Translations under genes and position numbers: made by a program | Assembly: GCA_022825135.1 (NCBI GenBank) | Contig: JAJDYN010000021.1 | Span: 1-64,000, forward strand | Length of the DNA: 64,000 bases | Direction of reading: 5' to 3' | DNA from: Gemmatimonadota bacterium | Lineage (GTDB): Bacteria; Gemmatimonadota; Gemmatimonadetes; Longimicrobiales; Gaopeijiaceae | Notes under the pieces: generated by a model | What the model saw: only the letters and a program-made list of their open reading frames with translations | What the model was told of the DNA's origin: nothing | The model's database searches: none | In this document: one piece after another, positions 1 through 64,000 of the stretch | How positions within the stretch are numbered: position 1 is the first letter of the stretch | Layout of the letters: each line of letters begins with the position of its first letter

Positions 1-2
1 TC

Positions 3-719
3 CCCGCCCTGTGGGCCGGCCTGGCCGGTGCCGGCCGCGCGAGCGTCCGCCGCGATCTGGAAGCGGCCCTGCAGGAAGAACAGATCGCCCGCACAGTGCG
101 GGTCGGCACCGACGTTGAGGCCGCCTTCCACGACGCTCTCGGAGCCGGCGCGGGCATCGTGGTGGTGGCCGGTACCGGCTCGGTCGTGCTGGGGGCGGCG
201 CAAGACGGCCGCCGCCTGCAGGTGGGCGGATGGGGCGGGGTGATGGGCGACGAAGGGAGCGGCTATCACATCGGCGTGTCGGCCCTGCGGGCGATCGCCA
301 GGGCCGCCGACGGCCGCGCCCCCGCGACCGCCCTCACCGCCGCCGTGCTGGACTCCCTCGCGCTGAACCGCCCGCGCGACCTGCCCGCCTGGGCGGAATC
401 CGCCACCAAGGCCGAGATCGCCGCTCTCGCGCCCCTGGCGATCCGCGCCGCCCACTCCGGCGACGACGCCGCGCAAACCGTCGTCCGGCGCGCGCTCGCC
501 GCCCTCGGCGATCAGCTCACCGCCGCCATCCGCCAGCTCTTCCCATCCGCGCCCGACAACCGGCCTCCCGTCGCTCTGACCGGCGGCCTGATCTCCCCGG
601 ATGGTCCGCTGCGCGACGACCTGGAGAAACTGGTTGCCTCGACCGGTGGCCGTCTGCTCCCGCGCGCCGTCACCCCGGAGCGCGGCGCCGCCCGCCTGGC
701 CCTCACCCTCCCGGATTGA
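3..719 (+). CDS. BadF/BadG/BcrA/BcrD-family ATPase, probable N-acetylglucosamine-type kinase (5' partial)
   Basis: The reading frame is open to the left edge, so the true start lies outside the window; the GTG at 96 is internal. The visible part is the C-terminal ASKHA-fold half. It carries a phosphate-binding loop (AGTGSVVLG), the family-typical GGWGGVMGDEGSGYHIG block and a second adenosine-type motif, ALTGGL, near the C-terminus. Family members include N-acetylglucosamine kinases and activators of 2-hydroxyacyl-CoA dehydratases. The absence of a visible Cys cluster and the GDEGSG block favour the sugar-kinase branch, but the substrate is inferred. The gene ends about 100 bases before the sigma-54 control region of the first hsp20. 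Confidence 0.8.
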   Translation, partial: PALWAGLAGAGRASVRRDLEAALQEEQIARTVRVGTDVEAAFHDALGAGAGIVVVAGTGSVVLGAAQDGRRLQVGGWGGVMGDEGSGYHIGVSALRAIARAADGRAPATALTAAVLDSLALNRPRDLPAWAESATKAEIAALAPLAIRAAHSGDDAAQTVVRRALAALGDQLTAAIRQLFPSAPDNRPPVALTGGLISPDGPLRDDLEKLVASTGGRLLPRAVTPERGAARLALTLPD

Positions 720-822
720 GCAACCGCCCGTCCATCGGCGCCCGATCCATGTCGCCGGCGTGCCCCTCCACCCGCGCGTCACATCCTCCACCCGGGCGCC
801 ACATCCCCCGGCCGCCGGCACC

Positions 823-919
823 TGACAGAATGGCAGACTCGTCCGCGCCGCCTTCTCCCGCGACCTGACATTTCGTCATGCCCATGGCCTGCAGTTCGTT
901 GCCGTCTGCCATTCTGGCA
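823..919 (+). promoter_or_regulatory. Triple palindromic upstream activator sites of hsp20 copy 1
   Basis: Three copies of a 13-base palindrome with consensus TGnCA-TTC-TGnCA lie at 823-835 (reverse orientation, TGACAGAATGGCA), 866-878 (TGACATTTCGTCA) and 907-919 (TGCCATTCTGGCA). The last sits in a perfect 8+8 inverted repeat, 904-922. Steps between sites are 43 and 41 bases, close to four helical turns. The same three sites with identical steps precede the second hsp20 gene. Such arrays upstream of a -24/-12 promoter are typical binding sites of an NtrC-type activator; which activator is unknown. Confidence 0.7.
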
Positions 920-929
920 GACATGCCCA

Positions 930-943
930 GGCACGCTCCCTGC
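930..943 (+). promoter_or_regulatory. Sigma-54 (-24/-12) promoter of hsp20 copy 1
   Basis: The sequence GGCACGCTCCCTGC has the invariant GG-N10-GC of RpoN promoters and the consensus-like GGCACG block. It lies 91 bases before the hsp20 ATG. The same 14 bases recur exactly at 6160-6173 before the second hsp20. Transcription would begin roughly 12 bases after the GC (estimate). Confidence 0.75.
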
Positions 944-1033
944 CCCTGCGCACGGTCGCACGCGCTCGGTGTTCAGGCGTCGGGAGCCTGACGGCGCGGC
1001 ATGTCAATCACCCTGAACCGAATGGAGGGAAAA

Positions 1034-1483
1034 ATGACGACCATGGCCAAGTATCGTTCGCTTTCGCCCACGCAGGTGCTGAGGGCCTTCAACTCCGCCT
1101 TTCCCAGCGGTCCATCCTTCCCGTTCGGGTCCTTCGTCAACACGGACTGGGTACCGCCGGTGAACGTCGCGGAGATGGCCGACTCCATCCTCGTGACTGC
1201 CGAACTCCCCGGGGTGTCGCCCGACGACGTCGACATCCAGGTCGAGGAGAACGTGCTCACCATCAGCGGGGAGAAGCACGAAGAGCGCGTCGAAGGGGAT
1301 GAGGAGCGCCACATCCACATCTCCGAGCGGATCGCGGGGAGCTTCAGCCGTTCCTTCACCCTCCCGCGCAAGGTGGACGTGGAGGGCATTACCGCCGAGT
1401 TCGGCGACGGGCTGCTCCGGGTGAGCGTCCCCAAGGCTCCCGAGACCCGCGCCCGCAGGATCGAGGTGAAGGCGCGCGGCTGA
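1034..1483 (+). CDS. Small heat-shock protein, Hsp20/alpha-crystallin family (copy 1)
   Basis: 149 residues. An ATP-independent holdase that binds unfolding proteins in the cytoplasm. The alpha-crystallin domain spans about residues 40-140 with the conserved AELPGVSPDDVDIQVE strand region, the FGDGLLRVSVPK motif and a C-terminal I-x-V tail (RIEVKA). The ATG at 1034 was chosen over the upstream ATG at 1001 because GGAGGG precedes it and because the paralogue at 6266 starts at the same residue. The paralogue has equal length, and differences are mostly conservative. The gene is monocistronic, flanked by a sigma-54 promoter and a strong hairpin, so RpoN-dependent stress control is likely (inference). 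Confidence 0.93.
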   Translation: MTTMAKYRSLSPTQVLRAFNSAFPSGPSFPFGSFVNTDWVPPVNVAEMADSILVTAELPGVSPDDVDIQVEENVLTISGEKHEERVEGDEERHIHISERIAGSFSRSFTLPRKVDVEGITAEFGDGLLRVSVPKAPETRARRIEVKARG

Positions 1484-1511
1484 TCGGCTTCGCGGCACAC
1501 AACCTTCGTCA

Positions 1512-1538
1512 GGCGGACCCGGTCCTTCCGGGTCCGCC
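1512..1538 (+). terminator. Rho-independent-like terminator after hsp20 copy 1
   Basis: An 11-bp perfect stem, GGCGGACCCGG with CCGGGTCCGCC, closes a 5-base loop and is followed by a short GTTTCC tail. The core CGGACCCGG...CCGGGTCCG stem recurs in the terminator of the second hsp20. Confidence 0.7.
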
Positions 1539-1635
1539 GTTTCCATGTACACCCACGGAACCGCTCCTCCAGGGTTGGCGAGGGCGCCGGGCTCGGCCGG
1601 GGATCGGCCCTCTCCGCGCCGTCCCCTGCTCGCGT

Positions 1636-1769
1636 GGAGGCTTGACCATGTCGCCGGGTAACGGTCTATTCCCGCCATGATCAAGCCGGACTCCTCGTCC
1701 GCCGGGGCCTTCCGCTCCGGGCGGGATTCGCGGTTGGAGCGGCCGCACCTCCCTCTTCGGGCCCCGTGA
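1636..1769 (+). promoter_or_regulatory. Possible leader with two overlapping mini-ORFs before thrA
   Basis: GGAGG at 1636-1640 sits 7 bases before ATG 1648, which opens a 10-codon ORF ending at 1680. That stop overlaps ATG 1677 (ATGA), which opens a 30-codon ORF ending at 1769. Its stop in turn overlaps the GTG start of the aspartokinase gene (GTGA at 1766). The aspartokinase GTG itself lacks a convincing Shine-Dalgarno sequence, so re-initiation from this chain is conceivable. The peptides have no Thr, Ile or Met runs, so classical thr attenuation is not supported. Chance overlaps are common in GC-rich DNA. Confidence 0.25.
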
Positions 1770-4321
1770 CCTCCACTCCGGCGCTCGCTCCTCCCGAGGC
1801 AGATCGACCGGTCGCGCCTCCGATTCGGGTGATGAAGTTCGGGGGGACCTCGGTCGGAAGCACCGCGCGCATCCGGCGCGTCGTCCGTCTTGTCGCCGGT
1901 GCCCGGGCCACCTCCACCCCTGTCGTGGTCGTCTCCGCGGTGCGCGGAACGACCGACCGGTTGGTCGAGGTCGCCGAACTTGCCGGACGGGGGGACGCCG
2001 GGCATGCGTCGGTGACGCGGGAAATCGCGGAGATGCACCGGGAGCTGCTCCACGCCCTCGCTCCGGCCGACGAAGCGCCGGGCCTCGCCCTCCGCCTCGA
2101 TGCGGCGATGGATGACCTCCGGCGCCTGGCGAACGGGGCTCAGCTTCTCGGCGAATGCACCCTCCGGACTCGCGACTGGATGCTCTCCTTCGGGGAACGG
2201 CTCTCCTCGATGCTCATCGCCGCCTGCATGCGCTCCCATGGAATCGCCGCCGTCGACGTGGACGCGAGGGAGCTTCTCCGCACCGACACCCGCTTCGGCG
2301 CGGCGCGGGTGGATCGGCAGAGGTCGCGGGAGCTGGTGCGCGCGCGGCTTCCCGGAGACGCCGGCATCCCGGTCGTCACCGGGTTCATCGCCTCGACGGC
2401 AAAAGGGGAGACGACCACGCTGGGCCGGGGCGCGTCCGACTACACGGCTACCCTTCTCGGCTCGATGCTGGGCGCGGCGGAGGTCGAGATCTGGACGGAC
2501 GTGGACGGGGTGCTCACCGCGGATCCGCAGGCCGTGCCCGAGGCCGCCCCGTTGCGCGAGATCACCTACGCGGAGCTCCTCGAGCTCGCCCATTTCGGGG
2601 CGCAGGTGATCTGCCCTCCGGCGGTGGAGCCTGCCCGGAGCGCCGGGATGCGGCTGAGAATCCGCAGCACGCTCGATCCCTCCCTCCCTGGGACGCTGGT
2701 CGTGACTTCGGTTCAGCGGGACCCCCTTCGGCCGGTGCGCGGGATATCCGCGACCAGGGACGTGGCGCTGATCCGGCTCGCCGGGGTCGAGACGGTCGGC
2801 GCTACGGAGGCCTCGCAACGGATCTTCCGTGCGCTCCGAGTCGCCGACGTGGATTCGCTTCTCTTCACGCAGGACTCGGGCGCGCACGCCTTGTCCTTCG
2901 CGGTCAGGGGTGCCGACGCGGAGCGGGCGCGGGCTGCTCTGGGGGCTGAGTTCCGGAGGGAGCGGGAGTCGCGGCTCGTGCGCGACCCGACCGTCGAGCA
3001 GGGGTTTTCGATTCTCGCGGTTGTGGGAGAGGGGATGCGGTACACGCCCGGCGTCTCGGGAAAACTCTTCTCGGCCCTGGGAGCCGCGAGGGTCAATGTG
3101 CACGCCATCGCCCAGGGATCCTCCGAGCGCAACATCTCATGGGTCGTTAACGCAGGGCAGGAGGGCGTCGCGCTCCGCACCGTCCACCGCGCCTTCTTCA
3201 GCCCGCCGGACGAACTCGAGCCCGTCCGCATCCTGGTGCTCGGGGCGGGTGTCGTCGGCGGAGCCTTCCTCGACCAGCTCGCCGCAAACGGGGACGACGC
3301 GATGCGTGCGCACGGGATCCAGCCCGTCCTGGTGGGGATCTCGAACAGCCGGACAGCCGCAACCGACCTCGAGGGCCTGATGGCGGGCCGGTGGCGGTCG
3401 CACCTCGAGGGGGGCCGCGGCGATCCCGTCCGGGCCTTCGAGTCCGTCTGGACGGGCGACCCGCTCGTCGTCGTCGACTGCACCGCAAGCGCGACCGTCG
3501 CGGCGAGGTACGCGGACTACCTCCGGGCCGGTGCCGCCGTGGTCACGGCGAACAAGATTCCTCTCTCCGGGCCGATCGAGGAGTACGCGACGCTCATGAG
3601 CCTCGGCGGGCGCGGGGGCGGCCTCCACCACGGGACGACCGTGGGCGCCGGCCTTCCGATGGTGCGCATGATCGCCGAACTCCGGCGGAGCGGCGACACC
3701 GTCATCTCCCTCGAGGGGACTCTGTCGGGGACGCTCACTTTCCTGATGGATCAGGTCAGCCGCGGGCGGCGGTTCAGCTCCGCGGTCGAGGAAGCCCGGC
3801 GGAGAGGGATCTCCGAGCCGGATCCGAGGGAGGATCTGGGCCTCAGGGATGTGGTCCGAAAACTCGTCATCCTCGCACGGACGGCGGGGATGCGCATGGA
3901 ACCCTCCGATGTCGAGGTCGAACCGATTCTCCCGGAGCGCCTTCTCCGGCCCGGCCCGGTCGGTGAGTTCATCGAGGGGCTCTCCGGGCTCGACGCCGAG
4001 ATGGCTGAGCGGGCCCGGGCGGCGGCCGCGCAAGGAGGGCGGCTGGTGTGCCGGGCACGGGTGGCGCCGGGGGCGGCCTCCGTCCGACTGGAGGTGGTGG
4101 CCGCGGATGAGCCCGTCGCGCGCACCCGCGGCACCGAGAACCTGCTCGTCATCCGCTCTCGATGGTACGCCGATCATCCCATGGTGATTCAGGGTCCCGG
4201 AGCGGGGCCCGAGGTCACCGCGGCCGGGCTCATGACCGACCTGGTGGCGGCCGCCGGCCGGGTTGCCGGCCGGGCCGGCCAGAGTCAACGGCGAAGCACG
4301 GGGCCGGCTTCTGCAGGCTGA
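1766..4321 (+). CDS. thrA: Bifunctional aspartate kinase / homoserine dehydrogenase
   Basis: 851 residues (E. coli ThrA has 820). It catalyses the first and third steps of the aspartate-to-threonine/methionine pathway. The kinase domain starts with the diagnostic KFGGTSVG motif at about residue 24 and runs to about 300. ACT-type regulatory repeats follow (about 320-475). The homoserine dehydrogenase then shows a Rossmann motif (VLGAGVVGGAF), VDCTASATVAA, TANKIPLSG, GTTVGAGLPMV and EPDPREDL. Both active parts look intact. GTG 1766 was taken as start; ATG 1832 directly before the kinase motif is an alternative, and neither has a strong ribosome-binding site. Feedback control through the ACT domains is expected from the family. 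Confidence 0.93.
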   Translation: MTSTPALAPPEADRPVAPPIRVMKFGGTSVGSTARIRRVVRLVAGARATSTPVVVVSAVRGTTDRLVEVAELAGRGDAGHASVTREIAEMHRELLHALAPADEAPGLALRLDAAMDDLRRLANGAQLLGECTLRTRDWMLSFGERLSSMLIAACMRSHGIAAVDVDARELLRTDTRFGAARVDRQRSRELVRARLPGDAGIPVVTGFIASTAKGETTTLGRGASDYTATLLGSMLGAAEVEIWTDVDGVLTADPQAVPEAAPLREITYAELLELAHFGAQVICPPAVEPARSAGMRLRIRSTLDPSLPGTLVVTSVQRDPLRPVRGISATRDVALIRLAGVETVGATEASQRIFRALRVADVDSLLFTQDSGAHALSFAVRGADAERARAALGAEFRRERESRLVRDPTVEQGFSILAVVGEGMRYTPGVSGKLFSALGAARVNVHAIAQGSSERNISWVVNAGQEGVALRTVHRAFFSPPDELEPVRILVLGAGVVGGAFLDQLAANGDDAMRAHGIQPVLVGISNSRTAATDLEGLMAGRWRSHLEGGRGDPVRAFESVWTGDPLVVVDCTASATVAARYADYLRAGAAVVTANKIPLSGPIEEYATLMSLGGRGGGLHHGTTVGAGLPMVRMIAELRRSGDTVISLEGTLSGTLTFLMDQVSRGRRFSSAVEEARRRGISEPDPREDLGLRDVVRKLVILARTAGMRMEPSDVEVEPILPERLLRPGPVGEFIEGLSGLDAEMAERARAAAAQGGRLVCRARVAPGAASVRLEVVAADEPVARTRGTENLLVIRSRWYADHPMVIQGPGAGPEVTAAGLMTDLVAAAGRVAGRAGQSQRRSTGPASAG

Positions 4322-4646
4322 TCGCCTTGATTCGGATCCGGAGTCGATCGGATCGCGCACGAACCCACCAGACCCTCCCAGTCGCGACTTCGACGATACC
4401 CTCCCTAGGCCGGGATCGACCTTTACGTGATCACGCCCTTTCAGCCCGGTCCTGTGTTCCGCGCACACTTGGCCAAAGCGTGATAATCTGCGATGCCGTT
4501 TGGCGTTGCGAGCTACACACGTGACAGGTACTCTGGACGGTCGTACGGGACCGACGGGTATGGCGGGGGGGTGAGCGGGCGACGGTGCCCGTCGAGCCTG
4601 CGCCGGCTGAGAATGGCGTCCCGTATCTGAAGGTGGTTGACTCAAG
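4322..4646 (+). other. Intergenic region without recognised gene
   Basis: This 325-base gap separates thrA from the leucine-rich-repeat gene. It is less GC-biased around 4480-4500 (contains TGATAATCTG), which could hold a -10 element, but no correctly spaced -35 box is evident. A GGTGG sequence near its end (4632-4638) could be the ribosome-binding site of the next gene. I see no tRNA, terminator with T-run or conserved RNA. Confidence 0.4.
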
Positions 4647-6011
4647 ATGACTGCCAGCCGATCTGGCGAGAGTCCGGCCGAATGCCCGGCCGGGAAAAGC
4701 AGCCCCTCGATGGCTGCCCGAGGCCTCATTCCTGTTCTGGCGCTGTGCGTCGGGCTGTCGTGTGTGGATTACGGGACCGCCCCGGGCAGCACCCCGGAGA
4801 CGCCTGACGATCCGTCGCAGCCGCCGCCGGCAGACAGCGCGTCGGACCGTGCCGCGCTGACTGCGCTCTACGAGGCGACCGGCGGTCCCGACTGGGAGAA
4901 CCGCACGGGCTGGGCGTCCGCCGCGCCGGTTTCGAATTGGCACGGGGTCCGAACGAATGGCGCGGGACGGGTGCTTGAGTTGAGCCTGCGCGACAACGCG
5001 CTGACCGGCCCGATCCCGCCGGAGCTTGGCAACCTCACCGCCCTGCAGGTGCTGGACCTGAATGGCAACGCCCTGGATGGCCCGATTCCGCCGGAACTCG
5101 GCAATCTCACCGCGCTGCAGCGCCTGTTTCTTCGCGGTAACGCGCTGACCGGCCCGATTCCGCCGGAGCTGGGCAACCTCACAGCAGCGATCGTTGTGTT
5201 GTTGGATGGCAACGCTCTGGAGGGCCCGATCCCGCCGGAGCTGGGGAGGCTGGCCGGTCTACGGAATCTGGGTCTGTCCGGCAACAGCCTGACAGGTTCG
5301 ATCCCGCCGGAGCTGGGAAGGCTGCCCCGCGCCATGCAATTCCTGGCACTGGCTCGCAACAGCCTGACGGGGCCGATCCCGCCGGAGTTGGGGAGGCTGG
5401 AAGGCCTGTACGGTTTGTACCTGTCCGGCAACGCCCTGGAGGGCCCGATGCCGTCGAGCCTTCTGGGGCTGGATGAGCTGCTGACCTTCGACTTCCAGGA
5501 CAACATGGGCCTGTGCGCACCGGGCACGGCGGATTTCGCTGCCTGGCTCGAGGGGATCCGACTCAGGTCGACGGGACGGGGCGCCAGTGGTCCGTTCTGC
5601 AACGAGACGGACCAGGCCGTGCTCGAACTGCTGTTCAGAGCGACGAGCGGTGGAGACTGGGCAAACGCAACCGGCTGGCGCGGAGGTCCCGTTCTGGCCG
5701 AGTGGCACGGGATCCGGGCCGATACGCTTGGCCGAGCCGTCGCGCTCGATCTCGCCGGCAATGGACTGGTGGGCCAGCTGCCGGAGCGACTCGGCGAGCT
5801 CGCACACGTCGTCGAACTGGATGTCGGCGACAACCCTGGCCTGGGGGGTCCGCTTCCGCTTTCCCTTGCCGACCTGTCGCTCAGCGCGTTCCGCTATGCG
5901 GGCACGGAGCTGTGCGTCCCGGCCAACACGGCCTTCCGCGAGTGGCTGGAGGGCATTTCGTCACACCAGGGGACGGGCATGGAATGCCCGCCTCCGTCGG
6001 GTAGCGAGTAG
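4647..6011 (+). CDS. Leucine-rich-repeat lipoprotein, two-module
   Basis: 454 residues. A signal peptide ends at Cys39 in a VGLSC lipobox-like sequence, followed by a Pro/Asp-rich linker. There are two related modules. Each opens with a helical cap (AALTALYEATGGPDW; AVLELLFRATSGGDW), contains repeats of the plant-type form NxLxGxIPxELGxLxxL, and ends with LCxPxxxxFxxWLEGI and a downstream Cys. Module 1 has seven 24-residue repeats beginning at Asn117; module 2 has about two degenerate ones. Such proteins are usually displayed on the cell surface and mediate protein or glycan binding; the ligand is unknown. ATG 4647 has GGTGG upstream; ATG 4710 would give a shorter signal peptide and is also possible. 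Confidence 0.8.
   Translation: MTASRSGESPAECPAGKSSPSMAARGLIPVLALCVGLSCVDYGTAPGSTPETPDDPSQPPPADSASDRAALTALYEATGGPDWENRTGWASAAPVSNWHGVRTNGAGRVLELSLRDNALTGPIPPELGNLTALQVLDLNGNALDGPIPPELGNLTALQRLFLRGNALTGPIPPELGNLTAAIVVLLDGNALEGPIPPELGRLAGLRNLGLSGNSLTGSIPPELGRLPRAMQFLALARNSLTGPIPPELGRLEGLYGLYLSGNALEGPMPSSLLGLDELLTFDFQDNMGLCAPGTADFAAWLEGIRLRSTGRGASGPFCNETDQAVLELLFRATSGGDWANATGWRGGPVLAEWHGIRADTLGRAVALDLAGNGLVGQLPERLGELAHVVELDVGDNPGLGGPLPLSLADLSLSAFRYAGTELCVPANTAFREWLEGISSHQGTGMECPPPSGSE
4995..5453 (+). repeat. 72-base coding repeats (LRR units)
   Basis: Seven consecutive units of 72 bases encode the N-x-L-x-G-P-I-P-P-E-L-G pattern. The GGCCCGATTCCGCCGGAGCT-type core is strongly conserved at DNA level between units, suggesting recent internal amplification or recombination. 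Confidence 0.8.
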
Positions 6012-6051
6012 CGTTCCCCGCGTTCCCGTTGCATCCTCCGTGGCCACCACC

Positions 6052-6148
6052 TGACAGAATGGCAGATCCGCCTGCGCACTCCACCCCGCCGGGCTGACAT
6101 TCTGTCATGCCAATCTGCCGCAACTTGTTGTCGTCAGACATTTTGGCA
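6052..6148 (+). promoter_or_regulatory. Triple palindromic upstream activator sites of hsp20 copy 2
   Basis: Sites matching TGnCA-TTC-TGnCA lie at 6052-6064 (TGACAGAATGGCA, reverse orientation), 6095-6107 (TGACATTCTGTCA, a perfect palindrome) and 6136-6148 (AGACATTTTGGCA, imperfect). Steps of 43 and 41 bases are identical to those upstream of hsp20 copy 1, although the spacer sequences differ. Conservation of sites and spacing against diverged spacers indicates selection for protein binding. Confidence 0.7.
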
Positions 6149-6159
6149 GACTCGAAGCT

Positions 6160-6173
6160 GGCACGCTCCCTGC
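6160..6173 (+). promoter_or_regulatory. Sigma-54 (-24/-12) promoter of hsp20 copy 2
   Basis: GGCACGCTCCCTGC, GG-N10-GC, identical to 930-943; here it is preceded by T, giving TGGCACG, the full RpoN -24 consensus. It is 93 bases before the ATG of the second hsp20. Confidence 0.78.
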
Positions 6174-6265
6174 CCCTGCCCAAGGCCGGACGCGCACGCC
6201 GGGTTCGGGCATCAGCAGGCCCGGCAACGCGAATTCGGTCACAAGAGACTCAGTGGAGGAAACAC

Positions 6266-6715
6266 ATGACGACCATCGCCAAGTACCGTTCGCTCTCGCC
6301 CTCGCAGGTGCTGCGGGCCTTCAACTCCGCCTTTCCGGGCGGCTCGGCCTTCCCCTTCGGGGCCTTCATCAACACGGACTGGGTTCCGCCGGTCAACGTC
6401 GCGGAGACGGCGGACTCGATCCTCGTGACCACGGAACTCCCGGGTGTGTCGCCCGACGATGTCGAGATCCAGGTCGAGGAGAACGTGCTCACGATCCGCG
6501 GCGAGAAGCATGAGGAGCGCGAAGAGAAGGATACCGAGCGCCACATGCACATCTCCGAGCGGATCACCGGGAGCTTCAGCCGCTCCTTCACCCTGCCGCG
6601 CAAGGTGGACGTCGAGGGCATCGACGCCGACTTCGGCAACGGGGTGCTCAAGGTCAGCGTCCCCAAGGCGCCGGAGACCCGCGCCCGCAGGATCGAGGTG
6701 AAGGCGCGCGCCTGA
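6266..6715 (+). CDS. Small heat-shock protein, Hsp20/alpha-crystallin family (copy 2)
   Basis: 149 residues, a close paralogue of the protein encoded at 1034-1483, with the same N-terminus (MTT-x-AKYRSLSPxQVLRAFNSAFP). The alpha-crystallin domain keeps TELPGVSPDDVEIQVE, FGNGVLKVSVPK and the C-terminal RIEVKA anchor. ATG 6266 is preceded by GGAGG (6255-6259); an in-frame ATG at 6107 falls inside the operator/promoter region and was rejected. Own sigma-54 promoter and terminator; no co-transcribed neighbour. Confidence 0.93.
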   Translation: MTTIAKYRSLSPSQVLRAFNSAFPGGSAFPFGAFINTDWVPPVNVAETADSILVTTELPGVSPDDVEIQVEENVLTIRGEKHEEREEKDTERHMHISERITGSFSRSFTLPRKVDVEGIDADFGNGVLKVSVPKAPETRARRIEVKARA

Positions 6716-6744
6716 CCGCAGCGCTTCACACCGCAGGACCGAAT

Positions 6745-6773
6745 CGGACCCGGTATCCGCCGGGTCCGTTTTT
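6745..6773 (+). terminator. Rho-independent terminator after hsp20 copy 2
   Basis: Stem CGGACCCGG / CCGGGTCCG with a 6-base loop, followed by five T residues (6769-6773). The arms match the core of the terminator after hsp20 copy 1. Confidence 0.8.
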
Positions 6774-6936
6774 CGTGTGCTCGATTCTGCCTCGGCGGCC
6801 GCCACGTACTACCATGTTTGATGGCATCCCGGGGGATGCTACCTTGGTGGCGATGTTTCTCCGTTTCCGCGCGCGCGGAAACCGCGTCTTCGATTCCCGG
6901 TCCCGCCGGCGCCCGTAACCCGAGAAGAACCCGCGC

Positions 6937-7980
6937 ATGACCCACGCCAGCACCCGGCCCCCGCCGGGATCGCGCGTCTTCAGCGGAATGCAGCCCAGCG
7001 GCGAAGCCCACCTCGGCAACTACCTGGGTGCGCTGCGCCAGTGGGCCGCCATGCAGGAAGACTACGACTGCATCTACTGCATCGTGGACCAGCACGCCAT
7101 CACGGGCCCCTACGAGCCCGGAGCGCTCCCCGGGGCGGTCTTCGATCTCGCGATCAGTTTTCTGGCCTCGGGCCTCGATCCCGAGCGCTCCATCATCTTC
7201 GTGCAGTCCGACGTCCCCGAGCACACCGAGCTGAGCTGGCTCTTCAACTCGGTGGCGCCCATCGGCGACCTGGAGCGAATGATCCAGTTCAAGGAGAAAT
7301 CCGAGCGCATGGAGTCGGTGCCGGTGGGGCTCCTCAACTACCCCGTGCTGCAGGCGGCGGACATCCTCATCTACCGCGCCGACGTGGTGCCCGTGGGGGA
7401 GGACCAGCGCCAGCACCTCGAGCTGACCCGGGACATCGCGCGCAAGTGGAATGCCCGCTTCGGCAAGTACCTGCCGGAACCCCAGCCCTACATTCCGCGC
7501 GCGGGCCGGATCGTGGGGCTGGACGGCCGGTCCAAGATGAGCAAGTCGCTCGGCAACACGGTCGGCATCCTCGACGAACCCGACGAGATCCGCAGGCGCG
7601 TGCGCACGGCGGTCACCGACCCCGCGCGCATCCGCAAGACCGATCCCGGGCGCCCCGAGGTCTGCAACGTCTATTCGCTGCACGAGCATTTCGCGGACGG
7701 CGAGCGGCTTGACGACATCGCCAACCAGTGCCGCACGGCGCAGCGCGGGTGCGTCCAGTGCAAGGGCATGCTGGCCGGGGAGATCGACGAGGCCTTCGCC
7801 CCGATGCGCGAGGTGGCCGCGCACTATCGCGCGCATCCGGAGGAGGTGCTCCGGATTCTCGCCGATGGAGCACGGAGGGCGGGAGCCATCGCCCGGGAGA
7901 CCATGGCGGAGGTCCGGTCGCGCATGGGGCTCGACTGGAAGCGCAACGCGCGAGCACTGACGGAGGAAACGGAGTCATGA
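6937..7980 (+). CDS. trpS: Tryptophan--tRNA ligase
   Basis: 347 residues, slightly longer than the usual 330. Class I synthetase charging tRNA-Trp in the cytoplasm. The HIGH-type signature is HLGN (His25-Asn28), the KMSKS loop is at 200-204, and the family block AADILIYRADVVPVGEDQRQ is present. The extra residues are an N-terminal Pro-rich stretch. Its stop codon overlaps the ATG of the downstream aldolase gene (ATGA), so the two are translationally coupled. Confidence 0.96.
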   Translation: MTHASTRPPPGSRVFSGMQPSGEAHLGNYLGALRQWAAMQEDYDCIYCIVDQHAITGPYEPGALPGAVFDLAISFLASGLDPERSIIFVQSDVPEHTELSWLFNSVAPIGDLERMIQFKEKSERMESVPVGLLNYPVLQAADILIYRADVVPVGEDQRQHLELTRDIARKWNARFGKYLPEPQPYIPRAGRIVGLDGRSKMSKSLGNTVGILDEPDEIRRRVRTAVTDPARIRKTDPGRPEVCNVYSLHEHFADGERLDDIANQCRTAQRGCVQCKGMLAGEIDEAFAPMREVAAHYRAHPEEVLRILADGARRAGAIARETMAEVRSRMGLDWKRNARALTEETES

Positions 7981-8903
7981 ACCTGGCCGGAGTCTTCATC
8001 CCCGCGGTTACGCCCTTCGATCCCGTGACCGGAGACGTCGACATCGTCGCGATGCGCGCCAACCTGAGAAGCTGGCTGGCGCATCCCGTGCACGGCATCG
8101 TCATCGCCGGATCCACCGGAGAGGCGGTGCTGCTCAGCCGCGGGGAGCGCAGGCGCCTCATCGAGGCGACCGCCGGCGTCATGACCGACGACCGCCTGCT
8201 GATCGCCGGCACCGGGGTGGAGTCCACGCGCGGCACCATCCGGCTCGGCCGGGAGGCCGCCGATGCCGGCGCCGATGCCGTCCTGGTGCAGCCGCCGGCG
8301 TACTACCTGGGCGCGATGACCCCGGAAGCGGTGCGCGACCACTACACCGCGGTGGCCGACGCCTCCCCTGTGCCGGTCCTCATCTACCAGGCGCCGCTCC
8401 GCTTCAGCACGCTCGACTTCCCCTCCGGGCTGGTGGCCGAACTCGCCCGGCATCCCAACATCGTCGGGATCAAGGACTCCAGGGGCAGCCTGGAGAAGGT
8501 TGCCGAGTTGCTGGACTGCACGAAGCGCGACTTCGCGGTGATCGTGGGCAACGGCGCGGGGCTGTATGCGGCCCTGGAGCTGGGCGCGGCGGGTGGCATT
8601 CTGGGCGTCGCCAACCTGGCTCCGGCCGAGAGCTCCGCAGTCTTCCAGCGCTTCGCGGAGGGGCGCACCAGCGAGGCGGGCCGTCTCCAGGAGCGGATCG
8701 CACCCGTCCACAAGAAGTTGGTGGCCGGGTTCGGGGTGCCGGGGGTCAAGGCCGCGATGGATCTGCTGGGAGGCCACGGGGGGACGCCCCGCCCGCCGCT
8801 CAGGCCGTTCCCGGCCGGGAAGGTCGGTGAGGTGGAGGCCGTCCTCGGGCGGGCCGGGCTGCTGCGGCCGGAGCGCGCGCTCTCCGCTTCCGCTTCCGCA
8901 TGA
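7977..8903 (+). CDS. DHDPS/NAL-superfamily aldolase, HOGA-like
   Basis: 308 residues, TIM-barrel class I aldolase. The Schiff-base lysine is Lys166 in GIKDS, the proton-relay Tyr137 lies in LIYQAP, and GSTGEAVLLS is the carboxylate-binding loop. Several stretches (GTGVESTRGT, DAVLVQPPAYYLG, FGVPGVKAAMDLLG) recall 4-hydroxy-2-oxoglutarate aldolase more than DapA from memory of the families, so a role in hydroxyproline or 2-oxo-acid catabolism rather than lysine synthesis is my inference. Start ATG 7977 has GGAG at 7971-7974 and GGAGG further up; it overlaps the trpS stop by 4 bases. Confidence 0.85.
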   Translation: MNLAGVFIPAVTPFDPVTGDVDIVAMRANLRSWLAHPVHGIVIAGSTGEAVLLSRGERRRLIEATAGVMTDDRLLIAGTGVESTRGTIRLGREAADAGADAVLVQPPAYYLGAMTPEAVRDHYTAVADASPVPVLIYQAPLRFSTLDFPSGLVAELARHPNIVGIKDSRGSLEKVAELLDCTKRDFAVIVGNGAGLYAALELGAAGGILGVANLAPAESSAVFQRFAEGRTSEAGRLQERIAPVHKKLVAGFGVPGVKAAMDLLGGHGGTPRPPLRPFPAGKVGEVEAVLGRAGLLRPERALSASASA

Positions 8904-8949
8904 GGACCGGCTCGAGCCGCCTCACACCGTACCCTCCGGGAGCCTGATC

Positions 8950-10239
<1,290 letters not shown>

Positions 10240-10241
10240 CC

Positions 10242-11558
10242 TTGTTCGACCGTCTCGGAAAACGACTGGACAAGGCCCTCGGGCGCTTCCGCCAGCGGGG
10301 CATCCTCACCGAGCCCATGATCCGCAAGGGGTTGCGCGAGGTGCGGCGCGCCCTGCTCGAGGCGGACGTCAACTTCAAGGTCACCCGCGACTTTCTGAAG
10401 CGGGTGGAGAAGCGGGCGGTGGGCGAGGGGGTCATCCGCTCCATTTCTCCCGGACAGCAGGTCGTCAAGATCGTGCACGACGAGTTGGCGGGGCTCCTGG
10501 GAGAGGACGTGGCCGACCTGGCCTGGGCGCGCAAGCCGCCCACCGTGATCCTCATGGCCGGCCTGCAGGGCTCCGGCAAGACGACCACCGCCGTGAAGCT
10601 GGCGCACCTGATCGCGCGCGAGGGGCGCCGTCCCATACTGGCAGGCTGCGACGTGTACCGGCCGGCGGCAGGGGAGCAACTTGCCACCCTGTGCGAGCGC
10701 GCGGACCTGCCCGTGCACGCGGGCGGGCGCGGGGACGACCCCGTGGCGGTGGCGCGGGCCGCGGCCGAGGATGCGCGCGGGCGCCGGTGCGACGTGATCG
10801 TGGTCGACACCGCGGGCCGTCTTCAGATCGACGAGCCCATGATGGCCGAGCTGGGGCGCCTGCGGACGGAACTGGCCGCGACCGAGGTGCTGCTGGTGGC
10901 CGACGCCATGACCGGGCAGGAGGCGGTGAACATCGCGCAGGGCTTCGACCGGGCGCTGGGCCTCACCGGGGTGGTGCTTACCAAACTCGACGGCGACGCG
11001 CGCGGCGGCGCGGCGCTCTCGATCCGCGGGGTTACCGGGAGACCCATCAAGTTCGTGGGCACGGGCGAGGGACTGGACGACCTGGAGCGGGTCGATCCCC
11101 GCCGGCTGGCGGGGCGCATCCTGCAGATGGGCGACGTGGTGGGGCTGGTGGAGCGGGCCCAGCGCTCCATCGACGCCGAAGCCCAGGCGAAGATCGAGGA
11201 GAGCGTCCTGCGCAAGGGACGCTTCACCCTGGAGGACTTCCTGACGGCGCTTCGCCAGGTGCAGGCCATGGGCCCGCTGGAGCAGATCATGAAGATGATC
11301 CCCGGGATGAGGCGCAAACTGCCGCTGGGCAACGTCGACCCGAAGAAGATCAGGCATGTGGAAGCCATCATCCTCTCGATGACGCCCGCCGAGCGGAACG
11401 AGCCGCGCCTCCTCGACCGCTCCCGCCGGATCCGAATCGCCCGGGGGAGCGGCCGCCCGGTGTCGGAGGTCAACCGCCTGTTGAAGCAATTCAGGGAAAT
11501 GCAGAAGTTGATGAAGCAGATGCGGGGGATGGCGCCCCCGCTGAACCAGTTGCGCTGA
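10242..11558 (+). CDS. ffh: Signal recognition particle protein Ffh
   Basis: 438 residues. SRP GTPase targeting nascent membrane proteins. Order: N-domain helical bundle (1 to about 85), G-domain with [28 protein letters not shown] and [10 protein letters not shown], then the methionine-rich M-domain with [13 protein letters not shown] and the RNA-binding [17 protein letters not shown] start only 2 bases after the purA stop with no clear Shine-Dalgarno sequence, suggesting coupling to purA. Its location directly before rpsP is common in bacteria. Confidence 0.96.
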
Positions 11559-11602
11559 CCGCCGGGGAGAGGCGGAAGGCAGGCACGAACCCGAGGAGAC
11601 AC

Positions 11603-12049
11603 ATGTCGGTACGAATTCGACTTCGCAGAATGGGCCGGAAGAAGGCGCCCCACTACCGCGTGGTGGTGGCGGACGGCGACTCGCCGCGGGACGGGCGCTT
11701 CGTCGAGACCATCGGCTACTACAAGCCACTTTCCACGCCCGCCCGCGTGGTCGTAGACCTGGAGCGAGCCGACTACTGGCTGGGTCGGGGGGCTCAGCCG
11801 TCGGCCACGGTCAGGTCGCTGCTGAACAAGGCGCGCAAGGGCGGGGACGCCAGCGTGGCCGTGGGCGAGGCGGATGCGGCCGCCGAGAAGGCCCGCCGCT
11901 CGGAACAGTTGACGCAGAGGCGTCAGGCGGAAGCGGACGCGCAGGCGAAGGTGGAGGCGGAAGCGAGAGCCGAGGCGGCCGCGCGGGCCGCGGCTCGAGC
12001 GGAAGCCCAGGCCGAAGCCGAGGCTGGCGAAAGCGGCGAATCCGGGTAG
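11603..12049 (+). CDS. rpsP: 30S ribosomal protein bS16 with long Ala/Glu-rich tail
   Basis: 148 residues; the conserved bS16 core ([20 protein letters not shown] to about residue 80) is complete. The remaining about 65 residues are an Ala/Glu/Arg/Gln-rich, probably helical and charged extension ending ESGESG, which ordinary 80-90-residue bS16 lacks. GAGGAG at 11593-11598 precedes ATG 11603. Lies between ffh and rimM in the classic ffh-rpsP-rimM-trmD order. Confidence 0.95.
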
Positions 12050-12063
12050 TACCGGGGTCCCGA

Positions 12064-12606
12064 ATGGACTCCGCCCATCCTTCGCACCTCGTCGTCGGGC
12101 ACCTCAACAAGGCGCACGGCACCAAGGGCGAACTCTTTCTCTGGCCGCTGACGGCCGACCCGGACGAAGCGTTCGCCGCCGGAGCGGAGTTGCATGTGGC
12201 GGACGAGGCCGGGAAGACCCCGGATCCCGCGTTCGCCGAGGTCCGCGTACAGGCGGTCCGCCCCTTCAAGCGCGGCTTTCTGATCAGGCTTGAGGGCATC
12301 GATTCCCGGGATCAGGCCGAGTGGCTGGCGGGCCGATACGTGCTCAGGCCGCTTGCGGAGGTGAGCCCGCTCGAGGAAGGCGAGATCTTCTACCACGAGC
12401 TGCTGGGCACGCGCGTGGAGTCGGGGGAGGGAGAGGCGATCGGAGAGGTGGTCGAGGTCTACGAGCTCATCCCGGTGCATCTTCTCCAGGTGGCGCACGG
12501 ATCCGGCACCGTGCTGATTCCGTTCGCGCGCGACATGGTGCGCCGGCTGGACCGCGAGGGGAAGCGGCTGGTCATGGACCTGCCGGACGGCTTGCTGGAC
12601 CTCTGA
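12064..12606 (+). CDS. rimM: Ribosome maturation factor RimM
   Basis: 180 residues. Assists 30S head assembly. The N-terminal beta-barrel starts with VVGHLNKAHGTKGELFL; the PRC-barrel domain follows at about 105-180 with FYHELLGTRVES and VLIPFARDMV. It follows rpsP by 14 bases and precedes trmD by 13. Confidence 0.94.
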   Translation: MDSAHPSHLVVGHLNKAHGTKGELFLWPLTADPDEAFAAGAELHVADEAGKTPDPAFAEVRVQAVRPFKRGFLIRLEGIDSRDQAEWLAGRYVLRPLAEVSPLEEGEIFYHELLGTRVESGEGEAIGEVVEVYELIPVHLLQVAHGSGTVLIPFARDMVRRLDREGKRLVMDLPDGLLDL

Positions 12607-12619
12607 GCAGGAGCGGGCG

Positions 12620-13336
12620 GTGAAATCGGATGCAGGAGTCGGCGGGCGGGCCGAAAGGCTCATGCGGCTGACCTTCGTGACCATCTTCCCGGAGTTCTTC
12701 GAAGTGCCGCTGGCCACCAGCATCCCCGGGCGCGCCGTCCGGCACGGATCGGTCGAGTACCAGGTCGTCGACCTGCGGGACTTCACCCGCGACCGCCATC
12801 GCACCGTGGACGACGTGCCCTACGGGGGCGGCGGCGGGATGGTGATGAAGCCGGAGCCGTTCTTCGAGGCGGTGGAGTCCCTCGACCGGGCCGGCCGGGT
12901 GATCCTGCTCTCCCCCCGCGGCCGGCTCTTCACCCATCGCGACGCCGTGCGCCTGTCCCTGGAGCCGTCCCTGACTCTCCTGTGCGGCCACTACAAGGAT
13001 GTCGACCAGCGCGTCGCCGACCACCTGGCCGACGAGGAGATCTCGATCGGCGACTACGTGTTGTCGGGAGGCGAGGCCGCGGCGCTGGTGGTCGCGGACG
13101 CCATCGTCCGGCTCCTGCCGGGGGTGCTGGGCGACCACGATTCGGCGGCCTCGGACTCGTTCTACGACGGCCGCCGGCTGAGCGCGCCTTCCTATACCCG
13201 GCCGGCGGTGTACCGCGGACACGAGGTGCCCGAGGTGCTGCGCAGCGGCGACCACGCGCGCGTCGAGGCCTGGCGCGGGGCGGAGGCCGAGCGCATAAGT
13301 GCCGCGCGCCGGCCCGATCCGAGCCGGAGGCGTTAG
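12620..13336 (+). CDS. trmD: tRNA (guanine-N1)-methyltransferase
   Basis: 238 residues from GTG 12620 (AGGAG at 12609-12613) or 224 from ATG 12662, where the family-typical MRLTFVTIFPEFF begins. Makes m1G37 in tRNAs ending their anticodon in G, using SAM bound in a trefoil knot. PYGGGGGMVMKPEP, LLCGHYKDVDQRV and EISIGDYVLSGGE are diagnostic. Last gene of the ribosomal block before the SusC/SusD module. Confidence 0.95.
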   Translation: MKSDAGVGGRAERLMRLTFVTIFPEFFEVPLATSIPGRAVRHGSVEYQVVDLRDFTRDRHRTVDDVPYGGGGGMVMKPEPFFEAVESLDRAGRVILLSPRGRLFTHRDAVRLSLEPSLTLLCGHYKDVDQRVADHLADEEISIGDYVLSGGEAAALVVADAIVRLLPGVLGDHDSAASDSFYDGRRLSAPSYTRPAVYRGHEVPEVLRSGDHARVEAWRGAEAERISAARRPDPSRRR

Positions 13337-13368
13337 CGGCTAACGCTAACGGGCCACAGCCGCTAGCG
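13334..13368 (+). terminator. Hairpin region after trmD (weak terminator candidate)
   Basis: Beginning in the trmD stop codon, TAGCGGCT (13334-13341) can pair with AGCCGCTA (13358-13365). Alternatively CGCTAACGG (13344-13352) pairs with CCGCTAGCG (13360-13368) with one mismatch. No T-run follows, so intrinsic termination is uncertain. Confidence 0.3.
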
Positions 13369-13405
13369 CTCCCGGCGCACACGCCAGGGCGGGGGGCCGG
13401 GCTGG

Positions 13406-13457
13406 TAATTCCGATCAAATCTTTACAGAATTATTACCCGCGCATTGCGCGCGCGGG
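13406..13457 (+). promoter_or_regulatory. AT-rich promoter-like island and GC hairpin upstream of SusC
   Basis: The 30 bases 13406-13436 are strikingly AT-rich for this genome. A TTCCGA...17 bases...TATTAC arrangement could be a weak -35/-10 pair. Directly after it, CCCGCGC (13437-13443) and GCGCGGG (13451-13457) form a 7-bp stem. This marks a probable separate transcription start for the susC-susD module. Confidence 0.35.
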
Positions 13458-13512
13458 CACGGGGCGGATGTCGGGTGGCGGGGCAACGTTATCCTTCTCA
13501 TCAGGAGCAGCC

Positions 13513-16500
13513 ATGAAACACAACCAATGTCCAACACGTAGGGTGTGGGGCGCCTTTGCGCTCACCCTGCTGGCCGTCAGCCTGGCCTTTGCGCCCGGCC
13601 TGAGCGCCCAGCAGGGAGGAGTCATCACGGGCCGCGTCACGGAGGAAGGCTCCGGTCGCGCCCTTGCCTCCGCCCAGGTGTACGTCGAGGGCTCCGGAAT
13701 CGGGACCCTCACCAACTCCAACGGGCAGTTCCTGCTGCTCAACGCCCCCGCCGGCGAGCACACCGTCACCGTGGAGCTGGTCGGCTACCGTTCGGCCTCG
13801 CAGACGGTGACGGTGGCGGCGGGCGAGACGTCCAACGTGGACTTCGCCATCGCAGTGACCGCGCTGGCCCTCGACGAGATCGTGGTGACCGGAACCGGCG
13901 TGGCCACCGAGAAGCGCAAGCTCGGCCACACCATTGCGACGCTCGATGCCGCCGAGCTCGAGAACGCGCCCATCGCCGACTTCAGCCAGCTCATCGCCGG
14001 CCGCGAGCCCGGCGTGGTGGCGCTTCCTTCCTCGGGCTACACGGGCGAGGGCGCCCGCATCCGCATCCGCGGGTCGGCGTCGCTCTCGCAGCTCAACGAG
14101 CCCATCGTCTACGTAGACGGAATCCGGGTGGACCGCTCCGCCGTGCAGAACTTCAACGGCCAGGGCAACCCGTCCCGTCTGGACGACATCCCGCCGGAGT
14201 CCATCGAGCGCGTCGAGATCCTCAAGGGCGCCGCCGCCGCAACCCTCTACGGGACCGAGGCCTCGAACGGCGTGATCCAGATTTTCACCAAGCGGGGCAA
14301 CGTGGGCGCGCCGCGCTTCACCTTCCAGTCGGATCTGACCGGGATCTCGGTGCCCACCAACCGCATCCTGCCGGTCGCCGACTTTGCCGGGCGGGTATGC
14401 GCCAGCCCCGGATGCACGGGAGACGGTGACGCCGCGAGGCTGGCCGATGCAGTGAGCCGCATGTCGACGCGCTGGGGACAGTCCGTCTCCCCCTGGGAGC
14501 CGGTCGAGCGCGACCTCATCCCCGAGCTGCTCACCACCGGTTTCGGCCAGACCTACTCCGGGTCGGTTCAGGGCGGTTCCAGCGTGTTCCAGTACTTCGC
14601 CTCGGCGCGCCTCGCCAGGGAGGACGGTCCCTACGACGCCGCGCGCAACTTCGACGCGGTAGAGGGAGTCGAGCCCGAGAACGACACCAACCGGCGCGCT
14701 TCGATCCATTCGAACTTCACGGTGGTGCCGAACGACAATCTGCGCATCGGCGTGACCACGCTCTATTCGGACATGGAGCATCACACGCCCGACAACTCCA
14801 ACAACATCTACGGCGTGTTTTCTTCCGCGCTCATGTCGCAGCCGCGGCTCGCCAACGCCGACCCGAACCTCGGCCAGGTCAACTACTACGGTCAGCCGGC
14901 GTTCGCCACGCTGCGCGAAAACGCGTACCAGTTGAACTTTGTGAACTCGCAGCACTTCGCCGGCGCCACCAACATCAATTTCACGCCGACGGAGAACTTC
15001 CGCCTCGACGGAACCTTCGGCATCGACTTCACCTCCGACGACGCGGTCTCCTTCCGGCCCTACCGCTGGAACGTGGACGGCTACTCGGGCTCCACGCCCG
15101 ACGGCAGCCGGAACGTCAACGAGGACCGCAGCCGGGAGATCACGGCCGACGTCAAGGGCTCCTACATCTTCAACACCGACCGGATCGAGAACACGTTCCT
15201 CTTCGGTGGCCAGGGCTTCCTGCGTCAGCGGCAGTCGGCGGGCGGAAGCGGACGCGACTTCCCCGGCCCGGGCCTGGAGACCCTTTCGGCGCTCGGTTCC
15301 GAGTCTTCCTACGAGAATTGGCTCAGGGTGACGCAGATCGGCGGATACCTGCAGGACCAGGTCGGGTGGGACAACTGGCTCTTCCTGACCGTGGGCGCGC
15401 GCTGGGACGCGAACTCGGCGTTCGGTGAGGCGTTCAACTACGCCTTCTATCCGAAGGCCAACTTCGCGGTCGTGCCGAGCGAAATGTGGGAAAGCGAGAC
15501 CTTCTCCTCGCTGCGCGTCAAGGGCGCGTACGGCACCTCCGGGTTGCAGCCGGGCGCCTTCGACAAGTTCACGACCTTCTCGTCGCTGGGCACCGAGGTG
15601 GGTCCGGGCGTCCAGCCCTCCAACCTGGGCAACGATCAGTTGAAGCCCGAAGTGTCGACCGAGTGGGAGTTCGGCGCCGATCTGGGGCTCTTCAACGACC
15701 TGTGGTCGGTCGAAGCGACGTATTGGGACCGGACCGTGACCGACGCCATGGTGGCGCGTCAGTTCCCGGTGACGGGCGGCTTCACGCAGACGCAGCTCGA
15801 CAACATCGGCGAGGTGAAGGCTTCCGGCTTCGAAATCGGCGTGCGCGGCGCGCTGGTCCAGCGGCCGGGTCTCTCGCTGAACGTCTTCGCCAACACCGCC
15901 TACCTCAAGGAAGAGATCACCGACATGGGAGGTGCGCCTCCCCTGAAGACCGGTGGCAGCTATCCGCGCTACCGCAACTTCCTGACCGAGGGCTACACGC
16001 CCGGCGCCTTCTTCGGCGCCAGGGTGGCGGACCTCGAAATTCCGCTGAACATCCTCTCTCCGGTCAACGGCGAGTGCGTGGCTCCCACGCAGCAGCAGGC
16101 GCTCGATTACTTCAGCGTGCCCCGCAATCCCAACAGCTTCAAGCCGCTGGCGATCGGCAACGAGACCTTCGGTACGCCGAATGGTGGCTTGGCCTCGCAC
16201 AACTGCGGCACCGGGTTGCTCGAAAGCTATCTCGGCAAGCCCACTCCGGACTTCGCCGGCTCCTTCGGTTTCAACCTGGCGTTCCTGGGCAACTTCGAAC
16301 TGAACTCGCTCCTCGAGTACAAGTTCGGTCATCAGGTGCAGGACCTCTCGGGAATGTTCCGGCGGGCCAACAACTTCATCGGCCGCAACACCCCGCGCTC
16401 CGCGGAGCTGTACGCGGCCATGCTGAACCCGGCGTCGTCCGCCCAGCAGCGACTGGACGCGGCGATCGCCTGGGCGCACGAAATCGAGGGCCTCTCGCCG

Positions 16501-16797
16501 ATGAGCGGGATGAACGGGGTCTACGACGCCGACTGGATCCAGTGGCGCGAGCTGTCGCTCACCTACAGGGTGCCGGCGGGCATCGTGGAGGGCTGGGGCC
16601 TCTCCACCGCCACGGTGAACCTTGGGGTGCGCAACATGAGGCTCTTCATGCTGGGCGACTACCCCGGCATGGATCCCGAGGGCAACGTGCTCGGCCGCTG
16701 CAACGAAGGCCTCAGCTGCAACTTCCTGGACTCGACGGAAGGCTGGGGCATTCCGGTGCCGCGGCGCTTCACGCTGTCCACGCGCTTCACGTTCTGA
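13513..16797 (+). CDS. SusC/RagA-family TonB-dependent outer-membrane receptor
   Basis: 1094 residues. Signal peptide cleaved after about residue 33 (LSAQQ); carboxypeptidase-regulatory-like Ig domain (ITGRVTEEGSGRALASAQVY..., about 38-115); plug domain with the SusC-type IRIRGSASLSQLNEPIVYVD region and GAAAATLYGTEASNGVI; then a large C-terminal beta-barrel ending in Phe (STRFTF). Expected to import a nutrient together with the SusD partner encoded 16 bases downstream; the substrate is not evident. ATG 13513 has AGGAG at 13503-13507. It interrupts the trmD-rplS order. Confidence 0.93.
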   Translation: MKHNQCPTRRVWGAFALTLLAVSLAFAPGLSAQQGGVITGRVTEEGSGRALASAQVYVEGSGIGTLTNSNGQFLLLNAPAGEHTVTVELVGYRSASQTVTVAAGETSNVDFAIAVTALALDEIVVTGTGVATEKRKLGHTIATLDAAELENAPIADFSQLIAGREPGVVALPSSGYTGEGARIRIRGSASLSQLNEPIVYVDGIRVDRSAVQNFNGQGNPSRLDDIPPESIERVEILKGAAAATLYGTEASNGVIQIFTKRGNVGAPRFTFQSDLTGISVPTNRILPVADFAGRVCASPGCTGDGDAARLADAVSRMSTRWGQSVSPWEPVERDLIPELLTTGFGQTYSGSVQGGSSVFQYFASARLAREDGPYDAARNFDAVEGVEPENDTNRRASIHSNFTVVPNDNLRIGVTTLYSDMEHHTPDNSNNIYGVFSSALMSQPRLANADPNLGQVNYYGQPAFATLRENAYQLNFVNSQHFAGATNINFTPTENFRLDGTFGIDFTSDDAVSFRPYRWNVDGYSGSTPDGSRNVNEDRSREITADVKGSYIFNTDRIENTFLFGGQGFLRQRQSAGGSGRDFPGPGLETLSALGSESSYENWLRVTQIGGYLQDQVGWDNWLFLTVGARWDANSAFGEAFNYAFYPKANFAVVPSEMWESETFSSLRVKGAYGTSGLQPGAFDKFTTFSSLGTEVGPGVQPSNLGNDQLKPEVSTEWEFGADLGLFNDLWSVEATYWDRTVTDAMVARQFPVTGGFTQTQLDNIGEVKASGFEIGVRGALVQRPGLSLNVFANTAYLKEEITDMGGAPPLKTGGSYPRYRNFLTEGYTPGAFFGARVADLEIPLNILSPVNGECVAPTQQQALDYFSVPRNPNSFKPLAIGNETFGTPNGGLASHNCGTGLLESYLGKPTPDFAGSFGFNLAFLGNFELNSLLEYKFGHQVQDLSGMFRRANNFIGRNTPRSAELYAAMLNPASSAQQRLDAAIAWAHEIEGLSPMSGMNGVYDADWIQWRELSLTYRVPAGIVEGWGLSTATVNLGVRNMRLFMLGDYPGMDPEGNVLGRCNEGLSCNFLDSTEGWGIPVPRRFTLSTRFTF

Positions 16798-16813
16798 TCC
16801 AGGAGAGAGACTC

Positions 16814-18142
16814 ATGAAGAACCGAAACATCAAGGCTTGGGTCGCACCCCTTCTGGTCGCGTTCGCGCTCACAGGTTGCGACATCCTGGACGTCAACAAC
16901 CCCAACAGCCTCGTGGAGGAGGACATCCGCTCGGAGGCCGCCGCCTCCGCGGTCGTCAACGGGGCCCTCACCCTCGTTTCGTCGTCTGTTTCCCAGTCCT
17001 GGCAGCCGTACCTGGTCGCTTCCGACGAGATGCGCTGGATCGGGTCCAGGGACGCCTGGCTTTCGCTCGATCTGGGCTTCGTGGACGACCCGCTGAACGA
17101 GTTCATCGACGGCCCGTTCCCGGCCATGGGGCAGGGGCGCTGGATGAGCGACGAAGCGATCGAAATCCTTACCGAACACCAGGCGAACAACCCCTCCACC
17201 GCGATCAAGACCGATCTGGCCCGGGCGTACCTCTACTCGGGCATCATGTACATGGTGATCGGCGAGATCCAGGAGGACTTCGCGTTCTCGGACAAGACCG
17301 AGAGCGGAGCTCCCATCGGGCCCGAGAACATGTATCAGGTCCTGGACGGGGCGATCGAGAGGTTTTCGACCGCCATTTCCGGCTTCAACGAGGTCGGGGC
17401 AACCGACTTGGCGCTCCAGGCCAAGGCCCTGCGGGCGCGCGCCCGTCAGTCCCGGGCGATCTGGGACGTGATCAACCCCTCGCCCTCAGGGGACGGGCTG
17501 GTGTCGTCCGCCGAGGCCGGGGCGGACGCGAACGACGTGCTCGCGAACGTCTCCGCGGACTGGACCTACAATCTGACGTTCTCGAGCGCCAGCCGGTCCA
17601 ACTCCATGGCGTCCTGGGTCAACGACCGCAAGGAGAACCAGATCGACCTCTCGATCGCAACGGTCGACGACCAGAACGACATCAACGGAATCGCGCTGCA
17701 GGATCCCATCGACGGCGTCGACGATCCGGCGGTCATCAAGTGGCTGAACCAGTGGAAGGGCGGCAGCTACCTGGACAAGGGCGGCATCTATCCGCCATTG
17801 ACGCTGGCCTCGGCCCGGATGATGCATCTGATTCTGGCCGAGAACGCGCTCAAAGGGATGGATTCAAGCGCCTTCGCGACGCACATCAACCACATTCGCG
17901 CGCTTGACGGCCTGACCCCGTACGACGGTCAGATCTCCGAAATGGAGATGCTCCAGCACACGCGCCGTGTGAACGTGATGCTGCAAGGCTTGCGGCTGGC
18001 GGACATGTACCGCTGGGGGATCAAGGATCCGAAGTGGCAGGGTGCCTCCGCCGCCTCGGGGAGCCCCGGTACCATGCTCCCGATCTCGATCATCGAGATC
18101 AGGGCCAACTGTCACCTGAACGGGCTGGGTTGCGGCGGTTGA
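16814..18142 (+). CDS. SusD/RagB-family outer-membrane nutrient-binding lipoprotein
   Basis: 442 residues. Lipobox LTGC at about residue 22 (FALTGCDILDVNNPNS) is the classic SusD start. TPR-like helical body (LARAYLYSGIMYMVIGEIQED; ALRARARQSRAIWDV) and the C-terminal RVNVMLQGLRLADMYRWGI segment are as in RagB/SusD. It should cap the SusC barrel encoded upstream. AGGAGAG (16801-16807) precedes ATG 16814. Somewhat shorter than the typical 500 or more residues. Confidence 0.9.
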   Translation: MKNRNIKAWVAPLLVAFALTGCDILDVNNPNSLVEEDIRSEAAASAVVNGALTLVSSSVSQSWQPYLVASDEMRWIGSRDAWLSLDLGFVDDPLNEFIDGPFPAMGQGRWMSDEAIEILTEHQANNPSTAIKTDLARAYLYSGIMYMVIGEIQEDFAFSDKTESGAPIGPENMYQVLDGAIERFSTAISGFNEVGATDLALQAKALRARARQSRAIWDVINPSPSGDGLVSSAEAGADANDVLANVSADWTYNLTFSSASRSNSMASWVNDRKENQIDLSIATVDDQNDINGIALQDPIDGVDDPAVIKWLNQWKGGSYLDKGGIYPPLTLASARMMHLILAENALKGMDSSAFATHINHIRALDGLTPYDGQISEMEMLQHTRRVNVMLQGLRLADMYRWGIKDPKWQGASAASGSPGTMLPISIIEIRANCHLNGLGCGG

Positions 18143-18148
18143 GACAAG

Positions 18149-18182
18149 GTGGGGCACCCCGTCTCGCGCGGGGTGCCCCCAC
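18149..18182 (+). terminator. Strong hairpin after susD
   Basis: GGGGCACCCCG and CGGGGTGCCCC form an 11-bp stem around a 7-base loop, extended by GTG/CAC with one bulged C. The tail is pyrimidine-rich but not a T-run. Probable terminator or mRNA-stabilising end of the susC-susD transcript. Confidence 0.55.
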
Positions 18183-18200
18183 CGCTTCCGTTCTTCGCCG

Positions 18201-18662
18201 GTGTCACACAGGTCTGCCGTGAGTCGCGCATCCACAGTGAAGAAGCTGCTCGTCGCCGTTGCGCTGGTCGCAGTCCCGGGTTGCGACATCTTCGACGATC
18301 CGACGCCTCGCAACATCTTCTTCGAGATGAACGGCGAGGCGGGCCAGCAGTTGCGGGTCATCTACTCGACGCAGTTCGTGGCCGGTGTGAACGACATCGG
18401 AATTACGAGGGTGCAGGTAGTCAGGTCCGACACGATCCTTCACGAGATCCCGTTCGACAGGGTGATCGATATTTCGATCGATCGTCGCTGGTTCGTGCAG
18501 GCGGAGTCGCTGGGCTCCGAGCCGATCGATGTCCACGTGATCGTGGACGTGGACGACCGCAACCTCCTGAACGAATCCGGTGGCATATACCCCGGTGATC
18601 CCTGGCACTTCGTGTACGCCTTCAACCAGTTGCTTACGCGTGATATCGATGTGGCGTTCTGA
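18201..18662 (+). CDS. Small lipoprotein of the SusC/SusD locus, unknown function
   Basis: Up to 153 residues. A short N-terminus, KKLLVAVALVAVPGC, forms a lipoprotein signal with Cys at about residue 28 followed by DIFDDPTP, echoing the TGCDILDVNNP of the SusD protein. The mature part is rich in beta-prone stretches (ITRVQVVRSD, VHVIVDVDDRN) suggesting a small beta-sandwich. Start uncertain: GTG 18201, 18219 and 18237 are all possible and none has a good ribosome-binding site. Its 3' end overlaps the next gene by 14 bases. No family recognised. Confidence 0.65.
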   Translation: MSHRSAVSRASTVKKLLVAVALVAVPGCDIFDDPTPRNIFFEMNGEAGQQLRVIYSTQFVAGVNDIGITRVQVVRSDTILHEIPFDRVIDISIDRRWFVQAESLGSEPIDVHVIVDVDDRNLLNESGGIYPGDPWHFVYAFNQLLTRDIDVAF

Positions 18663-19170
18663 CCCGTTCGGCGCGTTGCGCCGTATGCTCCTGGCGGCGC
18701 TGCTTTGCGTCCTGCCGCTTGTGTCCGGCTGCTACACCTACCGCCTGGTGGAGGAAGCGCCGGTAGGTTCGGTGGCCAGACTGCGCGTACCGATCCAGTC
18801 GGCGATTGTCGATCCCAACTCGCCGCCGGAGACGGTGGCCATCGAAGGGCTGATCATCAGCTTCGGGGATACCATCTCGTTCGAAGCCAGCAATCGGCAG
18901 GTCATCGGCGCGTTCCGCGAAGTCGTGCAGTACGACACTCTGCAGGTGGCCCGGGACGGGCTCGCGAGCATCGAGGTGCGCGAGTTCTCGAGGACGCGGA
19001 GCGTTGTCCTCGGCGTCGCCGTGGCTGCGGGAACCGCCGGCCTGGCCCTTGCCGCGCTCGGCGTCGAGGGCGGGGAGGCCGGTGACCGGCCCGGCGAGGG
19101 AGGCACGCAGAGCTTTACCGCAGGCCTCGCCGTCGGCGTGGGGGCGCTCGGAAGATTGTTCGGGCGGTAG
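18649..19170 (+). CDS. Lipoprotein with C-terminal glycine-rich membrane segment, unknown function
   Basis: 173 residues from ATG 18649, which overlaps the end of the previous gene (a start at 18685 is also possible). The signal MLLAALLCVLPLVSGC has a perfect VSGC lipobox. The middle (about 35-120) looks like a beta-rich domain; near the C-terminus is a hydrophobic Ala/Gly stretch (VVLGVAVAAGTAGLALAAL) resembling a glycine-zipper or membrane hairpin, then a second one (FTAGLAVGVGALGRLF). Function unknown; probably translated with the preceding lipoprotein. Confidence 0.65.
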   Translation: MWRSDPFGALRRMLLAALLCVLPLVSGCYTYRLVEEAPVGSVARLRVPIQSAIVDPNSPPETVAIEGLIISFGDTISFEASNRQVIGAFREVVQYDTLQVARDGLASIEVREFSRTRSVVLGVAVAAGTAGLALAALGVEGGEAGDRPGEGGTQSFTAGLAVGVGALGRLFGR

Positions 19171-19347
19171 CGCGAGACATCCATCTCGCGCCGGGGCGTT
19201 CGGGACTTGGCGTCCGGACCCCGGCCTTCACTGATGAATCGGGTCGCGTTAGCTTTTAATGCTGCACGGGAGATGCCTCCCCTGTGGCACCAACCGCTAC
19301 GCAATCGACAACGCTTCTCGGCCGAACGGCGCCTGAGGGGGTGGACC

Positions 19348-19698
19348 ATGGGCGATCTGCTGCAGGAACTCGACAGGGAGCATGTGCGCACCGATCTGCC
19401 GGACTTCGCCGCGGGCGACACGGTACGGGTCCGCTACCGGGTTCGCGAGGGCCGCAAGGAGCGAATCCAGGTCTTCGAGGGGGTGTGTATCGCCCGGCGC
19501 GGCGGGGGCATGGGCGAGACCTTCACCGTGCGCAAGATCTCCGGGGGTATTGGAGTGGAGCGCATCTTCCCCTACCTGTCGCCCTGGATCGAGGGCGTCG
19601 AAATAGTGCGGCGGGGGCGCGTGCGGCGGGCCAAGCTCTACTATTTGCGCGGCTTGCGGGGCAAAGCGGCGCGCATTCCAGAGAAGCGCACCCGCTGA
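19348..19698 (+). CDS. rplS: 50S ribosomal protein bL19
   Basis: 116 residues, normal length. Located at the 30S-50S interface. Conserved [46 protein letters not shown] and [21 protein letters not shown] 19348 chosen because the family starts at MGDLLQELD; an in-frame start at 19207 is an over-extension. Normally directly after trmD; here the SusC/SusD module intervenes, so it needs its own promoter within 19171-19347, where GTTAGCTTTTAATGC offers a TTTAAT -10-like hexamer and GGGAG-ATGC-CTCCC (19269-19282) a small hairpin. Confidence 0.95.
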
Positions 19699-19711
19699 CG
19701 CCACTCCGGCG

Positions 19712-20359
19712 ATGACGCCGGGACAGAACGTTGATTCGGGGCTCCGGATCCCGCTCGACTACGAGCGCGGGTTCTGGAGCCGCGGTCTTTTCGGCGTCGC
19801 TGGAGTGGACGAAGCGGGTCGTGGGCCGCTGGCGGGTCCGGTGATGGCCGCTGCCGTGGTTTTGCCGCGGGGCGTCGGCGTGGAGGGGGCGGACGACTCG
19901 AAGCGAATCTCGCGGGAGGAACGGGAGGAGGTGGCGCGGCGCGTTCGCGAGCAGGCCGTCGCCGTAACGGTGGGGGCCGCCTCCGCGCGAGAGATCGACG
20001 GCATCAACATCCTGCGGGCGACGGCGCGTGCCATGGAGCGCGCGATTCGCCGCCTGCCGAGGCGGCCCGACCACGTCGTAGTGGATGGCCTGCCGGTGCG
20101 CGACCTCCCCTGGGAGCACGAAGCGGTGGTGGGCGGCGACGGTCTGGTGCACTCGATCGCGTGTGCCTCCATCGTGGCCAAGGTGTGCCGCGACCGGCTC
20201 ATGAGCCGCCTCGCGCGCCGCTACCCCGAGTACGGCTGGGACCGGAACATGGGGTACGGCACGGAGGAGCACCGCGCCGCCATCCGGAGTTTCGGCCCTA
20301 CGCCCCATCATCGCCTGACTTTCGGGCTCGAGCAGCTGGAGTTGGCCGTCCGTGGATGA
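19712..20359 (+). CDS. rnhB: Ribonuclease HII
   Basis: 215 residues. Cleaves the RNA strand of RNA-DNA hybrids and single ribonucleotides in DNA. Metal-binding acidic residues: Asp33 and Glu34 in GVDEAGRGPLAGPV, Asp125 in VVVDG, Asp161 in ASIVAKVCRD. The C-terminal GYGTEEHRAAI and HHRLTF blocks are present. It follows rplS by 13 bases, keeping the common rplS-rnhB pair. Confidence 0.95.
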   Translation: MTPGQNVDSGLRIPLDYERGFWSRGLFGVAGVDEAGRGPLAGPVMAAAVVLPRGVGVEGADDSKRISREEREEVARRVREQAVAVTVGAASAREIDGINILRATARAMERAIRRLPRRPDHVVVDGLPVRDLPWEHEAVVGGDGLVHSIACASIVAKVCRDRLMSRLARRYPEYGWDRNMGYGTEEHRAAIRSFGPTPHHRLTFGLEQLELAVRG

Positions 20360-20483
20360 ACCCGCGCGCGAATGCCGCCGGGAGTTCGTCCGCGGGCCGC
20401 CCGGTTAATGATGGTGGAAGAAGCGGAGCCGTCCTCCCCGGTGTAGATGGCTCGGAGGGCGGGCTGCCATGTATCTTGCGGTC

Positions 20484-20556
<73 letters not shown>

Positions 20557-20624
20557 TGGAAGAAGACGCCGCGCGAAGATCGGGCGCGGCCGGAGCGACG
20601 AGGCGAAGAAAGGGGGGACAGGGG

Positions 20625-21620
20625 ATGGCGATGGCCGCACCCAACCGGAGGAAGAGGACCCACCGCGGCGTGTGGGCCGGACTCGCGGGCCTGCTGCTGA
20701 CCGGGGTGCTGGGGCTGCTTTTTCTCAGCTTCCGGGAGGCGCCGCTGCCCGAGCTGGCGCCGATCGAGGTGAGCTGGGAGCCCCCCCTGCCCGTTCAGGG
20801 CCATCTCTTCCTCATACGCGTGGCGGCGCCGGTCGTCGACGGGATGGTGTCGGCCACGGGAGAGGCCGGGGGCGAGGAGCTTCACTTCCAGCCGGCCGGT
20901 CCTGTGGCGGAGGGCCCGGCGCCGGTCCCGGACGAGGGCGGGGAGACGGCCGCCGATATGGTGTTGGCGAGCCTGGCGCCGGTTCCCATCGGAGCCACGG
21001 ATTCCATCGACGCGTGGGTCACGGCGAGCTATGCCGACGGCCGCACCCGGACCGACTCCGTGCGCATCGCGATCGTGGAGGGTGAATACGAGCACGAGCG
21101 GCTGACGGTGGCGCCGCGCTTCGGGTCGCCGTTGAACGAGGAGGACCAGGCGCGGCTGCGCAGCGACCAGGCGAAGGCCAGCCAGGTGGCGCGCGAGGCG
21201 CACGCGACCCCGCGGCTGTGGGGACCCGAGGTGGTGCTCCCGCGCGACTCCCGCGTGACCAGCGGCTTCGGCACCGGACGCGAGTTCAACGGGCAGATCT
21301 CCAGCCGCCACATGGGGCTCGACCTGGCCGGCGCCCCCGGTGACACCGTGCGCGCCCCCGCCGACGGCGTGGTGGCGCTGGTGGACGGCTTCCTGCTGGC
21401 TGGCAACATCGTCTACCTGAACCACGGCGCGGGGCTGCTTACCGGTTACTTCCACCTGAGCGGACAGCTGGTGGAGGCGGGCGACACGGTCACCGCCGGG
21501 ACCCCCATCGGGCTGGTCGGCGCCACAGGCCGGGTCACGGGCCCGCACCTGCACTGGGTGGTGCGCTACGGCACCACCAGCGTCGATCCCCGCAGCCTGC
21601 TGGCGCTGTCGGGAAATTGA
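20625..21620 (+). CDS. M23-family (LytM) peptidase domain protein, membrane-anchored
   Basis: 331 residues. A basic N-terminus and one transmembrane helix (about 14-36, WAGLAGLLLTGVLGLLFL) anchor it in the inner membrane; a beta-rich linker follows, then a C-terminal LytM domain (about 205-331). The zinc ligands of the family are present: His229 and Asp233 (HMGLD) and His308-x-His310 (HLH), so an active cell-wall endopeptidase is plausible. ATG 20625 preferred: a purine-rich AGGGGGGA lies 8-15 bases upstream; further in-frame starts lie inside the tRNA. Its stop overlaps the TTG of the next gene (TTGA). Confidence 0.88.
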   Translation: MAMAAPNRRKRTHRGVWAGLAGLLLTGVLGLLFLSFREAPLPELAPIEVSWEPPLPVQGHLFLIRVAAPVVDGMVSATGEAGGEELHFQPAGPVAEGPAPVPDEGGETAADMVLASLAPVPIGATDSIDAWVTASYADGRTRTDSVRIAIVEGEYEHERLTVAPRFGSPLNEEDQARLRSDQAKASQVAREAHATPRLWGPEVVLPRDSRVTSGFGTGREFNGQISSRHMGLDLAGAPGDTVRAPADGVVALVDGFLLAGNIVYLNHGAGLLTGYFHLSGQLVEAGDTVTAGTPIGLVGATGRVTGPHLHWVVRYGTTSVDPRSLLALSGN

Positions 21621-22753
21621 AGCACGCCGACGTCGTCATCGCCGGCGCCGGCATCATGGGCGCCTCGTGCGCCTGGCACCTGGCCCGCCGCGGCCTGCGC
21701 GTGCTGGTGGCCGAGATGGACGTGGCCCCCGCCATGGGCTCGACCGGCAGAAGCGCCGCCGGCGTGCGCGTTCAGTTCACCACCGCCGCCAACATCGGGC
21801 TTTCCATGTACTCCCTGCCCGTGTACCGGGAGTTTCCGGAGCGTCATGGACACGAGGTCGGCTACCGGGACATCGGCTACCTGCTGCTGGTCCCGGACGA
21901 CAAGTGGGAGCGGCACCTGGAGTCGGTTGCGCTGCAGAAGAGCCTGGGCGCCCCCGTGGAGGTGGTCGATCCGGTCGAGGCCCAGCGCTACGTGGACTTC
22001 GAGACGGAGGGGCTGGCGGGCACCACCTACGGGCCGTGGGACGGGGTGATCGACCCCCACATGGCCACCCACGCCTGGGTGGCGATGGGCCGGGAGCTGG
22101 GGGTGCGCTACCGGTTCTCCTCCCCCGTGACGGGGGTGAGGGCGGAAGGGAAGGGGTGGCGGGTCGAGTGCGGCGGCGAAGTCTTCTCGTGCGCGCACTT
22201 CGTGAACGCCGGGGGCGCGTGGTCGGGCACGGTAGCGGAACTGGCCGGGCTCCACCTCCCCGTGGGACCGAAGCGCATCAACATCTTTCTGAGCGCGCCC
22301 GTGCGCGACACCCGCACCTATCCCCTCACCATCGACCTGGCCACCGGCGTGTACCTGCGCAGCGAAGGCGACCGCGTCCTCTTCGGCCTGGACGACCTCA
22401 CCCAGGCGTACGGCTTCACGGAGGGCGTGAACTGGGACTGGCTCGAGCACGTCTTCCTCACCGGCGTCGAGCGCTTCCCCTGGTGGGAGGACCTCGGGGT
22501 CGACCGCCGGGGGAGCTGGTGGGGGTACTACGGGGTCACCCCGGACAACAGCCCGATCATCGGTTTCAATCCGGGTGCCCGTGGATGGATCGACGCGTGC
22601 GGCTTCTCGGGGCACGGGATCATGCATGCCCCGGCCACCGGGCTCGCCGTGTCGGAACTGATCGCGGACGGCGAGGCGCACACCGTCGACGTGAGCGCCT
22701 TCCGCCACAATCGCTTCGGGGAGGACATCCCCGTCGAGGCCAACATCTTCTGA
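21617..22753 (+). CDS. FAD-dependent oxidoreductase, DAO (glycine/sarcosine/D-amino-acid oxidase) family
   Basis: 378 residues. An N-terminal dinucleotide fold, VVIAGAGIMGASCAWHLARR, binds FAD; STGRSAAGVRVQF is the flavin-contact loop of the sarcosine oxidase-like branch; a C-terminal CGFSGHGIMHAPATG closes the FAD site. It likely oxidises an amine or amino acid; no substrate can be assigned. Start TTG 21617 overlaps the stop of the M23 gene by 4 bases, giving translational coupling. Confidence 0.88.
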   Translation: MKHADVVIAGAGIMGASCAWHLARRGLRVLVAEMDVAPAMGSTGRSAAGVRVQFTTAANIGLSMYSLPVYREFPERHGHEVGYRDIGYLLLVPDDKWERHLESVALQKSLGAPVEVVDPVEAQRYVDFETEGLAGTTYGPWDGVIDPHMATHAWVAMGRELGVRYRFSSPVTGVRAEGKGWRVECGGEVFSCAHFVNAGGAWSGTVAELAGLHLPVGPKRINIFLSAPVRDTRTYPLTIDLATGVYLRSEGDRVLFGLDDLTQAYGFTEGVNWDWLEHVFLTGVERFPWWEDLGVDRRGSWWGYYGVTPDNSPIIGFNPGARGWIDACGFSGHGIMHAPATGLAVSELIADGEAHTVDVSAFRHNRFGEDIPVEANIF

Positions 22754-22842
22754 GGGATGGCCAGCGGCCACCTTTTGGGGGCCGGGACGCGGCCCTACAT
22801 TGCCGGTCGGCGATTCCGCCGCCGTGATCAACGGGAGGGGCA

Positions 22843-24099
22843 GTGACTTCAGTGGCGAGATGGCTCCGGAACGCGCTCGCGATCCTTCCGTTGCTGCTGC
22901 CCGCGACCGCCCACGCCCAGGATGCGGATGCGACGCCGGGCACGGGCAGCGTCTTCGGCCGCATTCTCGACCAGGACACCTTCCGGCCCGTTGCAGGGGT
23001 GGTGGTCCGCATTACCGTCCCGGAGGGGATCCTGCAGGAGATCTCGGGCGAGAACGGCACCTTTCTCATCGATGGCGTTCCCGTGGGCGAGCGAGTGGTG
23101 GTCATGGAGCACATCGCCTACGGCGAATACGCGCAGCACGTGGGCGTCGAGGCGGGCAGGGATCTGAGGATCGAGGCGTTCATGTCGCCGCGCGCCATCC
23201 AGTTCCAGCCCCTCGTGGTCGAGGCGCTCAGCGAAGTCGAGCGCCGCCGGCTCACTTCCGGGTTCAGCGTCAACGAGATCCCCGCGGAGGAAATCGAACA
23301 GGCGGCTCAGACGGGCCAGCACCTCGGGGATCTGCTGCGGGGCGGCATGTCCGGCATACGCGTGCGCGGCGGCATCCGGCCCGGGGACTACCTGTGCGTG
23401 GAGTACCGGGGCAGCGGAGCCGGCGTCTGCGACGAGATCGCCGTCTACCTGGACGGAGTTGCGATTGCGGACCCCGGACAGATCTATTCGAGCCTGTCCC
23501 TGGACGATATCGATCGGGTGGAGGTTCTTTCGCCTCTGGAGGCGGTCGTCCGCTACGGAGACCGGGGGGCGAGAGGCGCGCTGATCATCGAGTCCCGGGT
23601 GCCGAGCCTTCCGGAGCGGCAAAACCCCTTCCGCACCTCTTCCAGGCGAGGCTACGACTGGTCGCTGGAGGAGGAGTCGCACCCGTCGGCGAAGGTCTTC
23701 GGGAACACGATTCTGGCCAACGCGCTCGGCGTGGGACTCGGGTACCTGACGCTCAGGCAATGCGTGGGGACCGTCACCACCGACCACGGCCCGCGGTTCG
23801 ACACCCAGTGCGGGGCTCTGACCACGATGGGGACCGGCGTGTTCGCGCTGAGCCTGCCCGGCGCTGTCGGCAGCATGGCGGCGACGCGCTCGGGGAGCAC
23901 GCGGCGGTCGCGCGGGCGGTTCTTTCACGTCGCCATGGCGGGACTGATCTCGACGACCGCGGGATACGTGATGCTGATGCACGGCGAGGATCCGGAGTAC
24001 AGGAACAACTCCCTCCGCATCGGCGGCATCCTGACGATGACCGTGGGCACGCCGTTGCTGCTGACCATTTCCGACCGCTTTTTCCGATACAGCCGCTGA
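22843..24099 (+). CDS. Exported protein with regulatory-like Ig domain and TonB-receptor plug, no barrel
   Basis: 418 residues. Signal peptide (LPLLLPATAHAQ), then a carboxypeptidase-regulatory-like domain (SVFGRILDQDTFRPVAGVVV, about 35-110) and a plug-like domain (IPAEEIEQAAQTGQHLGDLL; AVYLDGVAIADPG; VEVLSPLEAVVRYGDRGARG). Instead of a 22-strand barrel there are only about 150 further residues with two to three hydrophobic helices (LANALGVGLGYLTL, MAGLISTTAGYVMLM). GTG 22843 has GGAGGGG just upstream. Function unknown; possibly a signalling or docking derivative of a SusC-type receptor (inference). Confidence 0.75.
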   Translation: MTSVARWLRNALAILPLLLPATAHAQDADATPGTGSVFGRILDQDTFRPVAGVVVRITVPEGILQEISGENGTFLIDGVPVGERVVVMEHIAYGEYAQHVGVEAGRDLRIEAFMSPRAIQFQPLVVEALSEVERRRLTSGFSVNEIPAEEIEQAAQTGQHLGDLLRGGMSGIRVRGGIRPGDYLCVEYRGSGAGVCDEIAVYLDGVAIADPGQIYSSLSLDDIDRVEVLSPLEAVVRYGDRGARGALIIESRVPSLPERQNPFRTSSRRGYDWSLEEESHPSAKVFGNTILANALGVGLGYLTLRQCVGTVTTDHGPRFDTQCGALTTMGTGVFALSLPGAVGSMAATRSGSTRRSRGRFFHVAMAGLISTTAGYVMLMHGEDPEYRNNSLRIGGILTMTVGTPLLLTISDRFFRYSR

Positions 24100-24104
24100 G
24101 GCCC

Positions 24105-25709
24105 ATGAATCGCTTTTCCATCCGCCGCGCGCTCGTCGTCTGGCTGGCCGCCGTCGTCCTGCCGGCAGGCGCCGGGGCCCAGTCGTCCCTTTCGCTTTCC
24201 GAAGCCACCATCGCGGACATCAACGCGGCCTTCGACGCCGGCTCGCTCACTGCGGAGCGGCTGGTTGAACTCTACCTGGCGCGCATCGAGGCCTACGACG
24301 ACCAGGGGCCGGAGCTCAACGCCGTCCTGACGCTCAACCCGCAGGCGCTTGAGAGGGCCAGGGCGCTCGACGAGGAGCGGCGCGCCCAGGGCCCCCGTTC
24401 GCTGCTGCACGGCATCCCGGTGCTGCTCAAGGACAACGTCGATACCGGCGACATGCCCACCACCGCGGGGTCGCTCCTGCTGAAGGGTTCGGTTCCGCCC
24501 GACGACGCCTTCATCGTGCGCAAGCTCCGGGAGGCGGGAGCCATCATCCTGGCCAAGCTCAACATGAGCGAGTTCGCGTCGGGAGTGCAGCTCAGCTCCA
24601 TCGACGGGCCCATGAGGAACCCGCACGACCTGACCCGCAATCCGTCCGGTTCCTCCGGCGGGACTGGCGTGGCCATCGCCGCCTCCTACGGCCAGCTCGG
24701 GATCGGCACCGACACCGGAGGCTCCGTGCGCGGCCCTTCCACCGCCAACGGCATCGCCGGGCTCAAGCCCACGCACGGGCTGCTCAGCCGGGACGGCATC
24801 GTGCCGCTCGCGCTCTCCTTCGACACGGCCGGCCCGATGGCCCGCCACGTCTACGACGTTGCGGCAATGATGAACGTGATGGTGGGCGTGGACCCCGCCG
24901 ACGAGGCGACGCTGGCCAGCGAGGGGCGCTACGAGACCGACTACACCGCGTTCCTGGACGCGGACGCGCTGGATGGCGCCCGCATCGGCGTCGCGCGCGA
25001 CTTTCTGGGCTACGACGACGAGGTCGACTGGATCATCGAGGCGGGGCTGGACGCCATGCGCGCCGCCGGGGCCACGGTGGTGGACGTGCGCTACCCGCCG
25101 TGGCTGCTCGAGGCCAAGGCCCAGTACTACCAGACCATCCGCTGGCGCGAGTTCAAGCCGCAGATCGAGGCGTATCTCGCCGACCTGGCGCCCGGGTATC
25201 CGCGCACGCTCGAGGAGATGATCGAGCGTGCCACGAAGATCCTCGCGGCTCCCCCGGAGGGCGGCGTCCCCAACCCCACGCGCTGGACCCTCTTCGAGCA
25301 GGAGCTGAACACCGGCACTCCGGACGACTACCTGTACAGGGCGATGAGCGACCACGGCCTGCCGCTGGTGCGGGCGAACCTGGAGGGGCTGCTGGATGCG
25401 AACGATCTCGACGCGATCGTCTATCCGACCTCGCCGACCCGACCCGGCCAGGCGGGGGTCTACCGGGGTTCCTCGTCACCAAATCCTGCGCCGTCCGCGA
25501 CCAACCTCGCCAACCTTAGCGGGCTTCCCGACCTGATCGTGCCGGCCGGCTATACGAGCAACCGGCTGCCCGTCGGGATCTCGTTCTTCGGCCGGCCCTT
25601 CAGCGAGGGCCGGCTGTTCGCCCTGGGCTACGCCTTCGAGCAGGCGACCCGCGTGCGCCGCGATCCGGTGCACGCTCCGCCGCTGCCCGGGGAGACGATC
25701 CGGCGCTAG
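24105..25709 (+). CDS. Secreted amidase, amidase-signature family
   Basis: 534 residues. Signal peptide (LPAGAGAQ) implies export. The Ser-cis-Ser-Lys triad is visible: Lys109 in LLKDNVDT, the Ser-Ser of GSSGGT at 183-184, and the nucleophile Ser207 in DTGGSVRGPS. Hydrolyses an amide; relatives act on peptide amides, fatty amides or Glu-tRNA(Gln), but export excludes GatA. ATG 24105, 5 bases after the preceding gene, suggests co-transcription. Confidence 0.9.
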   Translation: MNRFSIRRALVVWLAAVVLPAGAGAQSSLSLSEATIADINAAFDAGSLTAERLVELYLARIEAYDDQGPELNAVLTLNPQALERARALDEERRAQGPRSLLHGIPVLLKDNVDTGDMPTTAGSLLLKGSVPPDDAFIVRKLREAGAIILAKLNMSEFASGVQLSSIDGPMRNPHDLTRNPSGSSGGTGVAIAASYGQLGIGTDTGGSVRGPSTANGIAGLKPTHGLLSRDGIVPLALSFDTAGPMARHVYDVAAMMNVMVGVDPADEATLASEGRYETDYTAFLDADALDGARIGVARDFLGYDDEVDWIIEAGLDAMRAAGATVVDVRYPPWLLEAKAQYYQTIRWREFKPQIEAYLADLAPGYPRTLEEMIERATKILAAPPEGGVPNPTRWTLFEQELNTGTPDDYLYRAMSDHGLPLVRANLEGLLDANDLDAIVYPTSPTRPGQAGVYRGSSSPNPAPSATNLANLSGLPDLIVPAGYTSNRLPVGISFFGRPFSEGRLFALGYAFEQATRVRRDPVHAPPLPGETIRR

Positions 25710-25773
25710 AGGCGTCGCTTCGCTGCCCCGAATCCATCACCCCACCTCACCCGGCCCCTTTACGGACGAGACC

Positions 25774-26793
25774 ATGCCCACTGCGCCCGACCGCGAGAAG
25801 GTCGCCCGCTGGAACGCCATCCTCAAGCCGTATTGGGGCCCTGACACCGGCGCCAGCGTTCGACAGCTGCTCACCTCCGCCATCCCCTTTGCGGTGCTCT
25901 GGTACGCCGCCCTGCGCAGTCTCGAAGTGGGGTACTGGCTGACCATCCTGCTCGCGATGCCGACCGCCGGCTTCATGATGCGGCTCTTCATGATCCAGCA
26001 CGACTGCGGACATGGATCGTTCTTTCGCTCGCACGCGGCGCGGCAGTGGCTCGGGCGCTGCATCGGCGTCCTGCTCCTGACCCCGTATGACTATTGGAAG
26101 CGCACCCACGCCTACCATCACGCCCACTCGGGCGACCTGGATTTTCGCGGCTTCGGCGACATCGACACCTTCACGGTGCGCGAGTACCTGTCATGGCCCT
26201 GGTATCGCCGGCTTCGCTACCGGCTGTACCGGCATCCGTTCGTGCTCTTCGTGCTCGGGCCGATGTTCATCTTCCTCATCAAGCACCGGTTCCCCTGGGA
26301 CGTGCCGGCGCGCTGGAAGCAGGCGTGGCGCGGGGTCTTCTGGACGAACCTGGCGCTGGTGGCCGTGGTGGTGCTGATGGGCGAGACGCTCGGGTACGGG
26401 CGCTTCCTGCTGACCCACGCGCCGGTTCAGGTCTTCGCCACCACGGCCGGCGTCTGGATGTTCTACGTGCAGCACCAGTTCGAGCAGACCTACTGGGACC
26501 GGCACGAAGACTGGGATTACTACGATGCGTCGCTCTACGGAAGCTCGTACCTGGTCCTTCCGGCTCCGCTCCGGTGGCTGTCGGCGAACATCGGCTTCCA
26601 CCATGTGCACCACATGAGCATGCGCATCCCCAACTACAAGCTCCAGCGGGCGCACGAGGAGAACGAGGAGTTCCACGTGGTGCGGGAAGTCCGTGTTCGT
26701 GACACGCTGAAGCTCATCAACCTGGCGCTGTGGGACGAGGATCGGCGCCGCCTGATCCGGTTCAGGGACCTGAAGGCGTTGCAGCCCGCGTGA
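25774..26793 (+). CDS. Fatty acid desaturase (membrane di-iron)
   Basis: 339 residues. Integral membrane enzyme with the three histidine boxes HDCGH, HAYHHAH and HHVHH that hold the di-iron centre, and about four membrane helices between them. The arrangement is like acyl-lipid omega-6/delta-12 desaturases. Introduces double bonds into membrane acyl chains, adjusting fluidity. ATG 25774 lacks a strong ribosome-binding site. Confidence 0.9.
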   Translation: MPTAPDREKVARWNAILKPYWGPDTGASVRQLLTSAIPFAVLWYAALRSLEVGYWLTILLAMPTAGFMMRLFMIQHDCGHGSFFRSHAARQWLGRCIGVLLLTPYDYWKRTHAYHHAHSGDLDFRGFGDIDTFTVREYLSWPWYRRLRYRLYRHPFVLFVLGPMFIFLIKHRFPWDVPARWKQAWRGVFWTNLALVAVVVLMGETLGYGRFLLTHAPVQVFATTAGVWMFYVQHQFEQTYWDRHEDWDYYDASLYGSSYLVLPAPLRWLSANIGFHHVHHMSMRIPNYKLQRAHEENEEFHVVREVRVRDTLKLINLALWDEDRRRLIRFRDLKALQPA

Positions 26794-26909
26794 GGTCGGC
26801 CCTCCTCAGCGCGTGAGGTCCGCTTCTTTCAACGCCCAGGGTCCGCCCCGCTCGGGCGCGCGCCGGCTGCGGCTGAGCACGCTGCGCTTCCCGGGCCGCG
26901 GATGATCGG

Positions 26910-27644
26910 TCAGCTGGACGACGAAGCGGCGATGCTGGCCACGACCGCGGCCTGAGTGGCGGCGATGGCAGCCTGAGACGCCGCAACCGCCGCCTTGACT
27001 GCGTTCCGGGCGGCGATGGCGGGGTGACCGGCCCCCGCGGCGAAGGGTTCTCCGGCGGTGATGGCCTTCAGGCGCGCCTTGCGCTCCTTGAGTTCCTTGC
27101 GCTCGAAGTGGATCCTCAGCGAACCGGTGGCGTGCGCCAGAGACAGGACGACGCCCAATCCGGCTTCAATGTCGCCATCGCCCATGACGGCGTCCCGCAT
27201 GCCGGAGATGAGCCTGCGCTCGGGCCCCGGATCGATGGTGGGATAGAGCTTGCGCCTGAAGACGAGCAGGATCTGCGACTCCTTCGTGCGCAGGATGCCG
27301 CGGCGGCAGAGTCCCAGGGCGGTGCGGTGCCGGAGGCGCCTGAGGTTGCCGAAGGTGGATACCCAGGAGGATGCGCGTCGACGCCTCTTCGAGTTGCGAA
27401 CCCTGTCCAGGGCTTCGGCCATGATCTCGTTCCGGGGCCGGCCCGCAACCGGGGCCGCTTCCACGAACGCCTTCTTGCTCTCCTCGATGCGAATGACGCC
27501 GGCAAGCGCGAGTTCGGCGAGGACGGCGCCGCCCATGGCGAGATTGTAGAAGCCGGCCCGGTAGTCCACGGTGCCCTTGCGGTCGCGGAGCACCAGGAGC
27601 AGAAGCTGTTCATGCAGATGGAGGTCGTGGCGGGAGGATGACAT
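26910..27644 (-). CDS. GPP34 (Golgi phosphoprotein 3-like) family protein
   Basis: 244 residues. The N-terminus (LHLHEQLLLLVLRDRKGTVD, then GGAVLAELALAGVI) is the GPP34 signature; in eukaryotes this fold binds phosphatidylinositol-4-phosphate at the Golgi, while bacterial roles are unknown. The C-terminus (about 215-244) is an Ala-rich repeat of AAVAASQAA/AAIAATQAA form ending in Ser4, unlike the family core. The ATG (27644) has no clear ribosome-binding site. Divergent from the propeller gene, sharing a 96-base intergenic region. The 116 bases downstream, to the desaturase, hold nothing recognisable. Confidence 0.8.
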   Translation of the reverse strand: MSSSRHDLHLHEQLLLLVLRDRKGTVDYRAGFYNLAMGGAVLAELALAGVIRIEESKKAFVEAAPVAGRPRNEIMAEALDRVRNSKRRRRASSWVSTFGNLRRLRHRTALGLCRRGILRTKESQILLVFRRKLYPTIDPGPERRLISGMRDAVMGDGDIEAGLGVVLSLAHATGSLRIHFERKELKERKARLKAITAGEPFAAGAGHPAIAARNAVKAAVAASQAAIAATQAAVVASIAASSSS

Positions 27645-27740
27645 GGAGGGGTGCCGGTTGGATGGTTGCCGGGTGCGCTCAGGCTCAATACTCCACACTT
27701 TGAACGCCTGTTTCGCAAGCGGGCGGAGGGACGAGATCCA

Positions 27741-29528
27741 ATGACGAATCATCTGCGAGGCCGGCCACCCGGATCCTCCCTCGGTGCCGCGTGCAGGGTT
27801 GTCGCTGTGGCGGCCGTGGCCGTGGCGATGCCGGGGTGCCGGGACACCGGCCCGTCCGGTGAGACGGGGGAGCCGTTCCGGGTGGGCGCAACCATCGAGG
27901 TGGGCGCGGCCCCGCACGGCATCCGCTTCAGCGCCGATGGCGACACCGCGTACGTGGCGCTGAGCGGCGACGGGCAGATCGCGGTGGTGGATCTCGCGGC
28001 CGGATCCGTGGTCGCGCGCTGGGAGGCGGGGGACACGCCTCTCGATCTCGTGCGGGTTGGCGACGGCTGGCTGGTCAGCCAGTTCCGGGACTCCACGCTC
28101 ATCAAGCTCGATCCTCACGGGGCGGTCGTGCCCGGGGCGGTGTGGGGCGTCGGTTCCGGTCCGTCGCTTTTCTCGCCCGGCCAGGTCCGCGGCGAGACCT
28201 GGATCACGACCGAATTCGCGGACCGGCTGTGGGTTGTGGACACGGAGTCCGGGGCGCCGGTTGCGTTTCACGAGACCGGCGACCGGCCCTACCCGGCCGA
28301 CGTGATGTGGGACGGGTCGCACGCCTTCGTGCCCAACCTGGATGCGGGCACCGTTTCCGTGATCGACCTGCTCAACATGGAGACCGACGCCACGGTTGAA
28401 GCGTGTCCGGGTCCGCCCGGGGGCGCCCTCACGCCCGATCAGGTCACCTACGTCGTGGCGTGCGGCGGCTCGGACGAACTGGTCTTCGTAAATACGGCTT
28501 CGTTTGCGGTCACCGGCCGGGTCCCGGGACTCGGACCGCGGCCCTTTTCGGTGGTCGTGCCGGGCGACGGCCGCCACGCCCTGGTGAACAATGCCGGCGG
28601 CAGCACGGTCTCGGTGGTGGACCTGGAGGCGCGGGCGGTCGTGCAGACGATCGAGGTGGGGGAGCAGCCGATCGTGCTGCGGGCGCACCCGGACGGTGAG
28701 CGGGTGTTCGTCGCCAACGAGATCTCGGGCACTCTGGTGGAATTGGTTCCCGCCGTGCGCGAGACGGCCGGCAGTGGGCCGTCGGCTTCCGGTGAGGCAG
28801 CCGCGGGCGCGCCCGGTTCCCGGCTCATCCCCAACGAGGTCGTCGTCCTGGGGATGATCCACGGCGGGCACACCACCAGTGAGGTCTTCAGCCTCCAGGT
28901 CGTGCGAAACCTGGTGCGCGAGATCGATCCCGACCACTGGCTCACCGAGATCCCGCCCAACCGCTGGGACCGGGCCTGGGCCGAGTACCAGGCGTCGGGC
29001 ATCGTCGAAGAGCCCCGCGTGCGCGTCTTCCCCGAGTACATGGAAGCGCTCTTCCCGCTGACGCGCGAGTTGGACTTCGAGGTCATCCCCACGGCTGGCT
29101 GGACGGAGCCGATGTCCGACTTCCGCGCGGCGTATCTCGACGCGTATTCGCGGGATCCGGAGCGGGCCGAAGCGTGGGCCGAATACCAGGCCGCCGCCGG
29201 GGCTTCGGCCGAGGCGCTGGCCGCCGGCGCAGGGGACGATCCCCGCTGGATCCACACCGATGCATACGACGAGGCCTACGACATCCGCATGCAGGTCTAT
29301 GCCCGTTTGTTCGATGCCGATCTCGGGCCGGGAGGCTGGGACGCCATCAACGCCTCGCACTGGGCGAACATCGAGAGAGCGCTCGACCGGCACAGGGGCG
29401 AGGGGGCTCGCTTTCTGCTGACCTACGGCGCGGGCCACAAGGGGCCCTTCCTGCGCGAACTGCGGAGGCGCGACGACATCGTGCTGCTCGAGGTGGCGCC
29501 ATTCCTGGATCGCCTGGAGAACAGATGA
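27741..29528 (+). CDS. Lipoprotein fusing a YncE-like beta-propeller to a TraB/TIKI-like domain
   Basis: 595 residues from ATG 27741 (GGAGGG at 27725-27730). The signal peptide ends in AMPGC. Residues about 35-340 are a propeller with repeated TVSVIDLLN/STVSVVDLEAR blades. A Gly/Ala/Ser linker leads to a second domain beginning VVVLGMIHGGH, with Gly371-x-x-His374 and TEIPP, and ending LTYGAGHKGPFLREL (Gly563-x-Gly-His566). A GxxH near the start and GxGH near the end are hallmarks of TraB/PrgY, TIKI and EreA-like hydrolases, so a metalloprotease- or esterase-like activity is my inference. It is followed by the amidohydrolase gene after 36 bases. Confidence 0.75.
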   Translation: MTNHLRGRPPGSSLGAACRVVAVAAVAVAMPGCRDTGPSGETGEPFRVGATIEVGAAPHGIRFSADGDTAYVALSGDGQIAVVDLAAGSVVARWEAGDTPLDLVRVGDGWLVSQFRDSTLIKLDPHGAVVPGAVWGVGSGPSLFSPGQVRGETWITTEFADRLWVVDTESGAPVAFHETGDRPYPADVMWDGSHAFVPNLDAGTVSVIDLLNMETDATVEACPGPPGGALTPDQVTYVVACGGSDELVFVNTASFAVTGRVPGLGPRPFSVVVPGDGRHALVNNAGGSTVSVVDLEARAVVQTIEVGEQPIVLRAHPDGERVFVANEISGTLVELVPAVRETAGSGPSASGEAAAGAPGSRLIPNEVVVLGMIHGGHTTSEVFSLQVVRNLVREIDPDHWLTEIPPNRWDRAWAEYQASGIVEEPRVRVFPEYMEALFPLTRELDFEVIPTAGWTEPMSDFRAAYLDAYSRDPERAEAWAEYQAAAGASAEALAAGAGDDPRWIHTDAYDEAYDIRMQVYARLFDADLGPGGWDAINASHWANIERALDRHRGEGARFLLTYGAGHKGPFLRELRRRDDIVLLEVAPFLDRLENR

Positions 29529-29564
29529 GTCCCCGGCGGCTCGCTTGAGGAAGGAGGAGGAGAG

Positions 29565-32036
29565 ATGAGGTGGAGCGGCAGAGGCAACTCGTTGATGGTG
29601 GTGCTGGCGGCGGGTGCGGCGGCCAGCGCGGTGACAGTCTCGCCGGGCGGAGCCCTGGCCCAGTCCGAACCGGTTCTCATCCGCGCCGGTACCATCCACA
29701 CCGTCACCGGCGGGACGATTCAGGACGGCGAGATCCTGATCCGCGACGGGGTCATCGAGGCGGTGGGCGCGTCGGTGGATGCGCCGGCCGGGGCCCGCGT
29801 GTATGAGGCCGAGGTCGTGATCCCGGGGCTGATCGACGCGCACGCCCACATGGCCCTGGACCGGTCCGGTCGAACGCGCATTCCGGGCCCGGTCACCGCG
29901 GAATGGAAGGCCGTGGAGCACCTGGACCTGGAGGACCCCATGATCCAGGTGGCGCTCTCCGGGGGCGTGACTTCGCTGATCACGCGTTCGGGAAGCGGCA
30001 TCATCTCCAGTGGCCAGTCCGTGGCGCTGAAGATGAAGAGCACGCCGGGGCCGGAGATGATCTTCAAGCCCTACGTGGATCTGAAGATGGCGGTGCGCCC
30101 GCTCATCAACCTGCGTCCGGGGGAGACGCCCCAGACGGTGATGGGCTGGTACGCGACCGCCGACGACTACTTCCGGCGCGCGCAGGCGTATGTGGAGCGG
30201 CAGGACGCGCACGCGGCCGGCGAGGGGCCGGCTCCCGAGCGGGACGAGCGCCTGGAGGCTTTCGCGGCCGTGCTCCGGGGCGAGGTGATGGTGCACGCGC
30301 ACTCGCACTACCCCAGCGAGGTGATGATGGTGTTCCGTCTGGCCCGCAAGTACGGCTTCTTCGACCGGCTGGCGCTGGCGCACGCGGAGGAGATCTTCCC
30401 GCTCACGGAACTGCTCGCCGGGACGAACGTCATCCCGGTCATCGGGCCGATGATGATCGTCCAGTACTACAACGACCCGGAGCCCCTCAACCTGCTGGAG
30501 GACCTGCTGGACGCGGGCGTGTACGCGAGCATCCAGACCGACATGTCCAACCAGCACTTCAAGGACTTCCGCGAGTACGGGGCGTTCCTGGCGCGCCACG
30601 GCCTCACCGACCGGCAGGCGCTCGAGGTGATGACCATCAACGGGGCGCGGGCGATGATGCTCGAGGACCGGGTGGGGAGCATCGAGGCGGGGAAGGATGC
30701 GGACCTGGTGCTGCTCGACGGGCACTTCCTGGACCTGGCCGCGGACCGGGTGGAGCGCGTGTTCGTGGATGGGGAACTGGAGTACGAGCGCGGCCGGACG
30801 CTGCAGCCCGAGCGGCCGCGCAGCGTGGGGCCCTTCACCCCCGTGACGGGCGCGATCACTGCCGACGATGAGGCCTTCGCCATCACCGGGGCGCATGTGT
30901 TCACCGTGAGCGGCGGGGCGATCGGGAACGCGACCCTGGTGGTCGAGGACGGCCGTTTCACGCAGGTGGAGGCGGGAGCAGCCCCGCCGGCCGGCATTCC
31001 GGTCATGGATGTGGGGGGGCGGGTGGTCATGCCCGGCACGGTGATCGCGCGCGCCTTCGCCAACGACTGGATCGGCGACCTCAAGTGGCAGGTGCAGAAC
31101 GACGAGATCACCGCGCCGGTGGTGCCGGAGATGAACGCCCTGTACGCCGTCGACCCGTGGTTCCCCTCCTACCGCGTCAACACGACCATCGGGGTGACCG
31201 CCATCCACGTCACGCCGGGGACGCGCAATCTGGCCGGTGGCAACGGGGTGGTGGTGAAGACGCCGGGCATCGACTTCGAGAAGATGGTGCGGCGCGAGCC
31301 GGCAAGCATTGTGTTCGCGCTCACGGCCGCGACGCTCCGCGAGTGGCCCGACGAATCCGGGGCGCCGCTCACGCTCGCGAGTGCGTCGGCGATGATCCGG
31401 GAGACCCTCGACGCGGCCAACGCCTACGCGGAGGCGGGCGAGTCACGGGAATACGACGCGCGCATGGAGGCGCTGTTGCCGCTGCTGCGGCGGGAGGTGC
31501 CCGCGATGATCCACGCGGATCGGGTGGCCGAGATCGAGGAGGCGATGAGCATCGCCGAGGACTACGGCCTGCGGCTGGTGGTCACCGGCGGCGTGGAGGC
31601 GCATCGCCTGGCGGACCGGCTCGCGACCGCCGATGTGGGCGTCATCCTGGGCAACTCGGGGAGTTACGCGTCCGACATCCGCGGGGGCGGGGAGGGCTGG
31701 AGCGTGGAGGGGCCCGCCATCCTGAACCGCGCGGGCGTGAAGGTGGCGTTCTACGGTCCCGGGGCGTCGCGTCGCGCGTCACCCATCGGGCGGCTGGGAG
31801 GCGAGCCCATCCTCAACTCGGCGTGGGCCTTCCGCAACGGCGTGCCCGAGGTGGACGCGCTGAGGATGGCGACGCTGAACGCCGCGGAGCTGCTCGACAT
31901 GGACGACCGCATCGGCAGCATCGAAGTGGGCAAGGACGCCGACTTCGTCATCCTGGAGGGGCATCCCTTCGATTACCGGGTGGTCCCGGGTTGGGTGTTT
32001 GTTGACGGCAGGCTGGAGGCGGGCGGGACGCGGTAG
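29565..32036 (+). CDS. Secreted tandem amidohydrolase
   Basis: 823 residues with signal peptide (PGGALAQ). Two amidohydrolase-like halves. The first (about 35-425) has PGLIDAHAHM with the metal ligands His93-x-His95, further histidines in HAHSHYP and ALAHAEE, and the closing GSIEAGKDADLVLLDG. The second (about 430-823) has the same fold markers (VVMPGTVIARAFAND, VPAMIHAD, GSIEVGKDADFVILEG) but lacks the HxH after MPG, so it is probably catalytically impaired. Related enzymes are imidazolonepropionase-like or peptidase-like; substrate unknown. AGGAGGAGGAG precedes ATG 29565. Confidence 0.88.
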   Translation: MRWSGRGNSLMVVLAAGAAASAVTVSPGGALAQSEPVLIRAGTIHTVTGGTIQDGEILIRDGVIEAVGASVDAPAGARVYEAEVVIPGLIDAHAHMALDRSGRTRIPGPVTAEWKAVEHLDLEDPMIQVALSGGVTSLITRSGSGIISSGQSVALKMKSTPGPEMIFKPYVDLKMAVRPLINLRPGETPQTVMGWYATADDYFRRAQAYVERQDAHAAGEGPAPERDERLEAFAAVLRGEVMVHAHSHYPSEVMMVFRLARKYGFFDRLALAHAEEIFPLTELLAGTNVIPVIGPMMIVQYYNDPEPLNLLEDLLDAGVYASIQTDMSNQHFKDFREYGAFLARHGLTDRQALEVMTINGARAMMLEDRVGSIEAGKDADLVLLDGHFLDLAADRVERVFVDGELEYERGRTLQPERPRSVGPFTPVTGAITADDEAFAITGAHVFTVSGGAIGNATLVVEDGRFTQVEAGAAPPAGIPVMDVGGRVVMPGTVIARAFANDWIGDLKWQVQNDEITAPVVPEMNALYAVDPWFPSYRVNTTIGVTAIHVTPGTRNLAGGNGVVVKTPGIDFEKMVRREPASIVFALTAATLREWPDESGAPLTLASASAMIRETLDAANAYAEAGESREYDARMEALLPLLRREVPAMIHADRVAEIEEAMSIAEDYGLRLVVTGGVEAHRLADRLATADVGVILGNSGSYASDIRGGGEGWSVEGPAILNRAGVKVAFYGPGASRRASPIGRLGGEPILNSAWAFRNGVPEVDALRMATLNAAELLDMDDRIGSIEVGKDADFVILEGHPFDYRVVPGWVFVDGRLEAGGTR

Positions 32037-32073
32037 TCGTGCAGGTGCTTGACCGCGACGGAGTGTTGTGCAA

Positions 32074-32097
32074 GTATATGACACATGCGTCAGATAC
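32074..32097 (+). promoter_or_regulatory. Putative VapB operator, inverted repeat
   Basis: GTATATGAC and GTCAGATAC (8 of 9 paired) flank a 6-base spacer, in the most AT-rich part of the 172-base gap before vapB. Toxin-antitoxin pairs usually repress themselves through such palindromes. It lies 112 bases before the ATG, so the mRNA would have a long leader. Confidence 0.35.
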
Positions 32098-32208
32098 CGG
32101 CGCAATACATCCCGCCAGGACCACCCGGATGCACGCTCCATGCGTCGCCCCGAGGAGCCGCGAAGACGTTTCAGCTGAGACGCGCCAAGCCCCGTTTCCG
32201 CGAATGCC

Positions 32209-32481
32209 ATGTCCCGCATCCACTTTGTCGTGAAGGAGACCGCCAAGGCCGCGTACCAGACCCAGGCCCGCCGTGAGGGCAAGTCGCTCGGGGAGTGGCT
32301 GCGTGAGGCCGCCGACGAGAAGCTGGCGGCAGCCCGCCCGCGCAAGTTCACGGTCGAGGAGCTCCGCGAGTTCGCGGACAGGTGCGACGCCCGCCACCCG
32401 CCCGGCGCGCGCGAGCTGGATTGGCCCGAGGTCAAGAAGATGCTGGTTGAAACCAGGTACCCGGACTACGACATCACATGA
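32209..32481 (+). CDS. VapB-type antitoxin
   Basis: 90 residues. The N-terminal part (SRIHFVVKETAKAAYQTQARREG, then SLGEWLREAADEKL) looks like a ribbon-helix-helix DNA-binding segment; the acidic C-terminus (about 45-90) should wrap the toxin. Its stop overlaps the start of the PIN-domain toxin (ATGA). Identified mainly from this arrangement. Confidence 0.75.
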   Translation: MSRIHFVVKETAKAAYQTQARREGKSLGEWLREAADEKLAAARPRKFTVEELREFADRCDARHPPGARELDWPEVKKMLVETRYPDYDIT

Positions 32482-32867
32482 TCTTCGTCGACGCCAACGT
32501 CTTCATGTATTTCGTGGGCGCCGACCATCCCCTGCGGAAGGAAGCCCGGGAATTCTTCATTCGGTCACGGGAACGGGACAAGCTTCTCGTCACTTCGGCC
32601 GAAGTGCTTCAGGAGCTCCTCCATCACTACCTGCGCCGGGACAGGCGGCCGCTGCTCGACGCGGCCTTCGACCTGGTAGGCGCCACCGTGGACGAAGTCT
32701 GGCCCGTCGAGAGGACCGATGTCGAGTTGGCGCGCAACCTGTCGGCTCGACACCGCGGCCTGGAGGCACGCGACCTCATGCACCTGGCCTGCTGCATCCG
32801 GCGAGAGCCGCGGGAACTCATGACGTTTGACCGGGGGCTGGCGGCGGCGTGGAGGAGTCGGGGCTAG
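32478..32867 (+). CDS. vapC: VapC-type PIN-domain toxin ribonuclease
   Basis: 129 residues. PIN acidic residues: Asp5 (MIFVDANVFMY), Glu46 (SAEVLQELLHHY), Asp99 (EARDLMHLA) and Asp118 (TFDRGL). VapC toxins cleave tRNA or rRNA; target unknown. 4-base overlap with the antitoxin gene. Confidence 0.88.
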   Translation: MIFVDANVFMYFVGADHPLRKEAREFFIRSRERDKLLVTSAEVLQELLHHYLRRDRRPLLDAAFDLVGATVDEVWPVERTDVELARNLSARHRGLEARDLMHLACCIRREPRELMTFDRGLAAAWRSRG

Positions 32868-33025
32868 CGGAAGGCGCTGGCCGGTCTGTCCTCGACCGGG
32901 CCCACTTGTCGCCCCATCCGCCGTTGCCTACCGTGCCTGTTCCGGCGCCGTTCGCCAGCGGATCTCGTTCGTCCCCTGGGACCGCCGCCTGCCCATCACT
33001 CACCCCACATACCGGAGAGCCACCG

Positions 33026-34063
33026 ATGACTGGACGAACCCGCGCCATGATCGCTTCTGGAATCTTCATCGTCGCGGCTCTCGCCGTCGCGGCTTCGTCA
33101 CTTCAGGCCCAGTCGGTGACGACCAACCCCTTCCGGCCCATCTACGGGTGGGGCGAGCTGCCGGACGGAAGGGAATGGGGCTCGACGAGCGCGGTGGAGA
33201 TCGCGCTGGACGGAAACATCTGGGTCGCGGAGCGGTGCGGCGCAAACACCTGCGTCGGTTCCGATGTGGACCCCATCCTCCTCTTCGACAAGGAGGGGAA
33301 CCTGTTGCGGAGCTTCGGCGGCGGCATGATCGCGTGGCCTCACGGGATCGACGTGGACCATGAGGGGAATGTCTGGGTGACCGACGCGTGGCGCACCGGC
33401 GCGACAACCACGGGACACTCGGTGCTCAAGTTCTCCCCCGAGGGCGAGTTGCTGATGACGCTGGGGACCCCCGGAGAGGCCGGCGACCCCCCCACCCACT
33501 TCACCCAGCCGTCGGACGTGGTGGTGGCCCCCAACGGCCAGATCTACGTCGCGGACTCGCACGACCGCACTCGTGGCCGCATCGTCCGCTTCGCGGCCGA
33601 CGGGACGTACATGGAGACCTGGGGCGAACTCGGGTACGGTCCGGGGCAGTTCCGCGATCCGCACGCGCTGGCGATGGACTCGCAGGGCCGCATCTTCGTG
33701 GGCGACCGCTACAACAACCGCATCCAGCTCTTCGACCAGGAAGGCGAGTTTCTCGCCATCTGGACGCAGTTCGGCCGCCCCAGCGGGATCTACATCGACG
33801 GCGACGACAACATCTACGTGGCGGACTCCGAGTCGAGCCCGGCGCCCAACCAGTTCACCGGGCAGCGCAACGCGGGCTGGGAAAAGGGGATCCGCATCGG
33901 CGACGCGAACCAGGGGTGGGTGCACTACTTCCTGCCGGACGACATCTCCAACGTGATGGGGTTCAGCGGGCCGGAGGGGGTCGCGGTGGACGACGAGGGG
34001 AACGTGTACGGCGCGGAGGTGAGCCAGCGCCGCATCACCAAGTGGATTCGGTTCAGGCCGTAG
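33026..34063 (+). CDS. Exported NHL-repeat beta-propeller protein
   Basis: 345 residues from ATG 33026 with GGAGAG 7 bases upstream; signal peptide cleaved near LQAQS. At least five NHL-type blades are visible (WPHGIDVDHEGNVWVTDAW, HALAMDSQGRIFVGDRYNNRI, PSGIYIDGDDNIYVADSE, PEGVAVDDEGNVYGAEV). Similar to the lyase part of peptidylglycine alpha-amidating enzyme and to SMP-30/NHL binding proteins; no catalytic role can be assigned. Confidence 0.85.
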   Translation: MTGRTRAMIASGIFIVAALAVAASSLQAQSVTTNPFRPIYGWGELPDGREWGSTSAVEIALDGNIWVAERCGANTCVGSDVDPILLFDKEGNLLRSFGGGMIAWPHGIDVDHEGNVWVTDAWRTGATTTGHSVLKFSPEGELLMTLGTPGEAGDPPTHFTQPSDVVVAPNGQIYVADSHDRTRGRIVRFAADGTYMETWGELGYGPGQFRDPHALAMDSQGRIFVGDRYNNRIQLFDQEGEFLAIWTQFGRPSGIYIDGDDNIYVADSESSPAPNQFTGQRNAGWEKGIRIGDANQGWVHYFLPDDISNVMGFSGPEGVAVDDEGNVYGAEVSQRRITKWIRFRP

Positions 34064-34082
34064 CCCCGGCCTCCAACGCGAA

Positions 34083-34120
34083 AGAGCCCCGTCCCGCTCC
34101 TGCTCGCGGGACGGGGCTCT
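34083..34120. terminator. Bidirectional terminator hairpin
   Basis: A perfect 15-bp stem, AGAGCCCCGTCCCGC with GCGGGACGGGGCTCT, around an 8-base loop, exactly between the convergent NHL-protein gene and the molybdenum-hydroxylase operon. T-tracts on both sides are short. Confidence 0.75.
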
Positions 34121-34142
34121 CGTCTGTGAACCCGCGTCCGCC

Positions 34143-35132
34143 TCAGGCGCTCCGCACCGCCCGCGCCACCAGGTTCTTCACCAGCGGGATCTTGAAGTGG
34201 TTGTAGTTGAGGGGTCTGGCGCCCTGCGTGGCCAGTTCGCCCGCTTCGGCGGCGGTGCTCTCGTTGGGCACGCGGCCGCGAACGAGTTCCTCGACGTCGG
34301 TGAGCCGGCGAGGGATACACTCCACCGCGCCGAGGACGATGCGTGAGTCCTCGATGCGCCCGTCGGCCACCCGGAACGCCGCGGCGACGTTGACCAGCGG
34401 GAAGTCCCAGGTCTTGCGGTCCGCGACCTTCTCGAAATGGAATCGGGCGCCCGCCCACCGGGCCGGGATGCGGACGGTGGTCAGCAGATCGCCGGGATCG
34501 AGCACGGTCATGCGGGTGATGTCCACGCCCGGTGGCATGAAGAACTCCCCGGCGGGGATCACCCGCTCGCCGCGGGCGTTGCGCACCACCATCTCCGCGT
34601 CCAGCGCCACCAGCGCCGGGGCCGCATCCGACGGGGTCACCGCCACGCAGCGGTCCGCGCCGAAGAGTGCGTGCTCGCGGTTCATCGCGTCCGGCGCGCC
34701 CGCGTAGCAGACGTTGCCCCCCGCACGGTAGCAGGGCATGCCGTAGCGGTAGTACCAGCAGCGGGTGTCCTGGCAGAGGTTGCCGCCGAGCGTCCCGCCG
34801 TTCCGGATCTGCGGGCTCGCCACTACGCTCATCGCCTCCGCGAGCAGGCCGTAGCGCTCGCGCACCAGCGGGTCGTTCTCGACGTCGGTCAGGCTGGTCG
34901 TGGCGCCGATCTCGATGCCGTCGCCGGCCTCGCGCACGCCCTTCAGTTCGTCGAGCCCCTCCAGGTCGACCACCACGGAGGGCTGCTTGCCCCGGTTCTT
35001 GAACCAGTCGAAGCTGTCGTAGCCGCCGGCGAGCGCCCAGGCGTCGCGGCCGTGCTCCCGCAGCAGATCCAGCGCCGACTCCACGTCGGTCGGCTGAACC
35101 AGATCGAAGTGGGGCATCATGTCCTTCATCAT
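34143..35132 (-). CDS. Molybdenum hydroxylase FAD subunit with [4Fe-4S] insertion (PaoB-like)
   Basis: 329 residues. FAD-binding domain of the CoxM/xanthine dehydrogenase type: ALAGGYDSFDW and the flavin-contact SPQIRNGGTLGGNLCQ. Just after this come Cys residues in NLCQDTRCWYYR, MPCYRAGGNVC, the pattern of the extra [4Fe-4S] cluster of 4-hydroxybenzoyl-CoA reductase beta and E. coli PaoB. It transfers electrons between FAD and the cluster within the complex. Last gene of the minus-strand operon. The 186 bases between this gene and the small ORF upstream hold only a small GCGCCG hairpin (35235-35250). Confidence 0.88.
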   Translation of the reverse strand: MMKDMMPHFDLVQPTDVESALDLLREHGRDAWALAGGYDSFDWFKNRGKQPSVVVDLEGLDELKGVREAGDGIEIGATTSLTDVENDPLVRERYGLLAEAMSVVASPQIRNGGTLGGNLCQDTRCWYYRYGMPCYRAGGNVCYAGAPDAMNREHALFGADRCVAVTPSDAAPALVALDAEMVVRNARGERVIPAGEFFMPPGVDITRMTVLDPGDLLTTVRIPARWAGARFHFEKVADRKTWDFPLVNVAAAFRVADGRIEDSRIVLGAVECIPRRLTDVEELVRGRVPNESTAAEAGELATQGARPLNYNHFKIPLVKNLVARAVRSA

Positions 35133-35318
35133 GGGGATCCCCCCAGCCTCAGATGGTCTCGCTACAGGAGACTGCGATGCCGGCGCAGCCTCCTTGTCCC
35201 GTTCACATGGATTAATCTTGCGGGTTCAGCCCGGCGGCGCAAAAGCGCCGGCGAATCCGGAACGAAGCGTTCATATGCCCGCGCGAGCAGCGGGTCGGCC
35301 GCCCGGAGCCCCGACATT

Positions 35319-35498
35319 TCAGTCCCCGCTCGGGAACAGGGGCTTGACGATTCCGCGCAGGATGCAAACCAGTCCGATCCCGCCGATGGCCAACGCCACG
35401 TCGGGCGGCATCCAGTCCCAGAACCGGTCGAGCAGGCCGCCGGAGGAAGCGACGGCCCCGACGATGAACACCGGCCACCAGGACTTCCAGATCTTCAT
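35319..35498 (-). CDS. Small two-helix membrane protein in the molybdenum-hydroxylase operon
   Basis: 59 residues; GAGGAAG upstream of the ATG at 35498 is a good ribosome-binding site, and a stop lies at 35319. Two hydrophobic segments, WWPVFIVGAVASSGGLL and VALAIGGIGLVCILRGIV, are joined by the loop DRFWDWMPPD. It lies between the genes for the molybdopterin and FAD subunits, in the same direction. No family recognised; a membrane anchor or assembly partner for the periplasmic complex is a guess. Confidence 0.6.
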   Translation of the reverse strand: MKIWKSWWPVFIVGAVASSGGLLDRFWDWMPPDVALAIGGIGLVCILRGIVKPLFPSGD

Positions 35499-35525
35499 TG
35501 TCGCTTCCTCGGTCCTGTCTTGCGA

Positions 35526-37925
35526 TCACTGAGTGTTGACCTGCAGCGGCCGATGCGACGGGGGCTGCCGGGCCACGGCGTTCACGATCATGTCCGGGAC
35601 CACCGGGATGCGGTTGAAGTAGTGCCCGCCGAGCGCATCCGAAATCGCGCACAGCAGGGCCGCCGCCGAGCATCCCATGAGGGGTTCGCCCACCCCCTTC
35701 GCGCCCGCCGGGTTCTGCGGGTCGGTGATGTCGGTGGCGTCCCAGTCCATCCGCGAGGGCACGTCCAGGTACGACGGCGGCTTGGCCTGGTGAAAGCCGA
35801 TGTTGCCCGCCACCCCGTAGCGCGTGTCGTACACGTGGCGCTCCAGGCAGGCCATGCCGAACCCCATCACCGCGCCACCGCTCACCTGGGCCGCCAGCCC
35901 CATGGGATGGATTACGGTGCCGCAGTCGGCGACACCCAGGTAGTCGACGATCTCGTACATGCCGGTCTCGAGATCCAGTTCGATCTCGATGAAGCCGGCG
36001 GCGAGCGCGGGCACGACGTCGTTGCGCGGCAGATTGTCGCGGGCGACGCCGATCAGGCCGCTTCCCGCCAGGTTCTGCGCCGCGCGCCTGGTGATGTCGT
36101 TGATGTCGTCGGGGAGTTCCTCGCCGGCGTAGCGGCCGCCCAGCTCCATGGCCCGCGCAGCGGCCCGGGCGTGGCTGATGCGCCGCGAGGGGTTGGCGCG
36201 CGCGAAGGTGGCCTCCTCCTCCACGTCGTAGTCCTCGGGGGAGCCGCCCAGCTCCATGGCCGCGATCGCCTTCAGCTTCTCGAGCGCGTCCATCGCCGAG
36301 GCGTAACCGGCGCGGGTCATGGTGAAGGTGGTATTGCTGCCTACCTGGGCGCTGCTCGAAGCGAGGTTGCGCGACGTGTCGCCGCGCACCAGCGCGACGT
36401 TCTCCCACTCGTACCCAAGCATCTCGGCCGCGACGCGGGAGGTGCCGGCGTAGGAGTAGGTGCCGAGGTTGCCGACGCCGGTGTGAATGTGCAGCCTGCC
36501 GTCGGGCGCGATGCGCAGCAGCCCGTCCTGACCGCTGTTGCCCGCCCCGTGATAGGCCTGGCCGATCCCGACCCCGGTCACGCGCGAGCCGTTGCGCTGG
36601 CCGCTGCGCGCGCGCCGTTCCTCCCATCCGAAGCGCTCCGCGCCCTGGGCGAGCGCCTCGCCCAGGTGGGCGCTGGTGACCGGCACCTGGCCTCCGCCGT
36701 AGAGCGAGTTCGAGTCGGGCGCGTTGATGGCGCGGATGTTCAACTGGCCGATGCCCAGCTCGGCCGCGGCCTTGTCGAGGATGGGCTCCACCGCGCACGC
36801 GATCTGGTTCTGGCCCGGACCCCGCTGCGCGCCGCGAGCGGGCGTATTGGTGAGCACCGGAATGCCGCGGAAGCGCATCGCCAGCGGCGTATAGACGATG
36901 GTGACGGCGCCCGCCGCGCTGTTGAAGTCCCCGAAGCCGCTGTTGGGCCCGTTCTCCTGCACGATGAAGAGGTCGATCGCGCTGATCCGCCCGTCGCGCC
37001 GGAAACCCATGCGGATGCGCCCCTGGAAGCCGGCCCGCGCGGAGCCGATGGCGTACTCCTCGGCCCGGCTGATGCGCATCATCACCGGCCGGCCCGTCTT
37101 GCGCGACATGTGCGCCGGCACCGACATGATCGGGTAGGCGCTCCCCTTGGACCCGAACCCGCCGCCGCAGTACTCGGCCACGAAGACCAGGTCCTCGGGC
37201 GGGATCCCGATGTAGCGCGCGAGCCCGTTGAGCGTCGCGCTCTGGCTCTGGCTCGAGCCGAAGACGTGGCACTTGCCGTTCTGCCAGTAGGCCATCGCCG
37301 TGCGCGGCTCCATCGAGTGGTGCGAGGTGCCGGCGGTGACGAAGGTCTCGTCGAGCACCAGCGCCGCCTCGCGGAAGCCGGCTTCCACATCCCCGTAGGA
37401 CCACTCCGTGGTGACCTCGCCCATGGGCAGTTCGCCCCCCGAGGCGGCGGCGAAGTCCTCCTGGGTCCACTTCACCTCCCGGATCCCCTCGCCCCGCTGC
37501 GAGGTGTTGCCCTCGGTGCGGGCGTTGGGGCCGCCGGGGCGCAGGCTCTCCAGCGGGTCCACCACGAAGGGCAGCGGCTCGAGGTCGAGTCTGACCTTCG
37601 CGATGGCGTCCTGGACGGTGGTTTCGTCGACCGCCGCGAGCGCCGCGATCGGCTCGCCCACGAAGTGCGGGGTGTTGGTGAGGATGGGGTTGCCGGGCGC
37701 CTCGATTTCGGGCACCTCGTCCGCGGTCAGGAGGGCCACCACGCCTTCCATCGCGAGCGCCTCCGACGCGTCGATGGCGCGCACCCGCGCGTGGGGCATC
37801 GGGCTTGTGATGAGCCGGCAGAAGAGCATTCCGTCGGCGCGGAAATCCTCCGCGTAGCGGGCTCTGCCGGTAACTTTGCTGATGACGTCCGGGGGCGCGA
37901 AGTCCCTGCCGACCAACTCAGCCAT
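35526..37925 (-). CDS. Molybdenum hydroxylase large (molybdopterin) subunit, PaoC-like
   Basis: 799 residues (E. coli PaoC 732). Molybdopterin cytosine dinucleotide-binding aldehyde/xanthine-oxidase fold: VTGRARYAEDF at the start, GGGFGSKG, RGPGQNQIACAVE, and the active-site base Glu747 in GAKGVGEP near the C-terminus. Expected to oxidise an aldehyde or N-heterocycle with water as oxygen source. Its ATG overlaps the stop of the 2Fe-2S subunit gene by 8 bases. Confidence 0.9.
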   Translation of the reverse strand: MAELVGRDFAPPDVISKVTGRARYAEDFRADGMLFCRLITSPMPHARVRAIDASEALAMEGVVALLTADEVPEIEAPGNPILTNTPHFVGEPIAALAAVDETTVQDAIAKVRLDLEPLPFVVDPLESLRPGGPNARTEGNTSQRGEGIREVKWTQEDFAAASGGELPMGEVTTEWSYGDVEAGFREAALVLDETFVTAGTSHHSMEPRTAMAYWQNGKCHVFGSSQSQSATLNGLARYIGIPPEDLVFVAEYCGGGFGSKGSAYPIMSVPAHMSRKTGRPVMMRISRAEEYAIGSARAGFQGRIRMGFRRDGRISAIDLFIVQENGPNSGFGDFNSAAGAVTIVYTPLAMRFRGIPVLTNTPARGAQRGPGQNQIACAVEPILDKAAAELGIGQLNIRAINAPDSNSLYGGGQVPVTSAHLGEALAQGAERFGWEERRARSGQRNGSRVTGVGIGQAYHGAGNSGQDGLLRIAPDGRLHIHTGVGNLGTYSYAGTSRVAAEMLGYEWENVALVRGDTSRNLASSSAQVGSNTTFTMTRAGYASAMDALEKLKAIAAMELGGSPEDYDVEEEATFARANPSRRISHARAAARAMELGGRYAGEELPDDINDITRRAAQNLAGSGLIGVARDNLPRNDVVPALAAGFIEIELDLETGMYEIVDYLGVADCGTVIHPMGLAAQVSGGAVMGFGMACLERHVYDTRYGVAGNIGFHQAKPPSYLDVPSRMDWDATDITDPQNPAGAKGVGEPLMGCSAAALLCAISDALGGHYFNRIPVVPDMIVNAVARQPPSHRPLQVNTQ

Positions 37926-38625
37926 TGGACACCTCCTCCGCGACAGCCTGTCCGTTTGCGGCGGCGCGCATGACCCCGTTCAGGTAGTGGTCGTAGGCCC
38001 CGCACCTGCAGAGATTGCCCGACATCGCCCGGCGCGCCTCCTCGCGCGTCGGACTGGGGTTGGCACGCAGCAGGGCGGCCGCGGCCATGACCTGTCCCGG
38101 GGTGCAGAAGCCGCACTGGGGGCCCAGTTCGTCGATGAAGGCCTGCTGCACCGGGTGGAGCGTCCCGTCCGGGCTCTCGAGCCCCTCGACCGTGACGACC
38201 TCGCGCTCGCGCACCCGCTGCGTGAGCGTCGAGCAGGAGTAGTGGGAGACGCCGTCGATCATGACGGTGCAGGCGCCGCACTCCGCCCGATCGCAACCCA
38301 GCTTGGTGCCGGTGAGCCCCAGCTTGTAGCGGAGCGTCATCGCCAGCGTCTCCTGCGGCAGCACGTCGACCCGCCGGGTCTGCCCGTTCACGTTGATGGA
38401 GACCAGCCGCGGAACGCTGGCGCGCGCCGACGTCGCCGCCGGGCCCGCGAAGTACGCGAACGCGGACACCGAGGCGCCGGTCGCGATGACCCCCTTGATG
38501 AACTGGCGGCGGGAGACGTTGCCGCGCCCGGGGAGCTGCGCCAGCAGCCCCTCCCAGGGGGCATCTCCGGCCGGTGGCGCGCCGGAGTCCGGGTTCTTGA
38601 CGGCGGCGTGCGAGCGCTCGGCCAT
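37918..38625 (-). CDS. [2Fe-2S] subunit of molybdenum hydroxylase with Tat signal, PaoA-like
   Basis: 235 residues from ATG 38625 (GGGAGG upstream). A twin-arginine motif SRRQFIKG with hydrophobic core (about 38-62) directs folded export, as in E. coli PaoA (229 residues), so the complex is probably periplasmic. The plant-ferredoxin cluster (GCDRAECGACTV) and the helical-domain cluster (CGFCTPGQ, NLCRCGAY) are complete. First gene of the operon; the region 38626-38825 upstream should contain its promoter. Confidence 0.92.
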   Translation of the reverse strand: MAERSHAAVKNPDSGAPPAGDAPWEGLLAQLPGRGNVSRRQFIKGVIATGASVSAFAYFAGPAATSARASVPRLVSINVNGQTRRVDVLPQETLAMTLRYKLGLTGTKLGCDRAECGACTVMIDGVSHYSCSTLTQRVREREVVTVEGLESPDGTLHPVQQAFIDELGPQCGFCTPGQVMAAAALLRANPSPTREEARRAMSGNLCRCGAYDHYLNGVMRAAANGQAVAEEVSNG

Positions 38626-38825
38626 TGTGTCCTCCCTTCCCGCCGGGGTCCATGGTGGGATGTGCTGCCCAGGGTGTTCCGACTGGTTGATCGTACGCTG
38701 GCGCGGGAGTCGGGACAACCGCAGTTTCCTCCCGCACCCGACGACCGAATCAGGGTCAACCCCGCCGATTCCAGCGCCTGCAATCGCATCACGCCACGGC
38801 GTCGGGGAATGACAGGCCCGCACCC

Positions 38826-38924
38826 ATGAGCAAGATCGCCGAGACCATCGAGATTTTCGAAGCAGCGCGCCGCCCCCTCTTCATGGTGTTGGACGGCTGG
38901 GCTCCGTCAGGCCGGTCGGCGTGA
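38826..38924 (+). CDS. Possible 32-residue ORF coupled to the symporter gene
   Basis: ATG 38826 opens a frame (MSKIAETIEIFEAARRPLF...) whose TGA overlaps the GTG start of the symporter gene (GTGA at 38921). It has helix-like character and no recognised homologue. No strong Shine-Dalgarno sequence precedes it. Could be a leader for translational coupling or a chance frame. Confidence 0.25.
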   Translation: MSKIAETIEIFEAARRPLFMVLDGWAPSGRSA

Positions 38925-40153
38925 ACACACGCGCCATTCTCATCGGGCTGGTACTCGGGCTGGGGCTCGGGATCGCGGCCTCGGCGACCGGATCACCGGC
39001 GCTGCTGCAGGCGGCCGAGGCGGTCGAACCGCTGGGTGCAGTCTTCCTGCGCGCGATTCAGATGGTCGTCATCCCGCTGGTGGCGGCGGTCGTGTTCGTG
39101 GGCGTGGCGCGGATCGGCAACCTGCGCAGGCTGGGCCGGCTCGGTGGCTTGGCGGTGGGCTTCTTCTGGGTCACGACGCTGCCTGCGATCCTGATCGGGA
39201 TGGGCGTGATGGGCCTCGCGCTGACCTTCACGACCCCGGTTCCCCCGCCGACCCCTCTGACCGAGCTGGACACCGCGGCCCCGGGCGTGGTCGACTTCCT
39301 CGTCAACCTCGTCCCGCGGAATCCCATCCAGGCCGCCGCCGACGGATCCCTTCTTTCCCTGCTCATCTTCGTCGTCCTGCTTGCCGCGGCGGCGACGACG
39401 CTGCCCGAGCAGAAGCGCGAGGCCCTCACCTCGCTCGCCGAAACGCTCGGCGACGCGCTCATCAGGCTCATGACCTGGATCCTGTGGACGGCGCCGGTGG
39501 GCGTCTTCGGCCTCGCGGCGCCGGTGATCGCGCAGACGGGGATGGCGATGCTTCAGAACCTCGCCGTGTTCATCGTCGCCGTCGTCACCGGCTTCTTCAT
39601 CCTGAAGGCCGTGGTGCTCCTGCCGATGGTCCGCATCTTCGGCGGGATGGGACCGGGCCGGTTCATACGGGGGACGGTGGGCACCTACACCGTGGGCTTC
39701 ACCACGACGACGTCGGTGGGAACGCTTCCGATGATGCTGCAGGAGGCGGAGAAGCTGGGCCTGTCGAAGAGCACCTTCTCGCTGGTCCTCCCGCTCGCGG
39801 CCTCGATCAATCGCCCGGGCAGCGCCCTCTTTCAGAGCACGTCGCTGGTGTTCCTGGCCGCCATGTACGGGGTGCCGCTCGACGCGGGGCTGGTCGCGGC
39901 GGCCGTGCTGGCGATCTTCCTCGCCTCGATGACGGTCGCGCCGGTGCCCAGCGCCAGCATCGTGACCATGGCGCCCGCGCTCGACGTGGTGGGCGTGCCG
40001 GTCGCCGGGCTGGGCATCCTGCTCGGGATCGACCGGCTGCCGGACGTGTTCCGTTCCGCCACCAACGTGATCGCCCACATGGCGGCGGCGTCCACGGTGG
40101 ATGGGATGACGAGGGGGAGATGGCGCGAGCGGACGGCAGAACGCGGGGCCTGA
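38921..40153 (+). CDS. Dicarboxylate/amino acid:cation symporter (DAACS family)
   Basis: 410 residues, about eight membrane helices and two re-entrant loops. Family hallmarks in altered form: FTTTTSVGTLPMM (normally a Ser-rich SSSAATLP loop), INRPGSALF (normally NMDGTALY) and DRLPDVFRSATNV (normally DRxRTxxNV). It should import a C4-dicarboxylate, glutamate/aspartate or a neutral amino acid with Na+ or H+. The unusual substrate loops make specificity uncertain. GTG start overlaps a small upstream ORF. Ends 2 bases from the convergent DUF2236 gene. Confidence 0.88.
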   Translation: MNTRAILIGLVLGLGLGIAASATGSPALLQAAEAVEPLGAVFLRAIQMVVIPLVAAVVFVGVARIGNLRRLGRLGGLAVGFFWVTTLPAILIGMGVMGLALTFTTPVPPPTPLTELDTAAPGVVDFLVNLVPRNPIQAAADGSLLSLLIFVVLLAAAATTLPEQKREALTSLAETLGDALIRLMTWILWTAPVGVFGLAAPVIAQTGMAMLQNLAVFIVAVVTGFFILKAVVLLPMVRIFGGMGPGRFIRGTVGTYTVGFTTTTSVGTLPMMLQEAEKLGLSKSTFSLVLPLAASINRPGSALFQSTSLVFLAAMYGVPLDAGLVAAAVLAIFLASMTVAPVPSASIVTMAPALDVVGVPVAGLGILLGIDRLPDVFRSATNVIAHMAAASTVDGMTRGRWRERTAERGA

Positions 40154-40155
40154 GC

Positions 40156-41325
40156 CTACCAGTCCGACGATTGCTCGTCGTGAAGAGCGGTCGGCAGCCG
40201 GTACGAATACCTCAGCTCCTCGAAGCCGGCGAAGTTCATCAGGGCGTCGAACCGGGCCCGATCCTGTTTCGCCCCGATCCCGGGCAGCGCCTTCCGGACG
40301 ATGCGACGGGCACGATGCTGGATCCGCATCCAGGGAATCACCTTCCGCCTGCGACGAGGAAACATGAAGGAATCCGCGAGCTCGTCGCCGATCAGTTCCC
40401 GGGACGCCTGGGTCACGACACGGGCCATCTTTCTGCGCTCGACCGGCTCCTCGACACCGATGATGACGGGCGCGCTGTTCACGATGCTGTTTGCCATGAT
40501 GATCGCGTCCAGGTCGGCGGGAGGCTCGCACATGGAGCCGACTTCGAATGCTCGGCATGCCGAGGCGAAGTCGTGGAAGAGGATCTCCTCGGGGATGCCG
40601 ATGAGCAGTCCGGTATACCGCCAGACGTGGATGTAGGCTTCCCGCTCCTCGTCGCTGAAATCACCCCCCAGCGCGGCGACATGCTGCATGAGGCGACCGG
40701 AGAAGGCCGCACCAGCCAGGAGCATGTGCGCGGCGCTGATCGGTTCTCCCAGCCGTTCATGGTCCCATTCATCCGACTGGTTGATCAGGTATCGGGACTG
40801 CGCATGCACCAATCGAACCCGGAGGGTGAGCCTCCATCCGTCCCCCCCGGGTTCCATTCCTCCCGGGAGATACTGCTCGACCAGTTGCATCCCGTTCTGC
40901 TTGAGGCGCCGCACGCCCGAGTTGGTGACCCGTCCCCGGATCCGGAACGACTTGCTGATCAGGGTGGAGAACCCCTCGACGATGCTGCCGCCCACCAGGG
41001 CTGCGAGAACGATGTCCGAGTTGCGCAGAAAGGCGCGCGAGGCCATCCGGGCGATGCCGGCGTCAAACCAGTCCGGCACGGCGGTGGAGTACTCGACGAA
41101 CTCGATGAGGGAATCGGGGGCGCCGGTCTGTGGTGCGTGGGGATTGTCCAGTGCCTGCGCAAGCGTCTGATGCATCTCCCCCGGATCCAGAGCCGAGAGA
41201 TCCCGGACGACGGCATCCGCCAGCGGATCGCCGACCATCGTGTTGCGGACGTAGGCCTCCGCAAGCTCAGGATCGTGCTGGCGGGCGGCCTCGTATCCCG
41301 CGACGTAGGCAGTGGGAACTTCCAA
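40156..41325 (-). CDS. DUF2236 / MpaB-like oxygenase family protein
   Basis: 389 residues from TTG 41325, preceded by GGGAG with a 5-base spacer; a TTG at 41394 would add 23 residues but has no ribosome-binding site. Conserved blocks are GDPLADAVV, the RVRLVHAQSRYLI helix (family histidine), GEPISAAHMLLAG and HVWRYTGLLIGIPEEILF. The family includes latex-clearing protein (haem b oxygenase) and MpaB; a haem-dependent oxygenase activity is inferred. Convergent with the symporter gene. The 121 bases between it and dinB contain a plausible but unproven promoter around TTGGCCAATTGGTGTAA on the minus strand. Confidence 0.8.
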   Translation of the reverse strand: MEVPTAYVAGYEAARQHDPELAEAYVRNTMVGDPLADAVVRDLSALDPGEMHQTLAQALDNPHAPQTGAPDSLIEFVEYSTAVPDWFDAGIARMASRAFLRNSDIVLAALVGGSIVEGFSTLISKSFRIRGRVTNSGVRRLKQNGMQLVEQYLPGGMEPGGDGWRLTLRVRLVHAQSRYLINQSDEWDHERLGEPISAAHMLLAGAAFSGRLMQHVAALGGDFSDEEREAYIHVWRYTGLLIGIPEEILFHDFASACRAFEVGSMCEPPADLDAIIMANSIVNSAPVIIGVEEPVERRKMARVVTQASRELIGDELADSFMFPRRRRKVIPWMRIQHRARRIVRKALPGIGAKQDRARFDALMNFAGFEELRYSYRLPTALHDEQSSDW

Positions 41326-41515
41326 GGCTTCTCCCGAACCGGCTCGCAGAGGCGGCTGGCCGGTCCCGCGCCAGGCATGGCCCGGCCTCTCCAACGGATG
41401 GAAAAAATGCAGGGTTACACCAATTGGCCAACCCGGACGGCAAACTGCAACAGGTCGTTGCAGGGAGTCAACCCGGCGTTGAGCGCGCCCCTGAATCCCG
41501 GGGAGGGCTCCAGGC

Positions 41516-41986
41516 TCAGTCGTACATCATCTTGGGCACCTTGCCCAGGAGGCGCGCGTACACCGTGAGCGCGCCCCGGTGGTGCGCGGTGTGATCCACC
41601 AGGGGCATCACGATGGCGGAGCGGGACGCGCCCGGCATGATGCGTTTGTCGGGGATCGGCGCGGCGAGGTCCTCGTCCGAGGCCGCGCTGAAGGTGGCGA
41701 TGGCCTTCTCGAATGCGCGGTCGAGCCACGCGACGGCCTCCTCGAGCGTTTCCACCGCCCGGGCCGCGGCGATCAGGTCCTCGAAGTCCATGTTCCACCC
41801 CTCCCCGAAGGCGCCCTCCACGAACCACTCGACCGAATCCGCGGCGTGCGCGATGTGGCCGGCCACGGTGTAAAGTTCGGGCTGGGGGGCGAACCCGGCG
41901 TCCTCCTCCTCGAAGATCGTGATCATCTTCCTGATGTACCCGTGCGACGTTTCCAGCTGTGCGACGATCTCGGCGGCCTGCGACAT
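41516..41986 (-). CDS. DinB-family protein
   Basis: 156 residues. Four-helix DinB/YfiT fold with the metal-binding histidines in AGHIAHAADSVEWF and DHTAHHRGAL. Family members are metal-dependent thiol transferases or of unknown function. GAGGG lies 9 bases before the ATG. Divergent from the MATE gene. Confidence 0.88.
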   Translation of the reverse strand: MSQAAEIVAQLETSHGYIRKMITIFEEEDAGFAPQPELYTVAGHIAHAADSVEWFVEGAFGEGWNMDFEDLIAAARAVETLEEAVAWLDRAFEKAIATFSAASDEDLAAPIPDKRIMPGASRSAIVMPLVDHTAHHRGALTVYARLLGKVPKMMYD

Positions 41987-42095
41987 GGGCGTTTCCCTCT
42001 GGTGAGGTGTGGATTCGGAGGGGGGCGGTGGCGGCCAAGTCTAGCCCGGCACTGGAGACTTCTCCAGACGGGAATCCGGTTAGCTTATCGCCGCC

Positions 42096-43526
42096 ATGCA
42101 CACGAACCAGACCAGCGACAACCCATCTCCGGCGCCTCCGCCCGAGACCTGGTGGGACGTCCTCGTGCACGCCGTGCGCGGCACCGGGGGCGACCCCACC
42201 CGCGGCCCGATCCGGCGCGCGGTCATCCTTCTCGCCGTGCCCATGGTGCTGGAGATGGTGATGGAGTCGCTCTTCGCCGTCGTCGACATCTACTTCGTTT
42301 CCAGGCTGGGGGACGAGGCCATGGCGGGGGTGGCGCTGACCGAATCGGTGCTCTCGCTGATCTACACGATCGCGATGGGGTTGAGCATCGGGGTCACGGC
42401 CGTGGTGTCGCGCCGGGTCGGCGGCGGCGACGAAGAAGGGGCGTCGCGCGCGGCCGCGCAGGCCATCCTGCTGGGACTTGCGCTGGCGCTCGCGTTCGGC
42501 GTCGCCGGCGTGACCTTCGCGCCGGACATCCTGCGGATCATGGGCGCGGACGAGAACGTAGTGGCTACCGGGGTGCCGTACACGCGCATCATGCTCGGGG
42601 GCAACGTCGTCATCCTGCTGCTGTTCCTGCAGAACGCCGCCTTCCGCGGGGCGGGCGACGCCGCGATCGCCATGCGCGTGCTGTGGATCGCCAACGGGCT
42701 CAACATCGTCCTCGACCCATTGCTCATCTTCGGCGTCGGACCCTTCCCGGAGTTGGGGGTGCAGGGGGCCGCGGTCGCTACCACCATCGGCCGCGGGACG
42801 GCGGTCCTGGTGCAGGTCTACACGCTGTTTCGCCTGGGGGGCAGGCTCCGCATCCGGCTGCCGCACCTCGGCATCCAGCCCGCCCTCATGGCGCAGCTCG
42901 TGCGCCTCTCGGCGACGGGGATGCTTCAGACCTTCATCGCCACCGCGAGCTGGATCGGGCTGACGCGGGTGACGGCGCTGTTCGGGGCCGAGGCGCTGGC
43001 CGGCTACGTGATCGCGATCCGGATCGTCCTGTTCGCCATCCTCCCTGCATGGGGACTCTCCAACGCGGCGGCGACCATGGTCGGGCAGGCGCTCGGGGCC
43101 GGGAACCCGGAACGCGCCGAGCGCGCCGCGTGGATCTCGTGCAAGATGAACTTCGCCTTCCTGGGCGCGGTCAGCGTGTTCTTCATCGGCTTCGCGCCGG
43201 CCATCGTGGGGCTGTTCGGCGGAACCGAGGGGGCGTCGGCCGTCGCCGCGACCGGCCTTCGGATCGTCTCCATCGGCTTCGTCTTCTACGGCTACGGCAT
43301 GGTGCTCACGGCCGCGTTCAACGGGGCGGGGGCGGTTTGGACGCCCACGATCCTCAACTTCTTCTGCTTCTGGCTGTGGGAGATCCCGCTCGCCTGGGGC
43401 CTGTCGCTTGCCGGCGGCCTCGAGACGACCGGGGTCTACATCGCGATGACGGTGTCGTTCTCGACGCTGGCGGTGGTGGCCGCGGTGCTGTTCAGGAGGG
43501 GGCGGTGGAGGGACGCGCAGGTGTAG
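42096..43526 (+). CDS. MATE-family multidrug/metabolite efflux transporter
   Basis: 476 residues. About twelve membrane helices in two homologous MatE halves (starting near AVILLAVPMVLEMVMESLF and MAQLVRLSATGMLQTFI). ESLFAVVDIYFVSRLGDEAMAG and NAAATMVGQALGAGNPERAE are family-typical. Exports cationic compounds with Na+ or H+ antiport. A cytoplasmic Pro-rich N-terminal stretch of about 40 residues precedes the first helix. Confidence 0.93.
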   Translation: MHTNQTSDNPSPAPPPETWWDVLVHAVRGTGGDPTRGPIRRAVILLAVPMVLEMVMESLFAVVDIYFVSRLGDEAMAGVALTESVLSLIYTIAMGLSIGVTAVVSRRVGGGDEEGASRAAAQAILLGLALALAFGVAGVTFAPDILRIMGADENVVATGVPYTRIMLGGNVVILLLFLQNAAFRGAGDAAIAMRVLWIANGLNIVLDPLLIFGVGPFPELGVQGAAVATTIGRGTAVLVQVYTLFRLGGRLRIRLPHLGIQPALMAQLVRLSATGMLQTFIATASWIGLTRVTALFGAEALAGYVIAIRIVLFAILPAWGLSNAAATMVGQALGAGNPERAERAAWISCKMNFAFLGAVSVFFIGFAPAIVGLFGGTEGASAVAATGLRIVSIGFVFYGYGMVLTAAFNGAGAVWTPTILNFFCFWLWEIPLAWGLSLAGGLETTGVYIAMTVSFSTLAVVAAVLFRRGRWRDAQV

Positions 43527-43600
43527 GCGCCGGACAGCGCCGGTGCACCTGGTCGAGATCCGGCCAGGGGCGCGTCGGAGAGAGCCGGGACGCCGGTCGG

Positions 43601-44011
43601 TTACACCCTTGGCAGCACCTTCGCCCCGGTCAGGCCGAGGTGGTAGTCGGTCGCCCAGACGGTCTTGATGTCGTGCTGTTCCATCAGCGCCAGGCTGGAG
43701 GCATCGACGCAGGTCAGGCGGGATCCCCGGAGGCGGTCGAGCATGCGGCAGGTGTCCCGGTGGAGTTGGGAGGTTGCTTCAAGCACGACGAGGCCCTCCA
43801 GGTTGTCGAGGAACAGCCGGCAGGTGCGGGCGGGCTCTTCTCCGTGCCGATGAAGGAACCACGAGTACGCTTCTGACCACACCAGCACGGACGTGTGCCA
43901 GCGGGGCGGGGGCCCCGCGAAGAGCGCTCGCGCCTGCTCGTGGTGCTGGTCACGCCGGTTGAGCGCCGCGATGAGAATTCCCGTGTCCAGGAAAACCCTG
44001 TGGTTGGTCAC
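43601..44011 (-). CDS. PIN-domain protein, VapC-like toxin without a recognised antitoxin
   Basis: 136 residues. PIN residues Asp9 (FLDTGILIAAL), Glu47 (VWSEAYSWF), then LTCVDASSLALM and VWATDYHLGL. GTG start at 44011 overlaps the stop of a short upstream frame (44008-44142, 44 codons) ending GILEMLRDDVVYGRELP. That frame is the only antitoxin candidate; it lacks a DNA-binding domain and may be a remnant. Confidence 0.82.
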   Translation of the reverse strand: MTNHRVFLDTGILIAALNRRDQHHEQARALFAGPPPRWHTSVLVWSEAYSWFLHRHGEEPARTCRLFLDNLEGLVVLEATSQLHRDTCRMLDRLRGSRLTCVDASSLALMEQHDIKTVWATDYHLGLTGAKVLPRV

Positions 44012-44211
44012 GGCAACTCGCGCCCGTAGACCACGTCGTCACGGAGCATCTCCAGGATCCCCGCGGGGTTGATCGGCGTCTGCGAACATGGCCGGAAAGC
44101 TACCCCGGGATCGGGGGCGCCTCCATGGCACGACGAGTCCATCGCCGACCCCGGCCTTGCCGTCGCTGTTGTCGGTGACAGCGGGCCGCCGGGCGTACTA
44201 CATTCCGGGCC

Positions 44212-45720
44212 ATGCAAGGACTTCTCTCTTCCGGACATCCGCTGATCTCCGAGGCCGGAGCGGACATCCTCCGCGCGGGCGGCAACGCCTTCGACGCGAT
44301 CGTGGCGGCGGCGTTCACCAGCACGTTCGTGGAGCCCACCATGGCCAGCCTCGCCGGAGCGGGCTTCGTGCTGGCGCGCACTTCTTCCGGGGAGGAGATC
44401 CTCTTCGACTTCATCGCCGCCGCTCCCGGCCGGGCGCATCCCGGGCCCCCGGAGGACGGTGATCGCGACTTCTACCCGGTGGACATCCTCTTCGGGGATA
44501 TCCCGCAGGAGTTCACCATCGGGCTGGCGTCCGCCGCGGTTCCCGGCACCCTGAAGGGCCTGGTGCACGTGCACAGGCGTCTGGGGCGGCTTCCGCTCGC
44601 GGAGGTGGTCGCGCCCGCCATCGCCGCCGCACGGGGCGGCACCGTCATCACCCCGTTCGTGTCGGACTCGCTTCAGTTGATGTTCCCCGTGTTGCGGGAC
44701 TCGCCGGCGGGCACCGCCCTCTTCCTGGAAGATGGAAAGGTGCTGCCCGCGGGCAGGCTGCACCGCAACCCCGGGATGGCCGACTTCCTGGAAACCCTGC
44801 CGCGCGATCCGCGGGGGTTTTACGGCGGCGATTTCGCCGAGACCATCGAACGCGACATGCTCGAGGGCGGCGGACTGATGACGCGGGCCGATCTCGAACA
44901 ATTCGAGGTCATCGAACGCCGACCGCTCTCCGCGGCCTATCGCGGGCGGCGCGTCCTCACCAACCCGCCCCCGGCGCTGGGTGGATCGCTCATGGCGCTT
45001 CGCCTGTTGCTTCAGGAGGAGGCGGATCTGTCGCGCTGCGCGTGGGGAAGCCGCGAGCACGTGACCGCGACGGCGCGCGCGCTCGAACACGCGGTCCGCC
45101 TCAGAGGTGGGGAGGAGGTCCCGCGTGATCCTGCGCACGCGGAGCTTCTGGAAGGCGTCCATGCTCCGTTGATCCACGCGGTTCAGGGCACCACCCACCT
45201 CAACGCCTCCGACGCGGAGGGCAACGTCGCGGCGCTCTCCATGTCGAACGGATCAGGCTCGTCGTATTTCCTTCCCGGAACCGGCATCCACTTCAACAAC
45301 ATGATGGGCGAAGTCGATCTTCATCCGGCCGGATTCCATGCGTCGGAGCCGGGGGACCGGGTGGCGTCGATGATGTCGCCCGCGCTGCTCCTGGACGGAG
45401 ACCAGGTGCTCGCCGCGCTCGGCACCGGGGGCAGCAACCGCATCCCGTCGGCGGTGTTCCAGGTGGTCTCGTGCCTCCTCGACCTGGAACTCTCGCCCGA
45501 TGAGGCGTCCAACTTTCCGCGCATGCACTTCGACGGCGAACAACTCCAGATCGAGCCGGGATTTCCCGACGAGGCGATGGCCGCGCTCGCGGAGGAGTGG
45601 GAGGTGGCGCTGTGGCCGGAGCAGAGCCTGTACTTCGGCGGGGTGCACGTCGTGGCGCCGCGTGTGGCGGGGGTCGGCGGGGATCGGCGCCGCGAGGGCC
45701 ACGGGATGGTCGTAGAGTAG
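44212..45720 (+). CDS. Gamma-glutamyltransferase-family protein
   Basis: 502 residues. Ntn-hydrolase that self-cleaves; the nucleophile should be Thr327 in QGTTHLNASDAEGN. GGNAFDAIVAAAFTSTFVEPTMA starts the large subunit; ALGTGGSNRIPSAVFQVV is in the small one. No signal peptide is seen, so unlike typical periplasmic GGT it appears cytoplasmic. Relatives hydrolyse glutathione, cephalosporins or gamma-glutamyl compounds. Confidence 0.88.
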   Translation: MQGLLSSGHPLISEAGADILRAGGNAFDAIVAAAFTSTFVEPTMASLAGAGFVLARTSSGEEILFDFIAAAPGRAHPGPPEDGDRDFYPVDILFGDIPQEFTIGLASAAVPGTLKGLVHVHRRLGRLPLAEVVAPAIAAARGGTVITPFVSDSLQLMFPVLRDSPAGTALFLEDGKVLPAGRLHRNPGMADFLETLPRDPRGFYGGDFAETIERDMLEGGGLMTRADLEQFEVIERRPLSAAYRGRRVLTNPPPALGGSLMALRLLLQEEADLSRCAWGSREHVTATARALEHAVRLRGGEEVPRDPAHAELLEGVHAPLIHAVQGTTHLNASDAEGNVAALSMSNGSGSSYFLPGTGIHFNNMMGEVDLHPAGFHASEPGDRVASMMSPALLLDGDQVLAALGTGGSNRIPSAVFQVVSCLLDLELSPDEASNFPRMHFDGEQLQIEPGFPDEAMAALAEEWEVALWPEQSLYFGGVHVVAPRVAGVGGDRRREGHGMVVE

Positions 45721-45745
45721 TCGTTCCCTTCCGCCGCCGCCGACC

Positions 45746-45773
45746 ATTGTGCGGCGCGAATTGTGCGGCGCGA
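45746..45773 (+). repeat. Tandem 14-base direct repeat
   Basis: ATTGTGCGGCGCGA occurs twice without spacing between the convergent gamma-glutamyltransferase and Met-rich protein genes. Probably a recent slippage duplication. Confidence 0.9.
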
Positions 45774-45792
45774 GAGGTCCCGGCGGTCCGGA

Positions 45793-46614
45793 TCAGGGAT
45801 CCGGCAGCAGTTCCATCGTGGTCGTCACGTTCGTCTCCATCGTCATCCCGGCCATGTTCATGTCGAAGCTGGCGCGGGTCGACTGGCTCCGGAACCGGCC
45901 CTCGGCGAGGTCCACGACCATGGTGCCGGTCATGGTTCCGGTGGCCGTCATTCCCGCACCTCCCGCGTCCAGTCGCATGTCGATCGGACCTTCGAACGAG
46001 ACGGTTGCGAGGCTGCCCTCGAGGCTGACGAAGGTGTAGGTCATTCCCACCTCCATCGACATCGATCCGCCGGGGCCCATGGGCAGGCTCATCGGCGCGT
46101 CCATCGCCCATGAGTCCCCCGGGCTGACGTCCTCCTCGGGAAACACGAAATAGCCTGCTTCCCGGAAGAGGTTCTCCGGGTTGAACCCGGGGACGTCCGG
46201 CATGCCTTCGGTGCCAATGACGCCGAGCACCCGGCCCCGTGTGTCCATTTCCGTGGTGATGGCACTCCCCGAAAAGTCCGGCATGTCCATCCCGGGCACG
46301 GGCATCGGCATGGCCGTGGAGGTCGAGTCGATGGTCGTCCGGAGTCGAATGACCTCGTCCGCCACGCCGACGACGGTCTGCGTCTGATACGTGCGCATTG
46401 TCATGACGGGGCTCGACGGCATCATCGGGTTCTCCACTTCCGCCTGCGTGGAGTGGACGTAGCGGGATACCCGGCCCTCGGGTGGCGCCAGCCTCAGCAG
46501 GATCGGCGTGCCGAGCGGTTCAGCCGATGTGGGCGGATCCTGTCCGTATGAGGCGACCGGGGTCGAGAACAGGAGGGCCGCGGCGGCCGCGGCCATGCAC
46601 CATGCTGACTTCAT
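45793..46614 (-). CDS. Exported Met-rich beta protein, DUF6263-like
   Basis: 273 residues from ATG 46614 (GGAGG 4 bases upstream); signal peptide (LLFSTPVASYGQ). The mature region is beta-rich with many Met/Thr/Ser-Met pairs (TAMPMPVPGMDMPDF; MAGMTMETNVTTTMELL) and a V-S-P-G-D-S-W segment recalling DUF6263. The methionines could bind Cu(I), but the pattern is not a clean copper motif. Divergent from lhr. Confidence 0.65.
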   Translation of the reverse strand: MKSAWCMAAAAAALLFSTPVASYGQDPPTSAEPLGTPILLRLAPPEGRVSRYVHSTQAEVENPMMPSSPVMTMRTYQTQTVVGVADEVIRLRTTIDSTSTAMPMPVPGMDMPDFSGSAITTEMDTRGRVLGVIGTEGMPDVPGFNPENLFREAGYFVFPEEDVSPGDSWAMDAPMSLPMGPGGSMSMEVGMTYTFVSLEGSLATVSFEGPIDMRLDAGGAGMTATGTMTGTMVVDLAEGRFRSQSTRASFDMNMAGMTMETNVTTTMELLPDP

Positions 46615-46801
46615 CGATCCTCCGGGTCGGACATTCCCGATGGGCTTCCGCAAGGTACCTTAATGCAGGTTGCCGGTGTCGGACATCCGGGTTACGGTTC
46701 GCCGACCGTCCGACGACAGCGTTGACGCGACCGTCAATTTCGCCCGCGACGGTCACCACCGGCGCGTGCCTTCACGTTCCGCAAGGGGGACAGAAGACGG
46801 G

Positions 46802-51541
<4,740 letters not shown>

Positions 51542-51546
51542 GGGAG

Positions 51547-52458
51547 ATGGGAATCAGGCGACGCCGTGTCCGGTGGTTGTGGTTGATGGTGGGAATCCTG
51601 CTGCTGCCGGCTTCCGGCCTGGCACAACAGACGCATCCTCTTCTCTTAACCGAGGATTGGCTCGCGGAGCGTCTCGGAGACCCGGGCCTCCTGCTCCTGA
51701 ACGTCGAGTACGACGAGTCGACGTTCCTGGAAGGGCACATTCCGGGCGCGCGCTTCCTCCCCTACCGGGAAATCGTAACCCAGGTGGATGAACGGCTGGT
51801 CGAACTTCCTCCTCTCGAACAGGTGGTCGAGGTGTTCCGGCAGGCGGGCATATCCAACGACCTGCATGTCGTCCTCTACGGAACGCCCATCCCGGCCGCG
51901 CGCGCCTTCGTCACCCTCGAGCACCTCGGCCACGAGCGCGTCTCCCTTCTGGACGGCGGGCTGTTCGCGTGGCGGGAAGCGGGACGGGAAGTCGCGATGG
52001 GTCCGGTGTCCGGCGGACGCGGCGCCTTCGAGCCTCGCCCGCGGGACGACGTGTTCGTGGACGCGGACTGGGTGGACGAACGCCGCGACCGCACCGGATA
52101 CGCCCTTCTCGACGGCCGCCCCGACGACGAGTACACCGGCGCCGACAACGGGCGCGACGGCACCTACCGGCCGGGCCACATCCCCGGGGCGGGGCACGTC
52201 TACTGGGAGGAGTTCATGGTCTCCCGCGAGGAACCGCGCTTCGTTTCGCGCGAGCAGATGGAGACCCTCTTCCGGCGCGCCGGCATCGACCCGGGCGAGA
52301 CCGTCATCAGCTACTGCTACATCGGGATGCGCGCCAGCGTGAACTACTTCGTCTCCCGCCTGATGGGCCACGAGACCCGCTTCTACGACGGCTCCTGGAA
52401 CGACTGGAGCCTGCTGGGGCTGCCCGCGGAGACGGGACCGCAGCGCCCGCCGGGTTGA
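51547..52458 (+). CDS. Exported two-domain rhodanese-like sulfurtransferase
   Basis: 303 residues; signal peptide (ILLLPASGLAQQ). Two rhodanese domains (about 35-150 and 165-300). The C-terminal active-site loop is CYIGMRAS with the catalytic Cys, close to thiosulfate sulfurtransferase; the N-terminal loop (VLYGTPIPAAR) lacks Cys, as is normal for tandem rhodaneses. Sulfur transfer from thiosulfate or 3-mercaptopyruvate in the periplasm is expected. Confidence 0.9.
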   Translation: MGIRRRRVRWLWLMVGILLLPASGLAQQTHPLLLTEDWLAERLGDPGLLLLNVEYDESTFLEGHIPGARFLPYREIVTQVDERLVELPPLEQVVEVFRQAGISNDLHVVLYGTPIPAARAFVTLEHLGHERVSLLDGGLFAWREAGREVAMGPVSGGRGAFEPRPRDDVFVDADWVDERRDRTGYALLDGRPDDEYTGADNGRDGTYRPGHIPGAGHVYWEEFMVSREEPRFVSREQMETLFRRAGIDPGETVISYCYIGMRASVNYFVSRLMGHETRFYDGSWNDWSLLGLPAETGPQRPPG

Positions 52459-52512
52459 GGGTTGGTCGTTGCTCGCGCCAGAGAGGCGATCACCTGGTCG
52501 TGCCACGGCCGG

Positions 52513-52941
52513 TCACTGGCCAACACCTCGCGGCAGTGTGGCTACCCCGAGGCGACGCGCGGCCCGAATGAGCGCCTTGTCAAGTGTCGCAAGGGGTATC
52601 CCGCGTCTCATTGCGACCTCGAGGTACGCAGCGTCATAGGTTGTCAGATTCTCCTGGCGAGCGAGAGCCAGGGTTTCGCGTAGCGCGCGTTCCTCGGTTT
52701 CGGGGTCCGTCGCAATGGGCAACTGCACCAGGACATCCATGTAGGACGCAATCTTCGAGGGATCGATGCGTCTCCTTCGCTCTGCGTGGGACAGGACGTT
52801 GCCGACTTCGAGCCGCCAGAGCCCCGGAACCAGGGCACCGCTCTCCATCGTCCGGTCGAGCAGCGCATCGGTTTCGGGCCTTGCCTCGTCTTCGAAAAAC
52901 CAGGCTACCGTAACCGAGCAATCGAGCACGAACTCGCTCAC
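52513..52941 (-). CDS. vapC: VapC-type PIN-domain toxin
   Basis: 142 residues from GTG 52941. PIN acidic positions: Asp7 (VLDCSVTVAWF), Glu45 (WRLEVGNVL), then LTTYDAAYLEVA and LATLDKAL. GTG overlaps the stop of the Phd/YefM antitoxin gene (GTGA). Close to genes for DNA and sulfur metabolism without evident functional tie. Confidence 0.9.
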   Translation of the reverse strand: MSEFVLDCSVTVAWFFEDEARPETDALLDRTMESGALVPGLWRLEVGNVLSHAERRRRIDPSKIASYMDVLVQLPIATDPETEERALRETLALARQENLTTYDAAYLEVAMRRGIPLATLDKALIRAARRLGVATLPRGVGQ

Positions 52942-53183
52942 CGACGTCGCTCGTCGCGAAGTTCCTTCCAGTTCAGGCCGCGAAGCTGGACGCCCTTCCG
53001 CAGCGACCGCAGCCTCTGGATCGTCTGAGCGACACGGGACCGATCTGCCTTTTCGGCAGGCACGAGCCTGGCAACGGGGACGCCTCGTCGGGTGATGAGC
53101 ACTTCCTCTCCCTGAGCAACCTTGTTGAGAAGCGAGGACAGATGGGTCTTGGCATCGAACGCCCCAACCTCGATCATGGACAT
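52938..53183 (-). CDS. Phd/YefM-type antitoxin
   Basis: 81 residues. The N-terminus (SMIEVGAFDAKTHLSSLLNKV, then GEEVLITRRGVPVARLVP) is the Phd/YefM DNA-binding fold; the basic C-terminus binds the toxin. Upstream, CTAGTTG occurs twice (53241-53247 and 53254-53260) and CTAGT/ACTAG forms a short inverted repeat: a weak operator candidate. Confidence 0.9.
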   Translation of the reverse strand: MSMIEVGAFDAKTHLSSLLNKVAQGEEVLITRRGVPVARLVPAEKADRSRVAQTIQRLRSLRKGVQLRGLNWKELRDERRR

Positions 53184-53303
53184 TGCCTCGTGTGTAATGG
53201 CGGCTCGTCAGGCCGACCGCGACCCTCACTGTTCATCTGTCTAGTTGCTCAGACTAGTTGAATTGCGTGCCTCCCGTCAAGCCGAAGTAAGGACCTCAGA
53301 TCC

Positions 53304-54941
53304 ATGGCCGCAGCGAAACGCAAGCGAGGGCCGCACCGGCCCGTGAGCCCGCCGCCCGGGAGGACGCCGTTGGAGTCGCAGGCCAGCATCAGCTCCAGGT
53401 CTCGCGACCTGCCCCGCATCTTCCTAGTGCCGCTCGTCCTGACGCTCGGCCTCCTTCTTCTCTCGCTTGCGCCGCGCGTTGCCGACAACGCCCGGCTCAC
53501 CTTCGCGTTCCTTGCGGCGGTGGCCGGGCTGCTGGTCTGGCAGGGGGTGCTGTTCGCGAGGCTGTCGCGCGCCGGCGCTTCCCGCGGCTTCCGGATCGTC
53601 CTGCGCCCGCAGCACTATCTCCAGGCCCTCGTGCAGCTCACGGTGTTCGCCGTCTGGGGCTGGTACTGGCGTCCGGTCTACGACTTCGCCGGGCTGCTGC
53701 TGGCGCAACTGATCTTCGCCTACGCCTTCGACATGCTGCTCGCCTGGTCGCGGGGCGAGTGCTACGTGCTCGGCTTCGGGCCGTTCCCCATCATCTTCAG
53801 CACCAACCTCTTCCTCTGGTTCACGGACGACTGGTTCTACCTGCAGTTCCTGATGGTGGGGGCGGGCTTCCTGGGGAAGGCCTTCGTGCAGTGGCGGCGC
53901 GAGGGCCGGCGCACCCACGTCTTTAATCCCTCGGCGTTCTCGCTGGGGCTGTTCTCGCTGGTGCTGATCGCGACGGGGACGAGCGACCTGACTTGGGGGC
54001 AGGACATCGCCACGACCCTCACTTTCGTCCCGGCGATCTACCTGCTGCTCTTCGCCCTCGGCCTGGCGGTGATGTACTTCTTCCGGGTCACCCTGGTGTC
54101 GGGGTTCGCCGCGGTCGCGCTCTTCGGGCTGAGCGCGCTCTACGGGGCGGCGACCGGGGTCCCGTACTTCATCGACTCCGAGATTCCCGCCGCCGTCTTC
54201 CTGGGGTTGCACCTCCTGGTGACGGACCCGTCGACGTCGCCGCGCACGCGCACCGGCAAGGCCATCTTCGGGGCGCTCTACGGCGTCGGGGTCTTCGGGC
54301 TGTTCTGGTTCCTCGAAGCGGCGGGCGCTCCGACCTTCTACGACAAGCTGCTGTGCGTGCCGCTGCTCAACCTGAGCGTGCCGCTCATCGACCGCTTCGT
54401 GCGCTCGCTCCAGAGTCGTCCGCGCATCCGGCGCCTCGGCGAGGTCCCGTGGGCGACGGCCAACCTGGCGCACATGGCGGTGTGGATCGTCTTCTTCGCC
54501 GCCATGACCGCGACCGGGCGCACCGACGGCATCCACCGGGGCGACAGGTTGCCGTTCTGGCAGGAGGCGTGTGAGGAGGGCCGCGCAGGCGCCTGTGAGC
54601 GGCTGGTGCAGATCGAGGCCAGCTACTGCGCCGACAACGCGGGGTGGGCGTGCAACGAGCTGGGCGCGCACTACGTCGAGGGCCGGATCGTGGAACCGGA
54701 CGCGGCACTGGCGCTGGGCTTCTTCGCGCGGGCATGCGAGGCGCAGTTCCAGGCCGGTTGCGTCAACCTGCTCGATCCCTCGGTGGTGAGTCGCGCGCCG
54801 CCTCGCCCGCTGGATCTCAGGCTGCTGCTGCGCCAGGGCGGGCTGAACCTCGTCGACATGCCGGAGCGGGATCTGCTGGAGCGCGCCTGCGGCCATGGCT
54901 GGGCGTTCGCGTGCGAGCGCCTCGGGGCGGACGTGCGATGA
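53304..54941 (+). CDS. RnfD/NqrB-like membrane protein with C-terminal Sel1-like region
   Basis: 545 residues. A basic cytoplasmic N-terminus (about 38), then about ten membrane helices. HVFNPSAFSLGLFSL and VTDPSTSPRTRTGKAIFG followed by GVGVFGLFWF resemble the NQR2/RnfD/RnfE family, whose members carry a flavin in the membrane. After the last helix (about residue 400) comes a soluble region with Cys-rich Sel1/TPR-like repeats (RAGACERLVQIEASYC, GFFARACEAQFQAGCVNLL, ACGHGWAFACERL). No other rnf/nqr genes are nearby. Weak ribosome-binding site. Confidence 0.72.
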   Translation: MAAAKRKRGPHRPVSPPPGRTPLESQASISSRSRDLPRIFLVPLVLTLGLLLLSLAPRVADNARLTFAFLAAVAGLLVWQGVLFARLSRAGASRGFRIVLRPQHYLQALVQLTVFAVWGWYWRPVYDFAGLLLAQLIFAYAFDMLLAWSRGECYVLGFGPFPIIFSTNLFLWFTDDWFYLQFLMVGAGFLGKAFVQWRREGRRTHVFNPSAFSLGLFSLVLIATGTSDLTWGQDIATTLTFVPAIYLLLFALGLAVMYFFRVTLVSGFAAVALFGLSALYGAATGVPYFIDSEIPAAVFLGLHLLVTDPSTSPRTRTGKAIFGALYGVGVFGLFWFLEAAGAPTFYDKLLCVPLLNLSVPLIDRFVRSLQSRPRIRRLGEVPWATANLAHMAVWIVFFAAMTATGRTDGIHRGDRLPFWQEACEEGRAGACERLVQIEASYCADNAGWACNELGAHYVEGRIVEPDAALALGFFARACEAQFQAGCVNLLDPSVVSRAPPRPLDLRLLLRQGGLNLVDMPERDLLERACGHGWAFACERLGADVR

Positions 54942-54992
54942 GGCCGGTGAGGATTGGGTGCGTAGCTGAATGAGGCGGGGGAGCGAAGCGCG

Positions 54993-55934
54993 ATGAGGCT
55001 GCTGGCGGTGTTCGCGATCGCGGGGTTGATCTTCGCAGGTGTGTGGCTGGACTATCGGAGTCAGATGGCCCAGGTCGGATCCGGGGGGAGGGGAGCCCTG
55101 AGTACCGAGACATCTCCCGTCGCATCCACTGATCCCGCGTCCGAGCTTTCCGGCTACCGCGCCGATCTGGGCCATCTCCCGGACGCCCCGCTGCTGGGTT
55201 TCGTGGAGATACCGGAAGGGCCCTTCCTCATGGGGAGCGATCCGGGCATCGACACCCTCGCCTACGATGTCGAGCGCTGGAGTGCGGGCCAGCCGCAAGG
55301 CACGGTGGATGTGCCGGCGTTCTTCATCAGCCGCAACGAGGTAACCGTGGCGCAGTTCGGTGCCTTCGTGCGCGCCACCGGCCATGCAGCCGACCCGCAG
55401 GCGCTTGCGGGGCCGCCGCTCCATCCGGCGTCGTTCGTCTCCTGGCCGGACGCCCTGGCGTACTGCCGCTGGCTGGAGGGATTGCTGCGCCAGTCCCCCG
55501 CGACGCCGCCGGAGCTACGGGCCCTGTTCGCCGACGGCTGGCACGTGACGCTGCCGACCGAGGCGCAGTGGGAGAAGGCCGCCCGCGGAGACGACGGGCG
55601 CATCTTCCCCTGGGGAAACCAGTTGCGGCGGGACCGGGCCAACTTCGCGACCGGGACGCCCGCGCCCGTGGGCGAGCTGGCCTGCCCCGAGTGCCCCTAC
55701 GGCCTGAGCGACATGAGCGGCAACGTCTGGGAGTGGACCCGCAGCCCCTGGCAGCCCTACCCCTACGACGAGGCGGACGACCGCGAGGGGCTCGAGGGCG
55801 ATGCGCTGTGGGTCATGCGCGGCGGGTCGTTCAGCGACCCGGTGCGCAACGTGCGGGCTGCGATACGAGGTGCGGCCGGCCCGGACGTGCGCCGCGAGTT
55901 CATCGGGTTCCGGGTGGTGATCACGCGGGATTGA
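54993..55934 (+). CDS. Sulfatase-modifying-factor (FGE/SUMF1)-like exported protein
   Basis: 313 residues. One N-terminal membrane segment/signal (LLAVFAIAGLIFAGVWL). The FGE-like C-type-lectin fold spans about 65-312: FVEIPEGPFLMGS, ISRNEVTVAQF, LPTEAQWEKAARG, DMSGNVWEW and MRGGSF...GFRVV. The C-terminal catalytic Cys pair of true FGE is not present near the end (the only cysteines nearby are in ACPECPYG), so it is probably a non-FGE family member. 51 bases after the RnfD-like gene: likely one transcript. Confidence 0.85.
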   Translation: MRLLAVFAIAGLIFAGVWLDYRSQMAQVGSGGRGALSTETSPVASTDPASELSGYRADLGHLPDAPLLGFVEIPEGPFLMGSDPGIDTLAYDVERWSAGQPQGTVDVPAFFISRNEVTVAQFGAFVRATGHAADPQALAGPPLHPASFVSWPDALAYCRWLEGLLRQSPATPPELRALFADGWHVTLPTEAQWEKAARGDDGRIFPWGNQLRRDRANFATGTPAPVGELACPECPYGLSDMSGNVWEWTRSPWQPYPYDEADDREGLEGDALWVMRGGSFSDPVRNVRAAIRGAAGPDVRREFIGFRVVITRD

Positions 55935-56057
55935 GTTCCTGCGCCCGACCGGCAGCCGGACGACAGGCCGCTCGGCCCATGCCCCTGGATTCTCTCCAGC
56001 CAAAGAGGACTCGTCTACGACGATCCGTGTGCGGGCGACGTTCGGATCTGGAGCCCC

Positions 56058-56495
56058 TCAGTCTCTCCCGGCGATGTCGGCTACGTGGACAACCCGATCC
56101 CCCAGATACGGATGCTTCCGCACCTTGTTGTAGAACCGGGTATCAGCGGTTACGACCGGGAGGTCCTCGGTAATTGCCAGCGCCAGATAGAAGCAATCGT
56201 AGACCGAGTGCCCCAGGTCTACCGCCAGTCGCGCGCTCGAGGAGGCGAGTTGCCGCGTGGAGAGGGTGGTGGCCAACGGCGCGGCGCGCAGCAGGTCCAC
56301 CGCCTCCGCCAATTCCTCGCGATCGATCTCGCCGTGCCGGCACTTGGCTGACAACGCGCTGGCGGCCTCGGCGAACAGCAGATCCGGGGCCAGGAGCGTA
56401 ACGCCGGAGTCGAGCAGCGTGGCCGCTTCGTCAGATAGCGGTTCGGTCACCAGCCACTTGACCGCTACGCTCGCGTCGACGACGTACCCTCTCAC
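56058..56495 (-). CDS. VapC/FitB-type PIN-domain toxin
   Basis: 145 residues. Asp at VVDASVAVKWL, Glu at LLFAEAASAL, then SVYDCFYLALA and VVTADTRFYNKV. GTG start 56495 overlaps the antitoxin stop (GTGA). Together with the RHH antitoxin it resembles FitAB. Confidence 0.9.
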   Translation of the reverse strand: MRGYVVDASVAVKWLVTEPLSDEAATLLDSGVTLLAPDLLFAEAASALSAKCRHGEIDREELAEAVDLLRAAPLATTLSTRQLASSSARLAVDLGHSVYDCFYLALAITEDLPVVTADTRFYNKVRKHPYLGDRVVHVADIAGRD

Positions 56496-56728
56496 TCAGG
56501 CGCGTCCCGATTACGATCGGCCCTGATCGTCTCCGTGCTGTCGATGCAGGAGGAGAGACGCCGCCGCATCGCCCTCGCCCGCTCGGCGAAGCTTCCCTGG
56601 TCGGGGAGCAACGCAACCCGCAGGATTTCGCGGTGTTCGGCCTCGGCGGACCGCCCTTTGGCCGCCGCGCGCTGCTTGAGTCTGCTGATGATCTGTCGGG
56701 GCACCTTGCGAACCGTGAGTTGAGCCAT
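56492..56728 (-). CDS. FitA-like ribbon-helix-helix antitoxin
   Basis: 78 residues from ATG 56728 (GAGG 8 bases upstream; an in-frame ATG at 56761 lies in the operator). AQLTVRKVPRQIISRLKQRA and SAEAEHREILRVALL are the FitA/RHH signature; an acidic C-terminus follows. First gene of the pair. Confidence 0.9.
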   Translation of the reverse strand: MAQLTVRKVPRQIISRLKQRAAAKGRSAEAEHREILRVALLPDQGSFAERARAMRRRLSSCIDSTETIRADRNRDAPE

Positions 56729-56760
56729 CTCTTGCGCCTCTTGCGCCGACCGAATGTGCA

Positions 56761-56793
56761 TGCAATGACATCAATCATTTACATGTGATTGCA
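56761..56793 (-). promoter_or_regulatory. Putative operator of the FitAB-like pair
   Basis: TGCAATGACATCA and ACATGTGATTGCA form an imperfect inverted repeat (10 of 13) separated by 7 bases. It is AT-rich in a GC-rich genome and 33 bases before the antitoxin ATG: the expected place for autorepression by an RHH protein. A TTGCAA hexamer within it could be a -35 element. Confidence 0.5.
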
Positions 56794-56892
56794 ATGCTGT
56801 CAACTCCTGGGATGAGGTCGCATGGACGTTCGGGTGTCGTTCTGTCCGCGATCCTCCACCCGGCTGTCCCGACTCTTGCGCCCCGCATCCCC

Positions 56893-59712
56893 TCACAGGT
56901 TCAGCCAGTAGTTCACCTTGACCAGGAAGATGTTGTCCGGGCGGATGCGCACCAGCTCGCCGGCGTCGTAGCGGAAGTCGAAGTCGCCGATGCCGTCGGA
57001 CGCGAGCGGGTCCCAGGCATCCCGCAGCGCGCGGTGGTAGCGGCGCTGCTGCCACACCAGGAAGAGCGTCGATCCGGGGCTCCACTCCCAGCGCAGCACC
57101 GCGTTGCCGCGCAGGCTGCGCACGTTGAAGTCCCGGTCGTGGATGGTGATTTCGGGAGCTGCGCCGGCCCCGTCGGGATCGATCAGGAAGCCGCCGCTCT
57201 CCAGCCGGTACATCGTGCCGGCGTCTTCGCCGTAGCGGAGGAAGTCGAAGGTCCCCGGCGTCCGGAATTCCTTCAGGCCCCCGTAGTCGCCGCTGGAGAT
57301 GAGCGGCTGGGCGTAGACCTGGAGCGTCAGCGTGGGCGAGAAGGTGACGTTCAGCCGGGTGTCGAGGGACAGCGTGGTCTGATCGATGGGGGCAAAGATG
57401 TAGCGTCGACCGAAGGTGGCGGTGGCCAGCGGGTCGTCGCGCGACGTCACGTACTGGGCCTCGGCGTAGCTGCGCGTGAGCCTGGGGCCCAGATGCAGCT
57501 CCAGCTTCTCGCCCGACTTGTAGGCGACGTTCAGCGATCCGGTGTGGCTCCAGGATCCGGCTTCGTCGAAGGCCCAGTTGTAGCTGGCCCGTCCGCTCAC
57601 GGGCTGCCGCGAGTCGGAGGAGAGGTTGGCGTTGCCCGCGTAGGACTGCGGATCGCGGGCGAGCGGACCGCCGCGGGTGAGCCGGTCGTTGTCGGTCGGG
57701 GCCCGGATCACCCCGCGGACCGAGCCGCCCCAGTAGTTCAGCCACTGCCAGTTCAGGTTGACGTTGAACTCCGAGTGGAGGCGGTCGCCCGCCGTGTTCC
57801 ACTTGCCGTCCGGTCCGCCGGAGACCGACCAGTTGCGCAGCCAGGTCCCGGGGCGCGGCTGGCGCCAGGTGAGGTGGGTGTCGAGCATGATGCGGTCGGC
57901 CTCGGTCTGGAAGCCGATGTCGTTGACCTCGTAGTCCGGGCTGATGCTCGCCATGGCGATGCGCGCCGTGAACGACCCCGACTGCTTGTTCACGTCGAAC
58001 ATGGCGTAGTGGCCGCCCAGCGAGGTGGCGTCGGGGTCCAGCACGCGGTTGTCGTCGGGGCGCTGGAAATACCGGGCCGAGGAATGCTGTGTACGGAGGA
58101 TGGCCGCCTCGCTGCCGGAGACGAGGCTGCGCGAGAAAGCCCCGTTGACGCGCCACGAGCGATCGTCCCACTCGTGGATGAAATCCACCCCGGCGACGTA
58201 CGCCGAGGAGTGCAGGCGGTCGCCCAGGATGCTGCCCGAGAGGTTGCGGTTGACGGCCGTGGCCATGGCGCCCAGCTGGGTGAGGCCGTCGCGGAGGTCG
58301 CGGCGGAGCCTTCCCGCCAGGTAGTTGGTCGCGGGTTCGAGTTCGGCTTCCCCCCGAGTCCCGCCGGCGTCCACGTAGGGGGCCATCTCGCGCCCGGTCA
58401 CGGCCTCCAGCAGCCCGACCGACCAGCCGTCCCCCACCTTCCCGGTGATCTTGGCGGCCCCCACGATGGTGGTCGCGGTGGGTGCGTCCGAGAAGACCGC
58501 GTCCGACGCCATCGGCCCCTGCGGCCGCCGGCCGATGCGGCGCGAGTACATGACCGTCGGAGGACGCCCGGTACTGCCCCCCGGTCCGCCGCGCGCGAAC
58601 TGGAAGATCTCCCCGCCCTCCACGAAGAAGGGGCGCCGCTCATCGAAGCGCGTCTCGAAGGCCGTGAGGTTGATCACCGCCGGGTCCACCTCGACCTGGC
58701 CGAAGTCGGGGTTGACGGTGGCGTCCAGGGTGAGGTTCGAGCCCAGCCGGTACTTGAGGTCGGCGCCCGCCCGTCCGAAATAGTCCGAACCCGAGCGGAA
58801 CGGGTTTTCGAACGAGACGTCGGCCGGCGCCGCCTGGCGAATGTACTCGGCGCTCAATCCGGCGTAGGGCAGGATCTCCAGCCTGCGTCCGGAAGCGACG
58901 CCCTCGATTCCGGCGAGGTGCCCGAATCGCGCCACGCCGCCCGGTTCCAGCTTGGGCGTGAAGGAGAAGACGGCGCGCTCCTGGTTGCGATTGATGGTGC
59001 GCTCGATCTGGAGACCCCACAGCTGGTCGGGAGCGGTGCTGAAGCGCAACTGGCTGAAGGGGATGCGCATCTCCACGAACCAGCCCTCGTCCGTAACCGA
59101 GGTGGCGACGTCCCAGACCGGGTCCCAGGAACCGTCCCCGCGGCCGTCCCCCCTGCCGCCGCCGAAGATGCCCGACCCTCCGCTCAGGACTTCGTCGCGC
59201 TTCATTCCGGAGGGATTGGTGGAGAAACGATACGCGGTGCGGTGATCGTGGTAGCTGTCCACGGTCACCGTGAAGAAGTCCGAATCGGGCACCCCCGCGT
59301 CCCGGCGGGCGAGCCGGGTGGTGACCGGAGCCGAGTCCAGCAGCCGCGCCCCGACGTAGAGCGCGTCGTCGTCGTACAGGAACAGGACCTCGGTGCGCTC
59401 GCTGACCGGGAAGCCCTCGTCCGGGTCCATCTGGGTGAACTCGGTCACCGCCGCGGCGTCGGCCCAGGGCGCCTCCTCCAACCGGCCATCGATCCGGATA
59501 TCGGTGGGCGTTCGGAGCGCGCGTGCTTCCGGCGCCTCCGCGTGTGGCACCAGGGCAAGCGCCCGGACGCCGCCGTCATCGTTCTGCTGGGCGGCCAGCG
59601 AAACGGGGGCGGACAAGAATGTGAGGGAGGCGGCCAGCAGGAGGGTGGCCAGCAACCCGGGCGGGCGCACCGTGCCCGGCGTGCGGAGACCCGTCCGGAC
59701 CGAACGGTTCAC
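56893..59712 (-). CDS. DUF5916 outer-membrane protein with CBM9-like domain
   Basis: 939 residues. Signal peptide (LTFLSAPVSLAAQQ). An N-terminal carbohydrate-binding-like domain (IRIDGRLEEAPWADAAAVTEF, about 65-230) precedes a large DUF5916 beta-barrel region (about 250-939) with the family blocks VNPDFGQVEVDPAVINLTAFE, ERRPFFVEGGE and a terminal aromatic strand NIFLVKVNYWLNL. Probably an outer-membrane channel or binding protein; ligand unknown. GTG start at 59712 overlaps the stop of the upstream gene (GTGA). Confidence 0.87.
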   Translation of the reverse strand: MNRSVRTGLRTPGTVRPPGLLATLLLAASLTFLSAPVSLAAQQNDDGGVRALALVPHAEAPEARALRTPTDIRIDGRLEEAPWADAAAVTEFTQMDPDEGFPVSERTEVLFLYDDDALYVGARLLDSAPVTTRLARRDAGVPDSDFFTVTVDSYHDHRTAYRFSTNPSGMKRDEVLSGGSGIFGGGRGDGRGDGSWDPVWDVATSVTDEGWFVEMRIPFSQLRFSTAPDQLWGLQIERTINRNQERAVFSFTPKLEPGGVARFGHLAGIEGVASGRRLEILPYAGLSAEYIRQAAPADVSFENPFRSGSDYFGRAGADLKYRLGSNLTLDATVNPDFGQVEVDPAVINLTAFETRFDERRPFFVEGGEIFQFARGGPGGSTGRPPTVMYSRRIGRRPQGPMASDAVFSDAPTATTIVGAAKITGKVGDGWSVGLLEAVTGREMAPYVDAGGTRGEAELEPATNYLAGRLRRDLRDGLTQLGAMATAVNRNLSGSILGDRLHSSAYVAGVDFIHEWDDRSWRVNGAFSRSLVSGSEAAILRTQHSSARYFQRPDDNRVLDPDATSLGGHYAMFDVNKQSGSFTARIAMASISPDYEVNDIGFQTEADRIMLDTHLTWRQPRPGTWLRNWSVSGGPDGKWNTAGDRLHSEFNVNLNWQWLNYWGGSVRGVIRAPTDNDRLTRGGPLARDPQSYAGNANLSSDSRQPVSGRASYNWAFDEAGSWSHTGSLNVAYKSGEKLELHLGPRLTRSYAEAQYVTSRDDPLATATFGRRYIFAPIDQTTLSLDTRLNVTFSPTLTLQVYAQPLISSGDYGGLKEFRTPGTFDFLRYGEDAGTMYRLESGGFLIDPDGAGAAPEITIHDRDFNVRSLRGNAVLRWEWSPGSTLFLVWQQRRYHRALRDAWDPLASDGIGDFDFRYDAGELVRIRPDNIFLVKVNYWLNL

Positions 59713-61307
59713 CACCTGTGCTGACGCCTCGGCCTCGCTGGACGCCGCACCTTGACCTGACCTCCCGACGGGGAGGGAGTCTCGATGCCGGCGAGCTCCA
59801 TGTCGTCCAGATAGCGCACCGTATCGGGGGCGGACACGGACTTGCGCAGCTCGCGGTCGAAGTTGGCCCGGGCGCGCGCCGACTCCTCCTCCGGGGTGTC
59901 CCCGCTCGAGTAGACCACCCGTCCGACCGAACGCTTGTCCAGACGGAGAGCGGACCGCACCTCCTCTCCTCCGAGGAGAGCCGACCGAATCGATGGGAAG
60001 CGGTAGACGATCTGCCCGGAGTCGGCGGGCTCCACCTCGGCGTCGAACTCGGCCGCCATCCTCTGGAGCTGGTTGCGCACGTCGGACGCGCCGATGTTCG
60101 GGTCGACGAGTGCGATGCGCACATCGTCCGTGGCGCGCTCCGCCGAGAGCGGGGCTGCGCCCCCGAGGCTCTGCCGGAAGACCATGCCGAGAAGCACCTT
60201 GCGCACGTTGCGCAGGCGGCGGCGGGCGTTCTCGGCCCTGTGGCCGACCCACCTCACCAGCGGCACCGAGAAGAAGAGCGTGCTGAAGACCGCGGGGACC
60301 CAGATCAGGCCGATCTCGGCCCCCAGGCCCCCCAGACCCAGCGGGGGAAAGATCAGCACCGGGGCGGAGAGCGCCGCCAGCAGGTTGAACCCGTTCAGAG
60401 AACCTATGAGCACGTTGGTTCCGGTCTTGTTGCCGGTGAACTCGGCGGCCTTCTCCAGGCGCTGCCACGCCGGGGCGGGTTGGCGCGCCTTCACGCGCCC
60501 GTGCGCGCTCACCAGCAGGTCGGCGAAGCTGTAGACCAGTTCGCCCTCGCGCGAGACGTGCACGTCGCCGCCGTAGGCGCCCATCAGCCGGCCCATCTCC
60601 TCCTCCGCCTCCGGGACCGGCAGCCCGGTGTGGCGCACGAGTTCGGGCACGGTCAGGGTGCCCTTGCGCGCCCGGATGAGGCGGATGACGCTGCGGTCGC
60701 GGTCGCGAAGGGTCGCGCGCGGCCGATCGGGACCGAAGACGAAGGCGAACACCTTCTTGTAGAAGGGCACCTTCCTGCCGCTCCGGCGCTCGAAGCGGTT
60801 GCCGTAGTAGGGCTGACCCAGGCGCCAGTCGGGGGTCCAGAGCCAGAACAGGAGGGGGAAGTTGAAGCCGCCGCCGCGGTGCCGTCCGCCGCCGAGGATG
60901 GAGCCGCCGTTGCGATCGTTTCCCCTGGAGGCCGCGATCAGGGCCGCGATCAGCAGGGTCACGAAGACGACGAAGTAGACCACCAGCATGACCACGATCC
61001 AGATCTTGAACGCGGTCTTGAGCACGCGCGCGGCGGTAGAGCGGAAGCGGACCCAGAGGGGCGTGTGGTCGCGGCGCAGCAGGCGCCGCTGGAAGGCGTA
61101 CACGATGTCGCCCTGTTCGCCGACTTCGACGTGTCCCTGATAGGTCTCCAGCAGCTTCCTGAGGCCGGATTCGGCGTCCGCCTGCGCGAGTCCGGTGGCG
61201 GCCATGACGTCGCCGACGGTAGCGCGGCCGCCGAGCCCGCGGAGGGCGCGGCGAAGTGGATCGGCGATCGGGGTATCGGGACCGGTGGCCGGAAGTGCGG
61301 TCGCCAT
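59709..61307 (-). CDS. Membrane protein with repeated winged-helix-like domains, unknown function
   Basis: 532 residues from ATG 61307 (weak ribosome-binding site). A repeated pattern of about 50 residues, G-x-L/A-T-V-x-x-[LV]-x-x-x-T-G-L-...-G-x-[IL]-V-Y-x-F, occurs at about 25-80 (ATVGDVMAATGLAQADAES) and 225-275 (LTVPELVRHTGLPVPEAEEE); a third, weaker copy is at about 420-470. Between them are transmembrane pairs (IVVMLVVYFVVFVTLLIAAL; LGAEIGLIWVPAVFSTLFF). The wHTH-like units could bind nucleic acid or protein; no family recognised. Translationally coupled to the DUF5916 gene. Confidence 0.7.
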   Translation of the reverse strand: MATALPATGPDTPIADPLRRALRGLGGRATVGDVMAATGLAQADAESGLRKLLETYQGHVEVGEQGDIVYAFQRRLLRRDHTPLWVRFRSTAARVLKTAFKIWIVVMLVVYFVVFVTLLIAALIAASRGNDRNGGSILGGGRHRGGGFNFPLLFWLWTPDWRLGQPYYGNRFERRSGRKVPFYKKVFAFVFGPDRPRATLRDRDRSVIRLIRARKGTLTVPELVRHTGLPVPEAEEEMGRLMGAYGGDVHVSREGELVYSFADLLVSAHGRVKARQPAPAWQRLEKAAEFTGNKTGTNVLIGSLNGFNLLAALSAPVLIFPPLGLGGLGAEIGLIWVPAVFSTLFFSVPLVRWVGHRAENARRRLRNVRKVLLGMVFRQSLGGAAPLSAERATDDVRIALVDPNIGASDVRNQLQRMAAEFDAEVEPADSGQIVYRFPSIRSALLGGEEVRSALRLDKRSVGRVVYSSGDTPEEESARARANFDRELRKSVSAPDTVRYLDDMELAGIETPSPSGGQVKVRRPARPRRQHRW

Positions 61308-61506
61308 CGTGTCGCGTCCGGGGTTTCGGGGGGCGTGATCGCGGGACACCAGCGCACGCGATTCTTGTCAACGGGGCTACGTACTCTAATCTATTCCGTG
61401 TTTCGCCACAGGCGAACGCCGCGGGGGGATGCAGGGTACCCGACCGGGGCCGGTGGGCCGGGCAACAGGCATGACGGGAACGAACGGCGAGGAAGGGTTG
61501 GACGGG

Positions 61507-63663
61507 ATGCTCGACAAACTGCGGTGCTTCGGGTCGGCGTGGCGCTCGGGTCGCGGAAGACTCCTCATCTGCGCGGTCACCCTGGGCGGCGGTCTGGTCG
61601 CGGGATGTGGCGGCGGGGAGGATGCGGGGGAGGTCCGGCTGCTCCCCGGGAGCGAGGAGATCCTTCACCGCGTCCTCGAGGCCGAGGACTCCCGTTCACG
61701 CGACGCCGCCGCGCACTTCACGTTCCTCGAGGGAATCTCCTGGCCCGACCCGGAGGTGCAGCGGATCACCGTGCGCGCCCTCGGGCGCCAGGAGAATCCT
61801 TCGGTTCTGGTGGACATCGGGTCCATGATGGAGAGTTCCTACGCCGACATTCGGGTCGAGGCCGTCAACGCCAGTGCACAGGCCGTAGTCGGCAGCGACC
61901 CCCGCCGGACGATGGTTGCGCTGATGAACTACCTGCCGCGCGAGAGGGAGCCGGAGGTGCGCGGTGCTGTGCTCGAGGCGATGGGCCGGCTCTCGTACCG
62001 GAATCCCGATGAGGTGGGGCAGGCCTACGACCTGCTGCTCGAGAATCTGGTCGCGGGGCTCGCCGTCGGCGGCTCCGTCTCCCTGCGGAGCCTGCCCCAT
62101 CCCGTCATCCTCGGAGGTGCGCGCGCGCTGGAAAACCTGGTTCGCACGCAGTCGCAGGTCGCGCCTTCCCCGCTCGTGCTGGAAGCACTCACGGAGTTGG
62201 CCGGCTACCGGGAGGTGGATGGAGAGGAAGGCGCGCAGGTGCGCCGGCTCGCCCTGGCGGGACTTGTGAGTGCGGGAAGACCCACCGAAGACGTGATCGC
62301 GGCCGCGCTGGCCGACGAAGACGCGCAGGTGCGCCGCCTCGCCGTGCTCGCCATCGGGGAGGGCGCGCTCGATGAGGTGCGGGCTCCCCTCGCGCAGGCG
62401 CTCGCCGACGCGAGTCACCTGGTGCGGGTGGAGGCGGTGCGGGCTCTGAGCGAAAGGGTCGACGGCAGCCAGGCCTGTGCGGAGCTGGTGGTACTGCTGC
62501 AGGACCCGAGCGCGCACGTGGCCCTCGAGGCCATCAACCGCCTCGCCGGTTGTCAGCCGGAAACCGCTCTGGCGCCTCTCGATACGCTGGTCCTGCGGGC
62601 CGATTCCGTGTCCGCCGGCGACTGGCACCGGGCGGCGCACAGCCTGGTGGCGCTGGCCGCGGTTTCTCCGTTCACCGCCCGCGGCCGGCTGCCCGCATTC
62701 TCCGCTCATCCGGTGTGGCAGATGCGGATGTACGCCGCGCGCGCCGCGGCCCGCCTGGAGCTCGTACCCGCGCTCCTGGCGCTGGCGGGTGACGGACACT
62801 GGAATGTGCGTGAGGCGGCCATCGCCGGGCTCACGCCGCTGGTGGGCCACGACGCCGACTCGGTCTACCTCGACGCCCTGGGCGCGGACGATCCGCAGCT
62901 GGTGCTGACGGCGGCCCGGTCGCTGGCCGGAAGCCCGCATCCGGATGTGCTGCCGGCCGCCTTCGATGCGCTCGAGCGCATGAGTGCCGATCGCAGGGAG
63001 ACCCACCGGGGCGTGCGCCTGGAACTCCTGCAGAGGATACGGGAGCTGGGTTCCCTGGAGGATCTCGACCGCGTGCAGCCCTACATGGAGGACTACGATC
63101 CGGTCGTTGCCCGGATCGCCGAATTCCTCCGCAACGACTGGACCGGAAGCGACCTTCGCTGGGCTCGTCCGTCGCCCCCGGAGCGGGTGCCGATGCCGAC
63201 CTTCGAGGAGATGCGCGAGATGGCTGCTTCCCGGGCCGTCATTCGCATGGCCGGGGGCGGCGAGATCGTCCTCGAGCTGCTCCCGTTCGAGTCGCCCGCC
63301 AACACGGCGCGCTTCGTCCGCCTGGCGCGCGAAGGATACTTCGACGGGCTCACCTTCCACCGGGTGGTCCCCAACTTCGTCATCCAGGGGGGCAGCCCCG
63401 GGGCGAACGAGTACCACGGGGACGGGCCCTACACCCGCGACGAGCTGACCATGCGTTCGCACGTGCGCGGCACGGTGGGCATCTCGACCCGGGGGCGCGA
63501 CACCGGCGACGGCCAGATCTTCGTGAACCTGGTGGACAACCCCCGCCTCGACCACAACTACACCATCATCGCCCGGGTGGTGGAAGGCATGGAGGTGGTC
63601 GACGACGTGCTGGAGGGGGCCGTCATGGAACAGGTCGCCGTCGTGGAACCGGCTCCCGGGTAG
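61507..63663 (+). CDS. HEAT-repeat lipoprotein fused to cyclophilin-type peptidyl-prolyl isomerase
   Basis: 718 residues from ATG 61507, preceded by AGGAAGGG; starts at 61429 and 61471 are less likely. Lipobox LVAGC at about residue 33. About ten HEAT-like helical repeats (AQVRRLALAGLVSAG, VRVEAVRALSERV, WNVREAAIAGLTPLV) fill 45-560. The C-terminal 150 residues are a cyclophilin: FHRVVPNFVIQGGSP, GTVGISTRGRDTGDGQIFVN and YTIIARVVEGMEVVD. Likely an envelope foldase acting on exported proteins docked to the HEAT scaffold (inference). Confidence 0.88.
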   Translation: MLDKLRCFGSAWRSGRGRLLICAVTLGGGLVAGCGGGEDAGEVRLLPGSEEILHRVLEAEDSRSRDAAAHFTFLEGISWPDPEVQRITVRALGRQENPSVLVDIGSMMESSYADIRVEAVNASAQAVVGSDPRRTMVALMNYLPREREPEVRGAVLEAMGRLSYRNPDEVGQAYDLLLENLVAGLAVGGSVSLRSLPHPVILGGARALENLVRTQSQVAPSPLVLEALTELAGYREVDGEEGAQVRRLALAGLVSAGRPTEDVIAAALADEDAQVRRLAVLAIGEGALDEVRAPLAQALADASHLVRVEAVRALSERVDGSQACAELVVLLQDPSAHVALEAINRLAGCQPETALAPLDTLVLRADSVSAGDWHRAAHSLVALAAVSPFTARGRLPAFSAHPVWQMRMYAARAAARLELVPALLALAGDGHWNVREAAIAGLTPLVGHDADSVYLDALGADDPQLVLTAARSLAGSPHPDVLPAAFDALERMSADRRETHRGVRLELLQRIRELGSLEDLDRVQPYMEDYDPVVARIAEFLRNDWTGSDLRWARPSPPERVPMPTFEEMREMAASRAVIRMAGGGEIVLELLPFESPANTARFVRLAREGYFDGLTFHRVVPNFVIQGGSPGANEYHGDGPYTRDELTMRSHVRGTVGISTRGRDTGDGQIFVNLVDNPRLDHNYTIIARVVEGMEVVDDVLEGAVMEQVAVVEPAPG

Positions 63664-63767
63664 ACGCCCATCGCCGAACAGGAGTTCATCCCGGACCGGC
63701 TCCGTCCTCCGCGCCGGATCGTCCATCGGCTGCAACCTGATCCCCGCCCACCCGCGAGACCAGCCTC

Positions 63768-64000
63768 ATGTCCCAGCGAAACATCCTCTACCTGTCCCGC
63801 GCCCACGTCGAGCAAGCCGGGGTTTCCATGGCGGAGATCATCGACGCCCTGGAGTTCATGTTCCGGGAGAAGGCGGCGGGCCGAGTGGAGATGCCGCCCA
63901 AGCCGGGCATCCATCCGCGGCCGGACTCCTTCCTGCACGCGATGCCGGCCTACGTCGAGCGTCAGAATGCCGCCGGGATCAAGTGGATCTCGGCCTATCC
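63768..64000 (+). CDS. Ornithine cyclodeaminase/mu-crystallin family (3' partial)
   Basis: The first 77 residues are visible before the right edge. LSRAHVEQAGVSMAEIIDALE, RVEMPPKPGIHP and HAMPAYV...AAGIKWISAYP are the substrate-binding half of the OCD/mu-crystallin family, which includes ornithine cyclodeaminase, alanine dehydrogenase and ketimine reductases. Substrate cannot be decided from this part. No strong ribosome-binding site before ATG 63768. Confidence 0.85.
   Translation, partial: MSQRNILYLSRAHVEQAGVSMAEIIDALEFMFREKAAGRVEMPPKPGIHPRPDSFLHAMPAYVERQNAAGIKWISAY

Follow-up and report, generated by a model that had tools for sequence, protein, structure and literature searches.

Textbook heat-shock control in bacteria relies on sigma-32, CIRCE/HrcA, or HspR. 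Sigma-54, whose promoters follow the consensus TGGCAC-N5-TTGC, is better known from nitrogen metabolism. In Myxococcus, the HsfA/HsfB system described by Ueki and Inouye in 2002 is of the NtrC type and reportedly acts on lonD. HsfA and HsfB constitute a two-component pair (PMC9548883). In E. coli, the small heat-shock gene ibpB possesses a sigma-54 promoter beside a sigma-32 promoter (Kuczynska-Wisnik 2001, cited in PMC4316790), and the hrcA-grpE-dnaK operon of Chlamydia is preceded by tandem sigma66-sigma54 promoters (PMC8762339). For Planctomycetota and Bacteroidota, DnaK, GroEL, IbpA, and GrpE have been predicted to be under sigma-54 (PMC12316311); a word search of the main text of that study found no Gemmatimonad* entry, and no operator or activator was seen for the predicted chaperone regulons. 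No paper on sigma-54 heat-shock control in Gemmatimonadota was found among the matches listed in a search of the open-licence literature. Individual heat-shock genes under sigma-54 thus have precedents; a phylum-wide version with a linked activator looks new.

The window, i.e., the whole stretch of 64,000 nucleotides that was analysed, opens contig C28 in a 93%-complete genome (G000) of 3.54 Mb, and it contains both of the Hsp20 genes found in this genome. Each is preceded by an element that we interpret, with a probability of about 0.74, as a sigma-54 promoter of a chaperone regulon, predicted to be run by an NtrC-family activator that is encoded in the dnaK cluster and would act at phased palindromes. 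The interpretation draws on the sequence evidence of -24/-12 sites, palindromes, phasing, conservation, rpoN, and the activator gene with its synteny. Such a locus would share with E. coli ibpB a small heat-shock gene under a sigma-54 promoter, but ibpB is one gene as PMC4316790 presents it, whereas Hsp20 and dnaK would be involved here across the phylum, along with palindromes in phase and an activator gene linked to dnaK. Likewise, the dnaK operon of Chlamydia has a sigma-54 promoter, as predicted for dnaK here, but its activator is AtoC and rpoN falls on heat shock (PMC8762339). The features in the window are as follows.

822..836, plus strand: distal palindrome, copy 1, CTGACAGAATGGCAG
865..879, plus strand: middle palindrome, copy 1, 7/8 letters
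906..920, plus strand: proximal palindrome, copy 1, separated from the downstream -24 GG by 9 bases
929..944, plus strand: predicted sigma-54 -24/-12 element AGGCACGCTCCCTGCC, copy 1
1034..1483, plus strand: Hsp20 gene, copy 1
6051..6065, plus strand: distal palindrome, copy 2
6094..6108, plus strand: middle palindrome, copy 2
6135..6149, plus strand: proximal palindrome, copy 2, 7/8 letters, separated from the downstream -24 GG by 10 bases
6159..6174, plus strand: predicted sigma-54 -24/-12 element TGGCACGCTCCCTGCC, copy 2
6266..6715, plus strand: Hsp20 gene, copy 2, before trpS

The initial annotation had reported an identical 14-base element before each hsp20, three 13-base palindromes upstream of it with equal steps in both copies, and diverged spacers, all of which were recovered. 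The element GGCACGCTCCCTGC is located at 930-943 and 6160-6173, shows GG-N10-GC within the sigma-54 consensus in both copies, and precedes the ATG by 104 bases in copy 1 and 106 bases in copy 2. Palindromic 13-mers of the form TGNCA-N3-TGNCA start at 823, 866, and 907 and at 6052, 6095, and 6136, with steps of 43 and then 41 bases in either copy. Four of the six match TGNCANNNTGNCA at all 8 fixed letters; those at 866 and 6136 match at 7/8, giving one imperfect palindrome per copy. The upstream regions are identical at 74 of 109 ungapped positions, and the two promoter copies are duplicates with partly diverged spacers. Copy 2 probably occupies the original place and copy 1 is probably the duplicate, because four same-genus loci (L041, L044-L046, read by eye) have only one hsp20, which stands with this promoter after a thrA-like gene and is followed by trpS where this was read. 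In the window, a leucine-rich-repeat protein gene at 4647-6011 separates hsp20 copy 2 from the thrA-like gene. In L041 and L044-L046, over the bases read, the end of thrA is followed directly by the hsp20 promoter.

Exact 13-mers are enriched tenfold in the 64-kb window, with four found vs. 0.40 expected and none of 100 shuffles reaching four, and three sites of at least 7/8 letters arose in the 334-base upstream region in only one of 2000 single-base shuffles. The plus strand of the window holds 17 sites of at least 7/8 letters, three and four of which fall within the two hsp20 regions. Taken by itself, the -24/-12 string occurs in the window no more often than expected by chance (2 vs. 1.78 expected; 55/100 shuffles); its weight comes from position and from conservation in relatives, not from frequency. 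Counts do not clearly argue against random occurrence of the palindromes across the genome, which the initial annotation had named as evidence against its proposal: 25 exact 15-mers are present genome-wide, but allowing one mismatch produces no excess (77 vs. 90 for the reversed control). Eight of the 25 exact 15-mers are found at hsp20, dnaK, clpB, and lon, and 17 elsewhere, including sites at argR, argF, a uvrA-like gene, and mobile-element ends. Palindrome pairs also occur at other genes of this genome (C39:69407/69438, C41:272288/272319, C41:337787/337839, C2:30729-30806), with steps of 21, 31, 42, or 52 bases, near multiples of the helical turn.

Conservation was assessed in 96 genomes of the same family. 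A loose -24/-12 scan matched everywhere in this G+C-rich DNA and was replaced by scoring beside palindromes, with weights set by the analyst on the sigma-54 consensus (maximum 15.2). Among 107 Hsp20 matches in 77 genomes, 105 upstream regions were read; the two left out were a partial match and one lying at the beginning of a contig. The sigma-54 assignment at Hsp20 held up in these relatives: 98/105 regions contain a site scoring at least 12.4 (of 15.2), compared with 6.6% of shuffles, and the seven others score 11.5-12.2. A palindrome of at least 7/8 letters lies 5-130 bases above the -24 element in 68 of these 98 promoters vs. 3.75 expected. The 108 sites in this range follow a 10.5-base period (R=0.76), as compared with R=0.49 at 10 and 11, 0.02 at 9.5, and 0.15 at 11.5. 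The 96 genomes were also scanned with the combined pattern TGGCAG-N8..22-GGCAC-N6-TGC. The scan of relatives for palindromes beside the promoter element, suggested at the outset, had a divided outcome: 51 of 85 matches, from 49 genomes, precede Hsp20 by no more than 450 bases in the orientation of the gene, and their gaps are without exception 9 (6), 10 (9), 19 (7), or 20 (29) bases, while the other 34 are scattered over 8-22; overall, however, 85 matches are fewer than the 244 of the reversed control. Since the pattern is rarer than its control, only position and spacing carry weight. The family genomes are related, and counts at Hsp20 and dnaK are therefore not independent events. As judged from these gaps, the palindromes at Hsp20 face one side of the helix relative to the -24 element. 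The promoter-proximal palindrome, which had been flagged as an unusual place for an enhancer, is conserved and helically phased relative to -24; in the window its centre would fall near -42 or -43.

The same elements also appear to be common to dnaK and, with weaker evidence, to lon and clpB, which goes beyond the original claim for Hsp20. The family has 90 dnaK matches in 89 genomes, the best 30 of which were read (8 same-genus, 22 outside the genus). All 30 regions, including 22/22 outside the genus, contain a sigma-54 site of at least 12.5 (shuffles reaching 12.4: 6.1%). The eight same-genus regions have palindromes at gaps of 18/19 and 49/50; in G000 itself, two palindromes stand 31 bases apart with GGGCACGAACGTTGCT 19 bases below. 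Outside the genus, a palindrome is found within 130 bases of -24 in 18/22 regions, with 13 sites at 48-51. Only 2/22 regions have a 7/8 palindrome closer to -24, at no more than 25 bases. A period test without preference for 10.5 yielded R values of 0.86 at 10.0, 0.77 at 10.5, and 0.76 at 8 for dnaK. Beyond the family, 40 dnaK regions were taken from 115 genomes with a match: 28/40 score at least 12.4 vs. 4% of shuffles, and 25/40 have a palindrome at a gap of 8-11, 19, or 29-31, a count made without a palindrome control. The gap is exactly 8 in 9/10 regions of one of these families (f4) and in 6/14 of another (f5), the latter having weak -24/-12 elements of which 4/14 reach 12.4.

The sigma factor itself was found: rpoN, whose absence would have spoken against the proposal, is present in G000 with all three Pfam domains and in 89/96 family genomes. 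Of the seven genomes lacking an rpoN match, four (G052, G055, G076, G082) keep the promoters. A dedicated activator had also been postulated, and synteny with dnaK, together with elimination in one genome (G028, see below), points to a candidate. Its gene lies at C19:29848-31518 on the minus strand in G000, with orthologues in 90/96 genomes at E 1e-90 and a further copy in G087 that is incomplete at a contig end; it was not found in G063 (98% complete), nor at the expected place there, and the promoters of that genome are intact. Activator and dnaK are both present in 86 genomes and share a contig in 60, where they are arranged tail-to-tail in 60/60 cases at a distance of 8.1-14.4 kb in 59 and 58.9 kb in one. 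Gene names around the activator, read by eye from translations, comprise tig, clpP, clpX, engB, gcvT, argF, hslU, and hslV in G000, joined by lon and a DegP-like gene in L160 and L161. The nearest activator relatives are contained in L160-L163, named Gemmatimonadota records whose kinship places the genomes in this phylum and the loci used out of 80 returned by a contig scan with the N-terminal alignment, which mostly gave other enhancer-binding proteins because its patterns fell in the AAA+ part.

The candidate harbors an AAA+ sigma-54 interaction domain (PF00158, E 9.9e-69) with the GAFTGA motif and a C-terminal, conserved Fis-type helix-turn-helix (PF02954, E 1e-13), whereas a receiver domain (PF00072) gave no match at E 0.001. 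In an AlphaFold model of the L160 relative (mean pLDDT 50.1), residues 1-120 are usable (pLDDT 63-88 per block) and the rest is poor; in the modelled N-terminal part, strands and helices succeed one another as in a receiver. T or S takes the place of the phospho-aspartate in the aligned column in 16/16 sequences, and the protein of G000 itself has an Asp one residue after it. The receiver with a phospho-acceptor Asp that marks a response regulator is not present. Foldseek with this model ranked NtrX and NtrC1 first and also returned VpsR (E to 4e-16); with so much of the model being poor, TM-scores are only ~0.2-0.3. All three share the receiver-like, AAA+, and helix-turn-helix order with the candidate. 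NtrX and NtrC1 keep the phospho-Asp, whereas the candidate lacks it and, at low confidence, has a conserved helical stretch in a long linker between AAA+ and helix-turn-helix. It resembles Myxococcus HsfA/HsfB, which reportedly acts on a heat-shock protease gene, in being of the NtrC type. In contrast to the HsfA/HsfB pair, which PMC9548883 describes as two-component, the acceptor Asp is missing in all 16 sequences, and inspection of the cluster by eye revealed no kinase gene. The expectation that the activator's own promoter would carry the sites proved right only in part: an exact palindrome (C19:34200) stands between hslU and argF, upstream of the argF-gcvT-activator gene run, but no phased palindrome plus -24/-12 was found at the activator gene. 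The dnaK-linked NtrC-family protein is the best activator candidate for the palindrome promoters.

Exact palindromes also occur at clpB in G000 and G026 (two each) and in G022 (three); G004 has none. No -24/-12 element was recognisable at clpB in these four genera. The arrays concerned (L102:4374-4427, L356, L357) have steps of 39, 42, and 52 bases and no sigma-54 site. A fourth upstream region from relatives, taken as clpB (L359, G014), proved to belong to a clpC-like gene and is devoid of palindromes. Because the clpB arrays stand without -24/-12, the palindrome is, as far as these regions indicate, not always paired with sigma-54. At lon (L108, one genome), three palindromes are present, with the weaker element AGGCCCGATTCGTGCA (12.2) ~30 bases below one of them, which is only suggestive of shared promoter elements. 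The clpB arrays of G000, G022, and G026, along with the pairs at other genes of G000, speak for the alternative that survives best. In this view the promoters are sigma-54-dependent, the palindromes are the sites of a different, co-operatively binding regulator (repressor or co-activator) with further targets among sigma-70 genes, clpB for example, and the linked enhancer-binding protein needs no specific site. We consider this unlikely, given that it is the -24 element with which the palindromes are in phase, that palindromes accompany dnaK promoters in other families (the 25/40 counted without a palindrome control), and that the linked activator has a conserved Fis-type helix-turn-helix.

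Still less probable is activation by another enhancer-binding protein, e.g., the NtrX-like response regulator in L003. Such proteins are available, since G000 encodes six full enhancer-binding proteins and the L003 protein has a canonical receiver, but elimination argues for the dnaK-linked one: in G028 (95% complete; 18 genomes were checked), it is the only full enhancer-binding protein found, and dnaK there carries the predicted sigma-54 site TGGCATGGACATTGCA. As G028 has no Hsp20 match, it speaks for dnaK only.

A number of palindromes are associated with mobile DNA. In six genomes, related tyrosine-recombinase-like genes have their ends ~90-100 bases away from CTGCCATTTTGGCAG or from a variant differing by one letter (L029:2400-3610; L042/L075, L043/L076, L049/L079, L066/L080, L287); five of the six cases are directly upstream of hsp20, two of these five being near-identical. 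A seventh, partial integrase match (L316) has no palindrome near it, and same-genus loci without an integrase carry the same palindrome after thrA. A stretch of ~75 bases resembling CGCAGATCGTGCAGT...TTGAACTTA...CTTCTTGCCGTGATT ends at the palindrome in L014, L016, L028, L048, and, reversed, L021. The heat-shock palindrome may serve mobile elements as an attachment site, and the ~75-base stretch is perhaps the other end of such elements. That the palindromes are nothing but attachment or target sites, unrelated to control, would accommodate these integrase genes and shared ends; it is nonetheless very improbable, as integrases were matched at only a handful of the loci compared whereas 68/98 Hsp20 promoters have palindromes phased with -24.

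Among established heat-shock control routes, CIRCE/HrcA, HspR/HAIR, and known RNA thermometers left no recognisable trace. The best CIRCE (TTAGCACTC-N9-GAGTGCTAA) matches at hsp20, dnaK, and clpB have 8 or 9 mismatches of 18 (8 at hsp20 and dnaK), and the best HAIR (CTTGAGT-N7-ACTCAAG) matches at these genes have 6-7 of 14. No known Rfam RNA thermometer matched window positions 1-7000, where the search returned a sub-threshold SorY match at 6702-6774. HrcA is present in 90/96 genomes, and groE may therefore be under CIRCE control. Coincidence, with the genes run by sigma-70/RpoH or by this HrcA, is hardly credible in view of sigma-54 sites in 98/105 Hsp20 and 30/30 dnaK regions and the lack of CIRCE or HAIR at hsp20, dnaK, and clpB.

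The initial proposal of sigma-54 control by a dedicated activator is thus largely supported by the comparative evidence and may be widened to dnaK. According to the preferred reading, in which the dnaK-linked protein activates sigma-54 promoters, RNA polymerase with RpoN would wait closed at -24/-12. The NtrC-family AAA+ activator from the dnaK/tig/clpPX/hslUV cluster would bind CTGNCA-N3-TGNCAG arrays that share a helix face with -24, the proximal centre lying at about -42 or -53 and the distal centres another 3 to 10 turns upstream. Assembled on these arrays, it would drive open-complex formation under protein-folding stress, the signal presumably being heat or unfolded protein. Because the acceptor Asp is missing, the activator may be controlled by protein contact rather than phosphorylation, e.g., by release from a chaperone. 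A more specific version, in which a non-phosphorylated NtrC-type activator from the proteostasis cluster senses chaperone load and assembles beside polymerase on face-locked palindromes, with no looping and throughout the phylum, is tentative and in our estimate falls somewhat short of an even chance.

A sigma-54 route for both Hsp20 and DnaK would be an unusual form of heat-shock control in a little-studied phylum. The 10.5-base phasing beside polymerase at Hsp20 lets the minimal distance of an enhancer-binding protein be tested. If the reading is true, chaperone synthesis would be coupled to a promoter that is driven by ATP and remains closed before activation, and a phylum controlling Hsp20 and DnaK through RpoN and a dedicated AAA+ activator would represent a separate solution to heat shock.
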